Positions 1 through 64,000 of a DNA stretch of 64,000 bases are shown here, in pieces; position 1 is the first letter of the stretch, and the number at the start of each line of letters is the position of its first letter. This stretch comes from a candidate division WOR-3 bacterium (GTDB taxonomy: Bacteria; SDB-A). The stretch lies in assembly GCA_016926475.1 (NCBI GenBank), contig JAFGON010000023.1, positions 1 through 64,000 on the forward strand. The letters run 5' to 3'. A program made the translations under genes and the position numbers. The notes beneath the pieces are model-generated. The model was not told where the DNA came from. It did not search any database and saw nothing but the letters and a program-made list of their open reading frames with translations.

Positions 1-6
1 TAACAG

Positions 7-105
7 GGGTCTATCCTCTATAGAAAAAGTGTTTTAGGATACACTTTTTAATGAAAAGGGGACTATCCTCTATAGAAAAAGTGTTTTTATACACACTTTT
101 TAATG
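7..105. repeat. Two tandem 52-bp hairpin repeats
   Basis: Two near-identical units start with GGGG[T/A]CTATCCTC and repeat with a 52-bp period. Each contains a perfect 9-bp inverted repeat AAAAAGTGT/ACACTTTTT (24-32 with 41-49, and 76-84 with 93-101). The arms are identical between copies, but the 8-nt loops differ (33-40 against 85-92). A degenerate half copy (GGACTATCTTCAAAG) lies at 158-172. Conserved stems with variable loops suggest a structural element, but both arms are low complexity. The array may continue left of the window. Confidence 0.75.
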
Positions 106-109
106 CTAA

Positions 110-352
110 GGGATTATGATTTTTATTAAAGATAATCAGAGATGTAAAAATTTCAGCGGACTATCTTCAAAGAAAAATCGCTCCAAACATATCAAACTTG
201 CAACCAGAGCTTTGTTATTGACTTCTTTCTGAACAACATAGCCATAAATTGAGAAAAACTGTAAAATTTTTAGAGGATTTTTTTAAACGTCATGATTGTT
301 ATTGTCCATACAGTGATATTACATGAATCCTCTCATGCGAAACGGAGGAAAA
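110..352. other. AT-rich intergenic region, no gene seen
   Basis: No convincing reading frame on either strand. It contains the degenerate half repeat near 158-172 and the leader of the aldo/keto reductase gene, with a good Shine-Dalgarno GGAGG at 344-348. A frame open from 323 would add ten residues upstream of the preferred start, but it has no ribosome-binding site. Confidence 0.6.
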
Positions 353-1321
353 ATGATCAAAAGAAAATTAGGAAACAGCGATATTGAGGTCAGCGCAATA
401 GGCGCAGGATGCTGGGCTATAGGCGGACCTTTCTGGCACGACGGCTGGGTGGGATACGGAGACGTAGACGATGAAGAATCCATAAAATCTCTAAGGAAGG
501 CATTGGAACTCGGGGTGAATTTTTTCGATACTTCCGATGCATACGGTTGCGGCAGAAGCGAAAAAATAATCGGAGAGGTGTTATCGAAAAAAAGAAATGA
601 AGTCGTTATTGCGACCAAATTCGGCTACGTCTCTGCTGAAAACGAGGCAAAAATAATCGGAGAAAATGCTTCTCCGGCCTATATCAAGAAAGCCTGCGAA
701 TCTTCTCTTAAAAGGCTCAAAACTGATTATATTGATCTGTACCAGTTCCACATACACGATTACGACATGGAAAAAGCCGGAGAGGTCAGGGATTTTCTTG
801 AAGAATTGGTCTCCATAGGCATGGTAAGGAAATACGGCTGGAGTACGGCTGATCCAGAAAGAGCTAAAATATTTTCAGAGGGTAAAAACTGTGTTTCTTT
901 TCAGTTTGGTTTGAACGCATTAAGAGAAGATCCATTAATGGTTGATTTCTGCGAGAAGAATTCGATGACTGCGATAAACAGAGGCCCTCTCGCGATGGGA
1001 GTCCTCACGGGTAAATTCGACGAAAACACCGAATTCCCAGAAAACGATATGCGCAGGCGGTTCGGACTGAATTTTAAGGAAGGACACCTCGCGGAAAGAG
1101 TCAAACTCATTGAGAAAATACGAGGAATAATGACTAAAGAAGGAAAATCACTCGTCCAGGGCATGCTTTCGTGGATATTGGCGAGAAGCCCGACAACGCT
1201 TCCCATACCGGGATTTAAAAACGAAAAACAGATAATCGAAAATTCCCTCACTCTTTCTTTCGGAGCCATGAAAAAAGAAGATTACGAAGAAGTAAACAGG
1301 ATTACAGGAAGAGAGTTCTGA
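353..1321 (+). CDS. Aldo/keto reductase
   Basis: A 322-residue NAD(P)H-dependent oxidoreductase of the aldo/keto reductase family, expected as a cytosolic (beta/alpha)8 barrel. The catalytic tetrad is visible: Asp and Tyr in FDTSDAYG, Lys in ATKFGY and His in YQFHIHD. The N-terminal strand GNSDIEVSAIGAGCWAIGG and the cofactor-side segment SPTTLPIPGFKNEKQI are typical. I chose ATG 353 because GGAGG lies 4-8 bases before it; the upstream in-frame start at 323 has no ribosome-binding site. The substrate cannot be read from sequence. It is alone on this strand and converges with the FG-GAP gene. Confidence 0.93.
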   Translation: MIKRKLGNSDIEVSAIGAGCWAIGGPFWHDGWVGYGDVDDEESIKSLRKALELGVNFFDTSDAYGCGRSEKIIGEVLSKKRNEVVIATKFGYVSAENEAKIIGENASPAYIKKACESSLKRLKTDYIDLYQFHIHDYDMEKAGEVRDFLEELVSIGMVRKYGWSTADPERAKIFSEGKNCVSFQFGLNALREDPLMVDFCEKNSMTAINRGPLAMGVLTGKFDENTEFPENDMRRRFGLNFKEGHLAERVKLIEKIRGIMTKEGKSLVQGMLSWILARSPTTLPIPGFKNEKQIIENSLTLSFGAMKKEDYEEVNRITGREF

Positions 1322-1340
1322 TATCAGGCTTATTTGACAA

Positions 1341-2423
1341 TTATTCGTTTAAAAAAATTGATATTCTGTTTTCAGAGTAATTCGTGACGGCGATGTCTGT
1401 ATCGCCGTCGTTGTCGAAATCTGCTGCGCAAATCGCCCTCGGTTCCTCTCCGGATTCTCCTTCATACCCGATGACAAAAAGACCTTCTCCTGTATTCGTA
1501 TAAATCCTAATTTTTTCGTCCTGGCTGCTTATGACCGCAAAATCTGAATCTTTGTCGCCGTCGAAATCGGCGAACACCAAATCTTCGGGTCTGTCTCCCC
1601 CTTCATAAACGGCTGTTCTGACAAAATTCCCGCCGCCGTCGTTTGAAAACACCTGGACTTCATCGTCCGCCGCGCATGCGACGGCAAAGTCATCATCTCC
1701 GTCTTTGTCAATGTCCGAGAGGTCTACTGCCTTCGGCCAGTCTCCGCAGGATATTTTGACAGGTTCGCGAAAAACGCCGCCGTCGTTGACCAAGATCATA
1801 ATTTTATTTTTCCAGGCGTCACATACCAAAAGATCAAAACTTCCGTCGCCGTTTACGTCGGCGGGGCAAATCGCCGAAGGGCTTTTCTGCGCTCCGTAAG
1901 GGACTCCCTCGCCGAAATATCCATCCCCGAGGTTGGTAAAAATTCTTACTGTCCCCGAGTAATAATTCGCGACTGCCATGTCCGCATAACCGTCTCCGTC
2001 AAAATCGGCGGCGCATAAAGCTTTAGGGTCCTGTCCTGAATAGTATCTACTGCATTGGTAAAACGAATCAAAACACGTTCCTAAAAAAACCGAAACATGG
2101 GATATCTTTTCAGCGACGGCTATATCCAAAAAACCGTCTCTGTCAAAATCTGCAGAAGTTATATCAAAAGATCCGTCTCCGGCTAAAAAAGCCAGCGGAG
2201 GGTCAAAAGAGCCTTCCCTGTTGAAAATTAAATAGACGTTTTCACCGAGGAGTTGGACTCCGGCCACAGCGAGATCCGTGAAACCGTCATTGTTGAAGTC
2301 TCCGGAGCATATTCCGAAAGGAAAAACTCCTCCTCTAATTTCATTTCTTCTCCATTCAGGATAAGCGGATGTAGATAAAAGTATAAAAACGACGAAAAAT
2401 ATTGTTGATTTGTATTTCGACAA
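1341..2423 (-). CDS. Secreted FG-GAP/VCBS repeat protein
   Basis: 360 residues with an N-terminal signal peptide (hydrophobic core FFVVFILLSTSAYP). Seven repeats carry a calcium-loop-like DxxxDGxxD motif followed by a hydrophobic strand (for example DFNNDGFTDLAVAG, DFDGDGYADMAVAN, DFDNDGDTDIAVTN). Seven such repeats fit a single seven-bladed beta-propeller. No C-terminal sorting domain is seen; the protein ends just after the last blade. It is the last gene of a minus-strand group of surface proteins, 26 bp after the lipoprotein gene. Likely role is surface binding; the ligand is unknown. Confidence 0.88.
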   Translation of the reverse strand: MSKYKSTIFFVVFILLSTSAYPEWRRNEIRGGVFPFGICSGDFNNDGFTDLAVAGVQLLGENVYLIFNREGSFDPPLAFLAGDGSFDITSADFDRDGFLDIAVAEKISHVSVFLGTCFDSFYQCSRYYSGQDPKALCAADFDGDGYADMAVANYYSGTVRIFTNLGDGYFGEGVPYGAQKSPSAICPADVNGDGSFDLLVCDAWKNKIMILVNDGGVFREPVKISCGDWPKAVDLSDIDKDGDDDFAVACAADDEVQVFSNDGGGNFVRTAVYEGGDRPEDLVFADFDGDKDSDFAVISSQDEKIRIYTNTGEGLFVIGYEGESGEEPRAICAADFDNDGDTDIAVTNYSENRISIFLNE

Positions 2424-2449
2424 GATAAGAAAATTTTCTTCGTTATTGA

Positions 2450-3502
2450 TTATTCATACATTTTGGAAACATCGAAGAGGGTCAATTTCAAGCTGTCCAT
2501 GTCGAAAACGGTCGCTATGCCCCCGTTTATGCCGAGCAATTGAGAATTCTCCCCGAAACCCAGTTTAACCCTTTTCAGATAATTGCCTTGATCGTCAAAA
2601 ACGTCTATTGTGCTGTAGGCGTACTCATCCGAAGCAGCAAGCACCAGCAGCCTTTCTTTTTCCCTGTCGTATGAAACAAAGTAGAAAGGAGGTTGGGTCT
2701 CCCTGATTTTATCTTCCAGGTATTCCTTGTATTGTCCTGCCCTCTCGAATATTAGGTCTATAGCCTCCTGCGGGAAAGGCAGGGGTTCATAACTGACTGA
2801 AAAACCGCCAATCGCGGAGTCTTCCATTGTGTATTTGTATATCGTGTATTCTTCGGTAAATCCCCACCAAATCGTGTCTCCTTTTCCTGCCGCCAAAACT
2901 TTCATGGGCGGAGGGAGTTTAGCTTCCATGAGATCTACTTCCGTTTCGCCCTCGAATTTTTTCACGAGTTCTCCCGTGCTTATATCGCAGAATTCCATCA
3001 AGCTCTTTCCCATAAGAGGTGCGAACACCGCCAAAGTATCAATAATGTCGAAAGTAATGCTTATAACTCCTATCTGCACGGAATTCAGCAGTACTCCTTC
3101 GAGGTTAAAAATCTGAAGCCTTGAGTTCATTGGGTCGAAAATCGCTATTTCTCCTTCTTTTGTGAACTTGACAAATCCCGACTGCATAAAGTTGAATTCT
3201 CCGGGGCCTTCTCCTTTGCCGCCGAATACAGTCTTCAACTCATAGTTTTCGTACACAAAACACTGACAGAGGGAAATGTCGAGTACAGCCATGAAATCTC
3301 CATAAAAATCAGTCGAGCCGAAACTAAGCTGAACAAAAGAGTCGGTCATGACATAAAGGGTCTCGGGAACTACATACATGGGTTCTTTTGGTTCGTAATG
3401 TCTTATCTCAAAAGACTCCTGATCGTTTTTACTGCACGACAATACCGCTGCAAGAGTAAACACTGAAAATAACCCGAATTTTATCATAATTTTCATTTTC
3501 AT
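2450..3502 (-). CDS. Lipoprotein, 6-bladed beta-propeller type
   Basis: A 350-residue predicted lipoprotein with a lipobox (AAVLSC, Cys about residue 23). The body reads as repeated propeller-like strands, including GKGEGPGEFNFMQSG and IAIFDPMNSRLQIFNLEG. The G.GPGEF pattern is typical of the 6-bladed beta-propeller lipoproteins common in Bacteroidetes-like genomes. Its start overlaps the stop of the upstream zinc-ribbon gene by ATGA, so the two are probably translationally coupled. No catalytic motif was recognised. Function is unknown; a sensing or binding role is inference. Confidence 0.75.
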   Translation of the reverse strand: MKMKIMIKFGLFSVFTLAAVLSCSKNDQESFEIRHYEPKEPMYVVPETLYVMTDSFVQLSFGSTDFYGDFMAVLDISLCQCFVYENYELKTVFGGKGEGPGEFNFMQSGFVKFTKEGEIAIFDPMNSRLQIFNLEGVLLNSVQIGVISITFDIIDTLAVFAPLMGKSLMEFCDISTGELVKKFEGETEVDLMEAKLPPPMKVLAAGKGDTIWWGFTEEYTIYKYTMEDSAIGGFSVSYEPLPFPQEAIDLIFERAGQYKEYLEDKIRETQPPFYFVSYDREKERLLVLAASDEYAYSTIDVFDDQGNYLKRVKLGFGENSQLLGINGGIATVFDMDSLKLTLFDVSKMYE

Positions 3503-3711
3503 ATCCTCTTCTTGAGATTCATTCTGGCGTCGTGAATCGCTTCATTGTCGCCCATTGATATCTCTCCGTTGTCAATCCTGACGTGAAAGCCGCAATCAGG
3601 ATTGTTGCATACCCATGCTTTGTACTGGATTGTCGCGCCTTCTCTTCCGTAATCAGACAAAGGCAGCAACACTCCGGTTTGACACTTAAGGCATTTAGGC
3701 CACTGCTCCAC
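3499..3711 (-). CDS. Small zinc-ribbon protein
   Basis: A 70-residue protein with two Cys pairs, KCLKC near the N terminus and CNNPDC about 30 residues later, arranged as a zinc ribbon. The C terminus is charged and has no membrane segment. It is 4-bp overlapped (ATGA) with the downstream propeller lipoprotein, which supports it being a real gene. A good purine-rich site (GAGGTG) precedes the start. No specific family was recognised; nucleic-acid or protein binding is possible. Confidence 0.7.
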   Translation of the reverse strand: MEQWPKCLKCQTGVLLPLSDYGREGATIQYKAWVCNNPDCGFHVRIDNGEISMGDNEAIHDARMNLKKRI

Positions 3712-3772
3712 TTTTCACCTCCTCTTCTTCAATTATCCCTTAAATAAAACGGAATCGATATTTTTCAAAAAT

Positions 3773-4720
3773 TCAGATGTCAAGGGTGAAAGAAACCCTA
3801 TCCGCACCTCCGAGATAACCGTATGAATAATGAACCGCGTCTATTGAAAAATAATTGTCTTTTCCGAGCGGCATCATGACCCCTAAACCGAAAGACCATC
3901 CGCTCCAATCTCCCGTCTTTTCTATCGGCTGGTAACCCCCGCGAATCGAAAAGCCGTTGAAGGCAAAATCGAGATTGGTAGGCAAAAGGGTCAATTCCCC
4001 TCCGAAGCCTGAAGAAATTTTCGAAAATTCCGAAAAACCGAGATCGGCGCTCAAAGTCGTCTTTAAAACAAAGGATTCGAGATCGAGAGGAAGCACTATT
4101 GCCGTCCCTGTTCTAAGTTCTGTGGGCGGGAGGTCCCTTTCGTCTATAAAGACGATGCCTGGTCCTACATTTTTCAAAGCCACTCCGAACCTGAAAAAAG
4201 GGTGGGGCACAAAAAGAATCCCTCCGTCTAAAGTCGCTGTTCTCGCCGTTCTGTCCCCCAGCTTGCTCTGTATTCCCCTGACCGAAGCTCCAGCGAACAA
4301 ATTATCACCGTAGATTTCCCTGCCGAAAGAGACTAAGAACATGGCGTCGTAATTGCTGAAGCTTCCGTTTTCGTTTCCGTTTTCGTCTCTTCTTGTGTCG
4401 CTCGCGCTCAAAAAAGCTCCGCCTAAGCCCAGAACGCCTAAAGACTTCAACCTGACGATGAAAGCTCCTGCTCCGTAGTTTATGTTTTCGAAAAGGTTCA
4501 AGAAAGAAAATGTTCCTCCGAGAGCATAGGTCTGTCCAAGTCCAGCGGGATTCCAGAAAACGCAATTCGCGTCATCTGCCACAGCCGTGTAGGCTGAGCC
4601 GAGAGCGACTGGTCTTGCGCCGATTCCGATTTTAAGAAACGTACTGCCGGTGACGCCGGAGCTGAAAGAGAAAAGAACCGATGCCGTAAAAAACAGAGCT
4701 GAAAACAGTCGAATTATCAT
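3773..4720 (-). CDS. PorV/PorQ-family outer-membrane protein
   Basis: 315 residues with a signal peptide and the family signature near the mature N terminus: FLKIGIGARPVALGSAYTA followed by ADDANCVFWNPAGL. The rest alternates polar and hydrophobic residues, as in an outer-membrane beta-barrel, and ends in a short aromatic/hydrophobic strand (VSFTLDI). PorV proteins shuttle type IX secretion cargo at the outer membrane in Bacteroidetes. The gene begins one base after the stop of an M6 peptidase carrying a sorting-like C terminus, which fits such a partnership but does not prove it. It could be a general FadL-like or PorQ-like barrel instead. Confidence 0.85.
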   Translation of the reverse strand: MIIRLFSALFFTASVLFSFSSGVTGSTFLKIGIGARPVALGSAYTAVADDANCVFWNPAGLGQTYALGGTFSFLNLFENINYGAGAFIVRLKSLGVLGLGGAFLSASDTRRDENGNENGSFSNYDAMFLVSFGREIYGDNLFAGASVRGIQSKLGDRTARTATLDGGILFVPHPFFRFGVALKNVGPGIVFIDERDLPPTELRTGTAIVLPLDLESFVLKTTLSADLGFSEFSKISSGFGGELTLLPTNLDFAFNGFSIRGGYQPIEKTGDWSGWSFGLGVMMPLGKDNYFSIDAVHYSYGYLGGADRVSFTLDI

Positions 4721-4721
4721 T

Positions 4722-6473
4722 TCAATGTATAAAAGTTATTCTGCCGAAATTTCTTTCTTCGGAAAACGGCGTCAGTTCAATTATATACAAATACATACCG
4801 CTTGAAACTTCATCGCTGTCTTCGTTTCTTCCGTCCCATATCGCTTCTCTCGATACGGGTGTTATCTCGGATGGGTCGTCTAAAATTCTAACTACCTCAC
4901 CCGCGATGTTGAATATTATCACCCTGAAAAGAGGGAACATACCCTCCGCTCTTTCTCCTATCGGCTGGTATTTTATAGTGCAGAAATCAGAGTATGAATG
5001 CTTTTCGAAAGGATTCGGATAAGAAAATACTTTTCCCAGCAAAACGGGACCAGCTTCTATATCGGCGAACATCACTTGCGCGCAAGAGGACATGTTTTTC
5101 ATTTTCACTCCGCTCGGCGTTCCGTCCCAAAGATAGGGTGAGGGTACTTCTCTGGAACCCAATTCATAGGTCGAACTGCTGAAAAGGTCGCCTTCCTCGC
5201 CAAGAGTCGAAGTAGAGGGATCCCCGCTCGCCTTGACCAAAGACACGAGTCTTCTCTCTCCGTCGTTGTTGTCTGGTCTGGATTCATCTATGTGCCACAC
5301 GGCAATTCCTTCGTCAGGAAGGGCGATTTCAAAAAAACCCGTCTTAAATCTGTTCTCCATTATAAAGTATTCACCGGTTCCGGGATGGTAGTCCGTCCAA
5401 TCTACACCGTAAGGATTTTGAAGGACTCTCCAATCCTTGGGCATCGTAGGTCCTCCGGCGGCGTCCAAAACCGCCCCTTTTACAAGGTCGGGAACTCCCG
5501 GAACGTCCCTTTCTATAGAGTCGGGATTGACCCAGCCCAAGAGCATTTTAATCCAAAGGGAGGGATGCGCGGGTCTTGTACCAGGCTGTTCCCCCGAAAG
5601 TTTGTTCCAGCTTCCTGCGTCCATGAGCTCAAATCTTCCCACTACAGAATTTCCTTCGTCTGTATTGTAGAGGTCAGGAGCTCCGAGGACATGGCAGAAT
5701 TCGTGGCAGAAAACACCAACCGTGACAAGCGATCCGTCTTCATTTTCTTCGGGTTCCATGGAATATACACCGAGAGTGCATCCGCTCGAAATTATGTAAG
5801 GACAGGAGGGGTCGTAGTTGTCTCTTATAAGCTGGCAAAGCTCTCGAGCATCCGCTTTATGAGACCAAATGTCCATAGTGTCTCCTGTCTGCTCCGCTCC
5901 TGGACCGGCATGAACCACAAAAAGTCCATGCGCCACCCTGTCTCCGTCCGGGTCGAGAGAGTTCAAGTCAAAACCTGTAGCCTCGGCTCTGTAAACAGCG
6001 TCTCTTACAGCCATGTAGACGCCTATGCTCGTGTTTTGCGTATAGGGGTCAAATATCCACTCTATTCCGTAGTAGTGAATCGCGTATGCCATCTTCGGAT
6101 AATAACTGCGCACCCAGTCGACAATGACGCCGTTTACCGAAAACTGACCGTAGCTTACTTCTCTGTAATAAGAATACATACTTCCCGGATTTGAGGGTGA
6201 AAAAAGCAGTTCATCATAACTTGACGCCGTGTGCGAGGGATTGTGCGTCTGATCTGAAAAGTCGAATAAGACCACCGCCGTCGATAGGGAAGGCGGAGTT
6301 TTCACTCCATAGTCAGTGCTGAATATTCTACTTTCCGGATTTTCTATCCCGAATTTCTTCCCGGGGAAAGAGATGCCTGTGTGCACCACTGTGCCGTTTT
6401 CGTCGCAGAGCCCCGGAAGAGGAGGCATTAAATCGAAAACCGACACGCATATATATAAAATGAGACAGAGCAT
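4722..6473 (-). CDS. M6-family metallopeptidase with FlgD-like C-terminal domain
   Basis: A 583-residue secreted zinc peptidase of the immune-inhibitor-A (M6) type. The zinc motif HEFCHVLGAPD gives His257, Glu258 and His261, with Asp in the following GAPD. The N terminus has a hydrophobic stretch (MLCLILYICVSVF) acting as a signal. The last ~80 residues form a FlgD-like Ig domain (VIIFNIAGEVVRIL ... WDGRNEDSDEVSSGMYLY) of the kind found on type IX secretion cargo. ATG 6473 lies exactly seven bases below a good -10, so the mRNA is probably leaderless. It heads the surface-protein group. Confidence 0.9.
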   Translation of the reverse strand: MLCLILYICVSVFDLMPPLPGLCDENGTVVHTGISFPGKKFGIENPESRIFSTDYGVKTPPSLSTAVVLFDFSDQTHNPSHTASSYDELLFSPSNPGSMYSYYREVSYGQFSVNGVIVDWVRSYYPKMAYAIHYYGIEWIFDPYTQNTSIGVYMAVRDAVYRAEATGFDLNSLDPDGDRVAHGLFVVHAGPGAEQTGDTMDIWSHKADARELCQLIRDNYDPSCPYIISSGCTLGVYSMEPEENEDGSLVTVGVFCHEFCHVLGAPDLYNTDEGNSVVGRFELMDAGSWNKLSGEQPGTRPAHPSLWIKMLLGWVNPDSIERDVPGVPDLVKGAVLDAAGGPTMPKDWRVLQNPYGVDWTDYHPGTGEYFIMENRFKTGFFEIALPDEGIAVWHIDESRPDNNDGERRLVSLVKASGDPSTSTLGEEGDLFSSSTYELGSREVPSPYLWDGTPSGVKMKNMSSCAQVMFADIEAGPVLLGKVFSYPNPFEKHSYSDFCTIKYQPIGERAEGMFPLFRVIIFNIAGEVVRILDDPSEITPVSREAIWDGRNEDSDEVSSGMYLYIIELTPFSEERNFGRITFIH

Positions 6474-6479
6474 ACATGT

Positions 6480-6508
6480 ATCTTAATTTCAAAATCTTAA
6501 ACTGTCAA
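6480..6508 (-). promoter_or_regulatory. Sigma-70-like promoter for the M6 peptidase group, leaderless
   Basis: On the minus strand, TTGACA (6508-6503), a 17-bp spacer and TAAGAT (6485-6480). The base seven below the -10 is the A of ATG at 6473, and there is no Shine-Dalgarno. This is a direct sequence reading; the transcription start is inferred. Confidence 0.65.
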
Positions 6509-6580
6509 ACCCGGTTTTATGCTGTTGTCAGTTCATTTATTATTTGTTAGTCTTTCAAATAAAACGTTGCAGGAGGACTC

Positions 6581-7840
6581 GTGAGAACTATTTTAATCAG
6601 CTCGATAGTTCTTTTTTCGGCGTCGTCAACTTTCCCGACACCCATTGTCGTGTCGGGTGGAAACCAAAACGACATAATCGGAAGATTTCTGAGGATAGAC
6701 AACGGCACTCTTTTGGCTGTAATAGAGAGAAATCCAGATTGGAATTCGGGCGATTTTTATTCGTCATTATCTACGGACAACGGACTGACATGGGGTTCGC
6801 TTTCTCCAGTCATAGTCAGCGCCGGCAACCAGTCCACGTTTTCTCTCACTAAAGGAAATTCAGACACAATTCTGCTCTTTTACGCCTCCGATGAATCCGG
6901 CGTTTACAGGATATACAGCGCGTTTTCTCTAAACGGCACGACCTGGTCGAATTCAGGTCAGGTCGATTTGGGGTGGTCCTCATCCCAGAATGTTTACGAT
7001 CCATCGGTGGAAAGAGAAAACGATGGATCTCTGACCATGACATATATATCAATGGGGTTTGGCGCTTACATCGCGCATAGACCTTCAGGAGGGCAATGGG
7101 ACCACGACAAAATTCTGCTCCAAACAGGAGCTTACAGGGTTCGGGTGTGTAAAAGCGCAGCAGGGACGTATATGGCCTCATACCATAGACGCACCGGAAC
7201 GACCTACCAGTACGACGTGTTTGTCAGAACTTCAAGCGACAGGTTAAACTGGTCCCAGGAAACACAGTTGACAACAAATCAAAATTCCCACGATCCCTTC
7301 TGCTCCATAACACCTGACGGATCTTTTATGGTGGACTACGCCAAAAATGTCTCCGGCGTCTACAACATCCATTCCCGAATTTCTTCTGACGGGGTCAACT
7401 GGGAACCCGAAGTTCAAATAACAAACGACATGACATTCAACACTCAACCATGTTTATTCGTCGAAAACGACACTATATACAGGATGTGGACGCACGCGAT
7501 AGACTACAACACTGACAACGATATATATTTTGAAAAGTTCATCTATACTCCTAACTCAGTTGAACAGGATACGGCCCTCGTTTTAGAATTTTTAGATTTT
7601 AACGCAGTACAGCAAGGGAACTGTATACTCCTGGAAATCCGCTCCATAGACGAAATTTTCCTCTCTTTGAGCGTTTTCGACTTCACGGGCAGAAAAGTTC
7701 TGCATGACGCCGTACTCGCGACTCAAGGAGCATCAGAAAAAACGATTGACGCATCAAGCCTTTCTTCCGGTGTTTATTACATCGCTCTGAAAACCCGGGG
7801 ATTCATACGCGCGGAAAAATTTTTTTACATCAAGATGTAG
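6581..7840 (+). CDS. Secreted sialidase-fold (BNR/Asp-box) protein with sorting-like C terminus
   Basis: 419 residues, GTG start with AGGAGG at 6571-6576. A short signal peptide (ILISSIVLFSASSTFP) precedes a beta-propeller with Asp-box elements: STDNGLTWGS, SLNGTTWSN, SSDRLNWSQ, SSDGVNWEP. This is the six-bladed sialidase fold, but I cannot point to the full sialidase catalytic set, so hydrolase activity is unproven. The C-terminal ~80 residues (LSVFDFTGRKVL ... SSGVYYIAL) resemble the type A sorting domain of type IX cargo. The last two codons and stop lie inside a broken duplicate of the gmhA 3' end. Confidence 0.82.
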   Translation: MRTILISSIVLFSASSTFPTPIVVSGGNQNDIIGRFLRIDNGTLLAVIERNPDWNSGDFYSSLSTDNGLTWGSLSPVIVSAGNQSTFSLTKGNSDTILLFYASDESGVYRIYSAFSLNGTTWSNSGQVDLGWSSSQNVYDPSVERENDGSLTMTYISMGFGAYIAHRPSGGQWDHDKILLQTGAYRVRVCKSAAGTYMASYHRRTGTTYQYDVFVRTSSDRLNWSQETQLTTNQNSHDPFCSITPDGSFMVDYAKNVSGVYNIHSRISSDGVNWEPEVQITNDMTFNTQPCLFVENDTIYRMWTHAIDYNTDNDIYFEKFIYTPNSVEQDTALVLEFLDFNAVQQGNCILLEIRSIDEIFLSLSVFDFTGRKVLHDAVLATQGASEKTIDASSLSSGVYYIALKTRGFIRAEKFFYIKM

Positions 7841-7895
7841 TTATCCGGGAACAAGATTCTTTCAACGCCTTAGATAATTATGTGCAGTGTTGTCA
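7833..7895 (-). pseudogene. Broken duplicate of the gmhA 3' end
   Basis: These 63 bp match the true gmhA 3' end at 9641-9703 with 5 mismatches by hand alignment. Read on the minus strand they encode ATG-Thr-Thr-Leu-His-Ile-Ile-Ile, then TAA where gmhA has GAA. The frame continues Gly-Val-Glu-Arg-Ile-Leu-Phe-Pro-Asp-Asn-Tyr-Ile and ends in TTG instead of the gmhA TGA stop. The fragment abuts the stop codon of the radical SAM gene and supplies the stop codon of the sialidase-fold gene. Confidence 0.88.
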
Positions 7896-9401
7896 TCACG
7901 CTTTTCTGTCAAGCGCAAGGTGGTTGTTTGTCACTTTCCTGAAATGTCTTCCGTATATCGCAAGAGTTACAGCAATAGGCATATTTTTAATATCTTTGAA
8001 AAAAGTTTTCAATAAAAGTTTCCAGAAATAAAGCTTTTCCGAACCGAAAACGCCGAGGAGGATAATAGACCTCAAGAATGCCGAAACGTATATGATTTTA
8101 TTTTTGAAATCGAATCTCACTCCTGTATCTGGTCTATGGTATTCATCGAGAAAAGTGTTTATTCTCCTGTAGTAAAATTTCGATGAGTAAATTTTCCTTA
8201 TAACTCTTTCATATCCTTCTCTTAAATTCTTCATTTTCATAACTGGAACTATATTCGTCGAACAATCAGTGTTGTCCCCTGAAAATTTTGTCTTTATTCT
8301 GTTCGCCTTTTTCATCCTTTCATACAAGCGTGTTCCTGGCGGAGCCTGAAGCAAACCGACCATCGCGGTTGTAATGCCGCTTTTCTGAATAAAATCTATT
8401 ATCTGCTGGAATATCATCGCGGTGTCGCTGTCAAAACCGACAATAAATCCTCCCTGAACAGTAAAACCCATTTTCTGCAGTTTTTTTATGTTTGATATGA
8501 TATTCCTGTTGAGGTTCTGAACTTTGTTACACTCGAGAAGACTTGCGCTGTTTGGAGATTCTATACCTATAAAAAGCGTGTCAAAACCGGCTTCAAGCAT
8601 CATCCGCAAAAGTTCATCGTCATCAGAAACGTTTATAGAGACTTCCGTGACCAATTGTATCCCTTTCTTCCCTTTTCTCCATTTTGAAATTGAAGGCAAG
8701 AGATCCTCTTTTAGTTTTTTCTTGTTGCCGATAAAATTGTCGTCGACAAAAAAAACTCCACCTCTCCATCCCCTTGAATATAGCTGATCGAGCTCTTCGG
8801 TTATCTTATCGGCTTTTTTTAGCCTTGGAATTCTGCCGAACAGAGAAGTTATATTGCAGAACTCGCAGTTAAAAGGACATCCCCTTGAGTACTGAATAGG
8901 CATCATCGCATACTTCCCCATTTTTACCAAAGACCAGAGCGGCACAGGTGTCAAATCTAGGTCTGCGTGCTTTTTTGTCTCATAAATTTTCTTTTCAGAG
9001 CCCTTCTTTAAATCGTCAAGAAATTCCGGAAGTGTGATTTCACCCTCGTTTAGAACAAAATGATCAACTTTATCGAACAATTCTCTTTCGAGGGTGAACA
9101 AAGGTCCACCGACAACCACTTTTTTACCGGCTATTCTGCACTGATCTATCACTTCGGCAGCGGATTTTTTCTGAATAGACATGCCGCTTATTAAAACCAT
9201 GTCTGCCCATTCGAGATTTTTTACTGTAAGTTTTTCGATATTCATGTCGACGAGTTTCTTTTCCCATTCCTCGGGAAGAATTGCGGCGACAGTTAAAAGT
9301 CCAAGTGGAGGCATCATAGCTTTTTTGTGGATAAATTTTACGGCGTGTTTAAAACTCCAAAAAGTATCCGGAATTTCGGGATAGACAAGCAGGACATTCA
9401 T
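7896..9401 (-). CDS. B12-binding-domain radical SAM protein
   Basis: 501 residues. The N-terminal ~140 residues resemble a cobalamin-binding domain (MNVLLVYPEIPDTFW, then PPLGLLTVAAILP). The radical SAM cluster motif RGCPFNCEFC supplies Cys175, Cys179 and Cys182 for the 4Fe-4S cluster. It is followed by FFVDDNFIGNKKKLKEDLLP and a C-terminal extension like the DUF4070 families, which include hopanoid-pathway enzymes. The substrate is unknown; methylation or another C-H modification is likely. It sits alone between 63-bp direct repeats derived from gmhA, and its codons look more A/T-rich than its neighbours', which hints at insertion. Confidence 0.88.
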   Translation of the reverse strand: MNVLLVYPEIPDTFWSFKHAVKFIHKKAMMPPLGLLTVAAILPEEWEKKLVDMNIEKLTVKNLEWADMVLISGMSIQKKSAAEVIDQCRIAGKKVVVGGPLFTLERELFDKVDHFVLNEGEITLPEFLDDLKKGSEKKIYETKKHADLDLTPVPLWSLVKMGKYAMMPIQYSRGCPFNCEFCNITSLFGRIPRLKKADKITEELDQLYSRGWRGGVFFVDDNFIGNKKKLKEDLLPSISKWRKGKKGIQLVTEVSINVSDDDELLRMMLEAGFDTLFIGIESPNSASLLECNKVQNLNRNIISNIKKLQKMGFTVQGGFIVGFDSDTAMIFQQIIDFIQKSGITTAMVGLLQAPPGTRLYERMKKANRIKTKFSGDNTDCSTNIVPVMKMKNLREGYERVIRKIYSSKFYYRRINTFLDEYHRPDTGVRFDFKNKIIYVSAFLRSIILLGVFGSEKLYFWKLLLKTFFKDIKNMPIAVTLAIYGRHFRKVTNNHLALDRKA

Positions 9402-9554
9402 AATTTACTCCTAAAAATTGTTCTCTGAGGAAACGTTGTTAAAAAACCTGAATAGGCAGAAATCAAACCAGAAAATGAATAAAGGGAACAAAAGAGAAAA
9501 AACCAGACTGATTAAAATATTTCCTCATATAATTATTATACATCCATTTAAACC

Positions 9555-9591
9555 AAATAAAACAGGCAAATCTTCACAAAAAATTTGCCTG
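9555..9591 (-). terminator. Rho-independent terminator downstream of gmhA
   Basis: Perfect 9-bp inverted repeat CAGGCAAAT/ATTTGCCTG (9563-9571 with 9583-9591), 11-nt loop. On the minus strand it is followed by TTTTATTTGG. It lies about 50 bp after the gmhA stop. The rest of 9402-9638 is AT-rich with no convincing gene. Confidence 0.7.
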
Positions 9592-9638
9592 CAAAACCAG
9601 ATGAATTTTCTCCTTTTTGACAGATCATCACCTGTAAG

Positions 9639-10217
9639 TCAGATGTAGTTCTCAGGGAACAAAATTCTTTCAACGCCTTCGATAATTATGTGCAGTATTG
9701 TCATATGCACTTCTTGAACCCGGTCTGATGTGTTCGCCTCGACAACGAATTCATGATGAGCCCTACCTGCAAGCTCGCCTCCTCCTTTGCCGAGAAGAAG
9801 AACCGTTTTCATGCCCTTTTTTTCAGCTTCTTCGAAACCCCTGATCACGTTTGGAGAGTTTCCGCTCGTAGAAAGCCCTACAAAGACATCTCCTGCCCTT
9901 CCGTATGCCTGCACACCGCGTGAGAAAATCTCGTCAAAACCGTAATCGTTTCCGACGCAGGTGATATGAGACGCGTCAGTCAGGGATATGACTGGCAATG
10001 CTTCACGGTTTTTTCTGTATTTTCCGGTAAATTCCTCGGCAAAATGCATTGCGTCACAGGCACTGCCTCCGTTTCCGCAGATCAAAATTTTACCGCCTTT
10101 CTCAAAACACTCTGCGATAACTTTCGAAACAGTCTCGGTACCGGCGATATTCTCATGATTTTCGGAAAATTCGCTTATCGCGCTTACAGCCTCTTCAAAA
10201 GATTTTTTTAGATCCAT
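9639..10217 (-). CDS. gmhA: Phosphoheptose isomerase (SIS domain)
   Basis: A 192-residue SIS-domain protein matching GmhA over its whole length. GmhA converts sedoheptulose 7-phosphate to D-glycero-D-manno-heptose 7-phosphate for the lipopolysaccharide core, in the cytosol. Visible family segments are ILICGNGGSACDAMHFAEEF, LSTSGNSPNVIRGFEEA and EVHMTILHIIIEGVER. The start has AGGAG a few bases upstream. Its close relative DiaA is an alternative, but the ACDA.HFAEE pattern favours GmhA. A decayed copy of its last 63 bp lies 1.8 kb downstream. No other heptose genes are in the window. Confidence 0.9.
   Translation of the reverse strand: MDLKKSFEEAVSAISEFSENHENIAGTETVSKVIAECFEKGGKILICGNGGSACDAMHFAEEFTGKYRKNREALPVISLTDASHITCVGNDYGFDEIFSRGVQAYGRAGDVFVGLSTSGNSPNVIRGFEEAEKKGMKTVLLLGKGGGELAGRAHHEFVVEANTSDRVQEVHMTILHIIIEGVERILFPENYI
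9641..9703. repeat. Direct repeat copy within gmhA (partner at 7833-7895)
   Basis: The intact partner of the 63-bp direct repeat that brackets the radical SAM gene. The two copies are in the same orientation and 1808 bp apart. Similarity stops abruptly at both ends, at the gmhA stop codon on one side and just before the codon for Met of MTILHI on the other. Confidence 0.85.
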
Positions 10218-10301
10218 TACCTGCTCCTGTTTTGAATATCTATTTTATCATATCACAAGTGTTTCGTGAATTATTCAGTATCTTGTCTTTTTATTCATTG
10301 G

Positions 10302-10330
10302 TTGACACGGGATTTACCAAGAAATAAAAT
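10302..10330 (+). promoter_or_regulatory. Promoter of the ACT-domain/SGNH operon
   Basis: TTGACA (10302-10307), 17-bp spacer, TAAAAT (10325-10330). The predicted start near 10337 leaves a short leader holding the AAAGGA ribosome site at 10341-10346, ahead of ATG 10353. Confidence 0.7.
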
Positions 10331-10352
10331 AGTCAATTTCAAAGGATGTGAA

Positions 10353-10760
10353 ATGAATTCAAAGACAGCGATACAATACACGATTTTTCTGGAACACAAA
10401 GCCGGCGCTATGGAGAAAATTGTCAGTAAACTTAAATCCGAAGGCATACAGATTATGGCTCTTTCCGGCAGCGGGTCTGTTGACGGAGGCCTTTTAAAAA
10501 TAGTCATCGAAAAGGACACCGACCGCGTGAACGCGATATTCAAAACCATGAACGTTTTCCCCATGTCCGTACCTGTTATCGTGCTCAGAATAGACAAAAA
10601 ATCCCCGGTAGACATGAACTATGTACTTCAGCTTCTCGCTTCCAACGAAATAAACCTTCTGTCGATTAATTGGAGTGATTGCCCGGAAAACAGCTTTGTC
10701 TGCATGTCTGTAATACCAGACAAATTCGACATGACCATGAAGATTCTCGAAGAAATATGA
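10353..10760 (+). CDS. Two-ACT-domain protein, probable amino-acid-binding regulator
   Basis: 135 residues starting at ATG 10353 with AAAGGA upstream; an earlier in-frame start at 10266 lies upstream of the promoter and is rejected. Two ~65-residue halves each show the ACT pattern. The first is TIFLEHKAGAMEKIVSKLKS and then SGSGSVDGGLLKIVIE. The second begins around PVIVLRIDKKSPVDMNYVLQ. Tandem ACT proteins usually bind amino acids and regulate metabolism; the ligand here is unknown. Its stop overlaps the start of the next gene by ATGA, indicating coupling. Confidence 0.75.
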   Translation: MNSKTAIQYTIFLEHKAGAMEKIVSKLKSEGIQIMALSGSGSVDGGLLKIVIEKDTDRVNAIFKTMNVFPMSVPVIVLRIDKKSPVDMNYVLQLLASNEINLLSINWSDCPENSFVCMSVIPDKFDMTMKILEEI

Positions 10761-11443
10761 ATTTACTTTTTTTGACTTTCCTCCTGTTTTCAAAGGTGAA
10801 CTTCATTCAGCCTGATATAACATGGCAAGACGCATTATCTCTGACAAAATCGAAAATCAAAGACAGTGTTTTTCTTCTCATAGGCGATTCCATGATAGGC
10901 GGAGCAGTCGGTTTTTTTCTGTCCGGAGATCTTAAATCCGAGGGAGCGAGTGACGTCATCGTCGATTACCATGTTTCGAGCGGACTCTCAAGACCTGATT
11001 TTTACAATTGGGATGAAAGGCTTTCTGAGCTTAACGCGATGTATGACTTCGACTACGCTTTTGTCTTTCTCGGAGCCAATGACAATCAGCCCCTTCACAG
11101 ATACGGTTCAGGATGGATTGGATACCACACCGAAGAGTGGTTCAGGGAATATCACTCTCGAGTCGGGTCTATGATGGACGCTCTTCTACGAAAAGCCGAA
11201 AAAGTTTACTGGATAGGGTTGCCGCGAATGGCGAGCTCAGAATTCGATGCCGGCACAAAAGAACTAAACGAGATCTACGAACAAGAAGCGAAAAAAAGAC
11301 CGCGTGTAATATATATCTCTTCCTATGATCTGCTTGAAGGTAAAAACCAAAGTTTTTCGGAGTTGAGAACAGAAGACGGATGCCATCTCACGAGCGAAGG
11401 CGCAAGGTTGCTCGTGGAAAAGATTATGGAGACTATAAATTAA
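10757..11443 (+). CDS. SGNH/GDSL-type hydrolase (DUF459-like), exported
   Basis: 228 residues. The ATG at 10757 overlaps the previous stop (ATGA). A hydrophobic N terminus (MNLLFLTFLLFSKVNFI) looks like a signal peptide. SGNH blocks are visible: the nucleophile block LLIGDSMIGG with Ser, FLGANDNQP giving the Asn block, and DGCHLTSEGARLL giving the Asp-x-x-His pair. The family hydrolyses esters or acetyl groups on carbohydrates and envelope polymers; the substrate here is unknown. It converges with etfA and the two stop regions overlap by four bases. Confidence 0.8.
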   Translation: MNLLFLTFLLFSKVNFIQPDITWQDALSLTKSKIKDSVFLLIGDSMIGGAVGFFLSGDLKSEGASDVIVDYHVSSGLSRPDFYNWDERLSELNAMYDFDYAFVFLGANDNQPLHRYGSGWIGYHTEEWFREYHSRVGSMMDALLRKAEKVYWIGLPRMASSEFDAGTKELNEIYEQEAKKRPRVIYISSYDLLEGKNQSFSELRTEDGCHLTSEGARLLVEKIMETIN

Positions 11444-12639
11444 CCCTTTCTTTTCTCAAGGGTTTTAACAATTTCAGGCACAATTTCAAAAAGATCGCCA
11501 ATTATGGCGTAATCAGCGATTTTCATTATCGGAGCGTCTTTGTCCTTGTTTATAGCCACTATGCAGTCCGATGACTGCATTCCGACGAGATGCTGAATAG
11601 CGCCGGATATTCCGACGGCGACGTAAAGCTTCGGAGCGACAGTTCTTCCAGTCTGCCCGACTTGATGTGAATGCGCAATCCATCCTTCATCAACAGGAGG
11701 TCTTGAAGAACCTACGGCTCCCCCGAGGTTGTTTGCAAGTTTCTCAATTAGAGAAAAGTTTTCGGGTGCTTTTATTCCTCTTCCGCCTGAAACGATTATA
11801 TCGGCATTGTCCAGCCTCAACAAAGAGGTTTCCTCTTTTATGATTCCTAAAAACTGGACAGGGTCGTTTAAGATTTGAGCGGAAACATCAAACTCGACCA
11901 CGTTCGGCTTTTTCGTTGTATCTGGGGTTTTCTTTCTCATCACCCTGGGCCTGACAGTCGCCATTTGAGGGCGGGTGTTCGGCGTCATTATCGTCGCCAT
12001 TATCGAGCCTCCCCAAGCTGGTCTTGTCTGCAAGAGGTGCCTGTCAGGCATTTCGACTTCAAGATGCGTGCAATCCGCGGTGAGTCCAGTCTGAAGCCTT
12101 ACGGCTACTCTGGATAAAAGAGGTCTTCCCTGCGAGGTCGACCCCGCGAGGACGACTTCAGGCTTTTCGTTCTCAATAAGATCATAAAGGCTCCGGGCTC
12201 TCGGCCCTATCACCGGCTTACGGAGAATCTCTCCTTTAATTATCACGATTTTATCTGCTCCGTAAGAAGCGAGAGCTTCAATGTCTTTGTCAGGGGCTCC
12301 ACCGAAAACTACCGCTGTGACAGGAACCTTCAGGACCCCGGCCAACTCACTGCCTTTGCTGACAAGCTCGTATGAAACTTGGGCGATTTTATCTTCTTCC
12401 TCTTCGGTAACTACCATTACTCCCCTGTATTGATCGAAATCTTTCTGAGTTGTGCTGGTTTTGTGAACCCTGACAATGGCTCCAGTCGGGCATTTTTCGA
12501 CGCAAATCCCGCATAGGGTGCACAATTCAAAATCAATTTCCGGAAGGTTGTCTTCGTTCATCTTTATTGCTTTAACAGGACAGACATTTACACACACTGA
12601 ACAGGAAACGCATCTTTTTTCGATTATTTTAAGGCTCAT
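11440..12639 (-). CDS. etfA: Electron transfer flavoprotein alpha subunit with N-terminal ferredoxin domain
   Basis: 399 residues. The first ~60 hold two 4Fe-4S motifs (CVSCSVCVNVCP and CTLCGICVEKCP). They are fused to an EtfA with the C-terminal FAD-binding segment SRPPVDEGWIAHSHQVGQTG and SGAIQHLVGMQSSDCIVAIN. This is typical EtfA except for the ferredoxin extension, which is found in Etf complexes of anaerobes. It pairs with etfB immediately upstream (12-bp gap). No acyl-CoA dehydrogenase or lactate dehydrogenase partner is in the window, so the electron donor and acceptor are unknown. Confidence 0.93.
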   Translation of the reverse strand: MSLKIIEKRCVSCSVCVNVCPVKAIKMNEDNLPEIDFELCTLCGICVEKCPTGAIVRVHKTSTTQKDFDQYRGVMVVTEEEEDKIAQVSYELVSKGSELAGVLKVPVTAVVFGGAPDKDIEALASYGADKIVIIKGEILRKPVIGPRARSLYDLIENEKPEVVLAGSTSQGRPLLSRVAVRLQTGLTADCTHLEVEMPDRHLLQTRPAWGGSIMATIMTPNTRPQMATVRPRVMRKKTPDTTKKPNVVEFDVSAQILNDPVQFLGIIKEETSLLRLDNADIIVSGGRGIKAPENFSLIEKLANNLGGAVGSSRPPVDEGWIAHSHQVGQTGRTVAPKLYVAVGISGAIQHLVGMQSSDCIVAINKDKDAPIMKIADYAIIGDLFEIVPEIVKTLEKRKG

Positions 12640-12650
12640 GGCATCTCCAT

Positions 12651-13436
12651 TTAAATTATGTGCCGTTCAGACAAAATTTCGACGATTCTTTCAGCTTGGG
12701 ATTCTGGTTCGCCTTCGATAAACAGCACTTCTCCGCCGACTTCGGGAGTGAATATTTTTACGACTTGAGTGGGACTCCCCTTCAGTCCGAGCATGCTTGT
12801 GTCGGCGTCGACATCTTCGGGAGACCAAACGGGGATTATCTCTTTTCTAGCCCTCATTTTATTCCTCAGTGAAGGCATTCTCGGTTCGCCTATGCCTTTG
12901 CCAACCGAAATGACCGCGGGAAAATGTACGGACAATTCTATGTATCCCTCCTCGGTCATAGCTCTGACTTTCAAGCCATTTTCGTCAATTCCGTCAAAGC
13001 CGTTGACATCCGTTATAACCGGATACTCAAGATGCTGTGCTATGCCTGGTCCCACCTGCGCGGTGTCTCCGTCTATAGCCTGTCTTCCAGTTATTATCAG
13101 GTCGACATTTCCAACCTGCTTGATTCCCTTTGAAAGAGCGTAAGACGTCGCCAGAGTGTCAGAGCCGGCAAAATCTTTGGAACTGAGCAAAACAGCGTTG
13201 TCGACACCCATGGAAATAACTTCTCTCAAAGCATCTTCTGCTTGAGGGGGACCCATCGATATTGCTGTCACCGAAGCTTCTATTTTGTCTTTAATTTTCA
13301 ACGCCGCTTCGACAGCGTAAAGGTCAAAAGGGTTTACAACGGCGTCCACACCGGTCCTCACTATTGTGTAGGTCTCCGGGTCTACTTTTGATTGAGATAT
13401 GTCCGGAACTTGCTTGACGCAGACAACAATTTTCAA
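12651..13436 (-). CDS. etfB: Electron transfer flavoprotein beta subunit
   Basis: 261 residues with the usual EtfB N terminus (MKIVVCVKQVPD; TTG start with GGAGGTTCTT before it). AISMGPPQAEDALREVISMG and the nucleotide loop TGRQAIDGDTAQVGPG are conserved. The GRQAIDGDTAQVGP segment is the form seen in flavin-bifurcating Etfs of anaerobes, but I cannot verify the second FAD pocket by eye. First gene of a two-gene operon with etfA. The 121 bp upstream, before fabF ends, hold no gene. Confidence 0.93.
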   Translation of the reverse strand: MKIVVCVKQVPDISQSKVDPETYTIVRTGVDAVVNPFDLYAVEAALKIKDKIEASVTAISMGPPQAEDALREVISMGVDNAVLLSSKDFAGSDTLATSYALSKGIKQVGNVDLIITGRQAIDGDTAQVGPGIAQHLEYPVITDVNGFDGIDENGLKVRAMTEEGYIELSVHFPAVISVGKGIGEPRMPSLRNKMRARKEIIPVWSPEDVDADTSMLGLKGSPTQVVKIFTPEVGGEVLFIEGEPESQAERIVEILSERHII

Positions 13437-13557
13437 AGAACCTCCATTCCAACCAAGATCATGAAGTAAACTCTCTCATCACTTCGGATATCCCTGTCTC
13501 TATCCCGAACTTATAATTCTTGATGGCTTATTGTCTGTTTAAATAGACTTAAACCTT

Positions 13558-14799
13558 TTACTTTCCTTCATATTTTTTGAAAAGAATAGAGACATTATGC
13601 CCCCCAAAACCGAATGAATTTGAAAGGACATAGTTTAAATCAATTTTTCTGTTTCCTTCCGGAGCGTAGTCGAGGTCACATTCAGGGTCTGGATTCGTGA
13701 GATTTAACGTTCTGTGAATTATCCCTTCTTTTATGGATTGCGCTACGACAGCCGCTTCCATGGCAGATGCCGCTCCGAGGAGGTGTCCGGTCATAGATTT
13801 TGTCGAGATAATCGGGATTTCCTGAGATCTTTTGCCAAGGGCAATTTTTATGGCTTTTGTCTCTATTTTGTCGTTGTAAGGAGTGCTAGTGCCGTGGGCG
13901 TTTACATGGTCTATTTGTTCTGGTTTTATTCCTGCGTCTTTCAAAGCGAATTTCATCGCCATAGCGGGTCCTTCTCCTGTCTCATCTGGAGCTGTCATGT
14001 GAAATGCGTCGTCTGTTTGACCCGCCCCAACAATTTCGCAGTAGATATTCGCGCCTCTCGCTTTAGCTCTCTCGTATTCCTCGAGTACGAGAAGCGTCGA
14101 GCCTTCTGACATAATGAATCCGTCTCGTTCTTTGTCGAATGGCCTGCTTGCTGTTTGCGGATCGTCGTTTCTCGTAGAAAGAGCTTTCATTATTGAAAAA
14201 CCCGCGACCGAAAGTGGTGTTACGGAGCTCTCGGATCCACCTGTTACCATTATTTCCGCTTCACCTCTCTGCACTATTCTGTAAGCTGAGACCAAAGCGT
14301 GGCCGGAAGAAGCGCAGGCGCTTGAAACAGAGTAATTTGGCCCTTTGAGGCCAAACCTTATCGCCACCATTCCCGACGCCATATTGATTATCATCATCGG
14401 AATAAAAAACGGGGAGACCTTGTCAGGTCCTTTGTTTAAAAGGTTTTTATGCTGTTCTTCCCACGTTTTATTCCCCCCTATGCCGGATGATATAATCGAT
14501 CCAACCATGAAACTGTCGACGCTGGAAAGGTCTATGCCCGAATCGGTTATTGCTTCGTTTGCAGCATATATCGCGAATTGAATATACGGATCCATTCTTC
14601 GGACATCTTTCTTGTCAAGAACCGAGGAAGGGTCAAAGTCTTTTACTTCTCCGGCAATTTTCACAGACAAACCGCTTGTGTCAAATTTCTGTATGGCCGT
14701 AACTCCTGAGGTTCCTTCGAGAAGCTTTTGCCAAGTGGTTTTGAAATCGTTCGCCAGAGGATTGACCGTTCCCAAACCTGTTATTACAACTCGTTTCAT
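13558..14799 (-). CDS. fabF: 3-oxoacyl-ACP synthase II
   Basis: A 413-residue KASII condensing enzyme of fatty-acid elongation. The nucleophile is Cys162 in SSACASSGHAL, and the two active-site histidines are in VNAHGTSTPYND and TGHLLGAAS. The N terminus MKRVVITGLGTVNPLA and C terminus NSFGFGGHNVSILF are canonical. It is the last gene of the fab operon, about 30 bp after acpP. The start has only a weak purine-rich site. Because fabH is missing from the cluster, initiation must be supplied elsewhere. Confidence 0.96.
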   Translation of the reverse strand: MKRVVITGLGTVNPLANDFKTTWQKLLEGTSGVTAIQKFDTSGLSVKIAGEVKDFDPSSVLDKKDVRRMDPYIQFAIYAANEAITDSGIDLSSVDSFMVGSIISSGIGGNKTWEEQHKNLLNKGPDKVSPFFIPMMIINMASGMVAIRFGLKGPNYSVSSACASSGHALVSAYRIVQRGEAEIMVTGGSESSVTPLSVAGFSIMKALSTRNDDPQTASRPFDKERDGFIMSEGSTLLVLEEYERAKARGANIYCEIVGAGQTDDAFHMTAPDETGEGPAMAMKFALKDAGIKPEQIDHVNAHGTSTPYNDKIETKAIKIALGKRSQEIPIISTKSMTGHLLGAASAMEAAVVAQSIKEGIIHRTLNLTNPDPECDLDYAPEGNRKIDLNYVLSNSFGFGGHNVSILFKKYEGK

Positions 14800-14829
14800 C
14801 TATACTGCCTTTTTTTCAAATATGAAATA

Positions 14830-15120
14830 TTACTCTTCTTCTTCTCCGTCTTTTGCAGGTTTGTCTCCTTTTTCAGCGAGAGCCTTTTCGAGATAATCAA
14901 TCGAATCGCCTACTGTTTCAAGTTTTTCCGCGTCTTCATCGGGAATATCAATGTCAAATTTTTCTTCAAAAGCCATAATTAGCTCCACCAGGTCAAGTGA
15001 ATCCGCTCCGAGATCCTTTACATACTTAGAATCCAACGTCACCTGGGCGTCGTCTACACCGAGTCTTTCGACTATTATTTTTTTCACTTCTTTCTCTAAG
15101 CTTGTTCTGTCGAGTGCCAT
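14830..15120 (-). CDS. acpP: Acyl carrier protein
   Basis: 96 residues, longer than the usual ~78. The extra length is a charged C-terminal tail rich in Lys, Asp and Glu that ends in four Glu. The phosphopantetheine site is Ser41 in [22 protein letters not shown] precedes ATG 15120. It carries growing acyl chains for FabD, FabG and FabF encoded around it. The acidic tail is unusual but not disruptive. Confidence 0.96.
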
Positions 15121-15140
15121 AATAACCTCCTCTAAATAAT

Positions 15141-15881
15141 TTACATCGCCAGGCCGCCGTCTATTCTTATCGTCTCTCCAGTCACATATGAAGATTCATC
15201 ACTCACGAGAAAAGAGACGACGTCGGCGACATCTTTAGGCGCGCCGAATTTTCGCGCCGGTATATTTTCCATATATGTTTTTTTTACTTCTTCTGGAAGC
15301 TTCATCGTCATTTCTGACTCTATGAAACCCGGGCAGACTGCGTTTACAGTTATACCTTTTGAAGCTACCTCCTTTGCTGTCGATTTTGTCAAGCCTATAA
15401 GCCCTGCTTTTGAAGAGGCGTAGTTCGCCTGTCCGGCATTGCCAAAAAGCCCTATCACAGAAGAAATATTGACTATTCTGCCGTATTTATTTCTTATCAT
15501 CTGCCTGATGACCGCCTTGGTGCACACGAAAGCGCCCAACAGATTTACTTCCAATACTTTTTTGAAATCATCCGCCGACATTTTCATGATGAGATTGTCC
15601 CTGGTTATACCGGCGTTGTTGACGAGAATTGCGACGTTTTCCCCTCTGTCGCCAATGATTTTCACGGCTTCTTCACAGGACTTTTCATCCGTTATATCGA
15701 CTTTTGTGAAATCGCACATCGCCGGCAAGGCTTTCATGTCTTCCGCGGTTTTTTTGCCTTCCTCCTCCAAAACATCCCATATATATACTTTATGTCCTTT
15801 CAGACAAAGATTTTTTACTATCTCTTTTCCTATCCCTCTCGCTCCGCCTGTGACTACCGCCACTAATTTTTTTTCATCCAT
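15141..15881 (-). CDS. fabG: 3-oxoacyl-ACP reductase
   Basis: A short-chain dehydrogenase of 246 residues from ATG 15881. The NADP-binding motif [11 protein letters not shown], the NNAGITRDN segment and the catalytic Tyr-x-x-x-Lys (YASSK) are present, as is the FabG signature INISSVIG-like [18 protein letters not shown] start four codons upstream is open but overlaps fabD. The ATG one base after the fabD stop, with a GGGGG run just before it, is preferred. It reduces 3-oxoacyl-ACP in elongation. Confidence 0.95.
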
Positions 15882-15882
15882 T

Positions 15883-16812
15883 TCAGCCCCCAAATTCTTT
15901 TATAAATTCTTTTACGCTGTTAGTGTCTGAAATGCAAATTGTTTGGATGTCTTTTTCTGTTTTTTTAACAAGAGACGACAAAACGGGTTTTGTCGAAAAT
16001 TCCAAAGTCTCCGTAACATCCTTCTCTTTGAAAAATTTAACGGTCTGCATCCATTTGACAGGTCCGGTCATTTGCCCTTTCATCGCTTCTCGAATTTCTT
16101 GCGGTGAAGAAATCGGTTTTGCGCTGATGTTTGCGATTACAGGTTTTTCTGCTTTTTCAATTTGTGCTTCCGAAACGACGTCCGAAAACACTTTTGCCGC
16201 ATCTTCCATCAAAGGAGAATGAAAAGCCGCTGAGACCTCGAGGAAAACGCATCTTTTGGCGCCTTTTTCCTTGCATTTACCGACAGCTTTTTCGACAGCA
16301 TCGCTCTCCCCGCTTATCACCACCTGAGAAAGGCTGTTGTAGTTCGCTGGCACGACAATTCCCTGGATTTCTGCGCAGATGTCTTCGATTTCCTTATCAC
16401 TGAGCCCGACAATCGCCGCCATCTTTCCGGGGCGTCTGCCCCCGGCTTCACTCATCAATTCGCCGCGCTTTCTGACTATTTTAAGTGCAGTGTCGAAACT
16501 TATTGCTCCTGAAGCGGCGTAAGCAGTGTATTCTCCGAGGCTGTGACCTGCCAGAAACTCATATTCTTTCATAAAATCTTTGACGAGGCTGTAAAGGCAA
16601 AATGAATGTAGGAATAGAGCGGGTTGAGTGTTTTTAGATTCGGTTAATAAGTCTGGGGGACCCTCAAACATAATTTTCGAAAGGTCGAAACCGAGTATTT
16701 CGTTCGAAAGTTCGAAAAGTTCACGGGCTTTCTGAAAATCTGCGAACAGGTCTTTTCCCATTCCGACTTGTTGTGCGCCTTGTCCGACAAATATCAAAGC
16801 GGTATTGCTCAT
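15883..16812 (-). CDS. fabD: Malonyl-CoA:ACP transacylase
   Basis: 309 residues. The active-site Ser91 lies in AGHSLGEYTA and the downstream His in VSAAFHSPLM. The N-terminal FVGQGAQQVGMG is canonical. It loads malonyl groups onto ACP. Its ATG overlaps the plsX stop (ATGA), so plsX and fabD are coupled directly with no fabH between them, which differs from the common plsX-fabH-fabD order. Confidence 0.95.
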   Translation of the reverse strand: MSNTALIFVGQGAQQVGMGKDLFADFQKARELFELSNEILGFDLSKIMFEGPPDLLTESKNTQPALFLHSFCLYSLVKDFMKEYEFLAGHSLGEYTAYAASGAISFDTALKIVRKRGELMSEAGGRRPGKMAAIVGLSDKEIEDICAEIQGIVVPANYNSLSQVVISGESDAVEKAVGKCKEKGAKRCVFLEVSAAFHSPLMEDAAKVFSDVVSEAQIEKAEKPVIANISAKPISSPQEIREAMKGQMTGPVKWMQTVKFFKEKDVTETLEFSTKPVLSSLVKKTEKDIQTICISDTNSVKEFIKEFGG

Positions 16813-17759
16813 TGTCCTTCTTTTCTAAACTTGCTTTCCAAAACTTCTTTTATCTTTTGAGAATAGGTTTTTTTCACTGTTTCAAGTCCGTTTTTGACTC
16901 CCAGCGGCGAGGTCTTGCCGTGGCCTATAAAAACAATCCCGTTGACGCCTATCAGAGGAGCCGCACCGTATTCCTCGGAAGTCAGCTTTCTTGCCATTTC
17001 AGACGGAATCTGGACAGTCTTGCCGAAAAAAGAGTTTAAAAACTCTATCATGCTCTCTGCGAATTTCAGAATAATGTTTCCGACAAAACCGTCGACGACG
17101 ACTACATCGGCTTTGCCCTTAAAAATATCCCCTCCTTCGATGTTTCCGATGAAATTCAAATCGCTTTTTTCGAAAAGCTTGTACGCTTGAAGAGTCTGTT
17201 CGTTTCCTTTGGAAGGCTCTTCCCCTATTGACAAAAGTGCCACTTTGGGGGTCTTGACATCGTAGAGTTTTGAATAATAGACAGACCCCATCTGTCCAAA
17301 CTGCCTCAACAAAGGGGGTTTGCAGTCGACATTCGCCCCGCTGTCGATAATCAGGGTGGGCTTTGACATGGTAGGGAAAAAACATGCCAGAGCCGGTCTC
17401 AAGATGTGTTTTATCCGGCCTAGGTTGACAAGTGCAAAAGCCATCACCACTCCTGTGTTTCCCACGGAGAAGAAAGCGTCCGCTTTTCCTTTTTTATGAA
17501 GGTTTAAACCGACGCTTATGGACGAGTTTGTTTTAGTTTTCAGGGCTTCGGAAGGAATGATGTTCATGTCGACGGAATCCTTTGACTCGATGAATTGAAG
17601 CCTTTTATCTTTAAGTATCCAAGAATTCGCGTCCAGAACTTCTTTCTCGCCGACTAGAATTACTTGGTCGTCTTGAGTTGAATCAACAAACAATTTAACG
17701 CCTTCGACGATAGGAGCGAATCCTTCGTCTCCTCCCATTGCGTCTATGGCAATTATCAT
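16809..17759 (-). CDS. plsX: Phosphate acyltransferase
   Basis: 316 residues from ATG 17759 (MIIAIDAMGGDEGFAP), overlapping the rpmF stop by ATGA. An upstream TTG/ATG-like extension of 18 residues lies inside rpmF and is rejected. Conserved segments include AFFSVGNTGVVMAFALV, RPALACFFPT and DGFVGNIILKFAE. PlsX makes acyl-phosphate from acyl-ACP for phospholipid synthesis at the membrane surface. Its place between rpmF and the fab genes is the common arrangement. Confidence 0.95.
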   Translation of the reverse strand: MIIAIDAMGGDEGFAPIVEGVKLFVDSTQDDQVILVGEKEVLDANSWILKDKRLQFIESKDSVDMNIIPSEALKTKTNSSISVGLNLHKKGKADAFFSVGNTGVVMAFALVNLGRIKHILRPALACFFPTMSKPTLIIDSGANVDCKPPLLRQFGQMGSVYYSKLYDVKTPKVALLSIGEEPSKGNEQTLQAYKLFEKSDLNFIGNIEGGDIFKGKADVVVVDGFVGNIILKFAESMIEFLNSFFGKTVQIPSEMARKLTSEEYGAAPLIGVNGIVFIGHGKTSPLGVKNGLETVKKTYSQKIKEVLESKFRKEGQ

Positions 17760-17947
17760 CCCTTGTTTTCCTCTTTTATTTTTATGATTTCTTTGTTGTC
17801 GTAATATCCGCAATTTCTACAAACACTGTGCGGGAGATTTAAACTACCGCATTTCCTGCATTTTGTCAAAGCAGGCAACTGAGCCTTCCAGTGTGTTCTT
17901 CTCTTTTTCCCTCTTGTCGAAGACTGCCTTTTTTTAGGGAGAGCCAT
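17756..17947 (-). CDS. rpmF: Ribosomal protein bL32
   Basis: 63 residues beginning MALPKKRQSSTRGKKRRTHW, the usual L32 start, with GGAGGA just upstream. A TTG four codons earlier is part of that ribosome site and is rejected. Two CxxC pairs (CRKCG, CRNCG) form the zinc-binding type of L32. ATGA overlap with plsX. Confidence 0.96.
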   Translation of the reverse strand: MALPKKRQSSTRGKKRRTHWKAQLPALTKCRKCGSLNLPHSVCRNCGYYDNKEIIKIKEENKG

Positions 17948-17987
17948 TTTTTCCTCCAATCAAACTTTTCAGCGCTTAGGTTTAGAT

Positions 17988-18467
17988 TTACTTTGCGTTG
18001 ACCTCGCAAGAGCAGGGTCCTCTGTTTAAATTTTCACCACACACCGGACAGAGCCCTTTGCAGTCTTCGCTGCAAAGGTATCTCATCCCCTCGTCCAGAA
18101 TAATCATATCTCTTATCACGTTGGTCAAGTCTATAATTTTATCTTTTATCGGTATCACGCCTTCGTCTTCTACGAACCTTTCACTATCCGAAACAACAGC
18201 TTCTGCTTTCTCAGCCAACTCGGTCTTTTTTAAGAACCGATCCAGGCATCTTGCACAAGTCATCTCTCTTTCGTAAGAAACCTTGAGAGTGACCTGGGCG
18301 CTGTTTCTGCCGGGTAAAATTTTCACGTAGAACAAGGCTTTTTTCAAGCCTTCTATCGAAAAATCCGCAACCGGTAAGTCGCCCTCTCTTTCGAAAGGTT
18401 TGTCGTCGGTTAAATCTATTTTAAACCTGAGAATCCTTTCTTTGGATTCATCTTTGCTTTTTTTCAT
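17988..18467 (-). CDS. yceD: YceD family protein (DUF177)
   Basis: A 159-residue YceD/DUF177 protein. It has one CARC pair in the middle (MTCARCLDRF) and a C-terminal Cys cluster (CSEDCKGLCPVCGENLNRGPC), typical of the family. YceD usually precedes rpmF, as here, and is linked to 23S rRNA or ribosome assembly, though its exact job is unsettled. Its start overlaps the arcC stop by ATGA. A 40-bp gap separates it from rpmF. Confidence 0.9.
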   Translation of the reverse strand: MKKSKDESKERILRFKIDLTDDKPFEREGDLPVADFSIEGLKKALFYVKILPGRNSAQVTLKVSYEREMTCARCLDRFLKKTELAEKAEAVVSDSERFVEDEGVIPIKDKIIDLTNVIRDMIILDEGMRYLCSEDCKGLCPVCGENLNRGPCSCEVNAK

Positions 18468-19408
18468 TTTTCCAGTATTGTCCCTGTTTTTCCGTTGAAA
18501 GCTTCCCTCGCTTTGTCCAGATCGGTTATTATAACTTTCTTCCCTCCTTTTTCAAGGAAATCTATGGCGGCTTCAATTTTTGGACCCATGCTTCCCGGAG
18601 GGAACTGCCCTTCAAAGAGGTATTTTTTCGCTGTCCCAATATCCAGCCTGTCGAGGAATTTTTCTCCCTGTTTCCTGAAATTTATTGCGACCTTTTCGAC
18701 ACCTGTTAAAATGACGAGAAGTTCAGCTCCAATTTCCGCGCCGAGAACAGCTGAAGCCCTGTCTTTGTCGATAACCGCGTCCATCCCTTCAAGGGCTCCG
18801 TTTTCAAGATAATAGACGGGTATCCCTCCGCCGCCGGCTGCGATGACTATTCCTCCCTTGTTTATTATCGACAATATGGCGTCCTTCTCAACAACCGAGA
18901 GCGGCTTGGGTGAAGGGACAACTCTTCTGTATCCCCTGCCGGAGTCTTCTTTCACAACCCATCCTCTCGCTTCAAGAGATGGAACATCTTCTTTCCGGTA
19001 AAAAACACCTACCGGTTTTGTCGGGTTTTTTATGGAAGGGTCGTCCGGCGAGACAATGATTTGCGTGACAATGGGAGTCACGGTCTTTTTTATGTTTTCT
19101 TTCAGCAGCCTGTTGTAGAGAGACTGCGCTATCATGTATCCTATCCATCCCTGCGTCGAAGCGTCGATGACACCCAGAGGCTGAGGGGGTATTTCATCGG
19201 CGCACCTTTCGTTTCTCAAAAGCTCATGCCCCGCTTGAGGACCGTTTCCGTGGGTGATCACTGGGCTGTATCCGTTTTCAATCAAATGAATTATTCCGGA
19301 AAGGCTTGCTCTAGTGTTCGCGAATTGCTCATAAATCGTGCCTTTTTGCCCTTCCCTTATCAGAGCGTTTCCGCCGAGGGCGACTATCGCTATCGGTTTA
19401 TCCGTCAT
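18464..19408 (-). CDS. arcC: Carbamate kinase
   Basis: 314 residues with AIVALGGNALIREGQKGT, THGNGPQAGHELLRNE and the late segment QFPPGSMGPKIEAAIDFLE typical of ArcC. It interconverts carbamoyl phosphate plus ADP with carbamate plus ATP. It is translationally coupled (ATGA) to the COG2403-type gene before it and to yceD after it. No arginine deiminase or ornithine transcarbamoylase gene is nearby, so the source of carbamoyl phosphate is not the usual adjacent arc operon. Confidence 0.95.
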   Translation of the reverse strand: MTDKPIAIVALGGNALIREGQKGTIYEQFANTRASLSGIIHLIENGYSPVITHGNGPQAGHELLRNERCADEIPPQPLGVIDASTQGWIGYMIAQSLYNRLLKENIKKTVTPIVTQIIVSPDDPSIKNPTKPVGVFYRKEDVPSLEARGWVVKEDSGRGYRRVVPSPKPLSVVEKDAILSIINKGGIVIAAGGGGIPVYYLENGALEGMDAVIDKDRASAVLGAEIGAELLVILTGVEKVAINFRKQGEKFLDRLDIGTAKKYLFEGQFPPGSMGPKIEAAIDFLEKGGKKVIITDLDKAREAFNGKTGTILEK

Positions 19409-20718
19409 TTCACCTTCTCGAGAACTTCGGAAATATCTGGTTTTCCGATTTCTTGGAGGTCATACTTGACCCTGACCCAGGGTATGTTTATTTTGCAGAC
19501 CCTTGAAAGGTCTATAGGCGTGGCAATCACGACAATTTCTACGTCCATCGAATTTATGGTCTTTTCCAGGTCGGAAATCTGTTTTTCTCCGTAACCCATA
19601 GCCGGAAGTATCGATCCGGTTCCCGGGTACTTTTCGAAAGTATCCCTTATAGTCCCCACCGCCCATTTTCTGGGGTCTACTATTTCTTTCGCACCGAATT
19701 TTTTAGCGGCGACAACACCCGCGCCGTAGGTCATAGATCCATGGGTGAGTGTTGGTCCGTCTTCGATAACAAGCGCCTTTTTCCCTTTGATTTTCGAACT
19801 GTCTGCCACCGTTATTGGCGATGCCGCGTCGATTATCGTAGCGTCTGGGTTGAAGGATTCGATGTTCTTTCTGACCTCTTCGACGTCAGAGGGGACAGCG
19901 TCACCAATTTTGTTGATGACAACGACGTCAGCCATCCTGAGGTTGGTTTCTCCTGGGTGATATTTGATTTCGTGTCCAGGCCTCAGAGGATCGACAACGA
20001 CTATGTGCACATCCGGCTTGAAAAAAGGCAAATCGTTGTTGCCTCCGTCCCAGAGTATGACATCGGCTTCCTTTTCCGCCTCTCTCAGTATTCTCTCGTA
20101 ATCAACTCCGGCAAAGACAGTTACACCGTTTTCAATATGAGGCTCGTATTCTTCCATTTCCTCTATGGTACAGTTGTATTTTTTTAAATCATCTTTCGTG
20201 GCAAAGCGCTGTACAGCCTGCTTTACCAAATCTCCGTAAGGCATGGGGTGTCTGACGGCCACTACCTTTTTTCCGGCTTTTAAAAGTTCAGAAGCTACTT
20301 TTCTCGTCGTCTGGCTCTTTCCGCAACCGGTCCTCACCGCACAAACGGCGACCACAGGTTTCGTGCTTTTGAGCATTGTCTTTTTTGGGCTCAAAAGCCA
20401 GAAAGAAGCTCCGCTCGCGTTGACCCTGCTGGCTATGTGCATAACGTATTCGTGGGATACGTCGGAATACGAAAAGACGCACACGTCTATGTTCTTTTCT
20501 TTTATCAGGTCTTCGAGCCGGTTTTCAGATTCGATTGGAATGCCTTGTGGATAAAGTTCGCCAGCGAGTTCTTTGGGATATTTTCTGTCATCGATATCTG
20601 GAATTTGAGTCGCGGTGAAACATTGAACTTTGTAATCTTTGTTGCCTCTGAAGAACATGTTGAAGTTGTGAAAATCTCTTCCCGCCGCTCCAAGAAGTAA
20701 AACATTTTTCGCTTCCAC
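19405..20718 (-). CDS. COG2403-type P-loop protein (cyclic 2,3-diphosphoglycerate synthase-like)
   Basis: 437 residues from GTG 20718, preceded by AGGAGG; the longer open frame to 20982 has no ribosome site. The N-terminal ~125 residues look Rossmann-like (VLLLGAAGRDFHNFN). A P-loop follows (RTGCGKSQTTR) with VILWDGGNNDLPFF and PLRPGHEIKYHPGE downstream. This architecture matches proteins annotated as predicted GTPase or cyclic 2,3-diphosphoglycerate synthetase, often found beside carbamate kinase. The actual reaction is not known here. It leads the nine-gene operon and overlaps arcC by ATGA. Confidence 0.82.
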   Translation of the reverse strand: MEAKNVLLLGAAGRDFHNFNMFFRGNKDYKVQCFTATQIPDIDDRKYPKELAGELYPQGIPIESENRLEDLIKEKNIDVCVFSYSDVSHEYVMHIASRVNASGASFWLLSPKKTMLKSTKPVVAVCAVRTGCGKSQTTRKVASELLKAGKKVVAVRHPMPYGDLVKQAVQRFATKDDLKKYNCTIEEMEEYEPHIENGVTVFAGVDYERILREAEKEADVILWDGGNNDLPFFKPDVHIVVVDPLRPGHEIKYHPGETNLRMADVVVINKIGDAVPSDVEEVRKNIESFNPDATIIDAASPITVADSSKIKGKKALVIEDGPTLTHGSMTYGAGVVAAKKFGAKEIVDPRKWAVGTIRDTFEKYPGTGSILPAMGYGEKQISDLEKTINSMDVEIVVIATPIDLSRVCKINIPWVRVKYDLQEIGKPDISEVLEKVK

Positions 20719-20821
20719 GATTTCCTCCTGCTTAACATTCAAATTGAAAAACGCAAAACGGGGAGCTTTTTCAGAAAGCTTCAAAACCCGAAAATCATAT
20801 GAGATGCCAAAAGAAGTCCAT

Positions 20822-20850
20822 ATTCTCCATAAAACAACATTCTTTGTCAA
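20822..20850 (-). promoter_or_regulatory. Candidate promoter of the nine-gene fab/arcC operon
   Basis: Minus strand TTGACA (20850-20845), 17-bp spacer, GAGAAT (20827-20822). It would leave a ~95-nt leader before GTG 20718, containing a small hairpin (AGCTTT/AAAGCT) about 20755-20780. The -35 is perfect and the -10 is weaker. Confidence 0.5.
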
Positions 20851-20864
20851 GTTTTTTTTAAAGT

Positions 20865-22010
20865 CTAAATGCCGAGAACTATTCTGAAACCGAGAGTGTT
20901 GGTCTTGATCAGAACATCGGAGAAAGACGGATCCGAAGGTCCTCTTTTCGCGCACCTTATGTTTTCCTCGTCGTCTTCCCACGACCCTCCTCTTATCACT
21001 TTGTAGGATCCGCTTCCTGGTCCTTTTGGGTCCTGGGAGGGAGAATTTGAATAGTACTCGCTACCGTAATAATCGTTGCACCATTCCCAGACGTTTCCCG
21101 ACATGTTGTAGAGGCCATAGCCGTTCGGTTCAAAAGACACAACAGGAGAAGTGTATGGGTATAAAGCATCACCCGACCAATTGCACATGCTTTGAGGCTG
21201 TTCGTCTCCCCATGGATAATAATTCCGTGCCAAACCTCCCCTTGCGGAGTATTCCCATTCGGCTTCCGTAGGAAGTCTGTACCCTCCTGTGAACCTGCAT
21301 TCCCATGTCACCGTGTCGTATTGAGGGTCAAAACCTTCAACCGAAGAAAGCCAGTTGCAGTACCTCGCCGCGTCATACCAGGATATCATCAAAACCGGGT
21401 AGTCGGGGAAACTGTCAAAATAGTTGGCCATGCCGGAAAACCCCGGATCGTAGGGGTACTGGTACGAGTTCAAGTCGCAGAATTGTCTGTATTCGACGTT
21501 CCTGACTTCTTTTTTCGATATGTAAAACGTCGAAAGGCTCACGCTGTGGACAGGTTCCTCGTCCTGGCAATGACCCGGTTCGGTAGAGTCGCTGCCCATG
21601 AGAAAACTGCTGTCGCAGATAAGCAAAACCAGGTCGGGGTGGAGCACCGAATCAATGATGAAATATCCCTGGTTTGTGTCGAAAACCGAACTGTCATCCG
21701 ACGCTGAAATTTTTATCTTGGCTTTTGCCGTCCTGACCTTTGGGACAGTCCAAAGAGCTGACAGTCCTTCGACTGCCGTGTCGATTACAATCCACGGAGA
21801 ATCGTCTGAGACCCTGTAAAACAGGTCAACGCTCTGTATGTCTCCCTCTTTAAACCAAGATATGGTATACGAACTGTCAGGTGATAAAAAATCACCTGCA
21901 TCAGGATGAGTGACGGTAATTCTTTTTTCCGGTTGCGGTTCGGGTTCGGTACCTGATTTTTTTGTGCATGACAAAACAAGGATTGGCAGCAAAAACAGTA
22001 TCTTACGCAT
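20865..22010 (-). CDS. Lipoprotein with SUMF1/FGE-fold domain
   Basis: 381 residues with a lipobox (ILVLSC) and a Pro/Glu-rich linker. An Ig-like domain follows at about 30-125 (ITVTHPDAGDFLSPDSSYTI), then a formylglycine-generating-enzyme-fold domain at about 130-381 (FLMGSDS, YRLPTEAEWEYSARGG, NMSGNVWEWCNDYY, VIRGGSWEDDEENIRCAKRG). In true FGEs two cysteines follow GGSW; here the first is replaced by Asp, so sulfatase activation is unlikely. A good ribosome site (GGAGGAAAG) precedes the start. No sulfatase gene is nearby. Confidence 0.87.
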   Translation of the reverse strand: MRKILFLLPILVLSCTKKSGTEPEPQPEKRITVTHPDAGDFLSPDSSYTISWFKEGDIQSVDLFYRVSDDSPWIVIDTAVEGLSALWTVPKVRTAKAKIKISASDDSSVFDTNQGYFIIDSVLHPDLVLLICDSSFLMGSDSTEPGHCQDEEPVHSVSLSTFYISKKEVRNVEYRQFCDLNSYQYPYDPGFSGMANYFDSFPDYPVLMISWYDAARYCNWLSSVEGFDPQYDTVTWECRFTGGYRLPTEAEWEYSARGGLARNYYPWGDEQPQSMCNWSGDALYPYTSPVVSFEPNGYGLYNMSGNVWEWCNDYYGSEYYSNSPSQDPKGPGSGSYKVIRGGSWEDDEENIRCAKRGPSDPSFSDVLIKTNTLGFRIVLGI

Positions 22011-22051
22011 CTTTCCTCCGATGCTTGTCTTTTGAAAATATTATAATGTAA

Positions 22052-22079
22052 AAAAAGGGGGGTGGAAACCCCCCTTTTT
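22052..22079 (-). terminator. Strong terminator after the pilus/surface-protein operon
   Basis: Inverted repeat with 6 G:C pairs flanked by A/T (AAAAAGGGGGG ... CCCCCCTTTTT), 6-nt loop. It begins five bases after the stop of the 1680-residue surface protein. A TATAAT just beyond it on the same strand (22045-22040) may serve the SUMF1-fold gene. Confidence 0.9.
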
Positions 22080-22084
22080 ACTTT

Positions 22085-25000
22085 TTACCTGACGTGCAGG
22101 AATTTCCCGTTTTCTGAGCCAAAATCAGTCCTGAGCATCCAGAAATACGTTCCAGCTGAAAGGCTTGTCCCTCTGTCGTCTTTTCCGTCCCAACTGACAA
22201 TGTGAGTGCCTGCCGGCAGGAAAGTCTCGATTTCTCTGACCTGTCTTCCTGAAATGTCATAGACCAGCCATCTAACCGAGGAATTCCCGGGGAGAGACAG
22301 CCTGATAGATACCTCGTCCATAAACACGTTGGAAGAGGCAAGTCTGACCGAAAATACTTCGCTGGGTCCGATTGCTTCTGAAGAAGACTCCATGCCCATC
22401 GTTTTTTTGGTCTTAAGCACGAGCCTGTAAGCATCCGACAAAGCGCCAGAGGAGTTTCTGCCCCCGACAAGGAAGAAATCCCGTACTTCCACGGTGTCTG
22501 AAGAACCTTCCGCTTCCCTTGCGGTTATCGAGGCGCTTGAAAGGGGAGAAGGAAGATTGTCTATTTGATACCAACCATAACCGTTTTCATAGAGGTACGA
22601 ATTTGCCGAAAACACACCCGAACTCTGACCTCCCGCAAAGACCATGTATGAACCAGATGAACCCGCGGAAATTTTACCGGTGTTTCTAAGAGGTGTTCTG
22701 TAGTCCGTGCTCCAGTTTATCACGACGGGAGAGGCCGCGCTCACCCTTCCGAAATAGACGTTGCCCCCGTAGATATCCCCTCCGGCCAGCGCAATGCCTT
22801 CCCTTGAACTTACGGAAAGACCTCCTTCAAAACCTCCGGGAAGAGGAGAAGCCAACATGAACTCTTCTGAATTTTCGTCAAAGAAATAACATGAAGGCTT
22901 TTCTGTCAAATTGCTCTCGATCACGTAGATGTAATCGCCTCCGATGCCTTCAAAAAACGCCAGCACCGGCGAGTTGACGGTGTTGGGTAAGTCCTGGGTC
23001 TGGAAGCTTCCAGTTAACTTGTCAAAGATAATTAGTTTTCCGGCGAGAGAAGAGTCGGAACTCAGCATATAAACTTTGTCCGTGGCGCTGACTCCCTGAG
23101 CGTCGGTTATTTTGTAAGGAATGGAAGAAACAACCGACCAGACGTTGCCAGTGGCGTCGTATTTCATGTGAAGCGTGTCTCCGAATACATTGACATCCCC
23201 CGCGTCGTCTATCCAAGAAACAGGACCGGCGACGGCTATAGGCATGTCGGCTATCGGCTCCCATGACGGCGTGACGCATCTTACAGAGTAAATTGAGGTG
23301 TCGTTATGGGGATTCGCGTCTCCGGGGTATTCGATTATTATTTTCTTTATGTAGTGGTGGTCTTCGACAAGGTCCACGTCTCCAAAATCGACTATGACGC
23401 TGTCCAGATAAGAAAGCCCCGTGACGTCGCGGGTTTCATTCATCAGGACTGATCCGCTGTTTATGTCGGTCACGACGGCTCTTACAGAGAAGTTCGCCGT
23501 CTGAGTCCCGTTGTTTTTGACAACTTCTCTTATACTGCTAGACCCCGCGGGTTGGAAGACACCCTGTATGTTCGGGTCTCCCCCTCCGACAAAAGCGTCT
23601 TTGTCCACCGAGGAGCTCAGGTAGATGTTGTCTATTACGCACGCGCCGTAGTTCTGGGTGGCATAGTAGGCAAAAGCCACTTCAATTTTAGAAGCGTTCG
23701 CGAACGAATCGCTTACGTCGGCTGAGTCAAGCGCCCTGAAGCTCGGAGTCGTCGCCCTGTAGTATGTCTTTATCTCCTGCCAAGCGGTCCAGGAGCCTTC
23801 TTTCAATCCGCACATCAAGACTTTTATCGAGTCGTAGGCGTTGTTGAAGCCTATCCCCCAGACAAAATACTGAAGGTCTACAGGGTTCCATTCCGCAGGC
23901 GATTTTATCGTGTCCACCAGAGGAGTGCTGTGGGATGAAGTATTGCCTATCCAAGCGCTGTAGTTTCCGGCGTTGTCGAGTTCGAGAGAACTCACTGTCC
24001 CTTCGTCTCTTATGTTCCAGCCGTTGGGCCAGTTTACGCTTACTGTGTGCGTCCAGTCCCATTTCGCCTGATCCTCGAAGTTCCAGACAACTTCCTCGAG
24101 GTATGGTCTGTTTAGAAGCCAGACATTGTCTATGCCGAAGAACCTATCGTAAGAGGGACCTTCCCTGTGTGTGTATATCACACCGACCTGGACGCTGTCC
24201 GCGCCAAAAAGCTGGAGTATCTCCTGGTAAAACCAGTTGGGGTTTGTGTTTGTGGTGTAGAAATAAACCGCCTCCCAGTCTCCCCAGACCGTGTTTCTGA
24301 AAGTCCTCAACATGACTATGGCGGTATCGCCTTGAACGCTTGTGCTCTTTCTGAGGCAGCCTGTCCAGCATAGATACTGATAATCCACAGACACGGGGGC
24401 TGAGGGTGAAAATGTCGTGTCGCATACGTAGTTTTTCCCGGTTCCTATAGCCCACATGCTCCAATTGTCCCCACTCGTCATCTCCCATCCAGAGTACCAT
24501 GAGGAGGATTTTCTCTCCCAATTCGAGGATATCTTCCACCCTTGGTTGCCGGGTTCGAACGTCCAAGGAGGGTCGAAATAACCGGAAGCGCCTACCTCGA
24601 TATAGTGCGGTGGAGACCATTGGCCTATGAGCGTTGTGTCTGACTGGATTCTAGCTCTCGTCCTTATCCCGTAAAGACCTTCGGCTGACCATTGGTGTAT
24701 GGCGTTTCTGTCGGTGCTCCAACTGGAATAAGCGCTGTCGCCCCAGCTGAACTGGTATTCGAGAGTCCCCATTCCTGTAATAGCAGAATCGGAGAGGAAA
24801 GCGTAGTTTGTCGACACGTATCCCCACGTTGGTCCGAAGGGAGGGTGTAGAGGTCCTATCAACGGACGCATAAAAGTGTCCACCCTTATATCGTCAATGT
24901 AGAATCCTGGTCCGTTTCCTGTCGTCCCGTTGTTATCGGAGAGCCTCCAGAGAATCTGCAGATCCGTGTAGTTTTTTATACCGGTCAAATTGACGCTGTA

Positions 25001-27127
25001 GAGGGTCCAGTTGGACGAAGACCCCGTCCAGCCGGGCAAAGTCGCTCCCATCCAAGATACGTTGAATGTTCCCGTGTAAATCGGATTTACATTTTCGCTC
25101 GGGATCGTGTCCCAATTTCTTCCGTTGCTGTTCCATCCGCTCGGCATTGAAGCGGAGCCGTAAAACAAATCAACGCCGTCTTCGTTGTAAGCGCTTTCGT
25201 ACCACATCCAGAAGAAAAGAACCGCTGAATCGGCAAAAGACGTGTTGATATCCGGAGTTCTGAACCAACTCGCATTTTGATCGTATATTCCGTCGAGGTC
25301 TGTCGCGGTGACGTTCACGCCCGACCTGGCCGACAAGGGGCCAACTACGGGTATTCCCCTCTGCCAGTCACCGGAAAAATAGTATCCGGCGGTGTCCATC
25401 TCGAACTCAAACCCGCTGTAATAAACAGTCCTGGCGTGAAGGGCGACGGTCAAATGTTCAGGAGACCACCCGGAAAGCCTTGTAGTGTCGCCGGAATCTC
25501 TGACCCTCGATCTGACGAAATACGTCCCTACCTCGTCGTAAGTTTTCTGTGCTAAGGGGTAGATATTCCATCCGGAATAGGTCCCGTCTCCCCAGTCGAA
25601 TTGGTATTCGACCGCTCCAGCGACAACTTCAGAAGTGAAGTTGTATGAATTATAAGTTATACAGGTATCCGGACCTGTCGGCGCGGTAGTGGGTCCCGGT
25701 ATCAGCATAACTGTGTCGAGTCTTATATCGTCTATGTAAAAACCTGCTCTGTTTCCGGTTGTTCCGTCGTTGTCCCCGAGCCTCCAAAGAAGTCTTAAAT
25801 CCGTGGCGTATTTGTACGGGGTCAGGTCCACCTGGTAGAGCGTCCAAATAGGATTCGAACCTGTCCAGCCGGGCATGGTCGTGCTTGTCCACGTGACGTT
25901 GTAGCTGCCTGTGTATGCGGGGACTATGCTCGCGCTCGGCACGGTGTCCCAGTAATAACCCGCGTTGTTCAGCCCCCACGTGAAGGAAGCGCTTCCTACC
26001 CAGAGGTTGACTCCGTCGTAATCCTGGCGGGAGTCATACCACATCCAGAAATCGAGGATGACCGAATCGCACATTGAAAGGTTTACCTCGGGCGTGTTCA
26101 GCCAGCTCGCGTTCGTGTAGTAATTTTCGTTTAACCTGGTCGCCCAAACATTTCCCCCGCTTCGGGCTCTAAACGGACCTGAAAGCGGAATACCCCACTG
26201 CCAGTCCCCGAGCTGGTGCAGGCCGACGAAACCTCCGTCGTCGACTTCAAAACCCCAATAATAAGCGGTTTTCGGAGTCACCATGACGGCGAGAAGAGGT
26301 GGGGACCAGTTTGAAACCAGCGAACTGTCGTTGGCGTCACGGATCCTGGTCTGGACGAAATACGTTCCGGGGGTGGTCCAGGAGCGGGAAGACGAGGTTG
26401 AAATATCCCACGCCGAATAGCCACCGTCCCCCCACGAGAACTGGTATTCGTAATCTCCTGGTACGACTTCCGAAGTATAGACGTAATTTGTCTCTACGAG
26501 TCCGCTGTCAGTCCCTAAAGGTGCCGTCGTTGGACCCGGGATGTTTCCCCCCTGAAACGTCATTATTGAGATGTTGTCCAGACCCAGGTAAAAGTCGGGC
26601 CTGAGAGGGGAACCTCCCCCTCCCCTGTAGGCAAAACCTAACTGAATGGTGTCATAACCCATTGCGTAAGATGAGATGTCGACGGAATCCCATATCGAAA
26701 GATCTGTGCCGTAATAATATTTCAACTGCTGCCAGTTCGTCCAAGCACCCGCGGCACAGCTCCGTATAAGAATTGAAGCGGTGTCGCGGTCTCTGCCAGC
26801 CCTGTAATTGTAACCTATGGAATACTTCAGCCATTGAGTGTAGAAAAGAGAGTCCGAAATCTTGGGCGAATAGAGAGTGTCCCTGAGGACATAGTTGCCG
26901 GCTCTGTTGCTGCATATCCACATGCTCATCGTCAATGGGTCAAGAGGCCTTATGGCTTCCTGGTCGTAAACCCTCCACTGCCACCTGCGGGGCCAGTTTT
27001 GACCCTGTATTCTCTTGGCGGAGTTCCATCCGTCGGCCCAGGGATCTGTCTCAAAATCCCAGAAATGATAAGCCGACAGAGTGTAAGCTGTAATCAGCAA
27101 ACTCAAAAAAATTACTATTTTTTTCAT
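22085..27127 (-). CDS. Giant multidomain surface protein with PKD-like, jelly-roll, kelch-like and FlgD-like domains
   Basis: 1680 residues from ATG 27127 (GGAGGGG lies inside the four-codon upstream alternative). A signal peptide is followed by jelly-roll (MAM/immune-inhibitor-like) modules near 20-200, 288-460, 569-745, 855-1000 and 1012-1175, each with a YxDDI or DNI strand. Three PKD-like modules with a WGDGxYSxW-type core lie near 232, 512 and 796. A CARDB-like domain lies near 1205-1285, a kelch-like propeller near 1289-1560, and a FlgD-like domain (WDGKDDRGTSLSAGTYFWML) at the end. Modules 2 and 3 are clearly an internal duplication. It is the last gene of the minor-pilin operon. Adhesion is inference. 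Confidence 0.85.
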   Translation of the reverse strand: MKKIVIFLSLLITAYTLSAYHFWDFETDPWADGWNSAKRIQGQNWPRRWQWRVYDQEAIRPLDPLTMSMWICSNRAGNYVLRDTLYSPKISDSLFYTQWLKYSIGYNYRAGRDRDTASILIRSCAAGAWTNWQQLKYYYGTDLSIWDSVDISSYAMGYDTIQLGFAYRGGGGSPLRPDFYLGLDNISIMTFQGGNIPGPTTAPLGTDSGLVETNYVYTSEVVPGDYEYQFSWGDGGYSAWDISTSSSRSWTTPGTYFVQTRIRDANDSSLVSNWSPPLLAVMVTPKTAYYWGFEVDDGGFVGLHQLGDWQWGIPLSGPFRARSGGNVWATRLNENYYTNASWLNTPEVNLSMCDSVILDFWMWYDSRQDYDGVNLWVGSASFTWGLNNAGYYWDTVPSASIVPAYTGSYNVTWTSTTMPGWTGSNPIWTLYQVDLTPYKYATDLRLLWRLGDNDGTTGNRAGFYIDDIRLDTVMLIPGPTTAPTGPDTCITYNSYNFTSEVVAGAVEYQFDWGDGTYSGWNIYPLAQKTYDEVGTYFVRSRVRDSGDTTRLSGWSPEHLTVALHARTVYYSGFEFEMDTAGYYFSGDWQRGIPVVGPLSARSGVNVTATDLDGIYDQNASWFRTPDINTSFADSAVLFFWMWYESAYNEDGVDLFYGSASMPSGWNSNGRNWDTIPSENVNPIYTGTFNVSWMGATLPGWTGSSSNWTLYSVNLTGIKNYTDLQILWRLSDNNGTTGNGPGFYIDDIRVDTFMRPLIGPLHPPFGPTWGYVSTNYAFLSDSAITGMGTLEYQFSWGDSAYSSWSTDRNAIHQWSAEGLYGIRTRARIQSDTTLIGQWSPPHYIEVGASGYFDPPWTFEPGNQGWKISSNWERKSSSWYSGWEMTSGDNWSMWAIGTGKNYVCDTTFSPSAPVSVDYQYLCWTGCLRKSTSVQGDTAIVMLRTFRNTVWGDWEAVYFYTTNTNPNWFYQEILQLFGADSVQVGVIYTHREGPSYDRFFGIDNVWLLNRPYLEEVVWNFEDQAKWDWTHTVSVNWPNGWNIRDEGTVSSLELDNAGNYSAWIGNTSSHSTPLVDTIKSPAEWNPVDLQYFVWGIGFNNAYDSIKVLMCGLKEGSWTAWQEIKTYYRATTPSFRALDSADVSDSFANASKIEVAFAYYATQNYGACVIDNIYLSSSVDKDAFVGGGDPNIQGVFQPAGSSSIREVVKNNGTQTANFSVRAVVTDINSGSVLMNETRDVTGLSYLDSVIVDFGDVDLVEDHHYIKKIIIEYPGDANPHNDTSIYSVRCVTPSWEPIADMPIAVAGPVSWIDDAGDVNVFGDTLHMKYDATGNVWSVVSSIPYKITDAQGVSATDKVYMLSSDSSLAGKLIIFDKLTGSFQTQDLPNTVNSPVLAFFEGIGGDYIYVIESNLTEKPSCYFFDENSEEFMLASPLPGGFEGGLSVSSREGIALAGGDIYGGNVYFGRVSAASPVVINWSTDYRTPLRNTGKISAGSSGSYMVFAGGQSSGVFSANSYLYENGYGWYQIDNLPSPLSSASITAREAEGSSDTVEVRDFFLVGGRNSSGALSDAYRLVLKTKKTMGMESSSEAIGPSEVFSVRLASSNVFMDEVSIRLSLPGNSSVRWLVYDISGRQVREIETFLPAGTHIVSWDGKDDRGTSLSAGTYFWMLRTDFGSENGKFLHVR

Positions 27128-27138
27128 CTTCCCCTCCA

Positions 27139-29895
27139 TCAGTAAACTTCGTTCCAGTAGACGTATTTCTTTTTAAATCCTGGACCTGTTATCTCTCTGA
27201 TTATAGGTCCGGAACTGGTCATCACAATGACCACAGGTCCGTCAGGACCGACAGTGACCTGCGGAGAGGAAGGGACTCCAATGTGTCCGAGGTCTATAGC
27301 CTCCAAGAGTCTGCCTTCGAGCAGCGACGCGACATACATTCTCGCGTAACCCGCTCCAATGTCGCAGGGGCCTGCTTCTGCTGTGTCGGGGGCGAATGTC
27401 GTCCAATATACGTTGTTGCTGTAAATGAGAGGAAGAGACGTGACTTTCTCTCCGGGGTGGGTGTGCCTGTAGTAATACCCGTAATCACCAGGAGGGGTCG
27501 CTGCTGTCGTCAACTCGGCCATGTCGGATATTGTCGCCGCCGCGCCGGATGCCGGAGGCGATTTGAGCATTAGGAAGTAACCGACTTTCGTTGTGTCCAT
27601 TGGGTTGTCCCTGTTTCCGGAACCCCAGCAATACCAGTGTTCTCCGCTGAAATCTTGAGCTACAGCGACGGGGAAAAAGCAAGTCATGTCGGCGTCGGCC
27701 GGGACTCCCGCGCTCCCGCTGAAAGCTGTATAAACCGACCAATTTGAAGGATTTGTATCTGATTCTGTGTCCATTATCAGGAGGTTTCCGCCCAGATCCG
27801 GAGCAACCACCATGTCGACGAAGCCGTTTACGTTCATATCCGTCATCGCCAGAGAAGCCGGCACTCCGTTTCCGTTGGGGTTTTCCCATCCTTTTGCCCA
27901 TGCGGTGTTTCCGGTCAAAGCGTAAAAAGCGAAGAAATCTCCCGTGTCCGCTACGAAAGATCCTGAAGTGTCGGGGACGTATCCCCCACCCATGAAAAAT
28001 CCCCACATGGGAATTGCCGTGTCGTTGCTGACGGGGTCCACATCCACTTTGAACTGACCCGCTGTGGGCTGGGACCAGGTGTCTCCAAACCTTTTATAAA
28101 GGCCTCCGATGAGAGTTCCGGATATTTCGGTGATCAACTTGGGATAAGAAGAAGTGTCTGTCGGCGCCGGCACCTCGGTTATATCGAGAATTATGTAGTT
28201 GTTGCCGCCTTCTCTCTGCCCCACAATCAAAATTGTTCGCCAGTCGGTCGGGTCTTTCACACCGTCTCCGTCCAAGTCGGCCCACAAATCGGCGGCGGTG
28301 ACCGGTCCGTCTAAAATATAGGTGTGCTGGTTGTCGAGCGCCCAAACCCTGAGTTTGTTCATCGCGAATTTCGGCACCCAAGCCCAGACTTCATGCCCGG
28401 TAGAGGCGTCTATACAGTGAAGCGTACCCGTGTTTGTACCGACGTACACCCTTTTTCTGCTGTCTCTGTAAGCGTGGTTTTTTCTGTAAACCACGTATGA
28501 CGGGTCGCCTGTGTAAAATGGGCTCGGGGCGCCTATCATCAGAGGAGCGCTGTGAAATATGTCTCCCATCTTCCATCCAGGAGACGCGTTGCTGTAACCC
28601 TCTCTCGTCCTCTGGACGATGAGGTCTTTTTCCCAGGCGGTGCCGACGTTGACTTCCGAGGGCAGGACATTCAGAAAACTGAAGTCGGATTTGAGTCCAA
28701 GCTGATTCGTGTAGAAAATTTTTCTGCTCGCGGAAGGGGTCTGCTGAAGAGATTCTCCCGCGGTCCAGATTTCAGAACCCAAAAATGTGTCGCCCGTGAA
28801 AACGACAGCTCTGAGCTGACCATCCCAAAACCCTCCTCCCTGAGGACGGAAAGTCGCGTAAACTATCGCCGTGTCGCTTATCATAGTCCTGACAACAGGG
28901 ACACTCGCCGGTGAGAACGAAAAGTTGTTCTCGAGAATCGACTGGAAAATATCATGCAGGGATTGAGCGAGCTCATCGGCGGTCTGAGCTATATAGGCGT
29001 AACCCTCGCAGTAATGAAAAGAAGGAGGCAGGGCTTGATAGCCCGTCGAGTAGGCGGATTTTGGGTTGTACCATCCGTTTGATGACCCCCAACCGCTTCC
29101 AATGGGTTGTGGCCATGTCCACGGATTGTGAACGTGTGTGTGGGGGGGGTTGTACATCATGTCTGAATAGTTGTATTTATCGAGATTGTCGGTCCCTCCC
29201 CAGTATGCCGCCCAGTTCAGTTCGTTTCTTCCTTTTTGTGTTATTCCTGTGCCGAAACCGACCATGAAAGCCGGAATATCTCTGTCTTGGTTGCTCACCG
29301 AGGCTTCTCGGACAAGCGACCAGCTTCCGAGCCAGTCGTTTGATTCGGTTATCTGGGTGTAAGACGCGTTTGTTCCATAGCCGTTTGATTCCCCGTCAGT
29401 TATATGTATCAGGTAATAACTCCTGCAGTCGAGGTCTGGATGGGTTGAGTCGTATTCGTGTATCCATTTTGAAGAAAAGTAAATCGCAGGGCCGTTAGGA
29501 GTCCAACCTCCATTTGTGGTGTAGTTGATGTGGGACCATATCGTCGAATAGGGCGTCCCGAAAGTGTCCGCTCTCAAAGAACCCGTCGCCTCCCCGGGCA
29601 GATAGATATACGGACCGGGGTTGTACGTTCCCGAAGGGGTGTTATAAAAAAATCCAGTTGCCAGATCGACGCCGAGAATATCCCTGTCGGAGTCTTCCAC
29701 CACTCCGTCTTTGTCTGCGTCGAGAAGGCTTTTTATGACCTGCAGAGCCTGGGTTATTCTCGATCCGGCCATGCTGCCCGACCTGTCGAGAAAAATCATG
29801 GCCGCAGGTTCAGCCGCGACGCGGAACAGGACTTCATCGTTGGCGAGCAGCAAAGCGGGAAAGACAAGCAAGATAAATAAATTTTTCCACTTCAT
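27139..29895 (-). CDS. PilY1-like type IV pilus tip protein with VWA domain
   Basis: 918 residues with a signal peptide. A von Willebrand A region contains a MIDAS-type motif DRSGS (Asp37, Ser39, Ser41) and YLIHITDGESNGYG. The second half from about residue 485 is a PilY1-like propeller (VYVGTNTGTLHCIDASTG, DGPVTAADLWADLDGDGVKD). PilY1 acts at the pilus tip in adhesion and priming. It follows four prepilin-type genes and one unknown gene, as in classical fimU-pilVWXY operons. The stop lies 11 bp before the ATG of the giant protein. Confidence 0.88.
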   Translation of the reverse strand: MKWKNLFILLVFPALLLANDEVLFRVAAEPAAMIFLDRSGSMAGSRITQALQVIKSLLDADKDGVVEDSDRDILGVDLATGFFYNTPSGTYNPGPYIYLPGEATGSLRADTFGTPYSTIWSHINYTTNGGWTPNGPAIYFSSKWIHEYDSTHPDLDCRSYYLIHITDGESNGYGTNASYTQITESNDWLGSWSLVREASVSNQDRDIPAFMVGFGTGITQKGRNELNWAAYWGGTDNLDKYNYSDMMYNPPHTHVHNPWTWPQPIGSGWGSSNGWYNPKSAYSTGYQALPPSFHYCEGYAYIAQTADELAQSLHDIFQSILENNFSFSPASVPVVRTMISDTAIVYATFRPQGGGFWDGQLRAVVFTGDTFLGSEIWTAGESLQQTPSASRKIFYTNQLGLKSDFSFLNVLPSEVNVGTAWEKDLIVQRTREGYSNASPGWKMGDIFHSAPLMIGAPSPFYTGDPSYVVYRKNHAYRDSRKRVYVGTNTGTLHCIDASTGHEVWAWVPKFAMNKLRVWALDNQHTYILDGPVTAADLWADLDGDGVKDPTDWRTILIVGQREGGNNYIILDITEVPAPTDTSSYPKLITEISGTLIGGLYKRFGDTWSQPTAGQFKVDVDPVSNDTAIPMWGFFMGGGYVPDTSGSFVADTGDFFAFYALTGNTAWAKGWENPNGNGVPASLAMTDMNVNGFVDMVVAPDLGGNLLIMDTESDTNPSNWSVYTAFSGSAGVPADADMTCFFPVAVAQDFSGEHWYCWGSGNRDNPMDTTKVGYFLMLKSPPASGAAATISDMAELTTAATPPGDYGYYYRHTHPGEKVTSLPLIYSNNVYWTTFAPDTAEAGPCDIGAGYARMYVASLLEGRLLEAIDLGHIGVPSSPQVTVGPDGPVVIVMTSSGPIIREITGPGFKKKYVYWNEVY

Positions 29896-29904
29896 GTTTC
29901 CCCC

Positions 29905-30435
29905 TTACCTTGTCCCTTGAATTCCGGACGGATCCACGACGACGGCTACTGGAAGACAAGCTCTTCCAGAACCGAGTTGTATCTCCATCACCGTGTAGAA
30001 AATTCCTTGGTTCGTGAAAATTTCACCGTCGATTTCGACAGCGTAATGCCACGCTTCTCTCGACAAAATCTTACCCATAAATATTACTTTGACTCCTTCG
30101 GGCGATCTTATGGGAAACCCTGGGTCGTAACCCTTGAGCCTTTCTATATCAAAGCCGTATTCGTCCGAGCCGTGGTAAAAAATTACCACTGGGTCGTAGA
30201 CAAAAAAACCGGTCGGGAGAGAGGGGTCGTCTTTCAGCTCGTAGTCTTCAAGGATTTCTTTCTTTATATCGTCTGTTTCAAGGGCGGTAGAAGAGACGGA
30301 TAGATCAGACCTCAAAGCGAACCATTTGACAGCCTCTCTCTCCTGAGGAGGGTTTAAATCCATGTCTTGTTCAAAAGCTGAAACGTTTTGGGAAAGAAAA
30401 AACGTCAGCATAATAAATATCGATATTTTGACCAT
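29905..30435 (-). CDS. Secreted protein of the minor pilin operon, unknown function
   Basis: 176 residues from ATG 30435, which has AGGAGGTC just upstream; a longer open frame to 30657 lies inside pilX and is rejected. A signal peptide (MVKISIFIMLTFFLSQNVSA) is followed by a soluble region without known motifs. Two segments stand out: GFFVYDPVVIFYHGSDEYGF and a C-terminal strand-rich part. It sits between PilX-like and PilY1-like genes (10- and 9-bp gaps), so a role in pilus tip assembly is likely by position only. Confidence 0.7.
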   Translation of the reverse strand: MVKISIFIMLTFFLSQNVSAFEQDMDLNPPQEREAVKWFALRSDLSVSSTALETDDIKKEILEDYELKDDPSLPTGFFVYDPVVIFYHGSDEYGFDIERLKGYDPGFPIRSPEGVKVIFMGKILSREAWHYAVEIDGEIFTNQGIFYTVMEIQLGSGRACLPVAVVVDPSGIQGTR

Positions 30436-30446
30436 CTGACCTCCTT

Positions 30447-30890
30447 CTACGGATAGCCCGTAGTCCCGCCGGGGACCGGCGCCGCTGTTGTTCCGACGAG
30501 GATTTGAGAACGTCCTTTTCTCGGGGACGTTATCTGCTCTTCGCCGGTTATCTTGTATGAATAATTCAGAGCGACAAGAGCTCTTTCGTTTGCCGTCCAG
30601 GAAGAAGTGTAACCCGGTAAAATTTTTGTTGTCTTGGTCATTGTGTCTACGTCGCATTTGACGTTTCCTATCGTGAAAGTGTCTCCATGGTCGGGTTGGT
30701 AAACAGTTCCCAGTGTCGCCGTCACTCTTTCGGCTCCGGCTTCAGTGCCTCTGAAGGCCTGCGTTTTATGCTTTATGACGTCTGTGATTCTGAGATCAGA
30801 CGTCGCGAGCATAAAAGCTGCGCCGACAAGAATAGCTCCCGCGACAAGTATGCTCAAAGCCAAGATGAGCGCTATTCCTTTTCTTTTCAT
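30447..30890 (-). CDS. pilX: PilX-like minor pilin
   Basis: 147 residues. A short basic start (MKRKG) precedes a ~22-residue hydrophobic helix (IALILALSILVAGAILVGA) as in PilX N-terminal domains, and the body includes RGTEAGAERVTATLG. The usual Glu5 of prepilins is not evident, which also occurs in PilX/GspK types. Position between pilW and pilY1 supports the call. It would be a membrane-inserted subunit of the pilus tip complex. Confidence 0.75.
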   Translation of the reverse strand: MKRKGIALILALSILVAGAILVGAAFMLATSDLRITDVIKHKTQAFRGTEAGAERVTATLGTVYQPDHGDTFTIGNVKCDVDTMTKTTKILPGYTSSWTANERALVALNYSYKITGEEQITSPRKGRSQILVGTTAAPVPGGTTGYP

Positions 30891-30899
30891 CTGCCCCCC

Positions 30900-31505
30900 T
30901 TACATCCTGCTTCTTATTGTTACGACCCGGCTGAAAGTTATCGTGTCCGCCGAAGTCGGATTTTTCACGGCTCTCTGGTTGTAGGTCGTCACCCTCAGTT
31001 CTACGTGGGTGACCGCGAGGTTGTTCGCCGTCACAGCTCCGGTGACGTCGTACGGTATTATGTCAAAACTCTCAACGCCGGGAATCAAAAGGTTATAGAC
31101 CAGAGCACCCGCGCTGTATCGGACGTTGTAAACGTTCTTTGAAGCTGCGTCGTAGACGATTCCGAAGGTTTCATAGACTGTGTCGAGCGATCCGTTGCCA
31201 AAAGTGGCTTCAGGGTAAACGTCTGCGAAATAGCAAAACGAATCGTTTCCTGAAGCATTGTAGTGGAGTTTAAAAATCTTGAAAATGGTCGTGTCCTGAA
31301 ATTCCCTTGTGTTTCCGGGTATTGCCCTCATCTCTCTCGAAGCTATCCTCAAAATAGCTTCTGCAGACTGTATCGCTTCGGACCTGCCTTCGATAATAGA
31401 TTGGTGGTTTCTCTCCTGAGTGTAATAATACACGAGGACGCCCACGAGAGCCAAACCCATGGTCAGGGCGCCCAAAAGTTCGACCAAAGAAAATCCTTTT
31501 TTCAT
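30900..31505 (-). CDS. pilW: PilW-like minor pilin
   Basis: 201 residues from ATG 31505. The prepilin cleavage and methylation motif KKGFSLVELLGAL (cut after Gly, Phe +1, Glu +5) is followed by a hydrophobic helix. The body includes AILRIASREMRAIPG, common in PilW/GspJ-like proteins. A 66-residue upstream extension overlaps pilV and is rejected. The gene follows pilV by 5 bp. Confidence 0.82.
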   Translation of the reverse strand: MKKGFSLVELLGALTMGLALVGVLVYYYTQERNHQSIIEGRSEAIQSAEAILRIASREMRAIPGNTREFQDTTIFKIFKLHYNASGNDSFCYFADVYPEATFGNGSLDTVYETFGIVYDAASKNVYNVRYSAGALVYNLLIPGVESFDIIPYDVTGAVTANNLAVTHVELRVTTYNQRAVKNPTSADTITFSRVVTIRSRM

Positions 31506-31510
31506 AATTC

Positions 31511-31861
31511 TCACCTCTCCGCCACATAGGTGTGAATTGTATCGATGATCTGCTGACCTTGCCTGCTCCTCCAAGAGTATTCGACAGTCATGCTCTTTGC
31601 CCTCAGGCCTGACGTGTCGGGATAGACAGTCCATGTAATATGTGTCGTCCCGAAAATGGAGTCGCCACTCGCTATCGTCTCGTAGTCGATGCTCTTTATC
31701 CATTCAAGAAAATCCTCTAAGTCGTTTATCGCTTGTTTCTCGATTCGGACGCTCAATTCAGCCTCCATGGTCCTGACCCTCGCCGCTCCGAGGGCGACAA
31801 TACCAATTGCAAAGAGGACGACGACCACAAGAACTTCGAGATATGAAAATCCTTTTTTCAT
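31511..31861 (-). CDS. pilV: PilV-like minor pilin
   Basis: 116 residues with prepilin motif KKGFSYLEVLVVVVLFAIG and the typical VALGAARVRTMEAELS continuation of the PilV/GspI group. The start codon follows fimT by 11 bp. It probably joins FimT, PilW, PilX and PilY1 in the initiation complex of a type IV pilus. Pilus motors (PilB, PilT) and PilQ are not in this window. Confidence 0.82.
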   Translation of the reverse strand: MKKGFSYLEVLVVVVLFAIGIVALGAARVRTMEAELSVRIEKQAINDLEDFLEWIKSIDYETIASGDSIFGTTHITWTVYPDTSGLRAKSMTVEYSWRSRQGQQIIDTIHTYVAER

Positions 31862-31872
31862 AAAAATCTCCC

Positions 31873-32334
31873 TCAGTATTTGATGATTCTGGCAATGCCG
31901 GTAGCGGGAATTACTTTTATGGAAAGCCTTCTCGTGCCGCTCTCAATCATGACAGAATCTCTCGGAGACGAACCGAGAGAAAGAGAAAGAGATCCGGTTG
32001 GAAGAAAAAAAATCTCCGAATACTGGCCGGAATTGAGAGTGACGTTGCTCGGAATATCCCCTTTGATGTCGAGACTCGTCGCCGATCCTCCGACACCTCC
32101 CTGCCATTTGCAGACTTCATAACGCCCCGCAGTCGTGTTGAATCTTACGAGAGTCGTATCTGCTTTTGTTATAGCGAGCTCTCTCGCCTCCTTGACGGCC
32201 CCGACGACCTGCCTTGTCGCCCTGTCGACTTTGTCGTTTAAAACTCTGACAAAAGGAATCGATATTGAGACTATCAGCCCCATCAGCACGACCACGACCA
32301 TCAATTCTATTATCGAAAAACCCTTTTTAGACAT
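31873..32334 (-). CDS. fimT: FimT/GspH-like minor pilin
   Basis: 153 residues starting MSKKGFSIIELMVVVVLMGL, a textbook class III signal with Glu at +5, followed by the FimT/GspH pattern (RQVVGAVKEARELAITK, then VRFNTTAGRYEV and FLPTGSLS). GGGAGGG precedes the ATG. It is the first gene of the minor pilin operon, preceded by a promoter overlapped by palindromes. Confidence 0.85.
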   Translation of the reverse strand: MSKKGFSIIELMVVVVLMGLIVSISIPFVRVLNDKVDRATRQVVGAVKEARELAITKADTTLVRFNTTAGRYEVCKWQGGVGGSATSLDIKGDIPSNVTLNSGQYSEIFFLPTGSLSLSLGSSPRDSVMIESGTRRLSIKVIPATGIARIIKY

Positions 32335-32447
32335 TTATCCCTCCCATTATCTGTAAACATTTATAGGTATAGCAAAACCTTTGCCATAAAACTTGATTTT
32401 TATAAACCACAAAATAATGTGGCATATCATAAAAAGGTTTTTTTTTG

Positions 32448-32475
32448 TGTATAAATATTGTGAAAATATTTTCAA
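32448..32475 (-). promoter_or_regulatory. Candidate promoter of the minor pilin operon
   Basis: Minus strand TTGAAA (32475-32470), 16-bp spacer, TATACA (32453-32448). The predicted leader to ATG 32334 is about 107 nt and holds a weak hairpin CCACA/TGTGG (32407-32411 with 32418-32422). The -35 overlaps a palindrome. Confidence 0.5.
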
Positions 32476-32494
32476 GTTGTGAAAATATTTTCAC
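32461..32494. promoter_or_regulatory. Two tandem AT-rich palindromes, probable operators
   Basis: Perfect palindromes TGAAAATATTTTCA (32461-32474) and GTGAAAATATTTTCAC (32479-32494) share a 14-bp core, with centres 19 bp apart (about two helical turns). The downstream one covers the -35 of the pilin promoter. This is the arrangement expected of cooperative repressor or activator sites; the protein is unknown. Confidence 0.65.
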
Positions 32495-32501
32495 ATTGCA
32501 G

Positions 32502-32542
32502 AAAAAAAACAAAGGAGAGTCCTGCTGTATAGTAGGACTCTC
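32502..32542 (-). terminator. Terminator of the RND efflux operon
   Basis: A 12-bp stem GAGAGTCCT(A/G)CT with one G.T pair and a 4-nt loop (arms 32515-32526 and 32531-32542). On the minus strand it is followed by CTTTGTTTTTTTT, about 25 bp after the RND permease stop. Confidence 0.9.
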
Positions 32543-32566
32543 TAAAAATTTCCTAAATTGCTTTAC

Positions 32567-35500
32567 TCAATCGCTTTCTGTTATGTCTACCGGTTCCAAA
32601 TCATGGGGCATTTTACCTGCCTTGTTGATAAAAGAATAGACAACCGGAATTACTAACAGGGTCAAAAGGGTTGCAAAGAGAAGACCGAAAATTATCGGCC
32701 ATACCATCGGTCCCCAGAATTTATATTTCATACCAATTCCGAGGGCGAGCGGAAGCATTCCTCCCATCGTCGTCACGGAAGTCATTAGAATTGGCCTTAA
32801 TCTGACAGGGCCTGCTTTTCTTAGAGCTTGGTATATCGGCATGCCGTCTTTCCTCAGCTTGTTTGTGTATGTGACAAACACAATAGCGTCGTTTACAACT
32901 ATTCCTACCAGCGCGATAGTCCCAATGAAAGGCATCACTCCGAAGTGGTTTCTCGTTATCAAAAGACTGAGAAGAACCCCGATTATGGAAAATGGAACCG
33001 TGAACATAATTACAAATGGATGTGAAAGAGATTGAAACTGGATGACCATGATTAGATAAATCAGCGCCACACCGATTAAAAGAGCAATTCCAAGACCGCC
33101 GAAGTCTTCCTCCATCTGCTGTTTGTCACCGGTTATGTTTATCGTGTAACCTGGCGTCTGCAGAGAATCGATGAAAGGTTCGAGTTTTTTTATTACATCG
33201 AACGCGAGAACGCCGTATACATCCGAACTCACCGTGACCTGCCTCATTCCATCGACCCTGTTTATCTGAGAAAACCCCGACGTCACGTTTATGTCGGCGA
33301 CTTGCTCGAGCGGAACTGTTGAACCCGACGCCGTGGGCACTGGAAAAGACCTTAGGACATCAAGCGTTTTGTCGCTTTCCTCAAGTTCTACCCTGACTTT
33401 GACCTTGTCGTCTCCGATGTTCATTTCCGTAGCGTCTGTTCCGTTGAAGGAAACAGAAACGGGCTGAACAATGTCCGCAGGGGTGACCCCGTAATAAGCG
33501 GCTTCTCTTCTTTTGATTATGACTTCGACCTCTGGAGAGCCCGATCCGAAATCGTCTTTCACGTTGCGAGTTCCTTCCTGCTGACGGAGAAACTGCTTTA
33601 TTTTGTAGGCTATGTCCATCAAAACGTCTATGTTGTCACCTTTGATTTCAACCGTGATCGGCGCACCTGAAGGCGGCCCCATGGATTCGCCTCTCATTTC
33701 GACTCTTGCCTCCGCAATTTCGTGCTTTATCGAATCGATTTTTGCAAGCAAAATTTCTCTGACTTCTATGTCTTTTTTGCCGGAGTTCTCAAACAATCGG
33801 ACTTCTATCTGAGCGGTATTCCCGCTGACGTTTGAAGTGTACTTTTCGACCTCGGGTATCTGAGCGATCAGGGCTTCAATCTTCTTTGAAATTTCGTCGA
33901 TGTCCTCGGTGGGCGTGCCGGTTGGAACAGAGACGTTGACCGTGAACTGATCAAAACCGCTTGAAGGCCAAAGCTCGAAACCAACAACCGGAAGAAGAGC
34001 AAGAGACAGGATAAAAGCGGTCCCGGCGAATATAAGCGTTTTCACCCTGTGGTCGAGCGCCCAGTCGAGTATTTTCCTGTAGGTTCTCATTACTCTGGAG
34101 TTCACCCACCTGTCTCTTCTCTTGGCTGCTTTACTGTGATATATGAGGAATTTTGAAGCCACTGCAGGAATAACTAAATGGTCGACGAGAATAGACGAGG
34201 ACAGGGCTATAATCACCGTTATCGGGATCAATTTCATGAATTCGCCGGTCACTCCCCTTATCATGAACATTGGGAAAAATGCGGCCATCGTTGTAAGGGC
34301 AGACGCGAGAATTGCGCCTCCCGTTTCGTCAATGCCTTTTCTGGCGGCGGTCATTTTATCGTATCCGTATTCCAGATACCTGTATGTGCTCTCTATGACA
34401 ATAATGGCCCCGTCCACTATCATGCCGACCAGAAGTATCATCGAGAAGAGAGACATGTTGTTCAATGAGTAACCCAGCAAAAACAAAGCTGCAAAAGATG
34501 TGCTTATTATCAGCGGAATGGAGATCATCACGAGCACGGCGTTTCTCCACCCTACACCTAAAACCAATATCAAAATTACAAGAATGGATCCGAATATCGC
34601 GTTTTGCTTGAGCTGGTTAAGGTTTTCGTTTATGTAATCTGACTGGTCAAAGGTTATGTCGAAGGAGATTCCCAGGGGAAGATTTTCCCGGATTATCTCG
34701 AGCTCTTCCCTGATTCTTTTGGAAATTCCGATTGTGTTGCCGTTTGTTTTCTTGTATATGGCGAGCGTCACCGAAGGGTGGCTGTTGAAACGTGAATATG
34801 ACGTCGCCTTCTCTAGTGTGTCGAGAACCGTAGAAATATCGGACAAATAGACCGGACCGTTAGCAGTAACCGTTATCACGGTGTTTTCAATATCCTCCTT
34901 GGAACGATAGGCGCCGAGGACTCTGAGGGTGTAGTCTTTCTCTCCGAGATTGATGCTGCCTGCCGGAAGATCTATGTTCGAACTGTTTATCCTTCCTATG
35001 ATGAGTGGAATCGTCAGCCCGTATTCCCTGAGCTTGTCCTCTCTGAGCAGGACCATGAACTGCCTTTCTCTTCCGCCGAATACGTCGACCCTCGAAACAC
35101 CGCTGATGCCTTCGAAAATGGGGGCGATGTCGTCCGCGTATCTTTTCAGGTTTTCATATGAGGTCTTATCCCCATTCTCGCTTTTGAGAGTCAGGAAAAT
35201 CACGGGCATTTCGCTGAGTTTTATATCCCGAATTATAGGATCCATTGCGTCTTCAGGAAACTCGTGCTTTACTCTGTTGATTATCTCTTCTATGTCTCTC
35301 TTTGCATCGTCGTTATCGACTCCTATGTCAAATTCATACCAGATCTGAGCTCCGCTATTTGAAGAGTATGAATAGACATGTTTGAGGTCTTCAATTCCTC
35401 TGGAGTCCTCTTCTACGATTTTTGAAATCTGCTTTTCAACCTCTTCCGGGGCGGCTCCAGGGTAGGGAATCGTCACCGAAATCCAAGGGATGTTGACATC

Positions 35501-35614
35501 GGGGACGAGTTCAACAGGTATTGAAAAATAAGCGTAAACACCGAAGAGAGCAGCTGCTATCGCGACGATAAAAACAGTCAAACTCGAAGAAATTGCCAGC
35601 TGGGATATCTTCAT
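32567..35614 (-). CDS. RND-type efflux permease
   Basis: 1015 residues, normal for AcrB/MdtB-type inner-membrane proton/drug antiporters. The N terminus (SLTVFIVAIAAALFGVYAYF) is TM1, followed by the periplasmic porter domain beginning VELVPDVNIPWISVTIPYPG. The TM4 motif GMIVDGAIIVIESTYRYLE and the second-half motif GIVVNDAIVFVTYTN are present. The substrate is unknown. The start overlaps the adaptor gene by ATGA, so the adaptor, permease and TolC-like channel are encoded as one unit under the adjacent TetR. Confidence 0.95.
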   Translation of the reverse strand: MKISQLAISSSLTVFIVAIAAALFGVYAYFSIPVELVPDVNIPWISVTIPYPGAAPEEVEKQISKIVEEDSRGIEDLKHVYSYSSNSGAQIWYEFDIGVDNDDAKRDIEEIINRVKHEFPEDAMDPIIRDIKLSEMPVIFLTLKSENGDKTSYENLKRYADDIAPIFEGISGVSRVDVFGGRERQFMVLLREDKLREYGLTIPLIIGRINSSNIDLPAGSINLGEKDYTLRVLGAYRSKEDIENTVITVTANGPVYLSDISTVLDTLEKATSYSRFNSHPSVTLAIYKKTNGNTIGISKRIREELEIIRENLPLGISFDITFDQSDYINENLNQLKQNAIFGSILVILILVLGVGWRNAVLVMISIPLIISTSFAALFLLGYSLNNMSLFSMILLVGMIVDGAIIVIESTYRYLEYGYDKMTAARKGIDETGGAILASALTTMAAFFPMFMIRGVTGEFMKLIPITVIIALSSSILVDHLVIPAVASKFLIYHSKAAKRRDRWVNSRVMRTYRKILDWALDHRVKTLIFAGTAFILSLALLPVVGFELWPSSGFDQFTVNVSVPTGTPTEDIDEISKKIEALIAQIPEVEKYTSNVSGNTAQIEVRLFENSGKKDIEVREILLAKIDSIKHEIAEARVEMRGESMGPPSGAPITVEIKGDNIDVLMDIAYKIKQFLRQQEGTRNVKDDFGSGSPEVEVIIKRREAAYYGVTPADIVQPVSVSFNGTDATEMNIGDDKVKVRVELEESDKTLDVLRSFPVPTASGSTVPLEQVADINVTSGFSQINRVDGMRQVTVSSDVYGVLAFDVIKKLEPFIDSLQTPGYTINITGDKQQMEEDFGGLGIALLIGVALIYLIMVIQFQSLSHPFVIMFTVPFSIIGVLLSLLITRNHFGVMPFIGTIALVGIVVNDAIVFVTYTNKLRKDGMPIYQALRKAGPVRLRPILMTSVTTMGGMLPLALGIGMKYKFWGPMVWPIIFGLLFATLLTLLVIPVVYSFINKAGKMPHDLEPVDITESD

Positions 35615-36678
35615 TTTTCAACTCCGGGCATATATTCGGGACACATCAGGCAGTTTATAGGCGAACCGTCTTCTATGTAGTCCTGTCCCGCCACTATGAC
35701 AGTGTCGCTGACACTTAGTCCTTCGAGAACGATACCGAAAGAATCGTTTATCTGTTCGATGGATATCACGGTTCTAAGAGCTATTCCCCCGGAAGCCTTG
35801 AATACAACAGTCTCTCCTTCCTGCATCAAGACCGACTTCAGAGGGACTATAATCGCTTCTTCGAATCTTCCTATTTCTATCTGAGCAATGCCGATCATGC
35901 CTGGAAGTAGCGTTTTATCTAGATTTGAACATATCACTTCGACAGTAAACTTGCCTGTCTGCCTGTCCGCAGCCGGATAAATTCTGTTCACTGTCCCACC
36001 AAATATCCTGTCCGGGAAGGCGTCCACGCATATTTCCACTGGAGACCCTTCTTGGATTTTAGTGACATTTTCAGAGCTGACGCTCAGTTTGATTTTTACA
36101 GTGTCCATGTCGGCTATTCCGAAATACGGCATGCCAGGACTTGCCATCTCCTGAGGGTCAATTCCCCTCGATGTTATGGTGCCGTCAAAAGGAGCTTTTA
36201 TCACTGACCCCGACATCGCGGACTGGGCGAGCATGAGGCCGGACTGGGCGCTCTGAAAAGCAGTCTGCGCTGCTTGAAATTGAGACTGAGACACAAGCCC
36301 TGAATTGAAAAGTTCTTCTGTCCGACTGAAGTCGTCCTGAGCTTTTTGAAAAGAAGCCTGGGCTTGTATATAGTTCGCGTAAAAGTCCGTCCCTTCGAGT
36401 GACGCAATAACGTCGTTTTTCTTCACATAGTCGCCAATTTCGACCGAGACGGAGAGCACTCTTCCCCCCGATTTAAACGATAGATCAACTTCCATCTGTC
36501 CTTCGATTCTTCCTGAGGACCGTATTTTGTCAACAAACAAACCTTTCTCTATCTGTATTGTTCTCACTGTCGAACTGAACGGATTTCTGTTGTTTTTCGG
36601 CTTTTTCGAGCAGCTCATTAAAAGAACAAGAACCGTTATTGAAACCAACACAAGGGCTTTAGAAGTATTACTTCTCAT
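35611..36678 (-). CDS. RND periplasmic adaptor lipoprotein (HlyD/AcrA type)
   Basis: 355 residues with lipobox LLMSC near residue 22. The barrel-sandwich halves flank an alpha-hairpin (QAQASFQKAQDDFSRTEEL ... SQFQAAQTAFQSAQSGLMLA), then APFDGTITSRGIDPQEM and a beta-barrel. It bridges the permease and the outer-membrane channel. It overlaps tolC-like by 11 bp upstream and the permease by 4 bp downstream. Confidence 0.93.
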   Translation of the reverse strand: MRSNTSKALVLVSITVLVLLMSCSKKPKNNRNPFSSTVRTIQIEKGLFVDKIRSSGRIEGQMEVDLSFKSGGRVLSVSVEIGDYVKKNDVIASLEGTDFYANYIQAQASFQKAQDDFSRTEELFNSGLVSQSQFQAAQTAFQSAQSGLMLAQSAMSGSVIKAPFDGTITSRGIDPQEMASPGMPYFGIADMDTVKIKLSVSSENVTKIQEGSPVEICVDAFPDRIFGGTVNRIYPAADRQTGKFTVEVICSNLDKTLLPGMIGIAQIEIGRFEEAIIVPLKSVLMQEGETVVFKASGGIALRTVISIEQINDSFGIVLEGLSVSDTVIVAGQDYIEDGSPINCLMCPEYMPGVEK

Positions 36679-37957
36679 ATAGTCCTCCCTCGGAGATAAA
36701 ACTCGTCAATACTCCCATAGAAGAGAGTAGTTTTGCGTAAGAAATATATATGCCGTAATAAGATGCTATTTCTGCGAGTTTCGCGCTTTCAAGCGTATTC
36801 ATGGCTTCGAACAGCTCAAGAGAAGTCGCCAGTCCATTTTTGTACATTTTGTCTGTCAGTTCGTAAGCTTCCTGTGACGCCCGGACTGTTTTCAACGCGC
36901 TTTCGTATTGAAGCATTGCCCCTTTGACTTCTCTGTAGCTCTGTTCCGTGGAACTCAGGGTCTGCGCATGAGTGTCGAGAAGAGCCAATTCCGCCCCCCT
37001 GACTTGGGAGGAAGCGCTTGAGTAATCCTGTATTCTCGCCGTCCCCTGAAAGAGAGTCCAGCTCAGCTGAACTCCTCCGTAGTAATTTGGTTCGCCGAAC
37101 TCCCAATTGTTTCCGGACCAATTGTAACCTGCAAACGCGCTTAAAGTCGGAGAGAACGAAGACATCACATTCGTTTTTCCCGCCTTTGCTGAAGAAAGCG
37201 ACGCATACGCGATTTCCATGCTGGGTGAGGCTAGAGCTATTTTTAAGCAGCTGTCGAGTTCTGGAAGTTGGACATCCATAAAAACAGGTTCCACGACATT
37301 TATGCTGGTCTTTTCTATTTGCAGAATATCGCAAAGGGAATTGACCGCGTTTTCCAAATCGTTCTCGGCTTTTATAAGATTCGCCTCTTCTTGAGCTACC
37401 TGGACCTCCGACCTGGCGACGTCAAGGTTGGTCGCCATACCCACCCTCAGCATTTCCTGGGTCAAGTTTAGGTTGTCGTTAGCCATCTGAAGGGATTCTC
37501 TTGAAATTTTCAAGGATTTAGAAGCCTGAATAAGGCCCAAATATGAAGTCAGGATCCCCAGCGCTATTTGGTTTTGAGCAATTTCTCTGCCCTCCTGGGC
37601 TATTCTGACAACAGACGAATTCAGGGCGACGTTTGCCAGTCTAGACCCTCCCGTGAAAAGAGGCAACGAAAGAGAAAATCCGGTCTGATGGGTTCCCTTT
37701 GCTCTTATCACTACAGGATTTCCGTCTATTCCCGGCTGGGTTATTTCATCCGGATACCTTGTGTACGAAGAAGAAAACGACACCGTCGGCAGGAAATAAG
37801 AAAGCGACTTCCTGTAACCTGCTTTGGCTTGAAAAATTTCCTCGTCGGCTTCTCTTATGCTTACATTGTTTTCAAGAGCTATTGACATCGCCTCATCAAG
37901 GCTCAAAGTCAGGCCCGACTGAGAGGCTATCGCTAGTAGCAGCGCAATATATAACAC
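36668..37957 (-). CDS. TolC-family outer-membrane efflux protein
   Basis: 429 residues with a GTG start preceded by GGAGGCGG. A signal peptide (LYIALLLAIASQSGLTL) and two tandem outer-membrane-efflux repeats are visible; the first has LDEAMSIALENNVSIREADE and the second starts around LDSCLKIALASPSMEIAYAS. Long helices (LRVGMATNLDVARSEVQVAQ) are typical. It forms the exit duct for the RND pump. Confidence 0.92.
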   Translation of the reverse strand: MLYIALLLAIASQSGLTLSLDEAMSIALENNVSIREADEEIFQAKAGYRKSLSYFLPTVSFSSSYTRYPDEITQPGIDGNPVVIRAKGTHQTGFSLSLPLFTGGSRLANVALNSSVVRIAQEGREIAQNQIALGILTSYLGLIQASKSLKISRESLQMANDNLNLTQEMLRVGMATNLDVARSEVQVAQEEANLIKAENDLENAVNSLCDILQIEKTSINVVEPVFMDVQLPELDSCLKIALASPSMEIAYASLSSAKAGKTNVMSSFSPTLSAFAGYNWSGNNWEFGEPNYYGGVQLSWTLFQGTARIQDYSSASSQVRGAELALLDTHAQTLSSTEQSYREVKGAMLQYESALKTVRASQEAYELTDKMYKNGLATSLELFEAMNTLESAKLAEIASYYGIYISYAKLLSSMGVLTSFISEGGLYEK

Positions 37958-37967
37958 TCCGCCTCCT

Positions 37968-38570
37968 TTATTCTTTTCTAAGTAAAACTCCGTTTTTAAA
38001 AATATTCATTGCGTTATAAACTGATCCTTGACTAGAAATTTTTTTCTCCCGTTTAAGCCCCGGAGAAATAGATCTGAAAATCAAATCGAAAAACAAACTC
38101 ATAAAAAAGAACGCTATTTCTTCCGTTTTTAAATCCTTTCGTACTTCTGTTGATTTTTTACCTTTTTCGACCAAATCGACGAGAAACTCATACAATTCCG
38201 TCTTCTTCAAATGGATTTCTTCGAAAAATCTCTGCCTGTTCTTGACTATGTTTGGATTGTGAAGTATGAAAATAATCCCCGCGTATTCTGGGTTTTTCTT
38301 GAAAAGCCAGACTGAAGATTTGATGATTTTTTCGCATGAAGTAAAAAAACCGTCCTTTTCATCGTAGTTTTTTTCAACACTGCCCTTCATGCAGTCTATG
38401 ACAAACAACACGCTCTGAAGGAAAAGTTCTTCTTTGTCTTTGAAATAAAGATAAAGGGTTCCCTTGGCAAGTTCTGCTTCTTCGGCGATTTCGTCGAGGG
38501 TGACTTCTCCAAAGTATTTTTTTGAAATGACTTTTAATACAGCTCTGATAATTCTCGTTTTTTTGTCCAT
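37968..38570 (-). CDS. TetR-family repressor of the RND operon
   Basis: 200 residues. The N-terminal helix-turn-helix is clear (FGEVTLDEIAEEAELAKGTLYLYFKDKEELF), with a helical ligand-binding C terminus. It is the first gene of the efflux operon, 10 bp before the TolC-like gene. A TetR-type palindrome between its promoter and start codon indicates autoregulation and repression of the pump. The inducer is unknown. Confidence 0.92.
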   Translation of the reverse strand: MDKKTRIIRAVLKVISKKYFGEVTLDEIAEEAELAKGTLYLYFKDKEELFLQSVLFVIDCMKGSVEKNYDEKDGFFTSCEKIIKSSVWLFKKNPEYAGIIFILHNPNIVKNRQRFFEEIHLKKTELYEFLVDLVEKGKKSTEVRKDLKTEEIAFFFMSLFFDLIFRSISPGLKREKKISSQGSVYNAMNIFKNGVLLRKE

Positions 38571-38583
38571 TAATCCCTCTTTC

Positions 38584-38601
38584 TGACTGACCGTTCAGTC
38601 A
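38584..38601. promoter_or_regulatory. TetR operator
   Basis: Palindrome TGACTGA-CCGT-TCAGTCA with 7-bp perfect arms, located just downstream of the predicted transcription start of the tetR-efflux operon. This is the size and style of TetR-family operators. Confidence 0.8.
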
Positions 38602-38612
38602 AATTGAAAAGA

Positions 38613-38641
38613 AGAATAAATAAACATCGTGCCTTTGTCAA
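38613..38641 (-). promoter_or_regulatory. Promoter of the tetR-RND operon
   Basis: Minus strand TTGACA (38641-38636), 17-bp spacer, TATTCT (38618-38613). The start near 38606 lies next to the operator. Confidence 0.75.
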
Positions 38642-38661
38642 GAAAATTAGATAAAAATCGT

Positions 38662-38690
38662 TTGACTATTTTTGACTCCTGTTTTATCTT
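38662..38690 (+). promoter_or_regulatory. Promoter of the methyltransferase gene, leaderless
   Basis: TTGACT (38662-38667), 17-bp spacer, TATCTT (38685-38690). Seven bases after the -10 is the A of ATG 38697. There is no Shine-Dalgarno. Confidence 0.65.
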
Positions 38691-38696
38691 ACATCT

Positions 38697-39344
38697 ATGA
38701 ATTTCAGAGACGAATCTTTCAGGCGTCTGATCCAGGACAAAGAAGCCCTTAAATACGAACTTCAAAACCAGCCGAAAAGCGAATTTCTCGCCCTTTTCAT
38801 AAACGAGATGGAAATATTCAAAGAGCGGAGGATTCTCGATTTTTTATGCGGAACCGGAATGTACTCGGTTTTTTTAGCTCAGATAAACAACCGGGTCATT
38901 GTCACAGAGACATGTCCAGAAGCCATTCAAATTACGACTTTAAGGGCAAAACAGAACGAAATATCGCTTGAGTTCGCTCAAATCTCAGAATCTTTTGAGG
39001 TCAGCCTTCCCAAGAATGTCTTCAATGGAGCCACAATGATAGACTCCATCAACTATTTCAACGACTCTGAAGTGACGGCGATAATAAAAGAGTTGAACAG
39101 ATTGTTGATCAAAAACGGCTTTTTGTTTATAAACTTTCTTCCTGAAGAGCCAATCCCGACAAAATTCAAGTTCGAATTCAAAAGCGACGGAACTTTTATA
39201 CTTCATGAGGGTCCTGACGAGGGAAAAGTTTTATATTTGAGGGACAGCAAAAAAATCGAGGCTTTCTTCAAAGAAGGCTTTGCTCTGGTAGACATTGAAG
39301 AGACAAAAAGCGGCATGAAAAAAGTTTTGGCGAAAAAAATATAA
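38697..39344 (+). CDS. Class I SAM-dependent methyltransferase
   Basis: 215 residues. The SAM-binding motif I is ILDFLCGTGMYSVFLA, with an acidic residue at the end of strand 2 (VIVTETCPEAI). Motif IV is around NGATMIDSINYFND and motif V around ELNRLLIKNGFLFINF. The acceptor is not identifiable. The ATG is at the predicted transcription start, so the mRNA is likely leaderless. It precedes the iron-sulfur genes by 48 bp and may be cotranscribed with them. Confidence 0.82.
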   Translation: MNFRDESFRRLIQDKEALKYELQNQPKSEFLALFINEMEIFKERRILDFLCGTGMYSVFLAQINNRVIVTETCPEAIQITTLRAKQNEISLEFAQISESFEVSLPKNVFNGATMIDSINYFNDSEVTAIIKELNRLLIKNGFLFINFLPEEPIPTKFKFEFKSDGTFILHEGPDEGKVLYLRDSKKIEAFFKEGFALVDIEETKSGMKKVLAKKI

Positions 39345-39392
39345 TCTTTACAGAATCCGGTAGATTTCATACACTGAAGAAAGGCATAAGTT

Positions 39393-40547
39393 TTGAGGAC
39401 AATATACCTGGACAACAGCGCGACGACGAAAACAGACCCCCTCGTCTTGTCGGAAATGTTACCGTATCTTGAAGAACTTTATCAGAATCCTTCCTCGGCT
39501 TACGAATCTGCATACAAAATAAGGGAAAGTATCGCGGTATCAAGACAAAAAATCGCTGATTTCATGGGTTGCGAACCAGACGAGATATTTTTCACTTCTG
39601 GCGGAACCGAGTCCATCAACCATTCTATTATTGGAACGGCGTCGCGTTTCGGACTCAAAGGAGGACATATATTGACATCCTCCATAGAGCACAGCGCCGT
39701 TTTTAACACTTGCAAATACCTTGAAAATTTCGGCTTTGAGGTCACATACCTGCCGGTCGACGCGAATTGCGTCGTATCAGCAGAAGACTTCGAAAAGTCG
39801 CTGAGACAAGACACCGTCATAGCATCCATTATGGCGGCGAACAATGAAACGGGCGCGATTCAACCCATTGAAGAATTGGCCTTAATCGCCAGGAAAAAAG
39901 GCGTGATTTTCCACACTGATGCAGTTCAGGCTTTCGGTAAAGTTTTCTTTGACCTAAAAAAAACCCCCATTTCTCTTCTGTCATTTTCCGGGCACAAGAT
40001 ATACGCTCCGAAAGGAATAGGTGTTTTGTATAAAAGAAAAAACGTCACGATAGACCCTCTTCTGCACGGAGGACCTCACGAAAACAAGATGAGAGCAGGA
40101 ACCGAAAATGTCCCCGGAATTATCGGCATAGCAAAAGCGGTGGAACTGCTAAAAAGCGAAGATGCAGAAGAAAGAATCCGCGCCATGCGAGACGCCTTGT
40201 TCTTTAGGATAAAAGAGGAAATCCCGGACATAAAAATCAACACTGCTGTTGGAAATTCAATTTACAACACCTTGAACGTATCCTTCAAATTCATCGAAGG
40301 CGAGAGCCTATCGACTTTGCTGCAGCTCGACGGGATTGAAGTTTCAACGGGCTCTGCTTGCTCTTCGTCTTCTCTCGAACCTTCCCGCGTTCTTCTCGCG
40401 ATGGGCTTGAGTCATGTCGACGCTCATGGCAGCGTCCGGTTCAGCTTTGGAAGATACAATTCTTTTGATGAAATTGACCCCACCGTTCAATCCCTTAAAG
40501 CGGCTGTCTCAAAACTCAGGCTGATCTCTCCATTAAAGAAGGATTGA
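39393..40547 (+). CDS. iscS: Cysteine desulfurase (NifS/IscS family)
   Basis: 384 residues, TTG start with AAAGG upstream. The PLP-binding Lys lies in SFSGHKIYAPKGIGVLYKR and the catalytic Cys in STGSACSSSSLEPSRVLLA. The N-terminal YLDNSATTKTDP is canonical. It removes sulfur from cysteine and passes it to the scaffold encoded 22 bp downstream. The desulfurase and scaffold pair alone forms a minimal Fe-S assembly operon; no IscR, HscA or ferredoxin gene is adjacent. Confidence 0.95.
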   Translation: MRTIYLDNSATTKTDPLVLSEMLPYLEELYQNPSSAYESAYKIRESIAVSRQKIADFMGCEPDEIFFTSGGTESINHSIIGTASRFGLKGGHILTSSIEHSAVFNTCKYLENFGFEVTYLPVDANCVVSAEDFEKSLRQDTVIASIMAANNETGAIQPIEELALIARKKGVIFHTDAVQAFGKVFFDLKKTPISLLSFSGHKIYAPKGIGVLYKRKNVTIDPLLHGGPHENKMRAGTENVPGIIGIAKAVELLKSEDAEERIRAMRDALFFRIKEEIPDIKINTAVGNSIYNTLNVSFKFIEGESLSTLLQLDGIEVSTGSACSSSSLEPSRVLLAMGLSHVDAHGSVRFSFGRYNSFDEIDPTVQSLKAAVSKLRLISPLKKD

Positions 40548-40569
40548 CCGGTAAAAAAGGAGACTTTTT

Positions 40570-40986
40570 TTGTCGCAGTACAGTGAAAAGGTTATAGACC
40601 ATTTCAGAAACCCTAGAAACATGGGCTCTATCCCCGACGCTGACGGTGTAGGAAAAGTCGGCAACCCCGTCTGCGGAGACATGATGACCATTTACTTAAA
40701 AATCAAAAATGGGATAATTACCGATTGCCGGTTTGAAACTTTCGGATGCGTAGCGGCGATTGCATCTTCATCCATGGCGACAGAACTGATAAAAAATAAA
40801 ACGATAGAAGAAGCTTTGAAACTTACCAACAAATCTGTCGTGTCGGAACTCGAAGGGCTTCCTCCGGTGAAAGTACACTGCTCGGTTTTAGCTGAACAGG
40901 CTATAAAAGCGGCAATAGAAGATTACAAGTCAAAGATTCAATCAACCCATGGCGGCAACGGCGAAGATATAAGCTCCGAGGGCTGA
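40570..40986 (+). CDS. iscU: Fe-S cluster assembly scaffold IscU/NifU N-terminal type
   Basis: 138 residues, TTG start, with AAAAAGGAGA at about 40555. Three conserved cysteines are present: GNPVCGDMM, FETFGCVAAIASSS and VHCSVLAEQAIKAAI. The start SEKVIDHFRNPRNMG is typical. It accepts sulfur from the upstream desulfurase. The last 45 bp overlap the 3' end of the convergent ROK gene; the C-terminal tail (STHGGNGEDISSEG) encoded there is nonconserved-looking. Confidence 0.93.
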   Translation: MSQYSEKVIDHFRNPRNMGSIPDADGVGKVGNPVCGDMMTIYLKIKNGIITDCRFETFGCVAAIASSSMATELIKNKTIEEALKLTNKSVVSELEGLPPVKVHCSVLAEQAIKAAIEDYKSKIQSTHGGNGEDISSEG

Positions 40987-42060
40987 AGCCTTTTCGGTCC
41001 CAAGTTTTGATATTCCTACTCCATTGCTTCTTATGTATTCATAGTTTAAAAACTTTTTTGATCCCGGGATTTGAAGTTTGATGGTTTCACTCGTGAAATA
41101 TTCTTCAAATTCATCCGGGTCTTCGAGGTTGAATACTCGCGTTTCGGTTCTCGGAATTTTTCCTCCGTGAACGCTTTCGTACGGCTTGTTCATTTCCCGT
41201 ACGAGTTTTTTCAAAAAAACATCATGAGAGCCGGAAATTCCTCCTCCAATTACGACGAGTCCGTCAAAAAGGCTCACGGCGTCTGCAAGGGAGTCAGCCA
41301 GAGCAAGCGCGAACTTCTCGAAAGCTTTTTTGGCACTGAGATGATACCTTCCGTTTTTGTTCTGTGCAAAAAAAGCAATTTCCTCCACTGCCGGCGACTT
41401 TTCAAAATCAATTTCCGCTTCTTCGGCAAAGTATTTTCTTATACCTCTCGACGACACAGAGTCTTCTGCGCAGGAATTAGCGAAATATTTATTTCTCAAC
41501 CTGTTTATTTCCCCCTGAGCGCAATTGTCTCCAAGGAATAGGTTTCCCTGCGTTATCGCCCCCCCTCCAAATCCTGTCCCGAGGGTTACCCCTAAAAGGT
41601 TTTGAGTCCTTTTTTTCACGCCTCTCTTCTCAAATTCCAAATTAACGTTTTTTGTCAACCCGTAGACGAATTCTCCAAGAGTGAAGAGGTCTGCGTCGTT
41701 GTTCATGAAAACCGGAACTTTAAAATTTTCTTCCAAAAAAGCTTTTAGAGGAAAAGGGTCTTTGAAAGCCGGCAAGTTGACGAGTTCAAACACGACTCCT
41801 TCCTTATAATCCGCCGGTCCCGGAAAACCCAGGCTGATCGCAGATGGCTTCTGCTCCAGTTCTGAACCGATCTTTTCGATTCCGTTTTTAATCGTCCCAA
41901 GACAAAGCGACAGATCGTGTCCTTTAGAAGGCATGACAGAAGTAGAGACTGCGAAACCACCTTTTTTGACAGCGGAGAAAGAAAAATTCGTGCCTCCGGC
42001 GTCGAGAGTTATGACAACTCTTTTGTCTTCTTTATATTTATCGACATCGAGAAAGTTCAC
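40942..42060 (-). CDS. ROK-family sugar kinase-like protein
   Basis: 372 residues with the ASKHA phosphate motifs LDAGGTNFSFSAV and LGVTLGTGFGGGAI, NNDADLFTLGE containing the catalytic Asp, and VVIGGGISGS. The usual ROK zinc motif (CxCGxxGCxE) after GEI is absent: GEINRLRNKYFANSC follows instead. The family phosphorylates glucose, mannose or N-acetyl sugars; the substrate is uncertain. GTG start, 7 bp below a perfect TATAAT, with no Shine-Dalgarno. Confidence 0.85.
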   Translation of the reverse strand: MNFLDVDKYKEDKRVVITLDAGGTNFSFSAVKKGGFAVSTSVMPSKGHDLSLCLGTIKNGIEKIGSELEQKPSAISLGFPGPADYKEGVVFELVNLPAFKDPFPLKAFLEENFKVPVFMNNDADLFTLGEFVYGLTKNVNLEFEKRGVKKRTQNLLGVTLGTGFGGGAITQGNLFLGDNCAQGEINRLRNKYFANSCAEDSVSSRGIRKYFAEEAEIDFEKSPAVEEIAFFAQNKNGRYHLSAKKAFEKFALALADSLADAVSLFDGLVVIGGGISGSHDVFLKKLVREMNKPYESVHGGKIPRTETRVFNLEDPDEFEEYFTSETIKLQIPGSKKFLNYEYIRSNGVGISKLGTEKASALGAYIFAVAAMG

Positions 42061-42067
42061 AGCTAAA

Positions 42068-42096
42068 ATTATATAGTTTTGGGGCTAAATCGGCAA
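42068..42096 (-). promoter_or_regulatory. Promoter of the ROK gene, near-leaderless
   Basis: Minus strand TTGCCG (42096-42091), 17-bp spacer, TATAAT (42073-42068). Predicted start at 42061, one base before GTG 42060. Confidence 0.65.
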
Positions 42097-42176
42097 ATGC
42101 ACTTTTTTAAATCATTCTTGTCCGGCAAGCTGATATCGTATAGAATGTTTTTTTAACGCAAAAAAAGGAGCTCGAA

Positions 42177-42641
42177 TTGAAAAAAATCGCGCTTATCATT
42201 TTAACAGCGGTAATTTTGCCCGTCTCTGTTTTCAGCCAGACAAAAAGATTCGGCCTTGGTATCGTGGTAGGAGAACCCACGGGTTTCACTGCGAAGTATT
42301 GGCTATCTCCGGTGAATTCTCTTAACGGCGCGGTCGCATGGTCGGTTTTCGATGACAATTCGTTTGAAGCTCTCTACCTTCATATTGACCACGTATTCTA
42401 TTATTATGACCTGTTCAGAGTCCAGACTGGAAAAGCCCCTGTGTTTATTGGAGTCGGAGGAAGATTTTATTTCCCCAAGCACGATGACACAAAAATCGGA
42501 TTTAGAATTCCAATGGGTCTTGCCTACATGTTCGATCAGGTCCCAATTGAGATTTACGGAGAAATCGCCCCCGTAATAAACATTGTCCCCGAGACAGACG
42601 TCGATCTTGACGGCGGCGTAGGTTTCAGATATTTCTTCTGA
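42177..42641 (+). CDS. Small outer-membrane beta-barrel-like protein
   Basis: 154 residues, TTG start preceded by AAGGAG. A signal peptide (KKIALIILTAVILPVSVFSQ) is followed by alternating strands: FGLGIVVGEPTGFTAKYWLS, FIGVGGRFYFPKHDDTKIGF and RIPMGLAYMF. It ends in an aromatic strand (GGVGFRYFF) with a terminal Phe, as in outer-membrane barrels. Function is unknown. The 163 bp to the next gene hold weak hairpins (AGGC/GCCT near 42665, CCGGTT/AACCGG at 42750-42768) but no clear terminator. Confidence 0.72.
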   Translation: MKKIALIILTAVILPVSVFSQTKRFGLGIVVGEPTGFTAKYWLSPVNSLNGAVAWSVFDDNSFEALYLHIDHVFYYYDLFRVQTGKAPVFIGVGGRFYFPKHDDTKIGFRIPMGLAYMFDQVPIEIYGEIAPVINIVPETDVDLDGGVGFRYFF

Positions 42642-42804
42642 AGGTTTGAAATAAACAGAAGCAAAGGCGCATATTGCCTGTTTAATCTGGCCTGAAGGCA
42701 GTGTTGTAAGAAACGGTTTTTGGAATTCAGCCTCTTTTTACCAATTCATCCGGTTTTTGAACAACCGGCAGAAATAAACAAGCAAATCTAACGGAGGTTT
42801 AATA

Positions 42805-45315
42805 ATGCCTTTTATGCCGTTCTTAATGGTTCTGTTGGGAAATCCCTCAGGTATTCCGGTAACACGTTGGGTGGGACCTGGAAACCCAACTTCTTATGCC
42901 GAATGGTCTTCGTCTTTTCAGACCGAAAATCAAGTTTCACCCGCAAACATAGATCGTCGGCTTTCCCCGGGAGCTGACCTCGTTGAAATTATCGTCGAGT
43001 CCGGGCTTTATCCTTTCATAGCCTCGGAAATTTCATTGCTATCGGCCGATATAGCCGCGGAAGGATTTTCCGTTTCTGTCGACACAGTTCAGGGCGTTCA
43101 GTCAATCAACGCCTGTTTCACACTAAGAAATTTCCTTATTTCAAAAATATCTCAGGACCTTGTCGGAGCTTACTTCATCGGAGACGTCCCTATCTCATGG
43201 TATCAGATGATCGACGACTGGGGCTCGGGTCCAGAAGGATACGAAGAGTTCCCGTGCGATTTGTTCTACATGGATCTGGACGGGACTTGGGAAGACGATT
43301 CCACATGGACATCCCCCAACAACTATTTGTCTCCCGGTCAGGACGGAATTTTTGATGTTCACGAAGGAAACACCTCTCCCGAAATCTGGGTCGGACGCCT
43401 TTTCCTTTCCTCTTTGGGCGATGAAGATTCGCTTGGTAAGATTTACTTGCGAAGATCCCATCTCTACAGGACGGATTCTTTTCAATCCGTCAGCAGAGGT
43501 TTGAGCTATGTTGACGACGACTGGGCTTACTGGGCGCAGGAGTACAAGGCGAACATGCAGGAAGCTTATTCAGACGTCACTTCCGTGTCGCAAATTGACA
43601 CGACCAATCCTGTAAACTACAAAGAACACCTTTCTTCGACATATGAATGGGTCGGAATATTCTGCCATTCCTCACCGAGCCTGCATTCTTTCAAAGTTTC
43701 AGGGGGAACTTCATGGTCTGATATGTACGCGTCAGAAATACCTGTTCTGAAACCTTACGGTCTTTTTTACAACCTTTTCGCCTGCTCAAACGCAAGGTAT
43801 ATTGAACACAATTTTATGGGTGGCATGTATATTCTCAAAACCCCTTCAGGGCTTGGTTCAATTGGGACCACAAAGACCGGCAGCATGCTGAATTTTTACC
43901 ATTTTTATTCACCTCTCGGCTTAGGGCAGACAACCGGAGAAGCTTTTCTTTCATGGTTTCAATTTATCGCCACAAACGGATTCACAATAGAAGAAAAATC
44001 ATGGCACTACGGCATGACTTTGATAGGAGACCCGACTCTAAAACTGAAACCGGCGGGTCCTTTTTTGAAAATCGCGTTGATCTCGGCAAACGATTCATCG
44101 GGAAACGGAGACGGCCGAATCGACCAGGGAGAAGAAGCGGTTCTGAGCTTTTCTGTCTACAACCATTTATTCTCCCAAAACGCGACAAACATACAGGCAG
44201 CGCTTGTTTCTCTTGACTCTTTCCTTACCGTCACAGCTTCATCTTCCTCTTGTCCTGTCATCAACCCAGGCGACACAATCGAAAACGCCTTTTCCTTCTC
44301 CGTCGAAGGGGCGGCTTCATTTACGCCCCATAATGCAGATATTGTCCTCTACATGAACGACGGTTTTTCAGGTAGGGTGACGGCGGAAACGTCTCAAATT
44401 TTCATTGGAAGACAACCTATTCTCGTGATCGATGACGATGGAGGAATGACTAGCGAAGAAGCGCTCACCCAGAGCTTGAATTCTTTAGGACGGGGTTTCG
44501 AGATAATTGAGCGCGAAAATTACCCCTCTTTGACGGATATTATTAACTCGTACAGCATGGTAATCTGGCTGACGGGTTCTTCATCAACGGGTACTTTGAC
44601 CGCACAGGACCAGAACGACGTAATTGACTATTTTAACCTTTCAGGAAAGTTGTTTCTTTACGGCCAGGGAATAGCCGAAGAACTCAACGGTTCAGCTTTT
44701 TTGTCCTCTTTTCTGGAGGTCTCCTGGCAGGGAAACACTTCCGTTCATTTTCAGACAGGAACGTCAAACGACCCTATTGGCGACAGCCTCTCAATCGCCA
44801 CTTCAAACCAGACATCGCAGGACATGCTGACTTCAACCGGTAATTCATCCGTAAGCTTCAGTTATCAGACCACCCCGCAGGGAGCCTCCATGATAAGGAA
44901 AGAAGGCGCCGGAAAAATCGTCTTTGCCGGTTTTGGTTTTGAGGGCGTCGTGTCAAATGTCCCTGGATACGCTCACAGAGATACCTTGCTCGCAAGAATC
45001 ATCGACTACATGGATTTGACGGTCGAAGTCGAAGAAGAAAAACCCAGTTCTGAAGATTTCGAGTTTTTTATGACCCAGGAAGCGGATAGGATTTACTTCA
45101 ATTTACCTAAAGAGTTCGAAGGAAATATAACTGTAAAAATCTTCGACGTCTTGGGAAGAAACATCATCACAGTAAACCCCGGGTCGGCTTCAGATCAAAG
45201 AATTTTCTGGAATTTCAGAGATTTCAAAGGGCAGAGAGTTAGGGCTGGGTCTTATTTTGCGGTTATTTTGACAGATTCAGGATTGTTTTCAGCAAAATTT
45301 TCAATCTTGCATTGA
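42805..45315 (+). CDS. C25-like (gingipain-type) cysteine peptidase with sorting-like C terminus
   Basis: 836 residues, GGAGG before the ATG. The peptidase-like part (about 100-415) has the probable catalytic pair His288 (GIFCHSSPSLHSF) and Cys327 (YNLFACSNARY). GLGSIGTTKTGSM and WHYGMTLIGDPTLKL follow, as in C25 proteins. Next come an Ig-like domain (about 420-530), a flavodoxin/glutaminase-like domain (ILVIDDDGGMTSEEAL, about 545-735) and a type-A-sorting-like domain (VKIFDVLGRNIITVNPG). It is probably secreted. Proteolytic activity is inferred from the two residues; the N-terminal signal is short and atypical. Confidence 0.8.
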   Translation: MPFMPFLMVLLGNPSGIPVTRWVGPGNPTSYAEWSSSFQTENQVSPANIDRRLSPGADLVEIIVESGLYPFIASEISLLSADIAAEGFSVSVDTVQGVQSINACFTLRNFLISKISQDLVGAYFIGDVPISWYQMIDDWGSGPEGYEEFPCDLFYMDLDGTWEDDSTWTSPNNYLSPGQDGIFDVHEGNTSPEIWVGRLFLSSLGDEDSLGKIYLRRSHLYRTDSFQSVSRGLSYVDDDWAYWAQEYKANMQEAYSDVTSVSQIDTTNPVNYKEHLSSTYEWVGIFCHSSPSLHSFKVSGGTSWSDMYASEIPVLKPYGLFYNLFACSNARYIEHNFMGGMYILKTPSGLGSIGTTKTGSMLNFYHFYSPLGLGQTTGEAFLSWFQFIATNGFTIEEKSWHYGMTLIGDPTLKLKPAGPFLKIALISANDSSGNGDGRIDQGEEAVLSFSVYNHLFSQNATNIQAALVSLDSFLTVTASSSSCPVINPGDTIENAFSFSVEGAASFTPHNADIVLYMNDGFSGRVTAETSQIFIGRQPILVIDDDGGMTSEEALTQSLNSLGRGFEIIERENYPSLTDIINSYSMVIWLTGSSSTGTLTAQDQNDVIDYFNLSGKLFLYGQGIAEELNGSAFLSSFLEVSWQGNTSVHFQTGTSNDPIGDSLSIATSNQTSQDMLTSTGNSSVSFSYQTTPQGASMIRKEGAGKIVFAGFGFEGVVSNVPGYAHRDTLLARIIDYMDLTVEVEEEKPSSEDFEFFMTQEADRIYFNLPKEFEGNITVKIFDVLGRNIITVNPGSASDQRIFWNFRDFKGQRVRAGSYFAVILTDSGLFSAKFSILH

Positions 45316-45386
45316 TGTCAAAGAAACAGATTTAAATTTTTTTTTTTCAGGTTTAGTAAATGTTTTGCGGTGCTGAGTCTGCTATT

Positions 45387-48300
45387 TTATTTTCCGCCGG
45401 AATATTTTGCCAAAAGTTCGCTGAGTTCTGAAATGTCGTAGGGTTTTGTCAAGTATCCAGAAAAGCCGTGCGTTTTGTAGTTGGTTATCACCGGATCGTC
45501 AGAGTACCCGCTGGAGACGAAAACAACTGCGAAAGGGTCTATTTCGAGGATTTTCGGAACAGTCTCTTTTCCGCCCATGCCTCCGCCTTGTATTGTCAAG
45601 TCCATTATGACGGCAGAATAGGGTTTTTTTTCACGAACGGAAGCCTCGAATTTTAAAAGAGCGTCCTCGCCGTTTGACGCAGATTCCGATTCATACCCAA
45701 GGTAGCTGAGCATTTGGGACAAAACACCGACGACAGACCTCTCGTCGTCCATGATTAAAACTCTCCCTTTTCCTTTTTCCACTTTTGGATTTTTATCAAT
45801 TTTTTCAACAGGTTTGGAAGTAGAGGGAAGGTATATCTGAAAAGTTGATCCTCTGTATTTTTCAGATTCTACCAAGATTGTTCCTCCGTGATTTTTGACT
45901 ATCGAATAGGCCGTTGTAAGACCAAGCCCGCTCCCTGAATCTTTTGTGGTGAAAAAAGGGTCGAATTTTTTTGCCAATTTCTCCTCATCTATGCCATAAC
46001 CCTGGTCCGTAATCGAAACCAAGACATAATCGCCGCTTTTCAAAGGAGGTGAAGAAAGTGTGCCGACGTGAGTGTTATGCGCCTTTATTTTTATTATGCC
46101 TCCCCGTGGCATCGACTGAACCGCGTTAATTATTATGTTATTGAAAACTTGAGCTATTTGATCTTCGTCTACTTCCACAAAAAATAGTTCCTTTTGAAAG
46201 TCAAAGTCTATTTTGCATTTTGAACCTCTTGTTGAAAATACACATGCTTCGGAAAGCAATTCGTTGATCCTCATTGCTTTTTTCACGGGTTGTCCGCCTT
46301 TTGAAAAAGTCAGCAGCTGCTTTGTCAAATTTTTCGCTCTTATAGAGGCTTTTTCGGCTTCTTCCAACAGTTTATAAACTTCACTTTTGCCATTTAAAAA
46401 TTCTTTTGAAAGAGATATATTGCCGAGTATCCCCATGAGAATGTTGTTGAAATCGTGTGCGATTCCTCCTGCCAAAACTCCGACGGATTTCAGCTTTTCA
46501 ATCTTGCCCAGTTCTTCTTCCATCTTTATCTGGTTGGTGATATCGCTTATGACGCTGTTTGCCCTAATGACTTCTCCGTTTTCGAATTCCATTCTCACCG
46601 TGGCTCTCATCCATATTGTGTCTCCGTCTTTTTTTTCAGCCCTAAAACGGAATTCGACAGAATCTTCCTTTTCGCTGTGCGTCTGTTTTTGGGAGAATAT
46701 CTCGTTGATTTTTTCTTTATCTTCTTGGTGAATTATTGAGGAGAAAAAATTTATCGGATTATTTTCGATTTCCTCGACCTTATAACCGAGTATCTTTTCA
46801 ACGGATGGAGAGAGCAATTCGCATTTATTTTCTTTTATCTGGACTCTGAAAAGTATGTCCGGGGCGAGTTCCATGAAGCTTCTAAATCTCGCTTCGGCAT
46901 CCTTTAAGGCGTTTATATACTTTGTTTTTTCTGTGAAATCCCTCACGATTGCCTGCAGGTAGACTTTTCCTCCTGCTGTGAATCTGTTCAGAGAGACTTC
47001 TGCGTTGAAAAGACTTCCGTCTCCCCTTTTATGCACCCAGTCGAAACGTTGGGATTTTCCCGACATAGCGTTGTTCATGCGGTCTATTGCTTTTACGGCG
47101 GAGGAAATACCGTCGGGCTGAAATTCAGGCGAAGTCTCAAAAGGTTTTTTTCCCAAAAGCAAATTTTTTTCCAGACAAAACATTTCACTCGCTTTATGAT
47201 TGCAATCTATAAAAAGATAGTCCTTCATCAAAAAAATGGCGTCGTCGGCACTTTCGTACAACAGCCTGTATCTTTCTTTTGTCTCCTCTAAGTCTTTTTG
47301 GGCTTTTTTCCGCAGGGTGATGTCTTCTATTGAACCGTCGATAAATGCCACCTCTCCTGTTTTGGAAAGCTCATGCTTCTCGTTGCAAAGGCATACAATC
47401 TTGTCGCCGTTCTTTTTTTTCATCTCTATTTCGTAGCTCCTGACTTCTTCCTGTTTTTCGTGCAACCGGAGAAGTTTTAACCTGTCCCTCTCTTTGACGT
47501 ATAAATCGACAACGGAGACCATTTTTATCTCCTCAATACTCTTGTATCCGAAAATATTGACAAAAGCCGGATTCGCTGAAATTATTTTTCCATTTACGTC
47601 TGTTCTGAAAATCCCTATTGGAATATTCTCCTGAATTGACCTTAGGTTTTTTTCGCTTTCCGCCAATTTTTCCTGTGAAAATTTTCTTTTTAGAATTTCT
47701 GAAAATATTATTGCGGTGTTTTCAAAAAAAATTCTGTCCTTTTCGGAAAATCCTTTTTTATGGTTGCCAATCAGGTGAAAGACTCCATAGACCTCGCCTA
47801 AATCGTCAATCAGGGGCCAGGAAAATAAAGACTTTATCTTTTTTATCCTTCTGCTGAATATTTCTTTCAGGAAGTGATTTTCAGTGTCTGGTGCGAAAAT
47901 CGGTTTTTTGGTCGCCGCGACGTATGTAGTTATGTGCTTTTTTTCTCTTAAAAAACGAGGTTTTTCCTGATCTTTTTTTTCTTCTTCTGAAAAGCCAATA
48001 GCCGCGAAGAGATCAAGCTTTTTTCCGCTCTTGTCTAAAAGCCTCACAGATCCTTTGTCGAGGTCGAAAATATCTATGAAATGTTTCAAAAAATCTTCGC
48101 ACAACTCCTTTATATCCGAAGCTTTGGTCGAGGATTCAACGAGGTAATGGTACGCGTCTCTCTCTCTTTGGAGTTCTCTTTCCGCTCTTTTCTTTTCCGT
48201 CCAGTCTTCAATGACAAGAAAATACAATTTCCGTGCTTTTTGGACCGAAAACAAAACGTTTCTGTCGTTGAAAACAATTTCACCTCTGTACTCTCTTTTG

Positions 48301-48509
48301 TTTTCAATAGATTTGGAGCATTGATTTAATATCTCTTTCTGGCAAAAACCAGGGATCAAATCTTTCAAGTCGTGATTTTGAATTTCACTTTCAGCCCTGT
48401 TCGTAAATTCCCGAAAAGATACGTTGAAAGCTTTGACCTTACAATCTCCGTCAAAAAACACGACCGGATTTTTCAGGCTATTGAATAAAACTTCAAAGCA
48501 TTTTTCCAT
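45387..48509 (-). CDS. Hybrid sensor histidine kinase with PAS, GAF and receiver domains
   Basis: 1040 residues without clear membrane helices, so probably cytosolic. In order: PAS (about 1-105), GAF (about 115-280), PAS (about 290-405), PAS (about 410-530), PAS (about 535-665), then HisKA with phospho-acceptor His685 in GGIAHDFNNIL. An ATPase domain follows (NNIIINAVQSMPRGG, DQGYGIDEE, GSGLGLTTAYSIV). The C-terminal receiver has phosphorylatable Asp970 (VIMDLTIQGG) and the conserved Lys in YLTKPYD. It is an orphan: no response regulator is adjacent. The GAF domain (GSVRLLDKSGKKLDLFAAIG) may bind a small ligand. Confidence 0.92.
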   Translation of the reverse strand: MEKCFEVLFNSLKNPVVFFDGDCKVKAFNVSFREFTNRAESEIQNHDLKDLIPGFCQKEILNQCSKSIENKREYRGEIVFNDRNVLFSVQKARKLYFLVIEDWTEKKRAERELQRERDAYHYLVESSTKASDIKELCEDFLKHFIDIFDLDKGSVRLLDKSGKKLDLFAAIGFSEEEKKDQEKPRFLREKKHITTYVAATKKPIFAPDTENHFLKEIFSRRIKKIKSLFSWPLIDDLGEVYGVFHLIGNHKKGFSEKDRIFFENTAIIFSEILKRKFSQEKLAESEKNLRSIQENIPIGIFRTDVNGKIISANPAFVNIFGYKSIEEIKMVSVVDLYVKERDRLKLLRLHEKQEEVRSYEIEMKKKNGDKIVCLCNEKHELSKTGEVAFIDGSIEDITLRKKAQKDLEETKERYRLLYESADDAIFLMKDYLFIDCNHKASEMFCLEKNLLLGKKPFETSPEFQPDGISSAVKAIDRMNNAMSGKSQRFDWVHKRGDGSLFNAEVSLNRFTAGGKVYLQAIVRDFTEKTKYINALKDAEARFRSFMELAPDILFRVQIKENKCELLSPSVEKILGYKVEEIENNPINFFSSIIHQEDKEKINEIFSQKQTHSEKEDSVEFRFRAEKKDGDTIWMRATVRMEFENGEVIRANSVISDITNQIKMEEELGKIEKLKSVGVLAGGIAHDFNNILMGILGNISLSKEFLNGKSEVYKLLEEAEKASIRAKNLTKQLLTFSKGGQPVKKAMRINELLSEACVFSTRGSKCKIDFDFQKELFFVEVDEDQIAQVFNNIIINAVQSMPRGGIIKIKAHNTHVGTLSSPPLKSGDYVLVSITDQGYGIDEEKLAKKFDPFFTTKDSGSGLGLTTAYSIVKNHGGTILVESEKYRGSTFQIYLPSTSKPVEKIDKNPKVEKGKGRVLIMDDERSVVGVLSQMLSYLGYESESASNGEDALLKFEASVREKKPYSAVIMDLTIQGGGMGGKETVPKILEIDPFAVVFVSSGYSDDPVITNYKTHGFSGYLTKPYDISELSELLAKYSGGK

Positions 48510-48544
48510 CTATTAAATTCTCCAGATTTATTGTATCACTCTGC

Positions 48545-48787
48545 CTAAAACTTTTGTCCCGGTATATACAATCTTTTTATTATGTATGAAACGATTTTTC
48601 CCGCTTCAGATATTTGACAATTTGGTGTTATTTTCTCCTTTATCAACACTTCCAAAGCTTTTCTTGACATGGCCGGTTTAACCTGATTTTTCCTGGCTCT
48701 TTGCCAAGACGTTTTCGGGCAGCGTCCAAATTTAATTCTTTTCTGATGGATAATTCCTGGAAAGCCTTTATCTTTTTTATCAACCAT
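48545..48787 (-). CDS. Small basic hypothetical protein
   Basis: 80 residues from ATG 48787; the frame is open to 48907 (120 residues), but that would run into the divergent helicase promoter. It is rich in Lys and Arg (RIKFGRCPKTSWQRARKNQ) with a mixed hydrophobic/basic C terminus (EAGKIVSYIIKRLYIPGQKF). No family was recognised and no ribosome site is clear. It is divergent from the helicase gene with a 76-bp spacing. It may be a real partner gene or a chance ORF. Confidence 0.35.
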   Translation of the reverse strand: MVDKKDKGFPGIIHQKRIKFGRCPKTSWQRARKNQVKPAMSRKALEVLIKEKITPNCQISEAGKIVSYIIKRLYIPGQKF

Positions 48788-48829
48788 ATTGACAAAATAA
48801 ATTCTCTTACATAATACCACCTCTTTGAT

Positions 48830-48858
48830 TTGAATTGTATTCTTTATTAAATTATAAT
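48830..48858 (+). promoter_or_regulatory. Promoter of the helicase gene, leaderless
   Basis: TTGAAT (48830-48835), 17-bp spacer, perfect TATAAT (48853-48858). The GTG start at 48864 falls at the predicted transcription start. There is no Shine-Dalgarno. Confidence 0.7.
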
Positions 48859-48863
48859 CAACC

Positions 48864-50255
48864 GTGATAATTATAATTTCAAACCTAATCCAGATAGAAG
48901 AATTCAACGGGAATCAAAGTCTTGCTTCTTTCGTAAAAAAGAGTTTGACCCTGCCAAATTTCGAATATTTTCTCCGAAAGAAAATGGGAAAGAGCGTATG
49001 GGGTTTGAAAAGCAGTTTCACGTTTTATAAAATCAAAAAAGACAAAATTGTCGTCCCTCGCGGTTTTTTGGACAGACTCCTTTTATTTTTTGAAGAGCAC
49101 AGCATTGAATATAAAATCGAAGATAAAAGAAGCAGACATCAAAAGGTCATCTTTTCGCCTGGCATAGAGCTTTTTGAATCACAGAAAACAGCTCTTCGCG
49201 ATGTATTAAAGAAAGACGGCGGGATTTTAGTAGCCCCTCCTGGGTCTGGAAAAACGGTTGTCGCTTTAAAAATAATTGAACAAAAATCTTTGCCTTCTCT
49301 TGTTTTGGTTCATAGAAGACAGCTCATGGACCAGTGGGCGGACAGAATAGAATCTTTTTTAAAGATCCCAAAAAGGGAAATAGGTTCGCTTTCTACAAAA
49401 AAAATAAAAAAAGGCGAAAAAATTACTCTCGCAACGCTTCAAACTCTTTCAAAAATGCATTCCGTTGATATCACAGATCTTTTTGGCACCGTAATTGTCG
49501 ATGAATGCCACCACATTCCTGCAAAAATGTTTCGAAAGGCAATCGTAAAACTCAATCCAAGATATATCTATGGACTGACAGCTACTCCAGTCAGAAAAAA
49601 CCGAGATGAAAAGGCGATTTTCATTTTTATCGGAGATAAACTTCACGATTTGACTCAAAAAACAATCACAAATACAGGTGGAGATATCTGCATAAAAATC
49701 GTCGGGACGGGCTTTTTTGTACCTTTCAACATCAAAACGGGTGAAATTGAAATTTTAAACAAAATGCTGATTTTCGACACCCACAGAAACAGAATTATAA
49801 CTGAAATGGTAATGGGGGAAATATCTAAAAACAGAAAAACGGTTCTTCTAACCGAGCGCAAAGAACACATAGAGGCATTAAAATACTTTTTTTCAGGAAA
49901 TTCAGACTTCGTCACAATGACAGGAGATGACTCCAAAAAAGAAAGAGCTTATAAAAGAGATAAAATTAATACCGGAGATTACCAGCTAATTATGGCCACC
50001 GGCCAATATTTCGGTGAAGGCACGGATTTTATTTCTCTGGATTGCCTTTTCCTTGCTTTTCCAGTTTCCTTTGAAGGGAAACTCTTGCAATACGTGGGCA
50101 GAATTCTCCGGGGTGACAGCAAAAAGGTAATTTACGATTTCAGGGACGACAGAGTTGAATACTTTGAAAAACAGTATAAAAAAAGGGAACTTTTTTACAA
50201 AACATCGCTTTCGAACGTAAACAGGCCCGTAAGTATCGAGTTTTTACGGGCCTGA
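48864..50255 (+). CDS. Superfamily 2 helicase resembling the helicase half of TOTE-type proteins
   Basis: 463 residues. Walker A APPGSGKTV, the DEAH-type box VDECHH, motif III TATPVR and motif VI QYVGRILRG are all present. The N-terminal ~100 residues (FEYFLRKKMGKSVWGLKSSF, then VVPRGFLDRLLLFFEEHSIE) resemble, from memory, the linker that joins an archaeo-eukaryotic primase to the helicase in TOTE conflict-system proteins, but no primase is encoded here. LVHRRQLMDQWADRI is also typical. The GTG start is supported by the promoter. It may be a stand-alone DNA-conflict or mobile-element gene; function is inference. Confidence 0.82.
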   Translation: MIIIISNLIQIEEFNGNQSLASFVKKSLTLPNFEYFLRKKMGKSVWGLKSSFTFYKIKKDKIVVPRGFLDRLLLFFEEHSIEYKIEDKRSRHQKVIFSPGIELFESQKTALRDVLKKDGGILVAPPGSGKTVVALKIIEQKSLPSLVLVHRRQLMDQWADRIESFLKIPKREIGSLSTKKIKKGEKITLATLQTLSKMHSVDITDLFGTVIVDECHHIPAKMFRKAIVKLNPRYIYGLTATPVRKNRDEKAIFIFIGDKLHDLTQKTITNTGGDICIKIVGTGFFVPFNIKTGEIEILNKMLIFDTHRNRIITEMVMGEISKNRKTVLLTERKEHIEALKYFFSGNSDFVTMTGDDSKKERAYKRDKINTGDYQLIMATGQYFGEGTDFISLDCLFLAFPVSFEGKLLQYVGRILRGDSKKVIYDFRDDRVEYFEKQYKKRELFYKTSLSNVNRPVSIEFLRA

Positions 50256-50262
50256 AGTTTTG
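50222..50262. terminator. Bidirectional terminator embedded in the helicase 3' end
   Basis: Perfect 11-bp inverted repeat CAGGCCCGTAA/TTACGGGCCTG (50222-50232 with 50244-50254), 11-nt loop. The right arm contains the helicase TGA. Plus-strand exit is AAGTTTTGTTT; minus-strand exit is TTTACG, weaker. It serves the convergent helicase and lipoprotein genes. Confidence 0.75.
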
Positions 50263-50263
50263 T

Positions 50264-51013
50264 TTATTCCGAAACTGTAAAAGTAATGCTCGTAATTTCT
50301 TCGCCTTCACTGTCGCTGCTGAATAGTCTTAGATCATAAGAGCCGGGTTCATCCGGAGCGTAATACGTGAGGGTACCCTCGAGTTCTCCGTCGAGATAAT
50401 TCCAGTCTAAATCGTATTGGTCAGCTTCTTCTTCATCGCCGTGGGCTACATCTGAAGGGATCAATCCTATCCAAGCGGAAGACTCAAGCCTTTGGGAAAC
50501 GGTGAATTTGACTTCGATTTCTTCTCCCGGTTCAAAAACGTCTTTTTCGAGTTCTATCGTGGCGGTGACATCTTGCCTTTCCCCTGATACGGTGAAAGAG
50601 GCGTAGGTGACTTCTTCGCCTTCGAAATCGCTGTCAAACATCCTTATGTCGTATTCTCCCGGTTCTACAGGAGCATCAAAAGTCACTTCGCCTTCGAGCT
50701 CTGTTCCAATAAGATGATACTGGACGTCATATTCGTCGTTTTCCTCTTCGTCTCCGTGAGCGACTTCCGAAGGGATCAATCCAATCCATGCGTTGTCGTC
50801 AAATTCTTCAAGTGCAAGGTATTGGACAACAATTATTTCCTCGGGTGAATACACTTCTTTGTCGAGCTTGACAAAAGCTTCTTCTTGTACCGCGACAGTT
50901 GTGTCGGTTTTTGTGGTGTCTGTTGTCGGTTCTTCGGGTTTCTTGCTGCAGTCGGCAAAAAACATAGCGACGGCCATAAGAGCAGTCAAAATCAGGACCA
51001 GGGACCTTCTCAT
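50264..51013 (-). CDS. Acidic lipoprotein with two tandem ~95-residue domains
   Basis: 249 residues. The signal ends in FFADC (lipobox-like), followed by a Thr-rich linker. Two homologous beta-sandwich-like domains follow (about 48-140 and 150-248). Each has a WIGLIPS(E/D)VAHGDEEE block, an LEGxLTY or LEGEVTF block, and a G(E/S)YD(I/L)R strand. The repeats are strongly acidic, so metal binding is possible. The family is unnamed to me. The start has AAGGAG. Function is unknown. Confidence 0.78.
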   Translation of the reverse strand: MRRSLVLILTALMAVAMFFADCSKKPEEPTTDTTKTDTTVAVQEEAFVKLDKEVYSPEEIIVVQYLALEEFDDNAWIGLIPSEVAHGDEEENDEYDVQYHLIGTELEGEVTFDAPVEPGEYDIRMFDSDFEGEEVTYASFTVSGERQDVTATIELEKDVFEPGEEIEVKFTVSQRLESSAWIGLIPSDVAHGDEEEADQYDLDWNYLDGELEGTLTYYAPDEPGSYDLRLFSSDSEGEEITSITFTVSE

Positions 51014-51078
51014 CTTTTTTCTCCTTTCAATGGCATGACTATCTACAATTTTATTATAAATTAGATATTATTCAAGAG

Positions 51079-51696
51079 TTATTTGTCAGGTGTTTCTTTG
51101 AAAATGTCGAAAAGTTCTTTTATATCCGACATGTAAATTTTTACAACTTCATCTTTATCCTTCTTGAACCTGTTCTCGGAAAATCCAATGAAGTAGCTGT
51201 GAAAAATCGACCTTATAACAACGTTCAGAAGATCTGCCCTCTTTTTGGGAATCCCGCAAAATTCTGCCGCCTTTTGAAAAGCCTGGCTTTCCAATCGAGT
51301 TGTTTTCGATTCCATCAGCTTGGAAATGACATTAGGGGTGTTTTTTCCGAAATATGTAAAATTTATGAGCCTGAAAGCGTCTTTGTGTTCGAAAGCGTAA
51401 TAAGCGATCGCCTTCCTAATCTGTTGAAACCGATCAAGCGGGGTTTCAAATACTACATCTTTTGTAAATCTTGCTATATATTCGAAAATATCATCCATGA
51501 ACTTAAGGGCAACGTAGTATTTTAATTCGTGTATGTCTTTGAAATACGAATACAATGTCGCGTAATGGTATCCTGCAATATCAGCTACTTTTCTGACGCT
51601 TAAATACTGAATGCCTTCTTTTTCTATTACCTGACAAGCGGCATCTACAAAGTAACCTAATGTTCTCTTTTTTCTGATCTCCCTTTTTGACTCCAT
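51079..51696 (-). CDS. TetR-family regulator divergent from a micropeptide unit
   Basis: 205 residues. N-terminal helix-turn-helix: YLSVRKVADIAGYHYATLYSYFKDIHELK. The rest is helical with aromatic-rich segments (AFRLINFTYFGKNTPNVISK), as in TetR ligand domains. The ATG is 8 bp below a TATAAT (51710-51705) with no Shine-Dalgarno, so it is probably near-leaderless. It is divergent from two tiny ORFs, with a dyad lying over their promoter, so it is the likely repressor. Confidence 0.88.
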   Translation of the reverse strand: MESKREIRKKRTLGYFVDAACQVIEKEGIQYLSVRKVADIAGYHYATLYSYFKDIHELKYYVALKFMDDIFEYIARFTKDVVFETPLDRFQQIRKAIAYYAFEHKDAFRLINFTYFGKNTPNVISKLMESKTTRLESQAFQKAAEFCGIPKKRADLLNVVIRSIFHSYFIGFSENRFKKDKDEVVKIYMSDIKELFDIFKETPDK

Positions 51697-51743
51697 GTAT
51701 ATATATTATAAAAAAAAATCTTTTTGGTAAAGAAAAAAAACCC

Positions 51744-51772
51744 TTGACAAATAATCAAACAATGTTTAATAT
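51744..51772 (+). promoter_or_regulatory. Near-consensus promoter of the micropeptide unit with overlapping dyad
   Basis: TTGACA (51744-51749), 17-bp spacer, TAATAT (51767-51772). An inverted repeat AACAAT/ATTGTT (51758-51763 with 51776-51781, 12-bp centre) spans the -10 and is a candidate site for the divergent TetR protein. Confidence 0.75.
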
Positions 51773-51818
51773 TTAATTGTTGTTTTAATTACAACCGTCG
51801 TTTAAAAGGAGGAAGAAA

Positions 51819-51938
51819 ATGAAAGTTTTAAAGAAAAAGAAAATTAACGGCAAAAAAATCCTGAAAAAGAAAATCAAAGGACAAAAACCAATGACAGAAA
51901 GGTTTTACCTGTCGTGGAACCCTTTGTTTTTGTGGTGA
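51819..51938 (+). CDS. 39-residue Lys-rich peptide with aromatic C terminus
   Basis: Translation: a basic N-terminal half with two imperfect Lys blocks (KKKKINGKK and LKKKIKGQK), then PMTERFYLSWNPLFLW at the end, rich in Trp, Phe, Tyr and Leu. AGGAGG lies 7-11 bp before the ATG, among the best ribosome sites in the window. It sits between a near-consensus promoter and a strong terminator. The charge layout suggests membrane activity or a precursor peptide. No family was recognised. Confidence 0.65.
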   Translation: MKVLKKKKINGKKILKKKIKGQKPMTERFYLSWNPLFLW

Positions 51939-51942
51939 AAAA

Positions 51943-52050
51943 ATGGATGAGAGAAAACTCGGTTCTTTGTCTTCGGTGGTAAAGTCCGTCGTTTCTTTTG
52001 ACGAATCGAAGATAAAAGTGTTTGAAGATTTTTATATTCAAAGAATCTAA
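51943..52050 (+). CDS. 35-residue peptide, second ORF of the micropeptide unit
   Basis: ATG four bases after the first peptide stop, with a weak GGTG upstream, so translation would rely on coupling. The sequence begins MDERKLGSLSSVVKSVVSFD and ends KVFEDFYIQRI. It has a small repeat SVVxSVVSF and mixed charge, unlike the basic first peptide. It ends 20 bp before the terminator hairpin. No homologue is known to me; it may be a partner or immunity-like peptide, or noncoding. Confidence 0.45.
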   Translation: MDERKLGSLSSVVKSVVSFDESKIKVFEDFYIQRI

Positions 52051-52070
52051 AAAAGCGTATTTATTTTTCG

Positions 52071-52106
52071 CCGGCGAATTTATATAATAATTCGCCGGTT
52101 TTTTTT
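52071..52106 (+). terminator. Strong terminator closing the micropeptide unit
   Basis: Perfect 10-bp stem CCGGCGAATT/AATTCGCCGG (52071-52080 with 52089-52098), 8-nt loop, followed by eight T. It separates the micropeptides from the amidohydrolase. Confidence 0.95.
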
Positions 52107-52122
52107 CAAAATTGGAGAATTT

Positions 52123-53484
52123 TTGTTAGCGTTGAAAAATTGCATGTCAATAGCGACTTTCGACGGCGAAGAAAGAGAGCTGTCAAACCATGATATAATA
52201 GTTGAAGGCAACAAGATTAAAAAAATCTCCAAATCCCCTTCAATAAGTCAAGATTTTGATGGAGAGATCCTCGACTGCAGCAGCCACCTCGTCCTGCCAG
52301 GCTTTACAAACACCCACCACCACATGTTCCAATCCCTCACAAGGAATTTAAAACAGGTACAAAACGCCAAGTTGTTCGATTGGCTGAAATTCCTATACGA
52401 CAAATGGGTTAACATTGACGAGGACTGTGTCTATTATTCCACTCTTTTATGCTGCTCCGAACTGATGCTTACCGGATGTTCGGCTTCTTCAGACCACATG
52501 TACTTGTACCCGCCGCAAATTTCAAAGAGTATACTCGGGGTTCAGTTTGAGGCGGCAAAAAAAGCGGGGATCAGGTTTTCCCCTTCCCGGGGAGCGATGA
52601 CAAGAGGAAAAAGCGACGGCGGGCTCCCCCCCGATAAAATAGTCCAAAAATGGGATGTTGTTTTGAAGGACATGGACGATTCAATCTCAAAGTTTCATGA
52701 TCCTTCTCCTTTCTCGATGAGCAGGGTGATATTGGCGCCGTGCAGTCCATTTACCGTCGAAGAAAACCTCATGAAAGAAACCGCCTCTCTCGCCAGGACC
52801 AAAGAAGTCATAATGCACACTCATTTGGCTGAAACAAAAGACGAGGAAGAATACTGCATGGAAATCTACGGTAAAAGACCTCTCGGTCTTATGTCGGATC
52901 TTGGATGGCTTGGCAAGGATGTTTATTTCGCCCATGGAATATACTTCACAGAAGATGAATTGGATTTGCTCGCAGAAACAAACACAGGAGTCTCCCACTG
53001 TCCGACTTCAAATATGCGCTTAGGCTCTGGAGCTGCGAAAATCCAAAAGATGAAAGATCTAGGAGTCAGAATTTCACTCGGTGTCGACGGTTCTTCTTCA
53101 AACGATACCTCTGACATGCTCGCGGAAGCTCGAAACGCTTTGCTTCTCGCCCGAGTATTTGGAGGACCGGATGCTCTGACGGCAAGAGAAGTTTTACGTT
53201 TTGCCGCAAAGGGCGGCGCGCAGATGCTCGGTTTTGAAAACTCCGGTACTTTAGAAGAAGGTAAAGCTGCCGATATCGCAGTCTTTGATCTCGGCGGCAT
53301 AGACAGGGCTGGATCTCTGTCTGATCCTGTCGCCTCTATTATCTTTACCGGTTTTTCACATAAAACCGCATACACAATTATTGACGGTAAAATCGTCGTG
53401 AGAAACGGTCAACTCGTATCAATAGACGAAAGACAGATATCGGAAAAGGTTAACTCTCTTTCAAAAAAACTCATCGAAAAATAG
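52123..53484 (+). CDS. Amidohydrolase of the 8-oxoguanine/guanine deaminase or chlorohydrolase group
   Basis: 453 residues, TTG start with GGAG nearby. Metal ligands are visible in NTHHHMFQSLTRN, HTHLAETKDEEEYC and HCPTSNMRLGSG, then SLGVDGSSSNDTSDML with the catalytic Asp. The C terminus has the GTLEEGKAADIAVFDL signature of subtype III amidohydrolases (SsnA, guanine deaminase, AtzB-like). The likely reaction is deamination of a purine-like ring. It begins 17 bp after the terminator, so it needs readthrough or its own promoter. Confidence 0.87.
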   Translation: MLALKNCMSIATFDGEERELSNHDIIVEGNKIKKISKSPSISQDFDGEILDCSSHLVLPGFTNTHHHMFQSLTRNLKQVQNAKLFDWLKFLYDKWVNIDEDCVYYSTLLCCSELMLTGCSASSDHMYLYPPQISKSILGVQFEAAKKAGIRFSPSRGAMTRGKSDGGLPPDKIVQKWDVVLKDMDDSISKFHDPSPFSMSRVILAPCSPFTVEENLMKETASLARTKEVIMHTHLAETKDEEEYCMEIYGKRPLGLMSDLGWLGKDVYFAHGIYFTEDELDLLAETNTGVSHCPTSNMRLGSGAAKIQKMKDLGVRISLGVDGSSSNDTSDMLAEARNALLLARVFGGPDALTAREVLRFAAKGGAQMLGFENSGTLEEGKAADIAVFDLGGIDRAGSLSDPVASIIFTGFSHKTAYTIIDGKIVVRNGQLVSIDERQISEKVNSLSKKLIEK

Positions 53485-53497
53485 CATTAGCAAAATC

Positions 53498-54778
53498 TCA
53501 ATCGCAGTACACTACAGGCAGTTCATTCCAATTCGTCGTGTACCTCTTTGACAATTTTTTTCTTTTCATTTTCCAGGAATTATCAAATCCTGAAGAGGCG
53601 AAGCCCACGGTTTCTCTTCCCATTTTTCGGTTTATTTCGTCTATGGTTTTTATTATTTTATTTTTGGATTGGTCTTCTTCTTCGAAAATCGACTTGCTGA
53701 TCTCATCCTTTTTGATGATTCCGGTAAAAACAACCCCTGCTTTTTTATATTTGTACCCACTCCTGAATATGTTCTCCAAAGCTTTATGAGAATGTTTTAT
53801 TAGTGAGGGGGTATAGTTCGTCGGGTTTTTAATCCTTACATCTGACCAGTTCGCGTATTGTTCTTCGTCCTCGTTGAACCTGTCGGTAGTTATGTAAACA
53901 GTCATCGACAACGGGACCGCGTTTTGGCTTCTCAGCTTGACAGCAGCCAAAGTAACGTATTGTGAAAGGGCGTTTTTCAACTCTTCAATTTTCTCTACAG
54001 TTCTGCCGAAAGATCTTGAACAGGCCATGCCCTTTTTGTCCGATGGCATGTTTTCAATGTCAATGCATGGCTCTCCGTTCAGTTCGAGTAAGGTTTTCAA
54101 TCCAACTACCGTTAAATTTTTCAAAATCCATTCTCTGTCAGCATTTTTTAAATCCAAAGCTGTAAAAACACCTTTTGAAGCCAGCTTTAAAGATTGCTTT
54201 GCTCCGATTCCCCAGACATCTTCGGTTCCAAGGTTTTGGAGAATTTTGTCGATTTTCTCAAATTTATATATGTCGACAGCACCAGAACCGTTTTTTTTTG
54301 CTTCTTTTGTAGCTATTTTCGACAACGTCTTTGTCTCGGCTATTCCAACTGAAACAGGTATTCCTGTCCATTTCAAAACAGTCTTCTTTATTTTTAATCC
54401 CAGGTCTAAAAGCCTTTTTTCTTCAAATCCTTCAAGGAGGACAAAGGCCTCATCTATCGAATATACTTCAACATCAGATGAAAATTGCCTCAGGGTCTGC
54501 ATTACCCTTATAGACATGTCTTGGTAAAGTTCGTAGTTGGATGAAAACACTTTCACTGAGTTCTGTTCTATGAAGTTTTTTATCTTGAAAACCGGAACTC
54601 CCATTTTGATTCCCAGCGCTTTTGCCTCTTCAGACCTTGAGACCACACAGCCGTCGTTGTTTGAGAGGACGACAACTGGCACGCCTTTCAAAGATGGAGC
54701 GAAAACCCTCTCGCAGGAGACGTAAAAATTATTGCAGTCCACGAGGGCTATGGGAGGATGATACAAAGGGCTTTTCAT
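53498..54778 (-). CDS. umuC: DNA polymerase V catalytic subunit (Y family)
   Basis: 426 residues. Y-family active-site segments are [18 protein letters not shown] and [16 protein letters not shown] helix-hairpin-helix region follows ([19 protein letters not shown]), then the little finger and a UmuC-type C-terminal tail. It performs translesion synthesis with UmuD'. Its ATG directly follows the umuD stop (TGAATG). Confidence 0.94.
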
Positions 54779-55219
54779 TCAAGCCAATGGATGAATCACG
54801 TAAGTCACAACGCCCCAGACCTCAAAATTCATTTCAGGTTTTACTTCAATGGGCTTGTATTCAGCGTTTTCAGGGACAAGATATATTTTTTCTTTCTTTT
54901 TGTGTATCCTCTTGACTGTAAATTCCCCGTCGATTACAGCGATTACAACCCTGTTGTTGCCTGGTTTTTCAGCCCTGTCGACGATGAGGATGTCCCCTGA
55001 ATTGATACCCGCGCCTACCATGGAATCGCCCGAGACTTTGATAAAAAAAGTCGCCGATGGGTGTTTTATCAGAAATTCGTTTAGGTCGAGTTTGTTTTCG
55101 GCGTAATCTTCAGCCGGAGAAGGAAATCCAGCGGATATTTTGACTTCGAAACATGGAATTTTTATTTCTGCTTTTTTTTCGAATGAAAACATTTCTGTGA
55201 CTTTGATCTCTTTTCTCAT
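54779..55219 (-). CDS. umuD: UmuD-like S24 self-cleaving protein
   Basis: 146 residues from ATG 55219. The cleavage-site region AGFPSPAEDY, the catalytic Ser in KVSGDSMVGAGI and the Lys in EFTVKRIHKK are present. It cleaves itself on RecA filaments and joins UmuC. The longer frame to 55255 has no support. A TAGAAT 7 bp upstream suggests a leaderless mRNA. I see no E. coli- or Gram-positive-type LexA box, so SOS control may use another motif. Confidence 0.92.
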   Translation of the reverse strand: MRKEIKVTEMFSFEKKAEIKIPCFEVKISAGFPSPAEDYAENKLDLNEFLIKHPSATFFIKVSGDSMVGAGINSGDILIVDRAEKPGNNRVVIAVIDGEFTVKRIHKKKEKIYLVPENAEYKPIEVKPEMNFEVWGVVTYVIHPLA

Positions 55220-55226
55220 TGGATTA

Positions 55227-55255
55227 ATTCTATTTGTTTGAGGGTCTAAAAGCAA
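55227..55255 (-). promoter_or_regulatory. Candidate promoter of umuDC, near-leaderless
   Basis: Minus strand TTGCTT (55255-55250), 17-bp spacer, TAGAAT (55232-55227). Predicted start is within one base of ATG 55219. The -35 is weak. Confidence 0.5.
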
Positions 55256-55288
55256 TTGAAGGTTGAAAATCTTTTGTCTTAACCCCCT

Positions 55289-56485
55289 CTACATTGTGAT
55301 TTTGTCGATTATTTTTTCTTTTATTTCTTCAAATGCCATAAATTTTGAAAACTCTTCTCTGTTTTTGTAAATTTCGGCAAAAGGATAAATTCTTCTTTTA
55401 AATAAGGAAATCACCCTGGAGACATAGGCAATAAAAACGTCAGGAAAAGGGGCTTCAATTTTCTCCATCTCGATTATGTGCTTTGGGGTTGGAAACAGAC
55501 TAAAATAAAGAGAGACAAGGTTTCTCAAGAAACCGGATTTTTTTTTGAATCTGCTGAAAGATGTGTGTACCGTCTGCTGTTTTTTAAGAGAAAAAATCAA
55601 CGCGTCTTCGAGAGTATTTTCATCAATAGACGCCTTTTGTACAATTTCTGATAACTCTTCGGGAAGTTCGACTCCAAATAACGCATTGACAGCTTTTGCA
55701 ACAAGTCCAACTGCCTTTATGGCTTTTGTTTCATGCGCTATTTCTGAAAACTTTTGCCACTGGATTTCTTCTTTTTTTAAAAAAAGACCAATATCCAAAA
55801 AATGCAGAAGCTTGACTTGGAAAACATGAAGGAAAGCAATATGAAGACACAAATACAGCAGTAAATGTTCTTTCGACAAAACCTTGCATTTTACGTTTCC
55901 GATTTGAACATTTGTTGCGTCTGCCCAGACCTCTTCCATATCCAGCAAAAATGGATTATCAGGAGGCAAAAGGTTCCAATGAACTTCGATTTTCAATGGT
56001 TTCACGCCGCTGTAGATCTTTTCTGATACAGTATATCCATAGTGATAATGGTACTTTTCAATCCAGGTAATGTTCCAATTTTCTGGAACCGAGATTTTCT
56101 TCATGCTTTTATGAGCCTTTTCAACATGGGCTTTTTTGACCAATATGTCCAAATCTGACATGGGCCTCTGTTTGAAAGAGCGGTATATCTCCTGGGCAAC
56201 ATGCGGGCCTTTCAAAACAATGAGGTCTATTCCATCTACGGAAAAAAGTTTTTCAACCTTTTCCAAAATCGCCAAATAAGCCAGCGAATCCCTCCACGCA
56301 GGTGCGTAGCCAGAGGAAAGCGATTCAAAGATTTGGGGGGGGACATCCGCTTTTTCTGATTTTAAAACTTCCGAAAGGTACCCCGAAAGAGAGTGGTATT
56401 GTGCCTCTTTGGCAACTCTTTTCCACCCCTTTTCATCAATACCAGACGGAAATTTTTTTTCCTTTGCAAGTGAAAGGATATCCAA
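55289..56485 (-). CDS. Nucleotidyltransferase-family protein (PF14907-like)
   Basis: 398 residues. The central signature is LIVLKGPHVAQEIYRSFKQR followed by PMSDLDILVKKAHVEKA, with the two metal-binding Asp (SDLDI) of the minimal nucleotidyltransferase fold. Helical regions flank it. Members of this family occur beside ABC exporters in peptide and polysaccharide gene clusters; the acceptor is unknown. It is downstream of the ABC exporter gene (22-bp gap) in a three-gene minus-strand operon. Confidence 0.8.
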   Translation of the reverse strand: MDILSLAKEKKFPSGIDEKGWKRVAKEAQYHSLSGYLSEVLKSEKADVPPQIFESLSSGYAPAWRDSLAYLAILEKVEKLFSVDGIDLIVLKGPHVAQEIYRSFKQRPMSDLDILVKKAHVEKAHKSMKKISVPENWNITWIEKYHYHYGYTVSEKIYSGVKPLKIEVHWNLLPPDNPFLLDMEEVWADATNVQIGNVKCKVLSKEHLLLYLCLHIAFLHVFQVKLLHFLDIGLFLKKEEIQWQKFSEIAHETKAIKAVGLVAKAVNALFGVELPEELSEIVQKASIDENTLEDALIFSLKKQQTVHTSFSRFKKKSGFLRNLVSLYFSLFPTPKHIIEMEKIEAPFPDVFIAYVSRVISLFKRRIYPFAEIYKNREEFSKFMAFEEIKEKIIDKITM

Positions 56486-56507
56486 AAACAGGTCTATTGT
56501 CTTTCTT

Positions 56508-58301
56508 TTATTTTGCCTGTTCTTGCAGACTTTTTGCGTAAAGCTCGGCGTAAAACCCTTCTCTTTTTATAAGGTTTTCATGAGAATCCATCTCAACAAC
56601 AGTGCCTTTGTCGAGAACGTATATGATGTCGGCATGCTTGACGTTTGAAAACTTATGGCTGATCAGCGCGACTACAGCTTTTTTTGATAGGGCTTTGACC
56701 TTTTGTAAAAACAGACGTTCCGTCTCCGGGTCGAGATGGGAAGTCGGCTCGTCAAAAATATAGACAGGCGCCCTTTTAAAAAGGCACCTGGCCAAAGCCA
56801 GCTTCTGCCATTCGCCAAAACTCAGCTCTTCTCCTCCCTTGAACCATTTCCCCAGCTTTGTGTTTATGCCTTCGGTCAACTTATCCAAAATATTAACAGC
56901 TCCCGCGTCTCTTAGAGACTCTACCACAGACTCGTTTTCCATTAACCTTTCAACGTCTCCTATGCTTACGTTTTCAGCAAGGGTGAGCTGGTATTTCTGG
57001 AAGTCTTGAAACACCAAAGAGACCGAATCGTACCACTTCATGGGTTCAATTCTCTTCAAATCAATACTGTCGACAAATACGCTGCCCCCGTCCGGGTCGT
57101 ATAGACGGCACAATATTTTCGCGATTGTCGATTTTCCGGATCCGTTGCTCCCGACAATAGCCGTAAATCTGCCCTTTTCAAGCGTCAAGTTCAGGTCATC
57201 GAGAGCTTTCAGTTTCGAACCGGGATAGGAAAACACTACTTTTCTTAGAGAGATCTTTTCAACATTTTCAAATTTCGATTCAACACCAGGGGGCGACGTA
57301 ATAATTTTTGTTTTTAAACCCAAAAATTCAGCGAAATAAGACAGGAAAAGGCTGTTTTCATAAAGTCCGACAAACCCTCCAAGCAACCCCTTGAGACTCC
57401 CTTGCCCTCTTTGGAAAGCCTGTAAAAACATGACCAGGTTTCCGAGAGAGATCTCCCCTCTATAGGTTTTAAAAGTCATAAAAACCATGAGCAAAGCTAG
57501 GATGGAAGACGAAAATACTTGTGAAGAAAAATCCGCGGCGGATTTTTTTATCTTAATTGATATTAGTTTTCTTCTGATAGTGTTTCTAATGCTTTGAAAT
57601 CTATCTCTGAACAACTGGAATGTGCTGAAAATCTTCACTTCTTTCGAGGAACTTTCCGAAGTCAAAAGATAATTGTAATACCAAGTCTCTCTTTCTTTTT
57701 CTGTTATTCTTTTCTGCCACGAGTATATTTTTTTAACGAAATAAAGCTGGACAAAAGTACCGGGAATTACGGCGGCAAAAAGAATCAATCCTACTAAACT
57801 GTTTACGGAAAATATCAGCACCGCTACCCCTGAAAACGTTAAGAGGTTTTGGAAAATCGAAAAAAACTGGTTGAGGGTGTTGACTGGTCTGTAGGGGGAT
57901 TCTCTTTGAGCCCTGTGTAGGGTGTCGTAATAAACAGGATTGTCGTAGTATGCTATGTCGATTTCAGAGGATTTTTTATGCATAATTTCATAGACTTTGT
58001 CGGATGTTTTAAGCGAAAAGTATTCCGAGACAATATCGTTCAAGGAATCCGCTAAAAAACTGACGAAGTAGGCGGCTCCCGCCGCGGCGATCAGAGCAAT
58101 AGACTTTAACATTCCTTGTTCTGGATTAGTCGAAGAAAGACTTGTAGCAACTGAATCTACAAAAAGTTTCACGATATACAAAAGCAAAACTGGTATCGCG
58201 GAGCGTATCACAGTCAGAATAATTCTGGCGAAAAAAAGTTTTTTTGAAGCGTAAAAAACGACCGCTATAGCGTTTTTAAGTCTAGAAAAACTATTTTTCA
58301 A
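56508..58301 (-). CDS. ABC exporter, fused permease and ATPase
   Basis: 597 residues. Six transmembrane helices occupy about 1-310. The nucleotide-binding domain has Walker A IVGSNGSGKSTIAKIL, signature LSFGEWQKLALARCLF and Walker B APVYIFDEPTSHLDPE. The signature LSFGE differs from the common LSGGQ by two residues, as in some lipid and peptide exporters. ATGA overlap with the upstream lipoprotein gene couples them. The cargo is unknown. Confidence 0.92.
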   Translation of the reverse strand: MKNSFSRLKNAIAVVFYASKKLFFARIILTVIRSAIPVLLLYIVKLFVDSVATSLSSTNPEQGMLKSIALIAAAGAAYFVSFLADSLNDIVSEYFSLKTSDKVYEIMHKKSSEIDIAYYDNPVYYDTLHRAQRESPYRPVNTLNQFFSIFQNLLTFSGVAVLIFSVNSLVGLILFAAVIPGTFVQLYFVKKIYSWQKRITEKERETWYYNYLLTSESSSKEVKIFSTFQLFRDRFQSIRNTIRRKLISIKIKKSAADFSSQVFSSSILALLMVFMTFKTYRGEISLGNLVMFLQAFQRGQGSLKGLLGGFVGLYENSLFLSYFAEFLGLKTKIITSPPGVESKFENVEKISLRKVVFSYPGSKLKALDDLNLTLEKGRFTAIVGSNGSGKSTIAKILCRLYDPDGGSVFVDSIDLKRIEPMKWYDSVSLVFQDFQKYQLTLAENVSIGDVERLMENESVVESLRDAGAVNILDKLTEGINTKLGKWFKGGEELSFGEWQKLALARCLFKRAPVYIFDEPTSHLDPETERLFLQKVKALSKKAVVALISHKFSNVKHADIIYVLDKGTVVEMDSHENLIKREGFYAELYAKSLQEQAK

Positions 58302-59092
58302 AAATCGCTCTCTCTGTAACTCGAACCCCCCAAAGCTTCCCTTTCAAACCACTCTCCGTCATATAATTTCATCAGTTTTGTCAATCCCTCCCAGAGATAC
58401 ACGTCTGTTCCGTCCAAGTTACGCCTTAACCAAAAACCTATTGCCATGCCAACTGTCCACTCGCTATAACCGTCTCTTACCTGGTATTCTTCGAGAACGC
58501 CTTTATACCTGTCTTCGAGAAACAAAAGAGCGTCAACGCGTCCTAAAACGACTTTTTCGCGATAAAGTTCAGCTTCTTGTTCGACATTCCTCTCTCTTTC
58601 GAGGTACAAAAAGGATTCTGTCATCATCCTGAAAAACCTTTGGAAAACCCTGTGGTAGACCTCTCTGTAAGTTTGGTCTAAAAACTCGTCTTCCGGAAGA
58701 GGGATCAAATTTTGATAGCCCCAGATTATGATTTCCGGGTTGTAATAACCGAAATCTTCACTTTTTAAAAGTATTTGTATGCCTGAAATCCTTTCTATTG
58801 CACCGATATCCTGATAATGTTTCAGCGTGTACCCGTCCTCCAGTAAAAAAGTAAAGGCCTCAGCGAGAGATCCGTAATAAAGAATCCCGTTTACTCCGGC
58901 GAGAAACATTTGATTTTTATCGCAACCATCAAACATATATTCATACGGCCATGAAAACCATTCTTCGTACAACAATTCTAAATTTTCTCTTGAAAGTGAG
59001 TTTCCCAGACAGGTAACGGTTGCATTGTCTTTGACGAGCAAACCGCAGGAAAGGATTGACAGCGAGACAACCAAAAACACCGACCTTTTCAA
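58298..59092 (-). CDS. Hypothetical lipoprotein of the ABC/nucleotidyltransferase operon
   Basis: 264 residues, TTG start with AGGAGG. The signal ends in LSILSC (lipobox). The body is rich in Trp, Tyr and acidic residues (WFSWPYEYMFDGCDKN, ESFLYLERERNVEQEAELYR) and mostly helical. No motif was recognised. It is the first gene of a three-gene operon and overlaps the ABC exporter by four bases, so a role in export or maturation at the membrane is likely by context only. Confidence 0.7.
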   Translation of the reverse strand: MKRSVFLVVSLSILSCGLLVKDNATVTCLGNSLSRENLELLYEEWFSWPYEYMFDGCDKNQMFLAGVNGILYYGSLAEAFTFLLEDGYTLKHYQDIGAIERISGIQILLKSEDFGYYNPEIIIWGYQNLIPLPEDEFLDQTYREVYHRVFQRFFRMMTESFLYLERERNVEQEAELYREKVVLGRVDALLFLEDRYKGVLEEYQVRDGYSEWTVGMAIGFWLRRNLDGTDVYLWEGLTKLMKLYDGEWFEREALGGSSYRESDF

Positions 59093-59161
59093 TTTGCCTC
59101 CTTTTGTGGACTTGAATGATTATTTTGTATATCATTATTCCAACAATGGCAAGGAGAGACG

Positions 59162-59806
59162 ATGAAAAAAGAGATGTTTTTATTGGCTTTGGTTTGTTTT
59201 TTTTTCAACGGATGCACCAAAAATACAGACGAGATTGTCACGGCTGCAAAACAAAAACCATCCGACAACTACACGTGCTTTGTTCTTTCTTTACCCGACA
59301 GCTGCAACTGTCTTAAAAACGGAAAATATATCATGCCCTTGGATCATTCGGAAGTGACGGAAGGAGCTTACTCCAGTTTATCTCTTAATTTCAATTCTGT
59401 TTTGGAATCAGATCAAACGGTTTATTTCGATTTAATGCTTCCAGCCACCGAGAAATTTTCTGTTTTTGTCGGAATGTGCACTCCCCTGGGGTGTATCCTG
59501 GACTGTGAAAAGCCAGAAAGTTCGTTTTCAATCTCTGAAGACGAATACACGAACCTGAAAACTTTATACGGCGATCCATTATCTCCTTCTATGACAGTCA
59601 CCATCGTTAAAGGAGTGGATACGTTGGAAAAGGTTGTTTTCGACAAATTCAGAATTGCAATAGACTCCTTCTCCGTCGAAAGCACGCTGGTAACTCTCCG
59701 TTCCAGCCATGTCGAGCTTTCAAGCTCTTCGGACCCGGAATTGCGTTTGGAGGGCGAGATCTACATCTCCGGACAGGAACCCGCACAGACAATGGTAGAG
59801 CAGTGA
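59162..59806 (+). CDS. Hypothetical lipoprotein
   Basis: 214 residues with AAGGAGAG before the ATG. Lipobox FFFNGC (Cys about residue 18). Cys pairs in the body (DSCNC, GMCTPLGCILDC) suggest disulfides. No family was recognised. It is coupled to the protease-inhibitor gene by a 4-bp overlap (GTGA or a nearby ATG), so the two are probably made together. Confidence 0.7.
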   Translation: MKKEMFLLALVCFFFNGCTKNTDEIVTAAKQKPSDNYTCFVLSLPDSCNCLKNGKYIMPLDHSEVTEGAYSSLSLNFNSVLESDQTVYFDLMLPATEKFSVFVGMCTPLGCILDCEKPESSFSISEDEYTNLKTLYGDPLSPSMTVTIVKGVDTLEKVVFDKFRIAIDSFSVESTLVTLRSSHVELSSSSDPELRLEGEIYISGQEPAQTMVEQ

Positions 59807-60189
59807 ACATGCGGTTAATGCGTTTTCTGCTTCTGCTTTTGACTTTTAGCTGTTCGGTAAAAAACAGCACGGTCTTTGACCAGTCTTTTAACCGAGACAC
59901 TGTTTCCCTGTGTTTCAGACAAAAATTTTCTATCGTTCTTCCATCAAACCCTACAACGGGATACAAATGGGGGATAGACTCCTCAAAAAGCGGATTTTTT
60001 TCACTGGAAAGCGCACTCTTCGTGCAGAATAACAGTGGTGTTCTAGGTTCAGGGGGCAGAGAAATTTTCTTTTTCCAGGCGCCGGAAGAAAATTTATCCA
60101 GGCTATCAATGGTTTACAAGCGCGACTGGGAGGAAAAACCGGGGATTGACTCTTTTGTGCTTTTCTTTAAACTGCAAACGGTTTTTTAG
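59803..60189 (+). CDS. Chagasin-family (I42) cysteine-protease inhibitor lipoprotein
   Basis: 128 residues (GTG 59803; ATG 59809 or 59818 are alternatives). Lipobox LLTFSC. Chagasin loop motifs are present: NPTTGYKW (loop BC), GVLGSGGRE (loop DE, GxGG-like) and YKRDWEE in place of the usual RPW loop. The family inhibits papain-like cysteine peptidases by inserting these loops in the active cleft. It may protect the cell surface from its own or foreign proteases. Confidence 0.82.
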   Translation: MNMRLMRFLLLLLTFSCSVKNSTVFDQSFNRDTVSLCFRQKFSIVLPSNPTTGYKWGIDSSKSGFFSLESALFVQNNSGVLGSGGREIFFFQAPEENLSRLSMVYKRDWEEKPGIDSFVLFFKLQTVF

Positions 60190-60195
60190 AGAAAA

Positions 60196-60843
60196 TCAAA
60201 GGTTGTGCTTGATAATTTTCCCCTGAAAAATGAAAACCACTTCTTCGGAAATGTTTGTTGAGAGGTCGGCTATTCTTTCGAGATCGTGCGTTATGTTAAT
60301 CATTTTCAGGGCTCTTTCTATGCTCGCTGGATCCGACAGCATTATATCTATTAGTTCTTTAATTATTTTATCTTTTCTATCGTCAACTTCGTCGTCTTTC
60401 GCGCAGACCTCCCTCGCGAGAGAGATGTCTTCTCTTATAAAGGCTTTGATGCTGTTTTTGAACATGAAAAGGACGTCTTCTTTCATCTTTTCCAAATCGT
60501 CGTAGTCTTTTAGCTTTGGTTTATCCACCAAAAAAAGCGCGTGCTGGGCAATGTTGACAGCGTGATCCCCTATTCTCTCGAGATCGCTGTTCATTTCCAT
60601 TATCATCAAAACTTTTCTCAGGTCAGATGCTTTTGGGCTGAACTGGGCTATTGTTTGAGCGCCAAACTCTTCGATTTCTACGTCTTTGAGATTCGCTTGT
60701 TTCTCGAGGTTTTCTATGACTTCTTTCAAAATCGCGGTGTTGATGCTCGTGAGACCAGAAAAGCTCTTCACTATCATCAGTTCTATTAGAGAAGAAAACG
60801 AAATAATTTTCTCGTGAAGCGTTTCAATTTTTTCATGTAACAT
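60196..60843 (-). CDS. phoU: Phosphate uptake regulator PhoU
   Basis: 215 residues with two PhoU repeats, each containing a metal-binding-type motif (MEMNSDLERIGDHAVNIA and INITHDLERIADLSTNISEE). PhoU links the Pst transporter to phosphate signalling and restrains uptake. It is the last gene of the pst operon, 9 bp after pstB, and converges with the I42 inhibitor gene with only 6 bp between stops. Confidence 0.95.
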   Translation of the reverse strand: MLHEKIETLHEKIISFSSLIELMIVKSFSGLTSINTAILKEVIENLEKQANLKDVEIEEFGAQTIAQFSPKASDLRKVLMIMEMNSDLERIGDHAVNIAQHALFLVDKPKLKDYDDLEKMKEDVLFMFKNSIKAFIREDISLAREVCAKDDEVDDRKDKIIKELIDIMLSDPASIERALKMINITHDLERIADLSTNISEEVVFIFQGKIIKHNL

Positions 60844-60852
60844 TTAATCTCC

Positions 60853-61611
60853 TCAACTGAATTTCCCCGTCAAATATTCTTCCGTTATTTTATTGTCGGG
60901 AGAAGTGAACATTTTCTCTGTGTTTCCGAATTCAACCAATTCTCCCACGTAGAAAAAAGCAGTGTAGTCTGAAACCCTCGCCGCTTGAGACATGTTATGG
61001 GTGACAAGTATAAGAGTGACATATTCTTTCAATTCTACTATGAGTTCTTCAATTTTTGAAGTCGCTTTTGGATCCAGGGCGGACGTCGGCTCGTCCAGCA
61101 ATAATATTTCGGGTTTCAGCGCCAAAGATCTCGCTATACATAGCCTTTGCTGTTGACCTCCAGAGAGAAAAGTCCCCCTTTTGTGGAATTTATCCTTTAC
61201 TTCGTCCCAAAGAGCCGCCTTTCTCAGAGAATCTTCTACTATCGAATCTCTGTCGGATCTTGAAAGTTTTATTCCTCCCAGTTTATACCCGGCAATGACA
61301 TTGTCATATATATTCATTGTGGGAAAGGGGTTGGGTTTTTGAAAGACCATTCCGATTTTTCTGCGAAGCCCTATCGGGTCCAGAGAGTGGATTTCCTGTC
61401 CTCTCAAAAATATCTCACCCTCCCATCTTATCTCCCTGTCCAGCTCATGCATTCTGTTTATAGCCCTTAAAAACGTGGTTTTGCCGCATCCCGAAGGACC
61501 CATGATCGCAGTCACTTTATTCGGGGGTATTTCGACATTGATTTTGTTTAGAGCTTTTGCTTCTCCGTAGTAAAGCGAAAAGTCAACGCTTTTTAAAACT
61601 GAACTTTCCAT
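60853..61611 (-). CDS. pstB: Phosphate ABC transporter ATP-binding protein
   Basis: 252 residues from ATG 61611 ([20 protein letters not shown]). The frame is open to 61683, but that lies deep in pstA. Walker [19 protein letters not shown], signature [16 protein letters not shown] and Walker [14 protein letters not shown] are present. It powers phosphate import and overlaps the pstA end by 19 bp. Confidence 0.95.
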
Positions 61612-62444
61612 TTTTTCGATATTCCTGTCGCGATAAAGTTGACCAGCAATACAAACACAATTAAAAACAAAGAAGCTCCCCACGCTATATCATGCCAATC
61701 TTTGTACGGACTTGTCGCGTACCTGTATATCAGCAACGGAAGAGCGTTCACCGGTTTAAAAATATTGTAGTTCATGAATTGGTTGCCAAAAGCCGTGAAA
61801 AGAAGAGGGGCTGTCTCCCCTGCTATTCTCGACACACCCAAGAGAATTCCCGTCATTATGCCGCTGAGGCTTATTGGCAGAACAACTCCGAGAATGGTCC
61901 TGTAATAAGGGACCCCAAGAGACATGGAAGCTTCTTTTAACGTAGGATTGACCATTCCGACGGTTTCTTCAGTTGCTTTGATGACCAGGGGCAGCATCAT
62001 AATGGAAAGGGCAACCGACCCCGCAAAAGCGGAAAACATGCCTTTGAGCGGTTTGACTACCCAGATGTAGGCGATTATACCCATTATTATCGATGGAACT
62101 CCTTGAAGGACTTCAACCCAGGACCTGATCCAGAAAGCCAGATGTTTTCCCTTGTTTTCAGCGAGAAATACACCGCACAAAATTCCCACGGGGACCGATA
62201 GGATCAAAGTCAGCCCAATCAAAAGCAGAGTCCCGATTATGGCGTTAGAAATACCTCCCCCTTCTTGTCCCACCGGAGCCGGAAGAGAAAGTAAAAAATC
62301 GATATTGATTACCGACAATCCTTTTTTGACGACGAAAAATATTATCAGTAAAAGAGGAACTACCGTAGCCAGAGAAAACACTATTACGCTTGTCTTGAAA
62401 AAAATGTTTTCAGCTTTTCTGAATGAAAAGGATTTTTGCTTCAT
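61593..62444 (-). CDS. pstA: Phosphate ABC transporter permease PstA
   Basis: 283 residues with about six transmembrane helices. The permease EAA-like loop [20 protein letters not shown] and the [13 protein letters not shown] segment are typical. Its ATG overlaps the pstC stop by four bases. Inner-membrane subunit of the high-affinity phosphate importer. Confidence 0.95.
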
Positions 62445-63358
62445 CTGGAATTCGACCTGTCTGTTTTTTTAATTATGAATCTCCCCGCAAAATTAATAAT
62501 TGTGGTGAGCAGAATAAGCAAAAGCCCCATCTCGATTAGCGCGGATTGATGTATGCCGCTTGACTCGTTGAATTCAAGGGCAATAATGCTCGACATTGTA
62601 TTTCCAGGTGAAAACAATGTTTTATGTATTTGAAAAATTGACCCGAGAGTTTTAGGAAGAGAATTCAGGTTTCCGATGACAAGCGTAACCGCCATGGTCT
62701 CTCCCAGCGCTCTTCCGAGAGCGAGCAGCAGCCCCGCGACAATTCCGGATCTAGCGTAGGGAAAAACAATATTCTTAATAACTTCAAATCGAGTCGCTCC
62801 GAGAGAATAACCAGCTTCCTTTAATTCCTTAGGAACCAGGTGCAGTATTTCCCTTATCAACGAAGCAGAGTAGGGAATAATCATTATCGCCAAGACCAAA
62901 GACGCGGCCATTATGCCCACTCCATAAGGGGGTATTCCAATCTTCAATTCAATGTTTCTTATGATTGGGACTATCAGGTTAAAACCCCAAAACCCGTATA
63001 TGACTGATGGAATGCCAGAAAGCAGTTCAACTGTGCTTTTTAAAAAAGCCGGAATAAAACCGTTTCTGTAGTATTCCCCCAGCAAAAGCGCGGTTGAAAA
63101 CGAGAAAGGAATTGACAATGCCAAAGACAAAAAAGAAGTCACGATCGTGCCAAATAAAAATGGAATCGCGCCAAGCTCAATTGCACTGCCGTTCCAAACT
63201 GTTTGAGGGTTCCAGTTTGATCTCGTCAAAAAGGAAAATCCCAGAGACTTGATTGAGGGAAAAGCGCCGATAGACAAAGTCAGGAAAATTCCGCCAATAA
63301 GAAAAAAAATCAGCAGTCCTGAAACAAAGAGAATGCCCCTGAAAATTTTATCGTTCAT
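62441..63358 (-). CDS. pstC: Phosphate ABC transporter permease PstC
   Basis: 305 residues with six transmembrane helices, the loop ELKEAGYSLGATRFEVIKNI and SGIPSVIYGFWGF. It pairs with PstA in the membrane. It begins 37 bp after the pstS stop. Confidence 0.95.
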   Translation of the reverse strand: MNDKIFRGILFVSGLLIFFLIGGIFLTLSIGAFPSIKSLGFSFLTRSNWNPQTVWNGSAIELGAIPFLFGTIVTSFLSLALSIPFSFSTALLLGEYYRNGFIPAFLKSTVELLSGIPSVIYGFWGFNLIVPIIRNIELKIGIPPYGVGIMAASLVLAIMIIPYSASLIREILHLVPKELKEAGYSLGATRFEVIKNIVFPYARSGIVAGLLLALGRALGETMAVTLVIGNLNSLPKTLGSIFQIHKTLFSPGNTMSSIIALEFNESSGIHQSALIEMGLLLILLTTIINFAGRFIIKKTDRSNSR

Positions 63359-63395
63359 TTTTTAGTCAAGTCTCCGGGGTTTTCCCTTAATACAG

Positions 63396-64000
63396 TTACA
63401 TCAAGGGTTTTCCGCCGTAATTGATGGATTTAATTAGTGTCTCAATGTCCCCTATGGCGTCTTGCGGCAGTGGAGCGTAATGAAGCTCTTCACAGTAAAC
63501 CTGTCCTTCGTGGGTCATCCACCATATCAAATTCACAATCTCTTTAGCCAATTCTTCGCTTCTTCCGCCGTAATTCTGGTCTTTGTAGAGAATGAGCCAT
63601 GTTAAACCGCTGATTGGGTATCCTTCCGGTGCATCAGTGTCGGTCAGGGAAACTATCATGTCAGCCGGTAAATCTATCGCGGCGGCGGAACTGACGGAGG
63701 CGATTGAAGGCGTAATGAAATTTCCGCTTTTGTTCCTGACAGATGCGACTGGCATAGAATTGCTCAGAGCGTATATCAACTCTGTGTAACCGACGGCTCC
63801 CGGGGTAGAACTTATCTGTCCTGCGACGCCAGGGTTCCCGTTCGCGCCGATTCCTACAGGCCATTCCAGGGATTTTCCTGCCCCCACTTTATCCGCCCAC
63901 TCAGGGCTGACTTTTGTCAAGTAATCACTGAAAATATGTGTCGTTCCGCTTCCATCTGATCTATGGACGACGATTATTTCCATATCAGGCAGAGATATTT
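63396..64000 (-). CDS. pstS: Phosphate-binding protein PstS, 5' end beyond the window
   Basis: The frame stays open to the window edge, covering the C-terminal ~201 residues. The phosphate-contacting segment VVHRSDGSGTTHIFSDYL, the GNPGVAG loop and GAVGYTELIYAL are canonical. The preceding residues (ISLPD before MEIIVV) are in frame, so Met at 63983 is internal. A secreted or lipid-anchored periplasmic protein delivering phosphate to PstCA. Confidence 0.94.
   Translation of the reverse strand, partial: ISLPDMEIIVVHRSDGSGTTHIFSDYLTKVSPEWADKVGAGKSLEWPVGIGANGNPGVAGQISSTPGAVGYTELIYALSNSMPVASVRNKSGNFITPSIASVSSAAAIDLPADMIVSLTDTDAPEGYPISGLTWLILYKDQNYGGRSEELAKEIVNLIWWMTHEGQVYCEELHYAPLPQDAIGDIETLIKSINYGGKPLM

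Follow-up and report, generated by a model that had tools for sequence, protein, structure and literature searches.

The described systems closest to the locus analyzed here include the following. TetR repressors that control a divergent promoter standing on its own share with it the TetR fold, the divergent gene and a palindrome in the promoter spacer. The short peptides TnaC and SpeFL act at the end of their own translation: TnaC stalls at its UGA stop codon, where RF2 is bound in an inactive state, and RF1 is the factor blocked by SpeFL (PMC8429421). Like these, our locus has an ORF of fewer than 40 codons whose residues close to the C-terminal end, ahead of the stop, are conserved, and a metabolic gene follows downstream. 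The window studied here, a stretch of 64,000 nucleotides on contig 23 of a 2.15 Mb genome, was compared among all four genomes of the phylum examined, namely the source genome (G000), two members of the same genus (G001 and G002) and an outgroup of the same family (G003). Judged by this comparison of sequences, the window holds a TetR-linked operon of micropeptides that is genuine, restricted to this lineage and under purifying selection. Repressor-controlled small-protein operons are already known as a kind; the peptides themselves are new.

All parts listed in the initial annotation are in place, that is the promoter, the ribosome binding site, the 39- and 35-codon ORFs, the terminator and the divergent TetR gene. 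The locus is syntenic in both congeners, in the order lipoprotein gene, TetR gene, two small ORFs, terminator and amidohydrolase gene, with UmuC and UmuD on the opposite strand, and homologous copies of the unit in the data number three (G000, G001 and G002). In G001 the locus is broken across the ends of contigs C2 and C73, and adjacency of TetR and peptides in this genome is therefore deduced from gene order. The sigma-70-type promoter TTGACA-17-TAATAT (51744-51772, plus strand) has a counterpart in G001, G002 and G003. Taken by consensus alone it is not beyond chance in AT-rich DNA: the region contains seven promoter-like sites, where shuffles give 5.2. The case for the unit is therefore drawn from the relatives. 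What is conserved in the four genomes is TTGACA, a spacer containing AAACAnTGTTT and the -10 box. The pattern TTGACA-N(4-12)-AAACAnTGTTT occurs once per genome in four out of four (reversed-pattern control, 0) and each time precedes two short ORFs. Because this promoter-operator is unique in every genome and three species have retained both ORFs, the unit as a whole goes beyond chance.

The palindrome within this element (AAACAATGTTT, 51757-51767, a site without strand) lies in the spacer between the -35 and -10 boxes, adjoining the latter, and is the putative TetR operator. It is invariant across the four genomes except for the central base. A dyad over the -10 box had been described before as AACAAT/ATTGTT; a conserved dyad near this box does exist, namely AAACAnTGTTT, but the former sequence is not kept in the relatives and was rejected as main operator by this comparison. 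A wider AAACAnTGTTT regulon was also considered: there are ten sites genome-wide (control, four), the others have no TTGACA box, and no regulon emerges. The divergent gene (51079-51696, minus strand) encodes a TetR-family repressor, whose helix-turn-helix domain matches TetR_N (PF00440) with an E value of 5e-07 and 29.8 bits at a cut-off of 24. The protein is 71% and 64% identical to its counterparts in the two congeners and 42% to that of G003, and the recognition-helix region is nearly invariant from G000 through G003. An AlphaFold model (pLDDT 85) has an all-helical TetR fold with a ligand domain, and Foldseek aligns it to TetR proteins with TM scores up to ~0.74. Since the operator is conserved and the recognition-helix region nearly invariant, binding of this TetR to AAACAnTGTTT is likely. 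The solved structures nearest by sequence are FadR-like and generic TetR proteins (E ~1e-4), and the fold search of the model indicates no ligand class.

The first small ORF, ORF1 (51819-51938, plus strand), starts with an ATG at 51819 preceded by AGGAGG and encodes a peptide of 39 amino acids with a net charge of about +12 and the C-terminal sequence SWNPLFLW. Its length is 39 codons in all three members of the genus (MKVLKKKKINGKKILKKKIKGQKPMTERFYLSWNPLFLW, MKKVVLKKENTKKSINKRIREHKSKTARYLFSWNPLFIW and MKKKSTAKTIQKKTLRKKLTHRLLKKEVPSFSWNPLFIW). The Lys-rich front drifts yet remains basic (net charge +10 to +12), and conservation is strongest at the extreme C-terminus, where S32, W33, N34, P35, L36, F37 and W39 are invariant. 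As expected of arrest peptides, residues are conserved right up to the stop: all three species end in SWNPLF[LI]W-TGA, including an identical stop codon (UGA). Between G001 and G002 the final nine codons are separated by six changes, all of them synonymous, with identities of 9/9, 9/9 and 3/9 at the first, second and third codon position. In a neutral-drift simulation with 20,000 runs both frames stayed open in 1.3% of the runs, and not one of the 20,000 kept seven of the eight tail residues in both relatives. By these measures the amino acids of the ORF1 tail are under purifying selection. The earlier proposal of a membrane-active peptide or a secreted signal finds no positive support, because the amphipathicity of the Lys-rich part does not exceed what its composition predicts (hydrophobic moment 0.54-0.61 versus 0.58-0.60 in shuffles) and inspection of ORF1 reveals no signal peptide; a transmembrane segment was not seen by inspection either. 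An AlphaFold model of ORF1, obtained from two sequences, consists of one helix at moderate to low confidence and is uninformative.

Four bases past the ORF1 stop follows the ATG of ORF2 (51943-52050, plus strand), which encodes 35 amino acids with the core FDESKIKVF. An ORF of 38 and 37 amino acids occupies the equivalent place in the two congeners, the core conserved in three species being [FY]DES[KR]IxxF, and in G001 and G002 its ribosome binding site overlaps the ORF1 stop (TGGTGAGG). The ratio of non-synonymous to synonymous changes in the core is ~0.3-0.6, uncorrected and with few synonymous sites there, and selection on ORF2 is less well supported than selection on ORF1. The codons GAC GAA TCG AAG ATA (52000-52014) are near-unchanged at third positions in three species, which possibly reflects an extra constraint at the RNA level. 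Loss of the reading frames in relatives had been named at the outset as the finding that would count against the unit; in G001 and G002 both frames are kept.

When 84,980 species genomes were scanned for the tail motif with its stop, with every fixed residue required so that relatives altered at any one would escape, one congener and three chance-like matches came up. These three (Bacillus, Thioclava and Turicibacter) lack a Lys-rich ORF ahead of the motif, and chance accounts for their number. The motif has no match in IMG/VR, and a profile of ORF1 run over 386 genomes gave strong matches in the three congeners only. Neither ORF1 nor ORF2 matches a profile above cut-off in Pfam, NCBIfam, PHROGs or PADLOC, small-protein and RiPP precursor families among them, and a literature search for the string WNPLF found none. 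Thus, the first peptide appears to be a real yet unexplained small-protein family, present in all three sequenced species of the genus and nowhere else searched. Conservation of the frames, the conserved operator and the lack of family matches together support the idea of a dedicated, repressed micropeptide unit of no recognized family.

The unit is closed by an intrinsic terminator (52070-52106, plus strand). Its hairpin and eight T (52099-52106) were recognized correctly in the initial annotation, while the stem (52070-52099) has 11 pairs and not 10 bp. A GC-rich hairpin followed by T-rich sequence stands after ORF2 in G001 and G002 as well, and in G002 the arms are altered on both sides. 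As the hairpin is kept after ORF2 in the three congeners, the main transcript should carry only the two peptides. The stem begins ~17-19 nt past the ORF2 stop. The longest upstream complement to a terminator arm is 6 nt with at most four G-C pairs and is unshared between the species; the coding part shows no conserved RNA fold (folding z from -1.7 to +1.3). A classical attenuator is therefore unsupported. Rfam has no match within the window.

Downstream lies an amidohydrolase gene (52123-53484, plus strand; TTG start at 52123) that is the next gene after the unit in all three congeners. The product matches 8-oxoguanine deaminase (NF006055; 557.9 bits, curated cut-off 532), with 3hpa and 7ww2 as relatives in the PDB, and this activity is predicted for it. 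The terminator does directly precede this gene, as stated before, although the TTG follows the T run at 16 bp rather than 17. A promoter scan of the window found no deaminase promoter between the promoter of the unit and TTG 52123, and the same scan in the relatives gave a single weak match, inside ORF2 of G002 only. In G000 and G001 the loop of the terminator contains a TATAAT (52083-52088), which was discarded as a hidden deaminase promoter because no -35 box was found and G002 lacks it. Polymerases probably reach the deaminase gene by reading through the conserved terminator, and it would then be co-transcribed with the unit. Beyond it, a run of genes on the minus strand (53498-58301) encodes UmuC, an UmuD-like S24 peptidase, an NTP_transf_5 protein and an ABC exporter in an order common to G001, and 59803-60189 encodes a Chagasin-family (I42) peptidase inhibitor. 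Elsewhere in the source genome, contig C40 carries two PqqD domains ~3 kb apart (25992-29237), one of them fused to a radical-SAM protein, possibly a peptide-modification locus.

In the outgroup G003 the promoter-operator (contig C387, 3643-4044) is followed by ORFs of 31 and 44 codons with strong ribosome binding sites, their own terminator and a convergent gene. Neither TetR nor deaminase adjoins this unit: the TetR gene has a different amidohydrolase as neighbor on a separate contig, where the related site AAACTATGTTT is found, and the deaminase orthologue (56%) is in a separate operon. Since the G003 promoter-operator unit stands apart from the deaminase, it suggests that such a unit can exist without this enzyme. 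Homology of the G003 peptides was tested by shuffles and not demonstrated; 245 of 2000 shuffles score as well as G003 ORF2 against the genus, and for ORF1 no similarity to the genus peptide was found. It is hence the promoter and the layout, and not the peptides, that speak for independence from the deaminase. The short ORFs on C387 look unrelated to those of the genus, as if replaced or diverged beyond recognition under a kept promoter. On contig C111 (L048, 3000-4110) the TetR homologue is divergent from an amidohydrolase that by eye is imidazolonepropionase-like, with the site named above in between, making this a second TetR-amidohydrolase pairing.

We favor, with a probability of roughly 55%, an operon, repressed by TetR and ended by a terminator, whose two lineage-restricted micropeptides act in trans, over a leader acting in cis. 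The divergent TetR would block RNA polymerase by binding AAACAnTGTTT in the -35/-10 spacer; upon binding of its ligand, a transcript of ~300 nt ending at the intrinsic terminator would be made. Translation of ORF1 would start from its strong ribosome binding site, and that of ORF2 would be coupled to it where ORF1 stops. The tail SWNPLF[LI]W of the basic ORF1 peptide may dock on a partner, be it a protein, the ribosome or a membrane surface, with the Lys-rich front contributing electrostatic contact, and the ORF2 peptide would probably be its companion. Some polymerases may pass the terminator and give low-level 8-oxoguanine deaminase. Points against action in trans are that conservation right up to the stop is equally expected of an arrest peptide and that the deaminase gene adjoins the unit in every one of the three congeners. 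This leads to the main rival, possible though clearly less probable, in which SWNPLF[LI]W-UGA is a nascent-chain signal in cis that slows termination of translation and thereby controls ORF2 translation and read-through into the deaminase gene. It would account for the peak of conservation at the extreme C-terminus and into the identical UGA, for the ORF2 ribosome site overlapping the ORF1 stop in G001 and G002, for a deaminase gene that starts 16 bp past the terminator and for which no separate promoter was found, and for the joint absence of tail and downstream deaminase in G003. However, the terminator arm has no conserved antiterminator partner, folding of the coding part is not conserved, the stem starts outside the usual ribosome footprint counted from the ORF2 stop, and two ORFs ahead of the terminator are unusual for an attenuator. 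The attenuator that had been put forward as the alternative for this locus has thus become less probable, also in view of the deaminase-free unit of the outgroup. A more far-reaching version, which we regard as unlikely, takes SWNPLF[LI]W-UGA as a new ligand-sensing arrest sequence under a TetR promoter, so that a sensor of transcription and a second one at translation termination would jointly gate ORF2 and the purine deaminase.

That the transcript itself is the functional product, as a small regulatory RNA with the ORFs secondary, is very unlikely. It is short and terminated, and the ORF2 codons GAA TCG ArG ATA vary little even at third positions, but the changes in the ORF1 tail between G001 and G002 fall mostly on third positions (9, 9 and 3 of 9 identities), and neither an Rfam match nor a conserved fold was found. 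Less probable again is a pair of peptides acting as toxin and antitoxin or on membranes: a repressor controlling two tiny coupled ORFs, and a basic peptide containing Trp, would suit it, whereas no transmembrane segment is seen by inspection, the hydrophobic moment equals that of shuffles, PADLOC and Pfam give no match, and the locus is chromosomal and syntenic. Least probable of all is that ORF1 is a RiPP precursor with the aromatic tail as core. Its conserved C-terminal part and variable front, a PqqD-radical-SAM enzyme gene in the genomes, and the ABC exporter and NTP_transf_5 protein 3-7 kb away are compatible with this, but no modifying enzyme is encoded beside the unit, the PqqD-radical-SAM protein is on another contig, PqqD also occurs in G003, which has no such tail, and a variable Lys-rich front is unlike a leader recognized by a PqqD domain.

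We thus describe, from a lineage that has not been cultured, selection on two ORFs of fewer than 40 codons that match no family known so far. With a candidate regulator and a tail of eight residues at hand, the function of these micropeptides can be tested. Should the tail prove to be an arrest signal, it would be a new sequence class of nascent-chain sensor outside the usual model bacteria; if the peptide acts in trans, as we favor, it would represent an orphan family of small proteins that comes with an inducible system already built in. Compared to TnaC and SpeFL, the unit differs in the tail sequence, in the separate control by TetR and in the second conserved ORF, and it has an intrinsic terminator without antiterminator; the placement of the tail is alike. 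The 8-oxoguanine deaminase follows the micropeptide operon in this genus, while in the outgroup it is part of another operon. Compared to usual TetR systems, the difference lies in the target, which here is an operon of two micropeptides.
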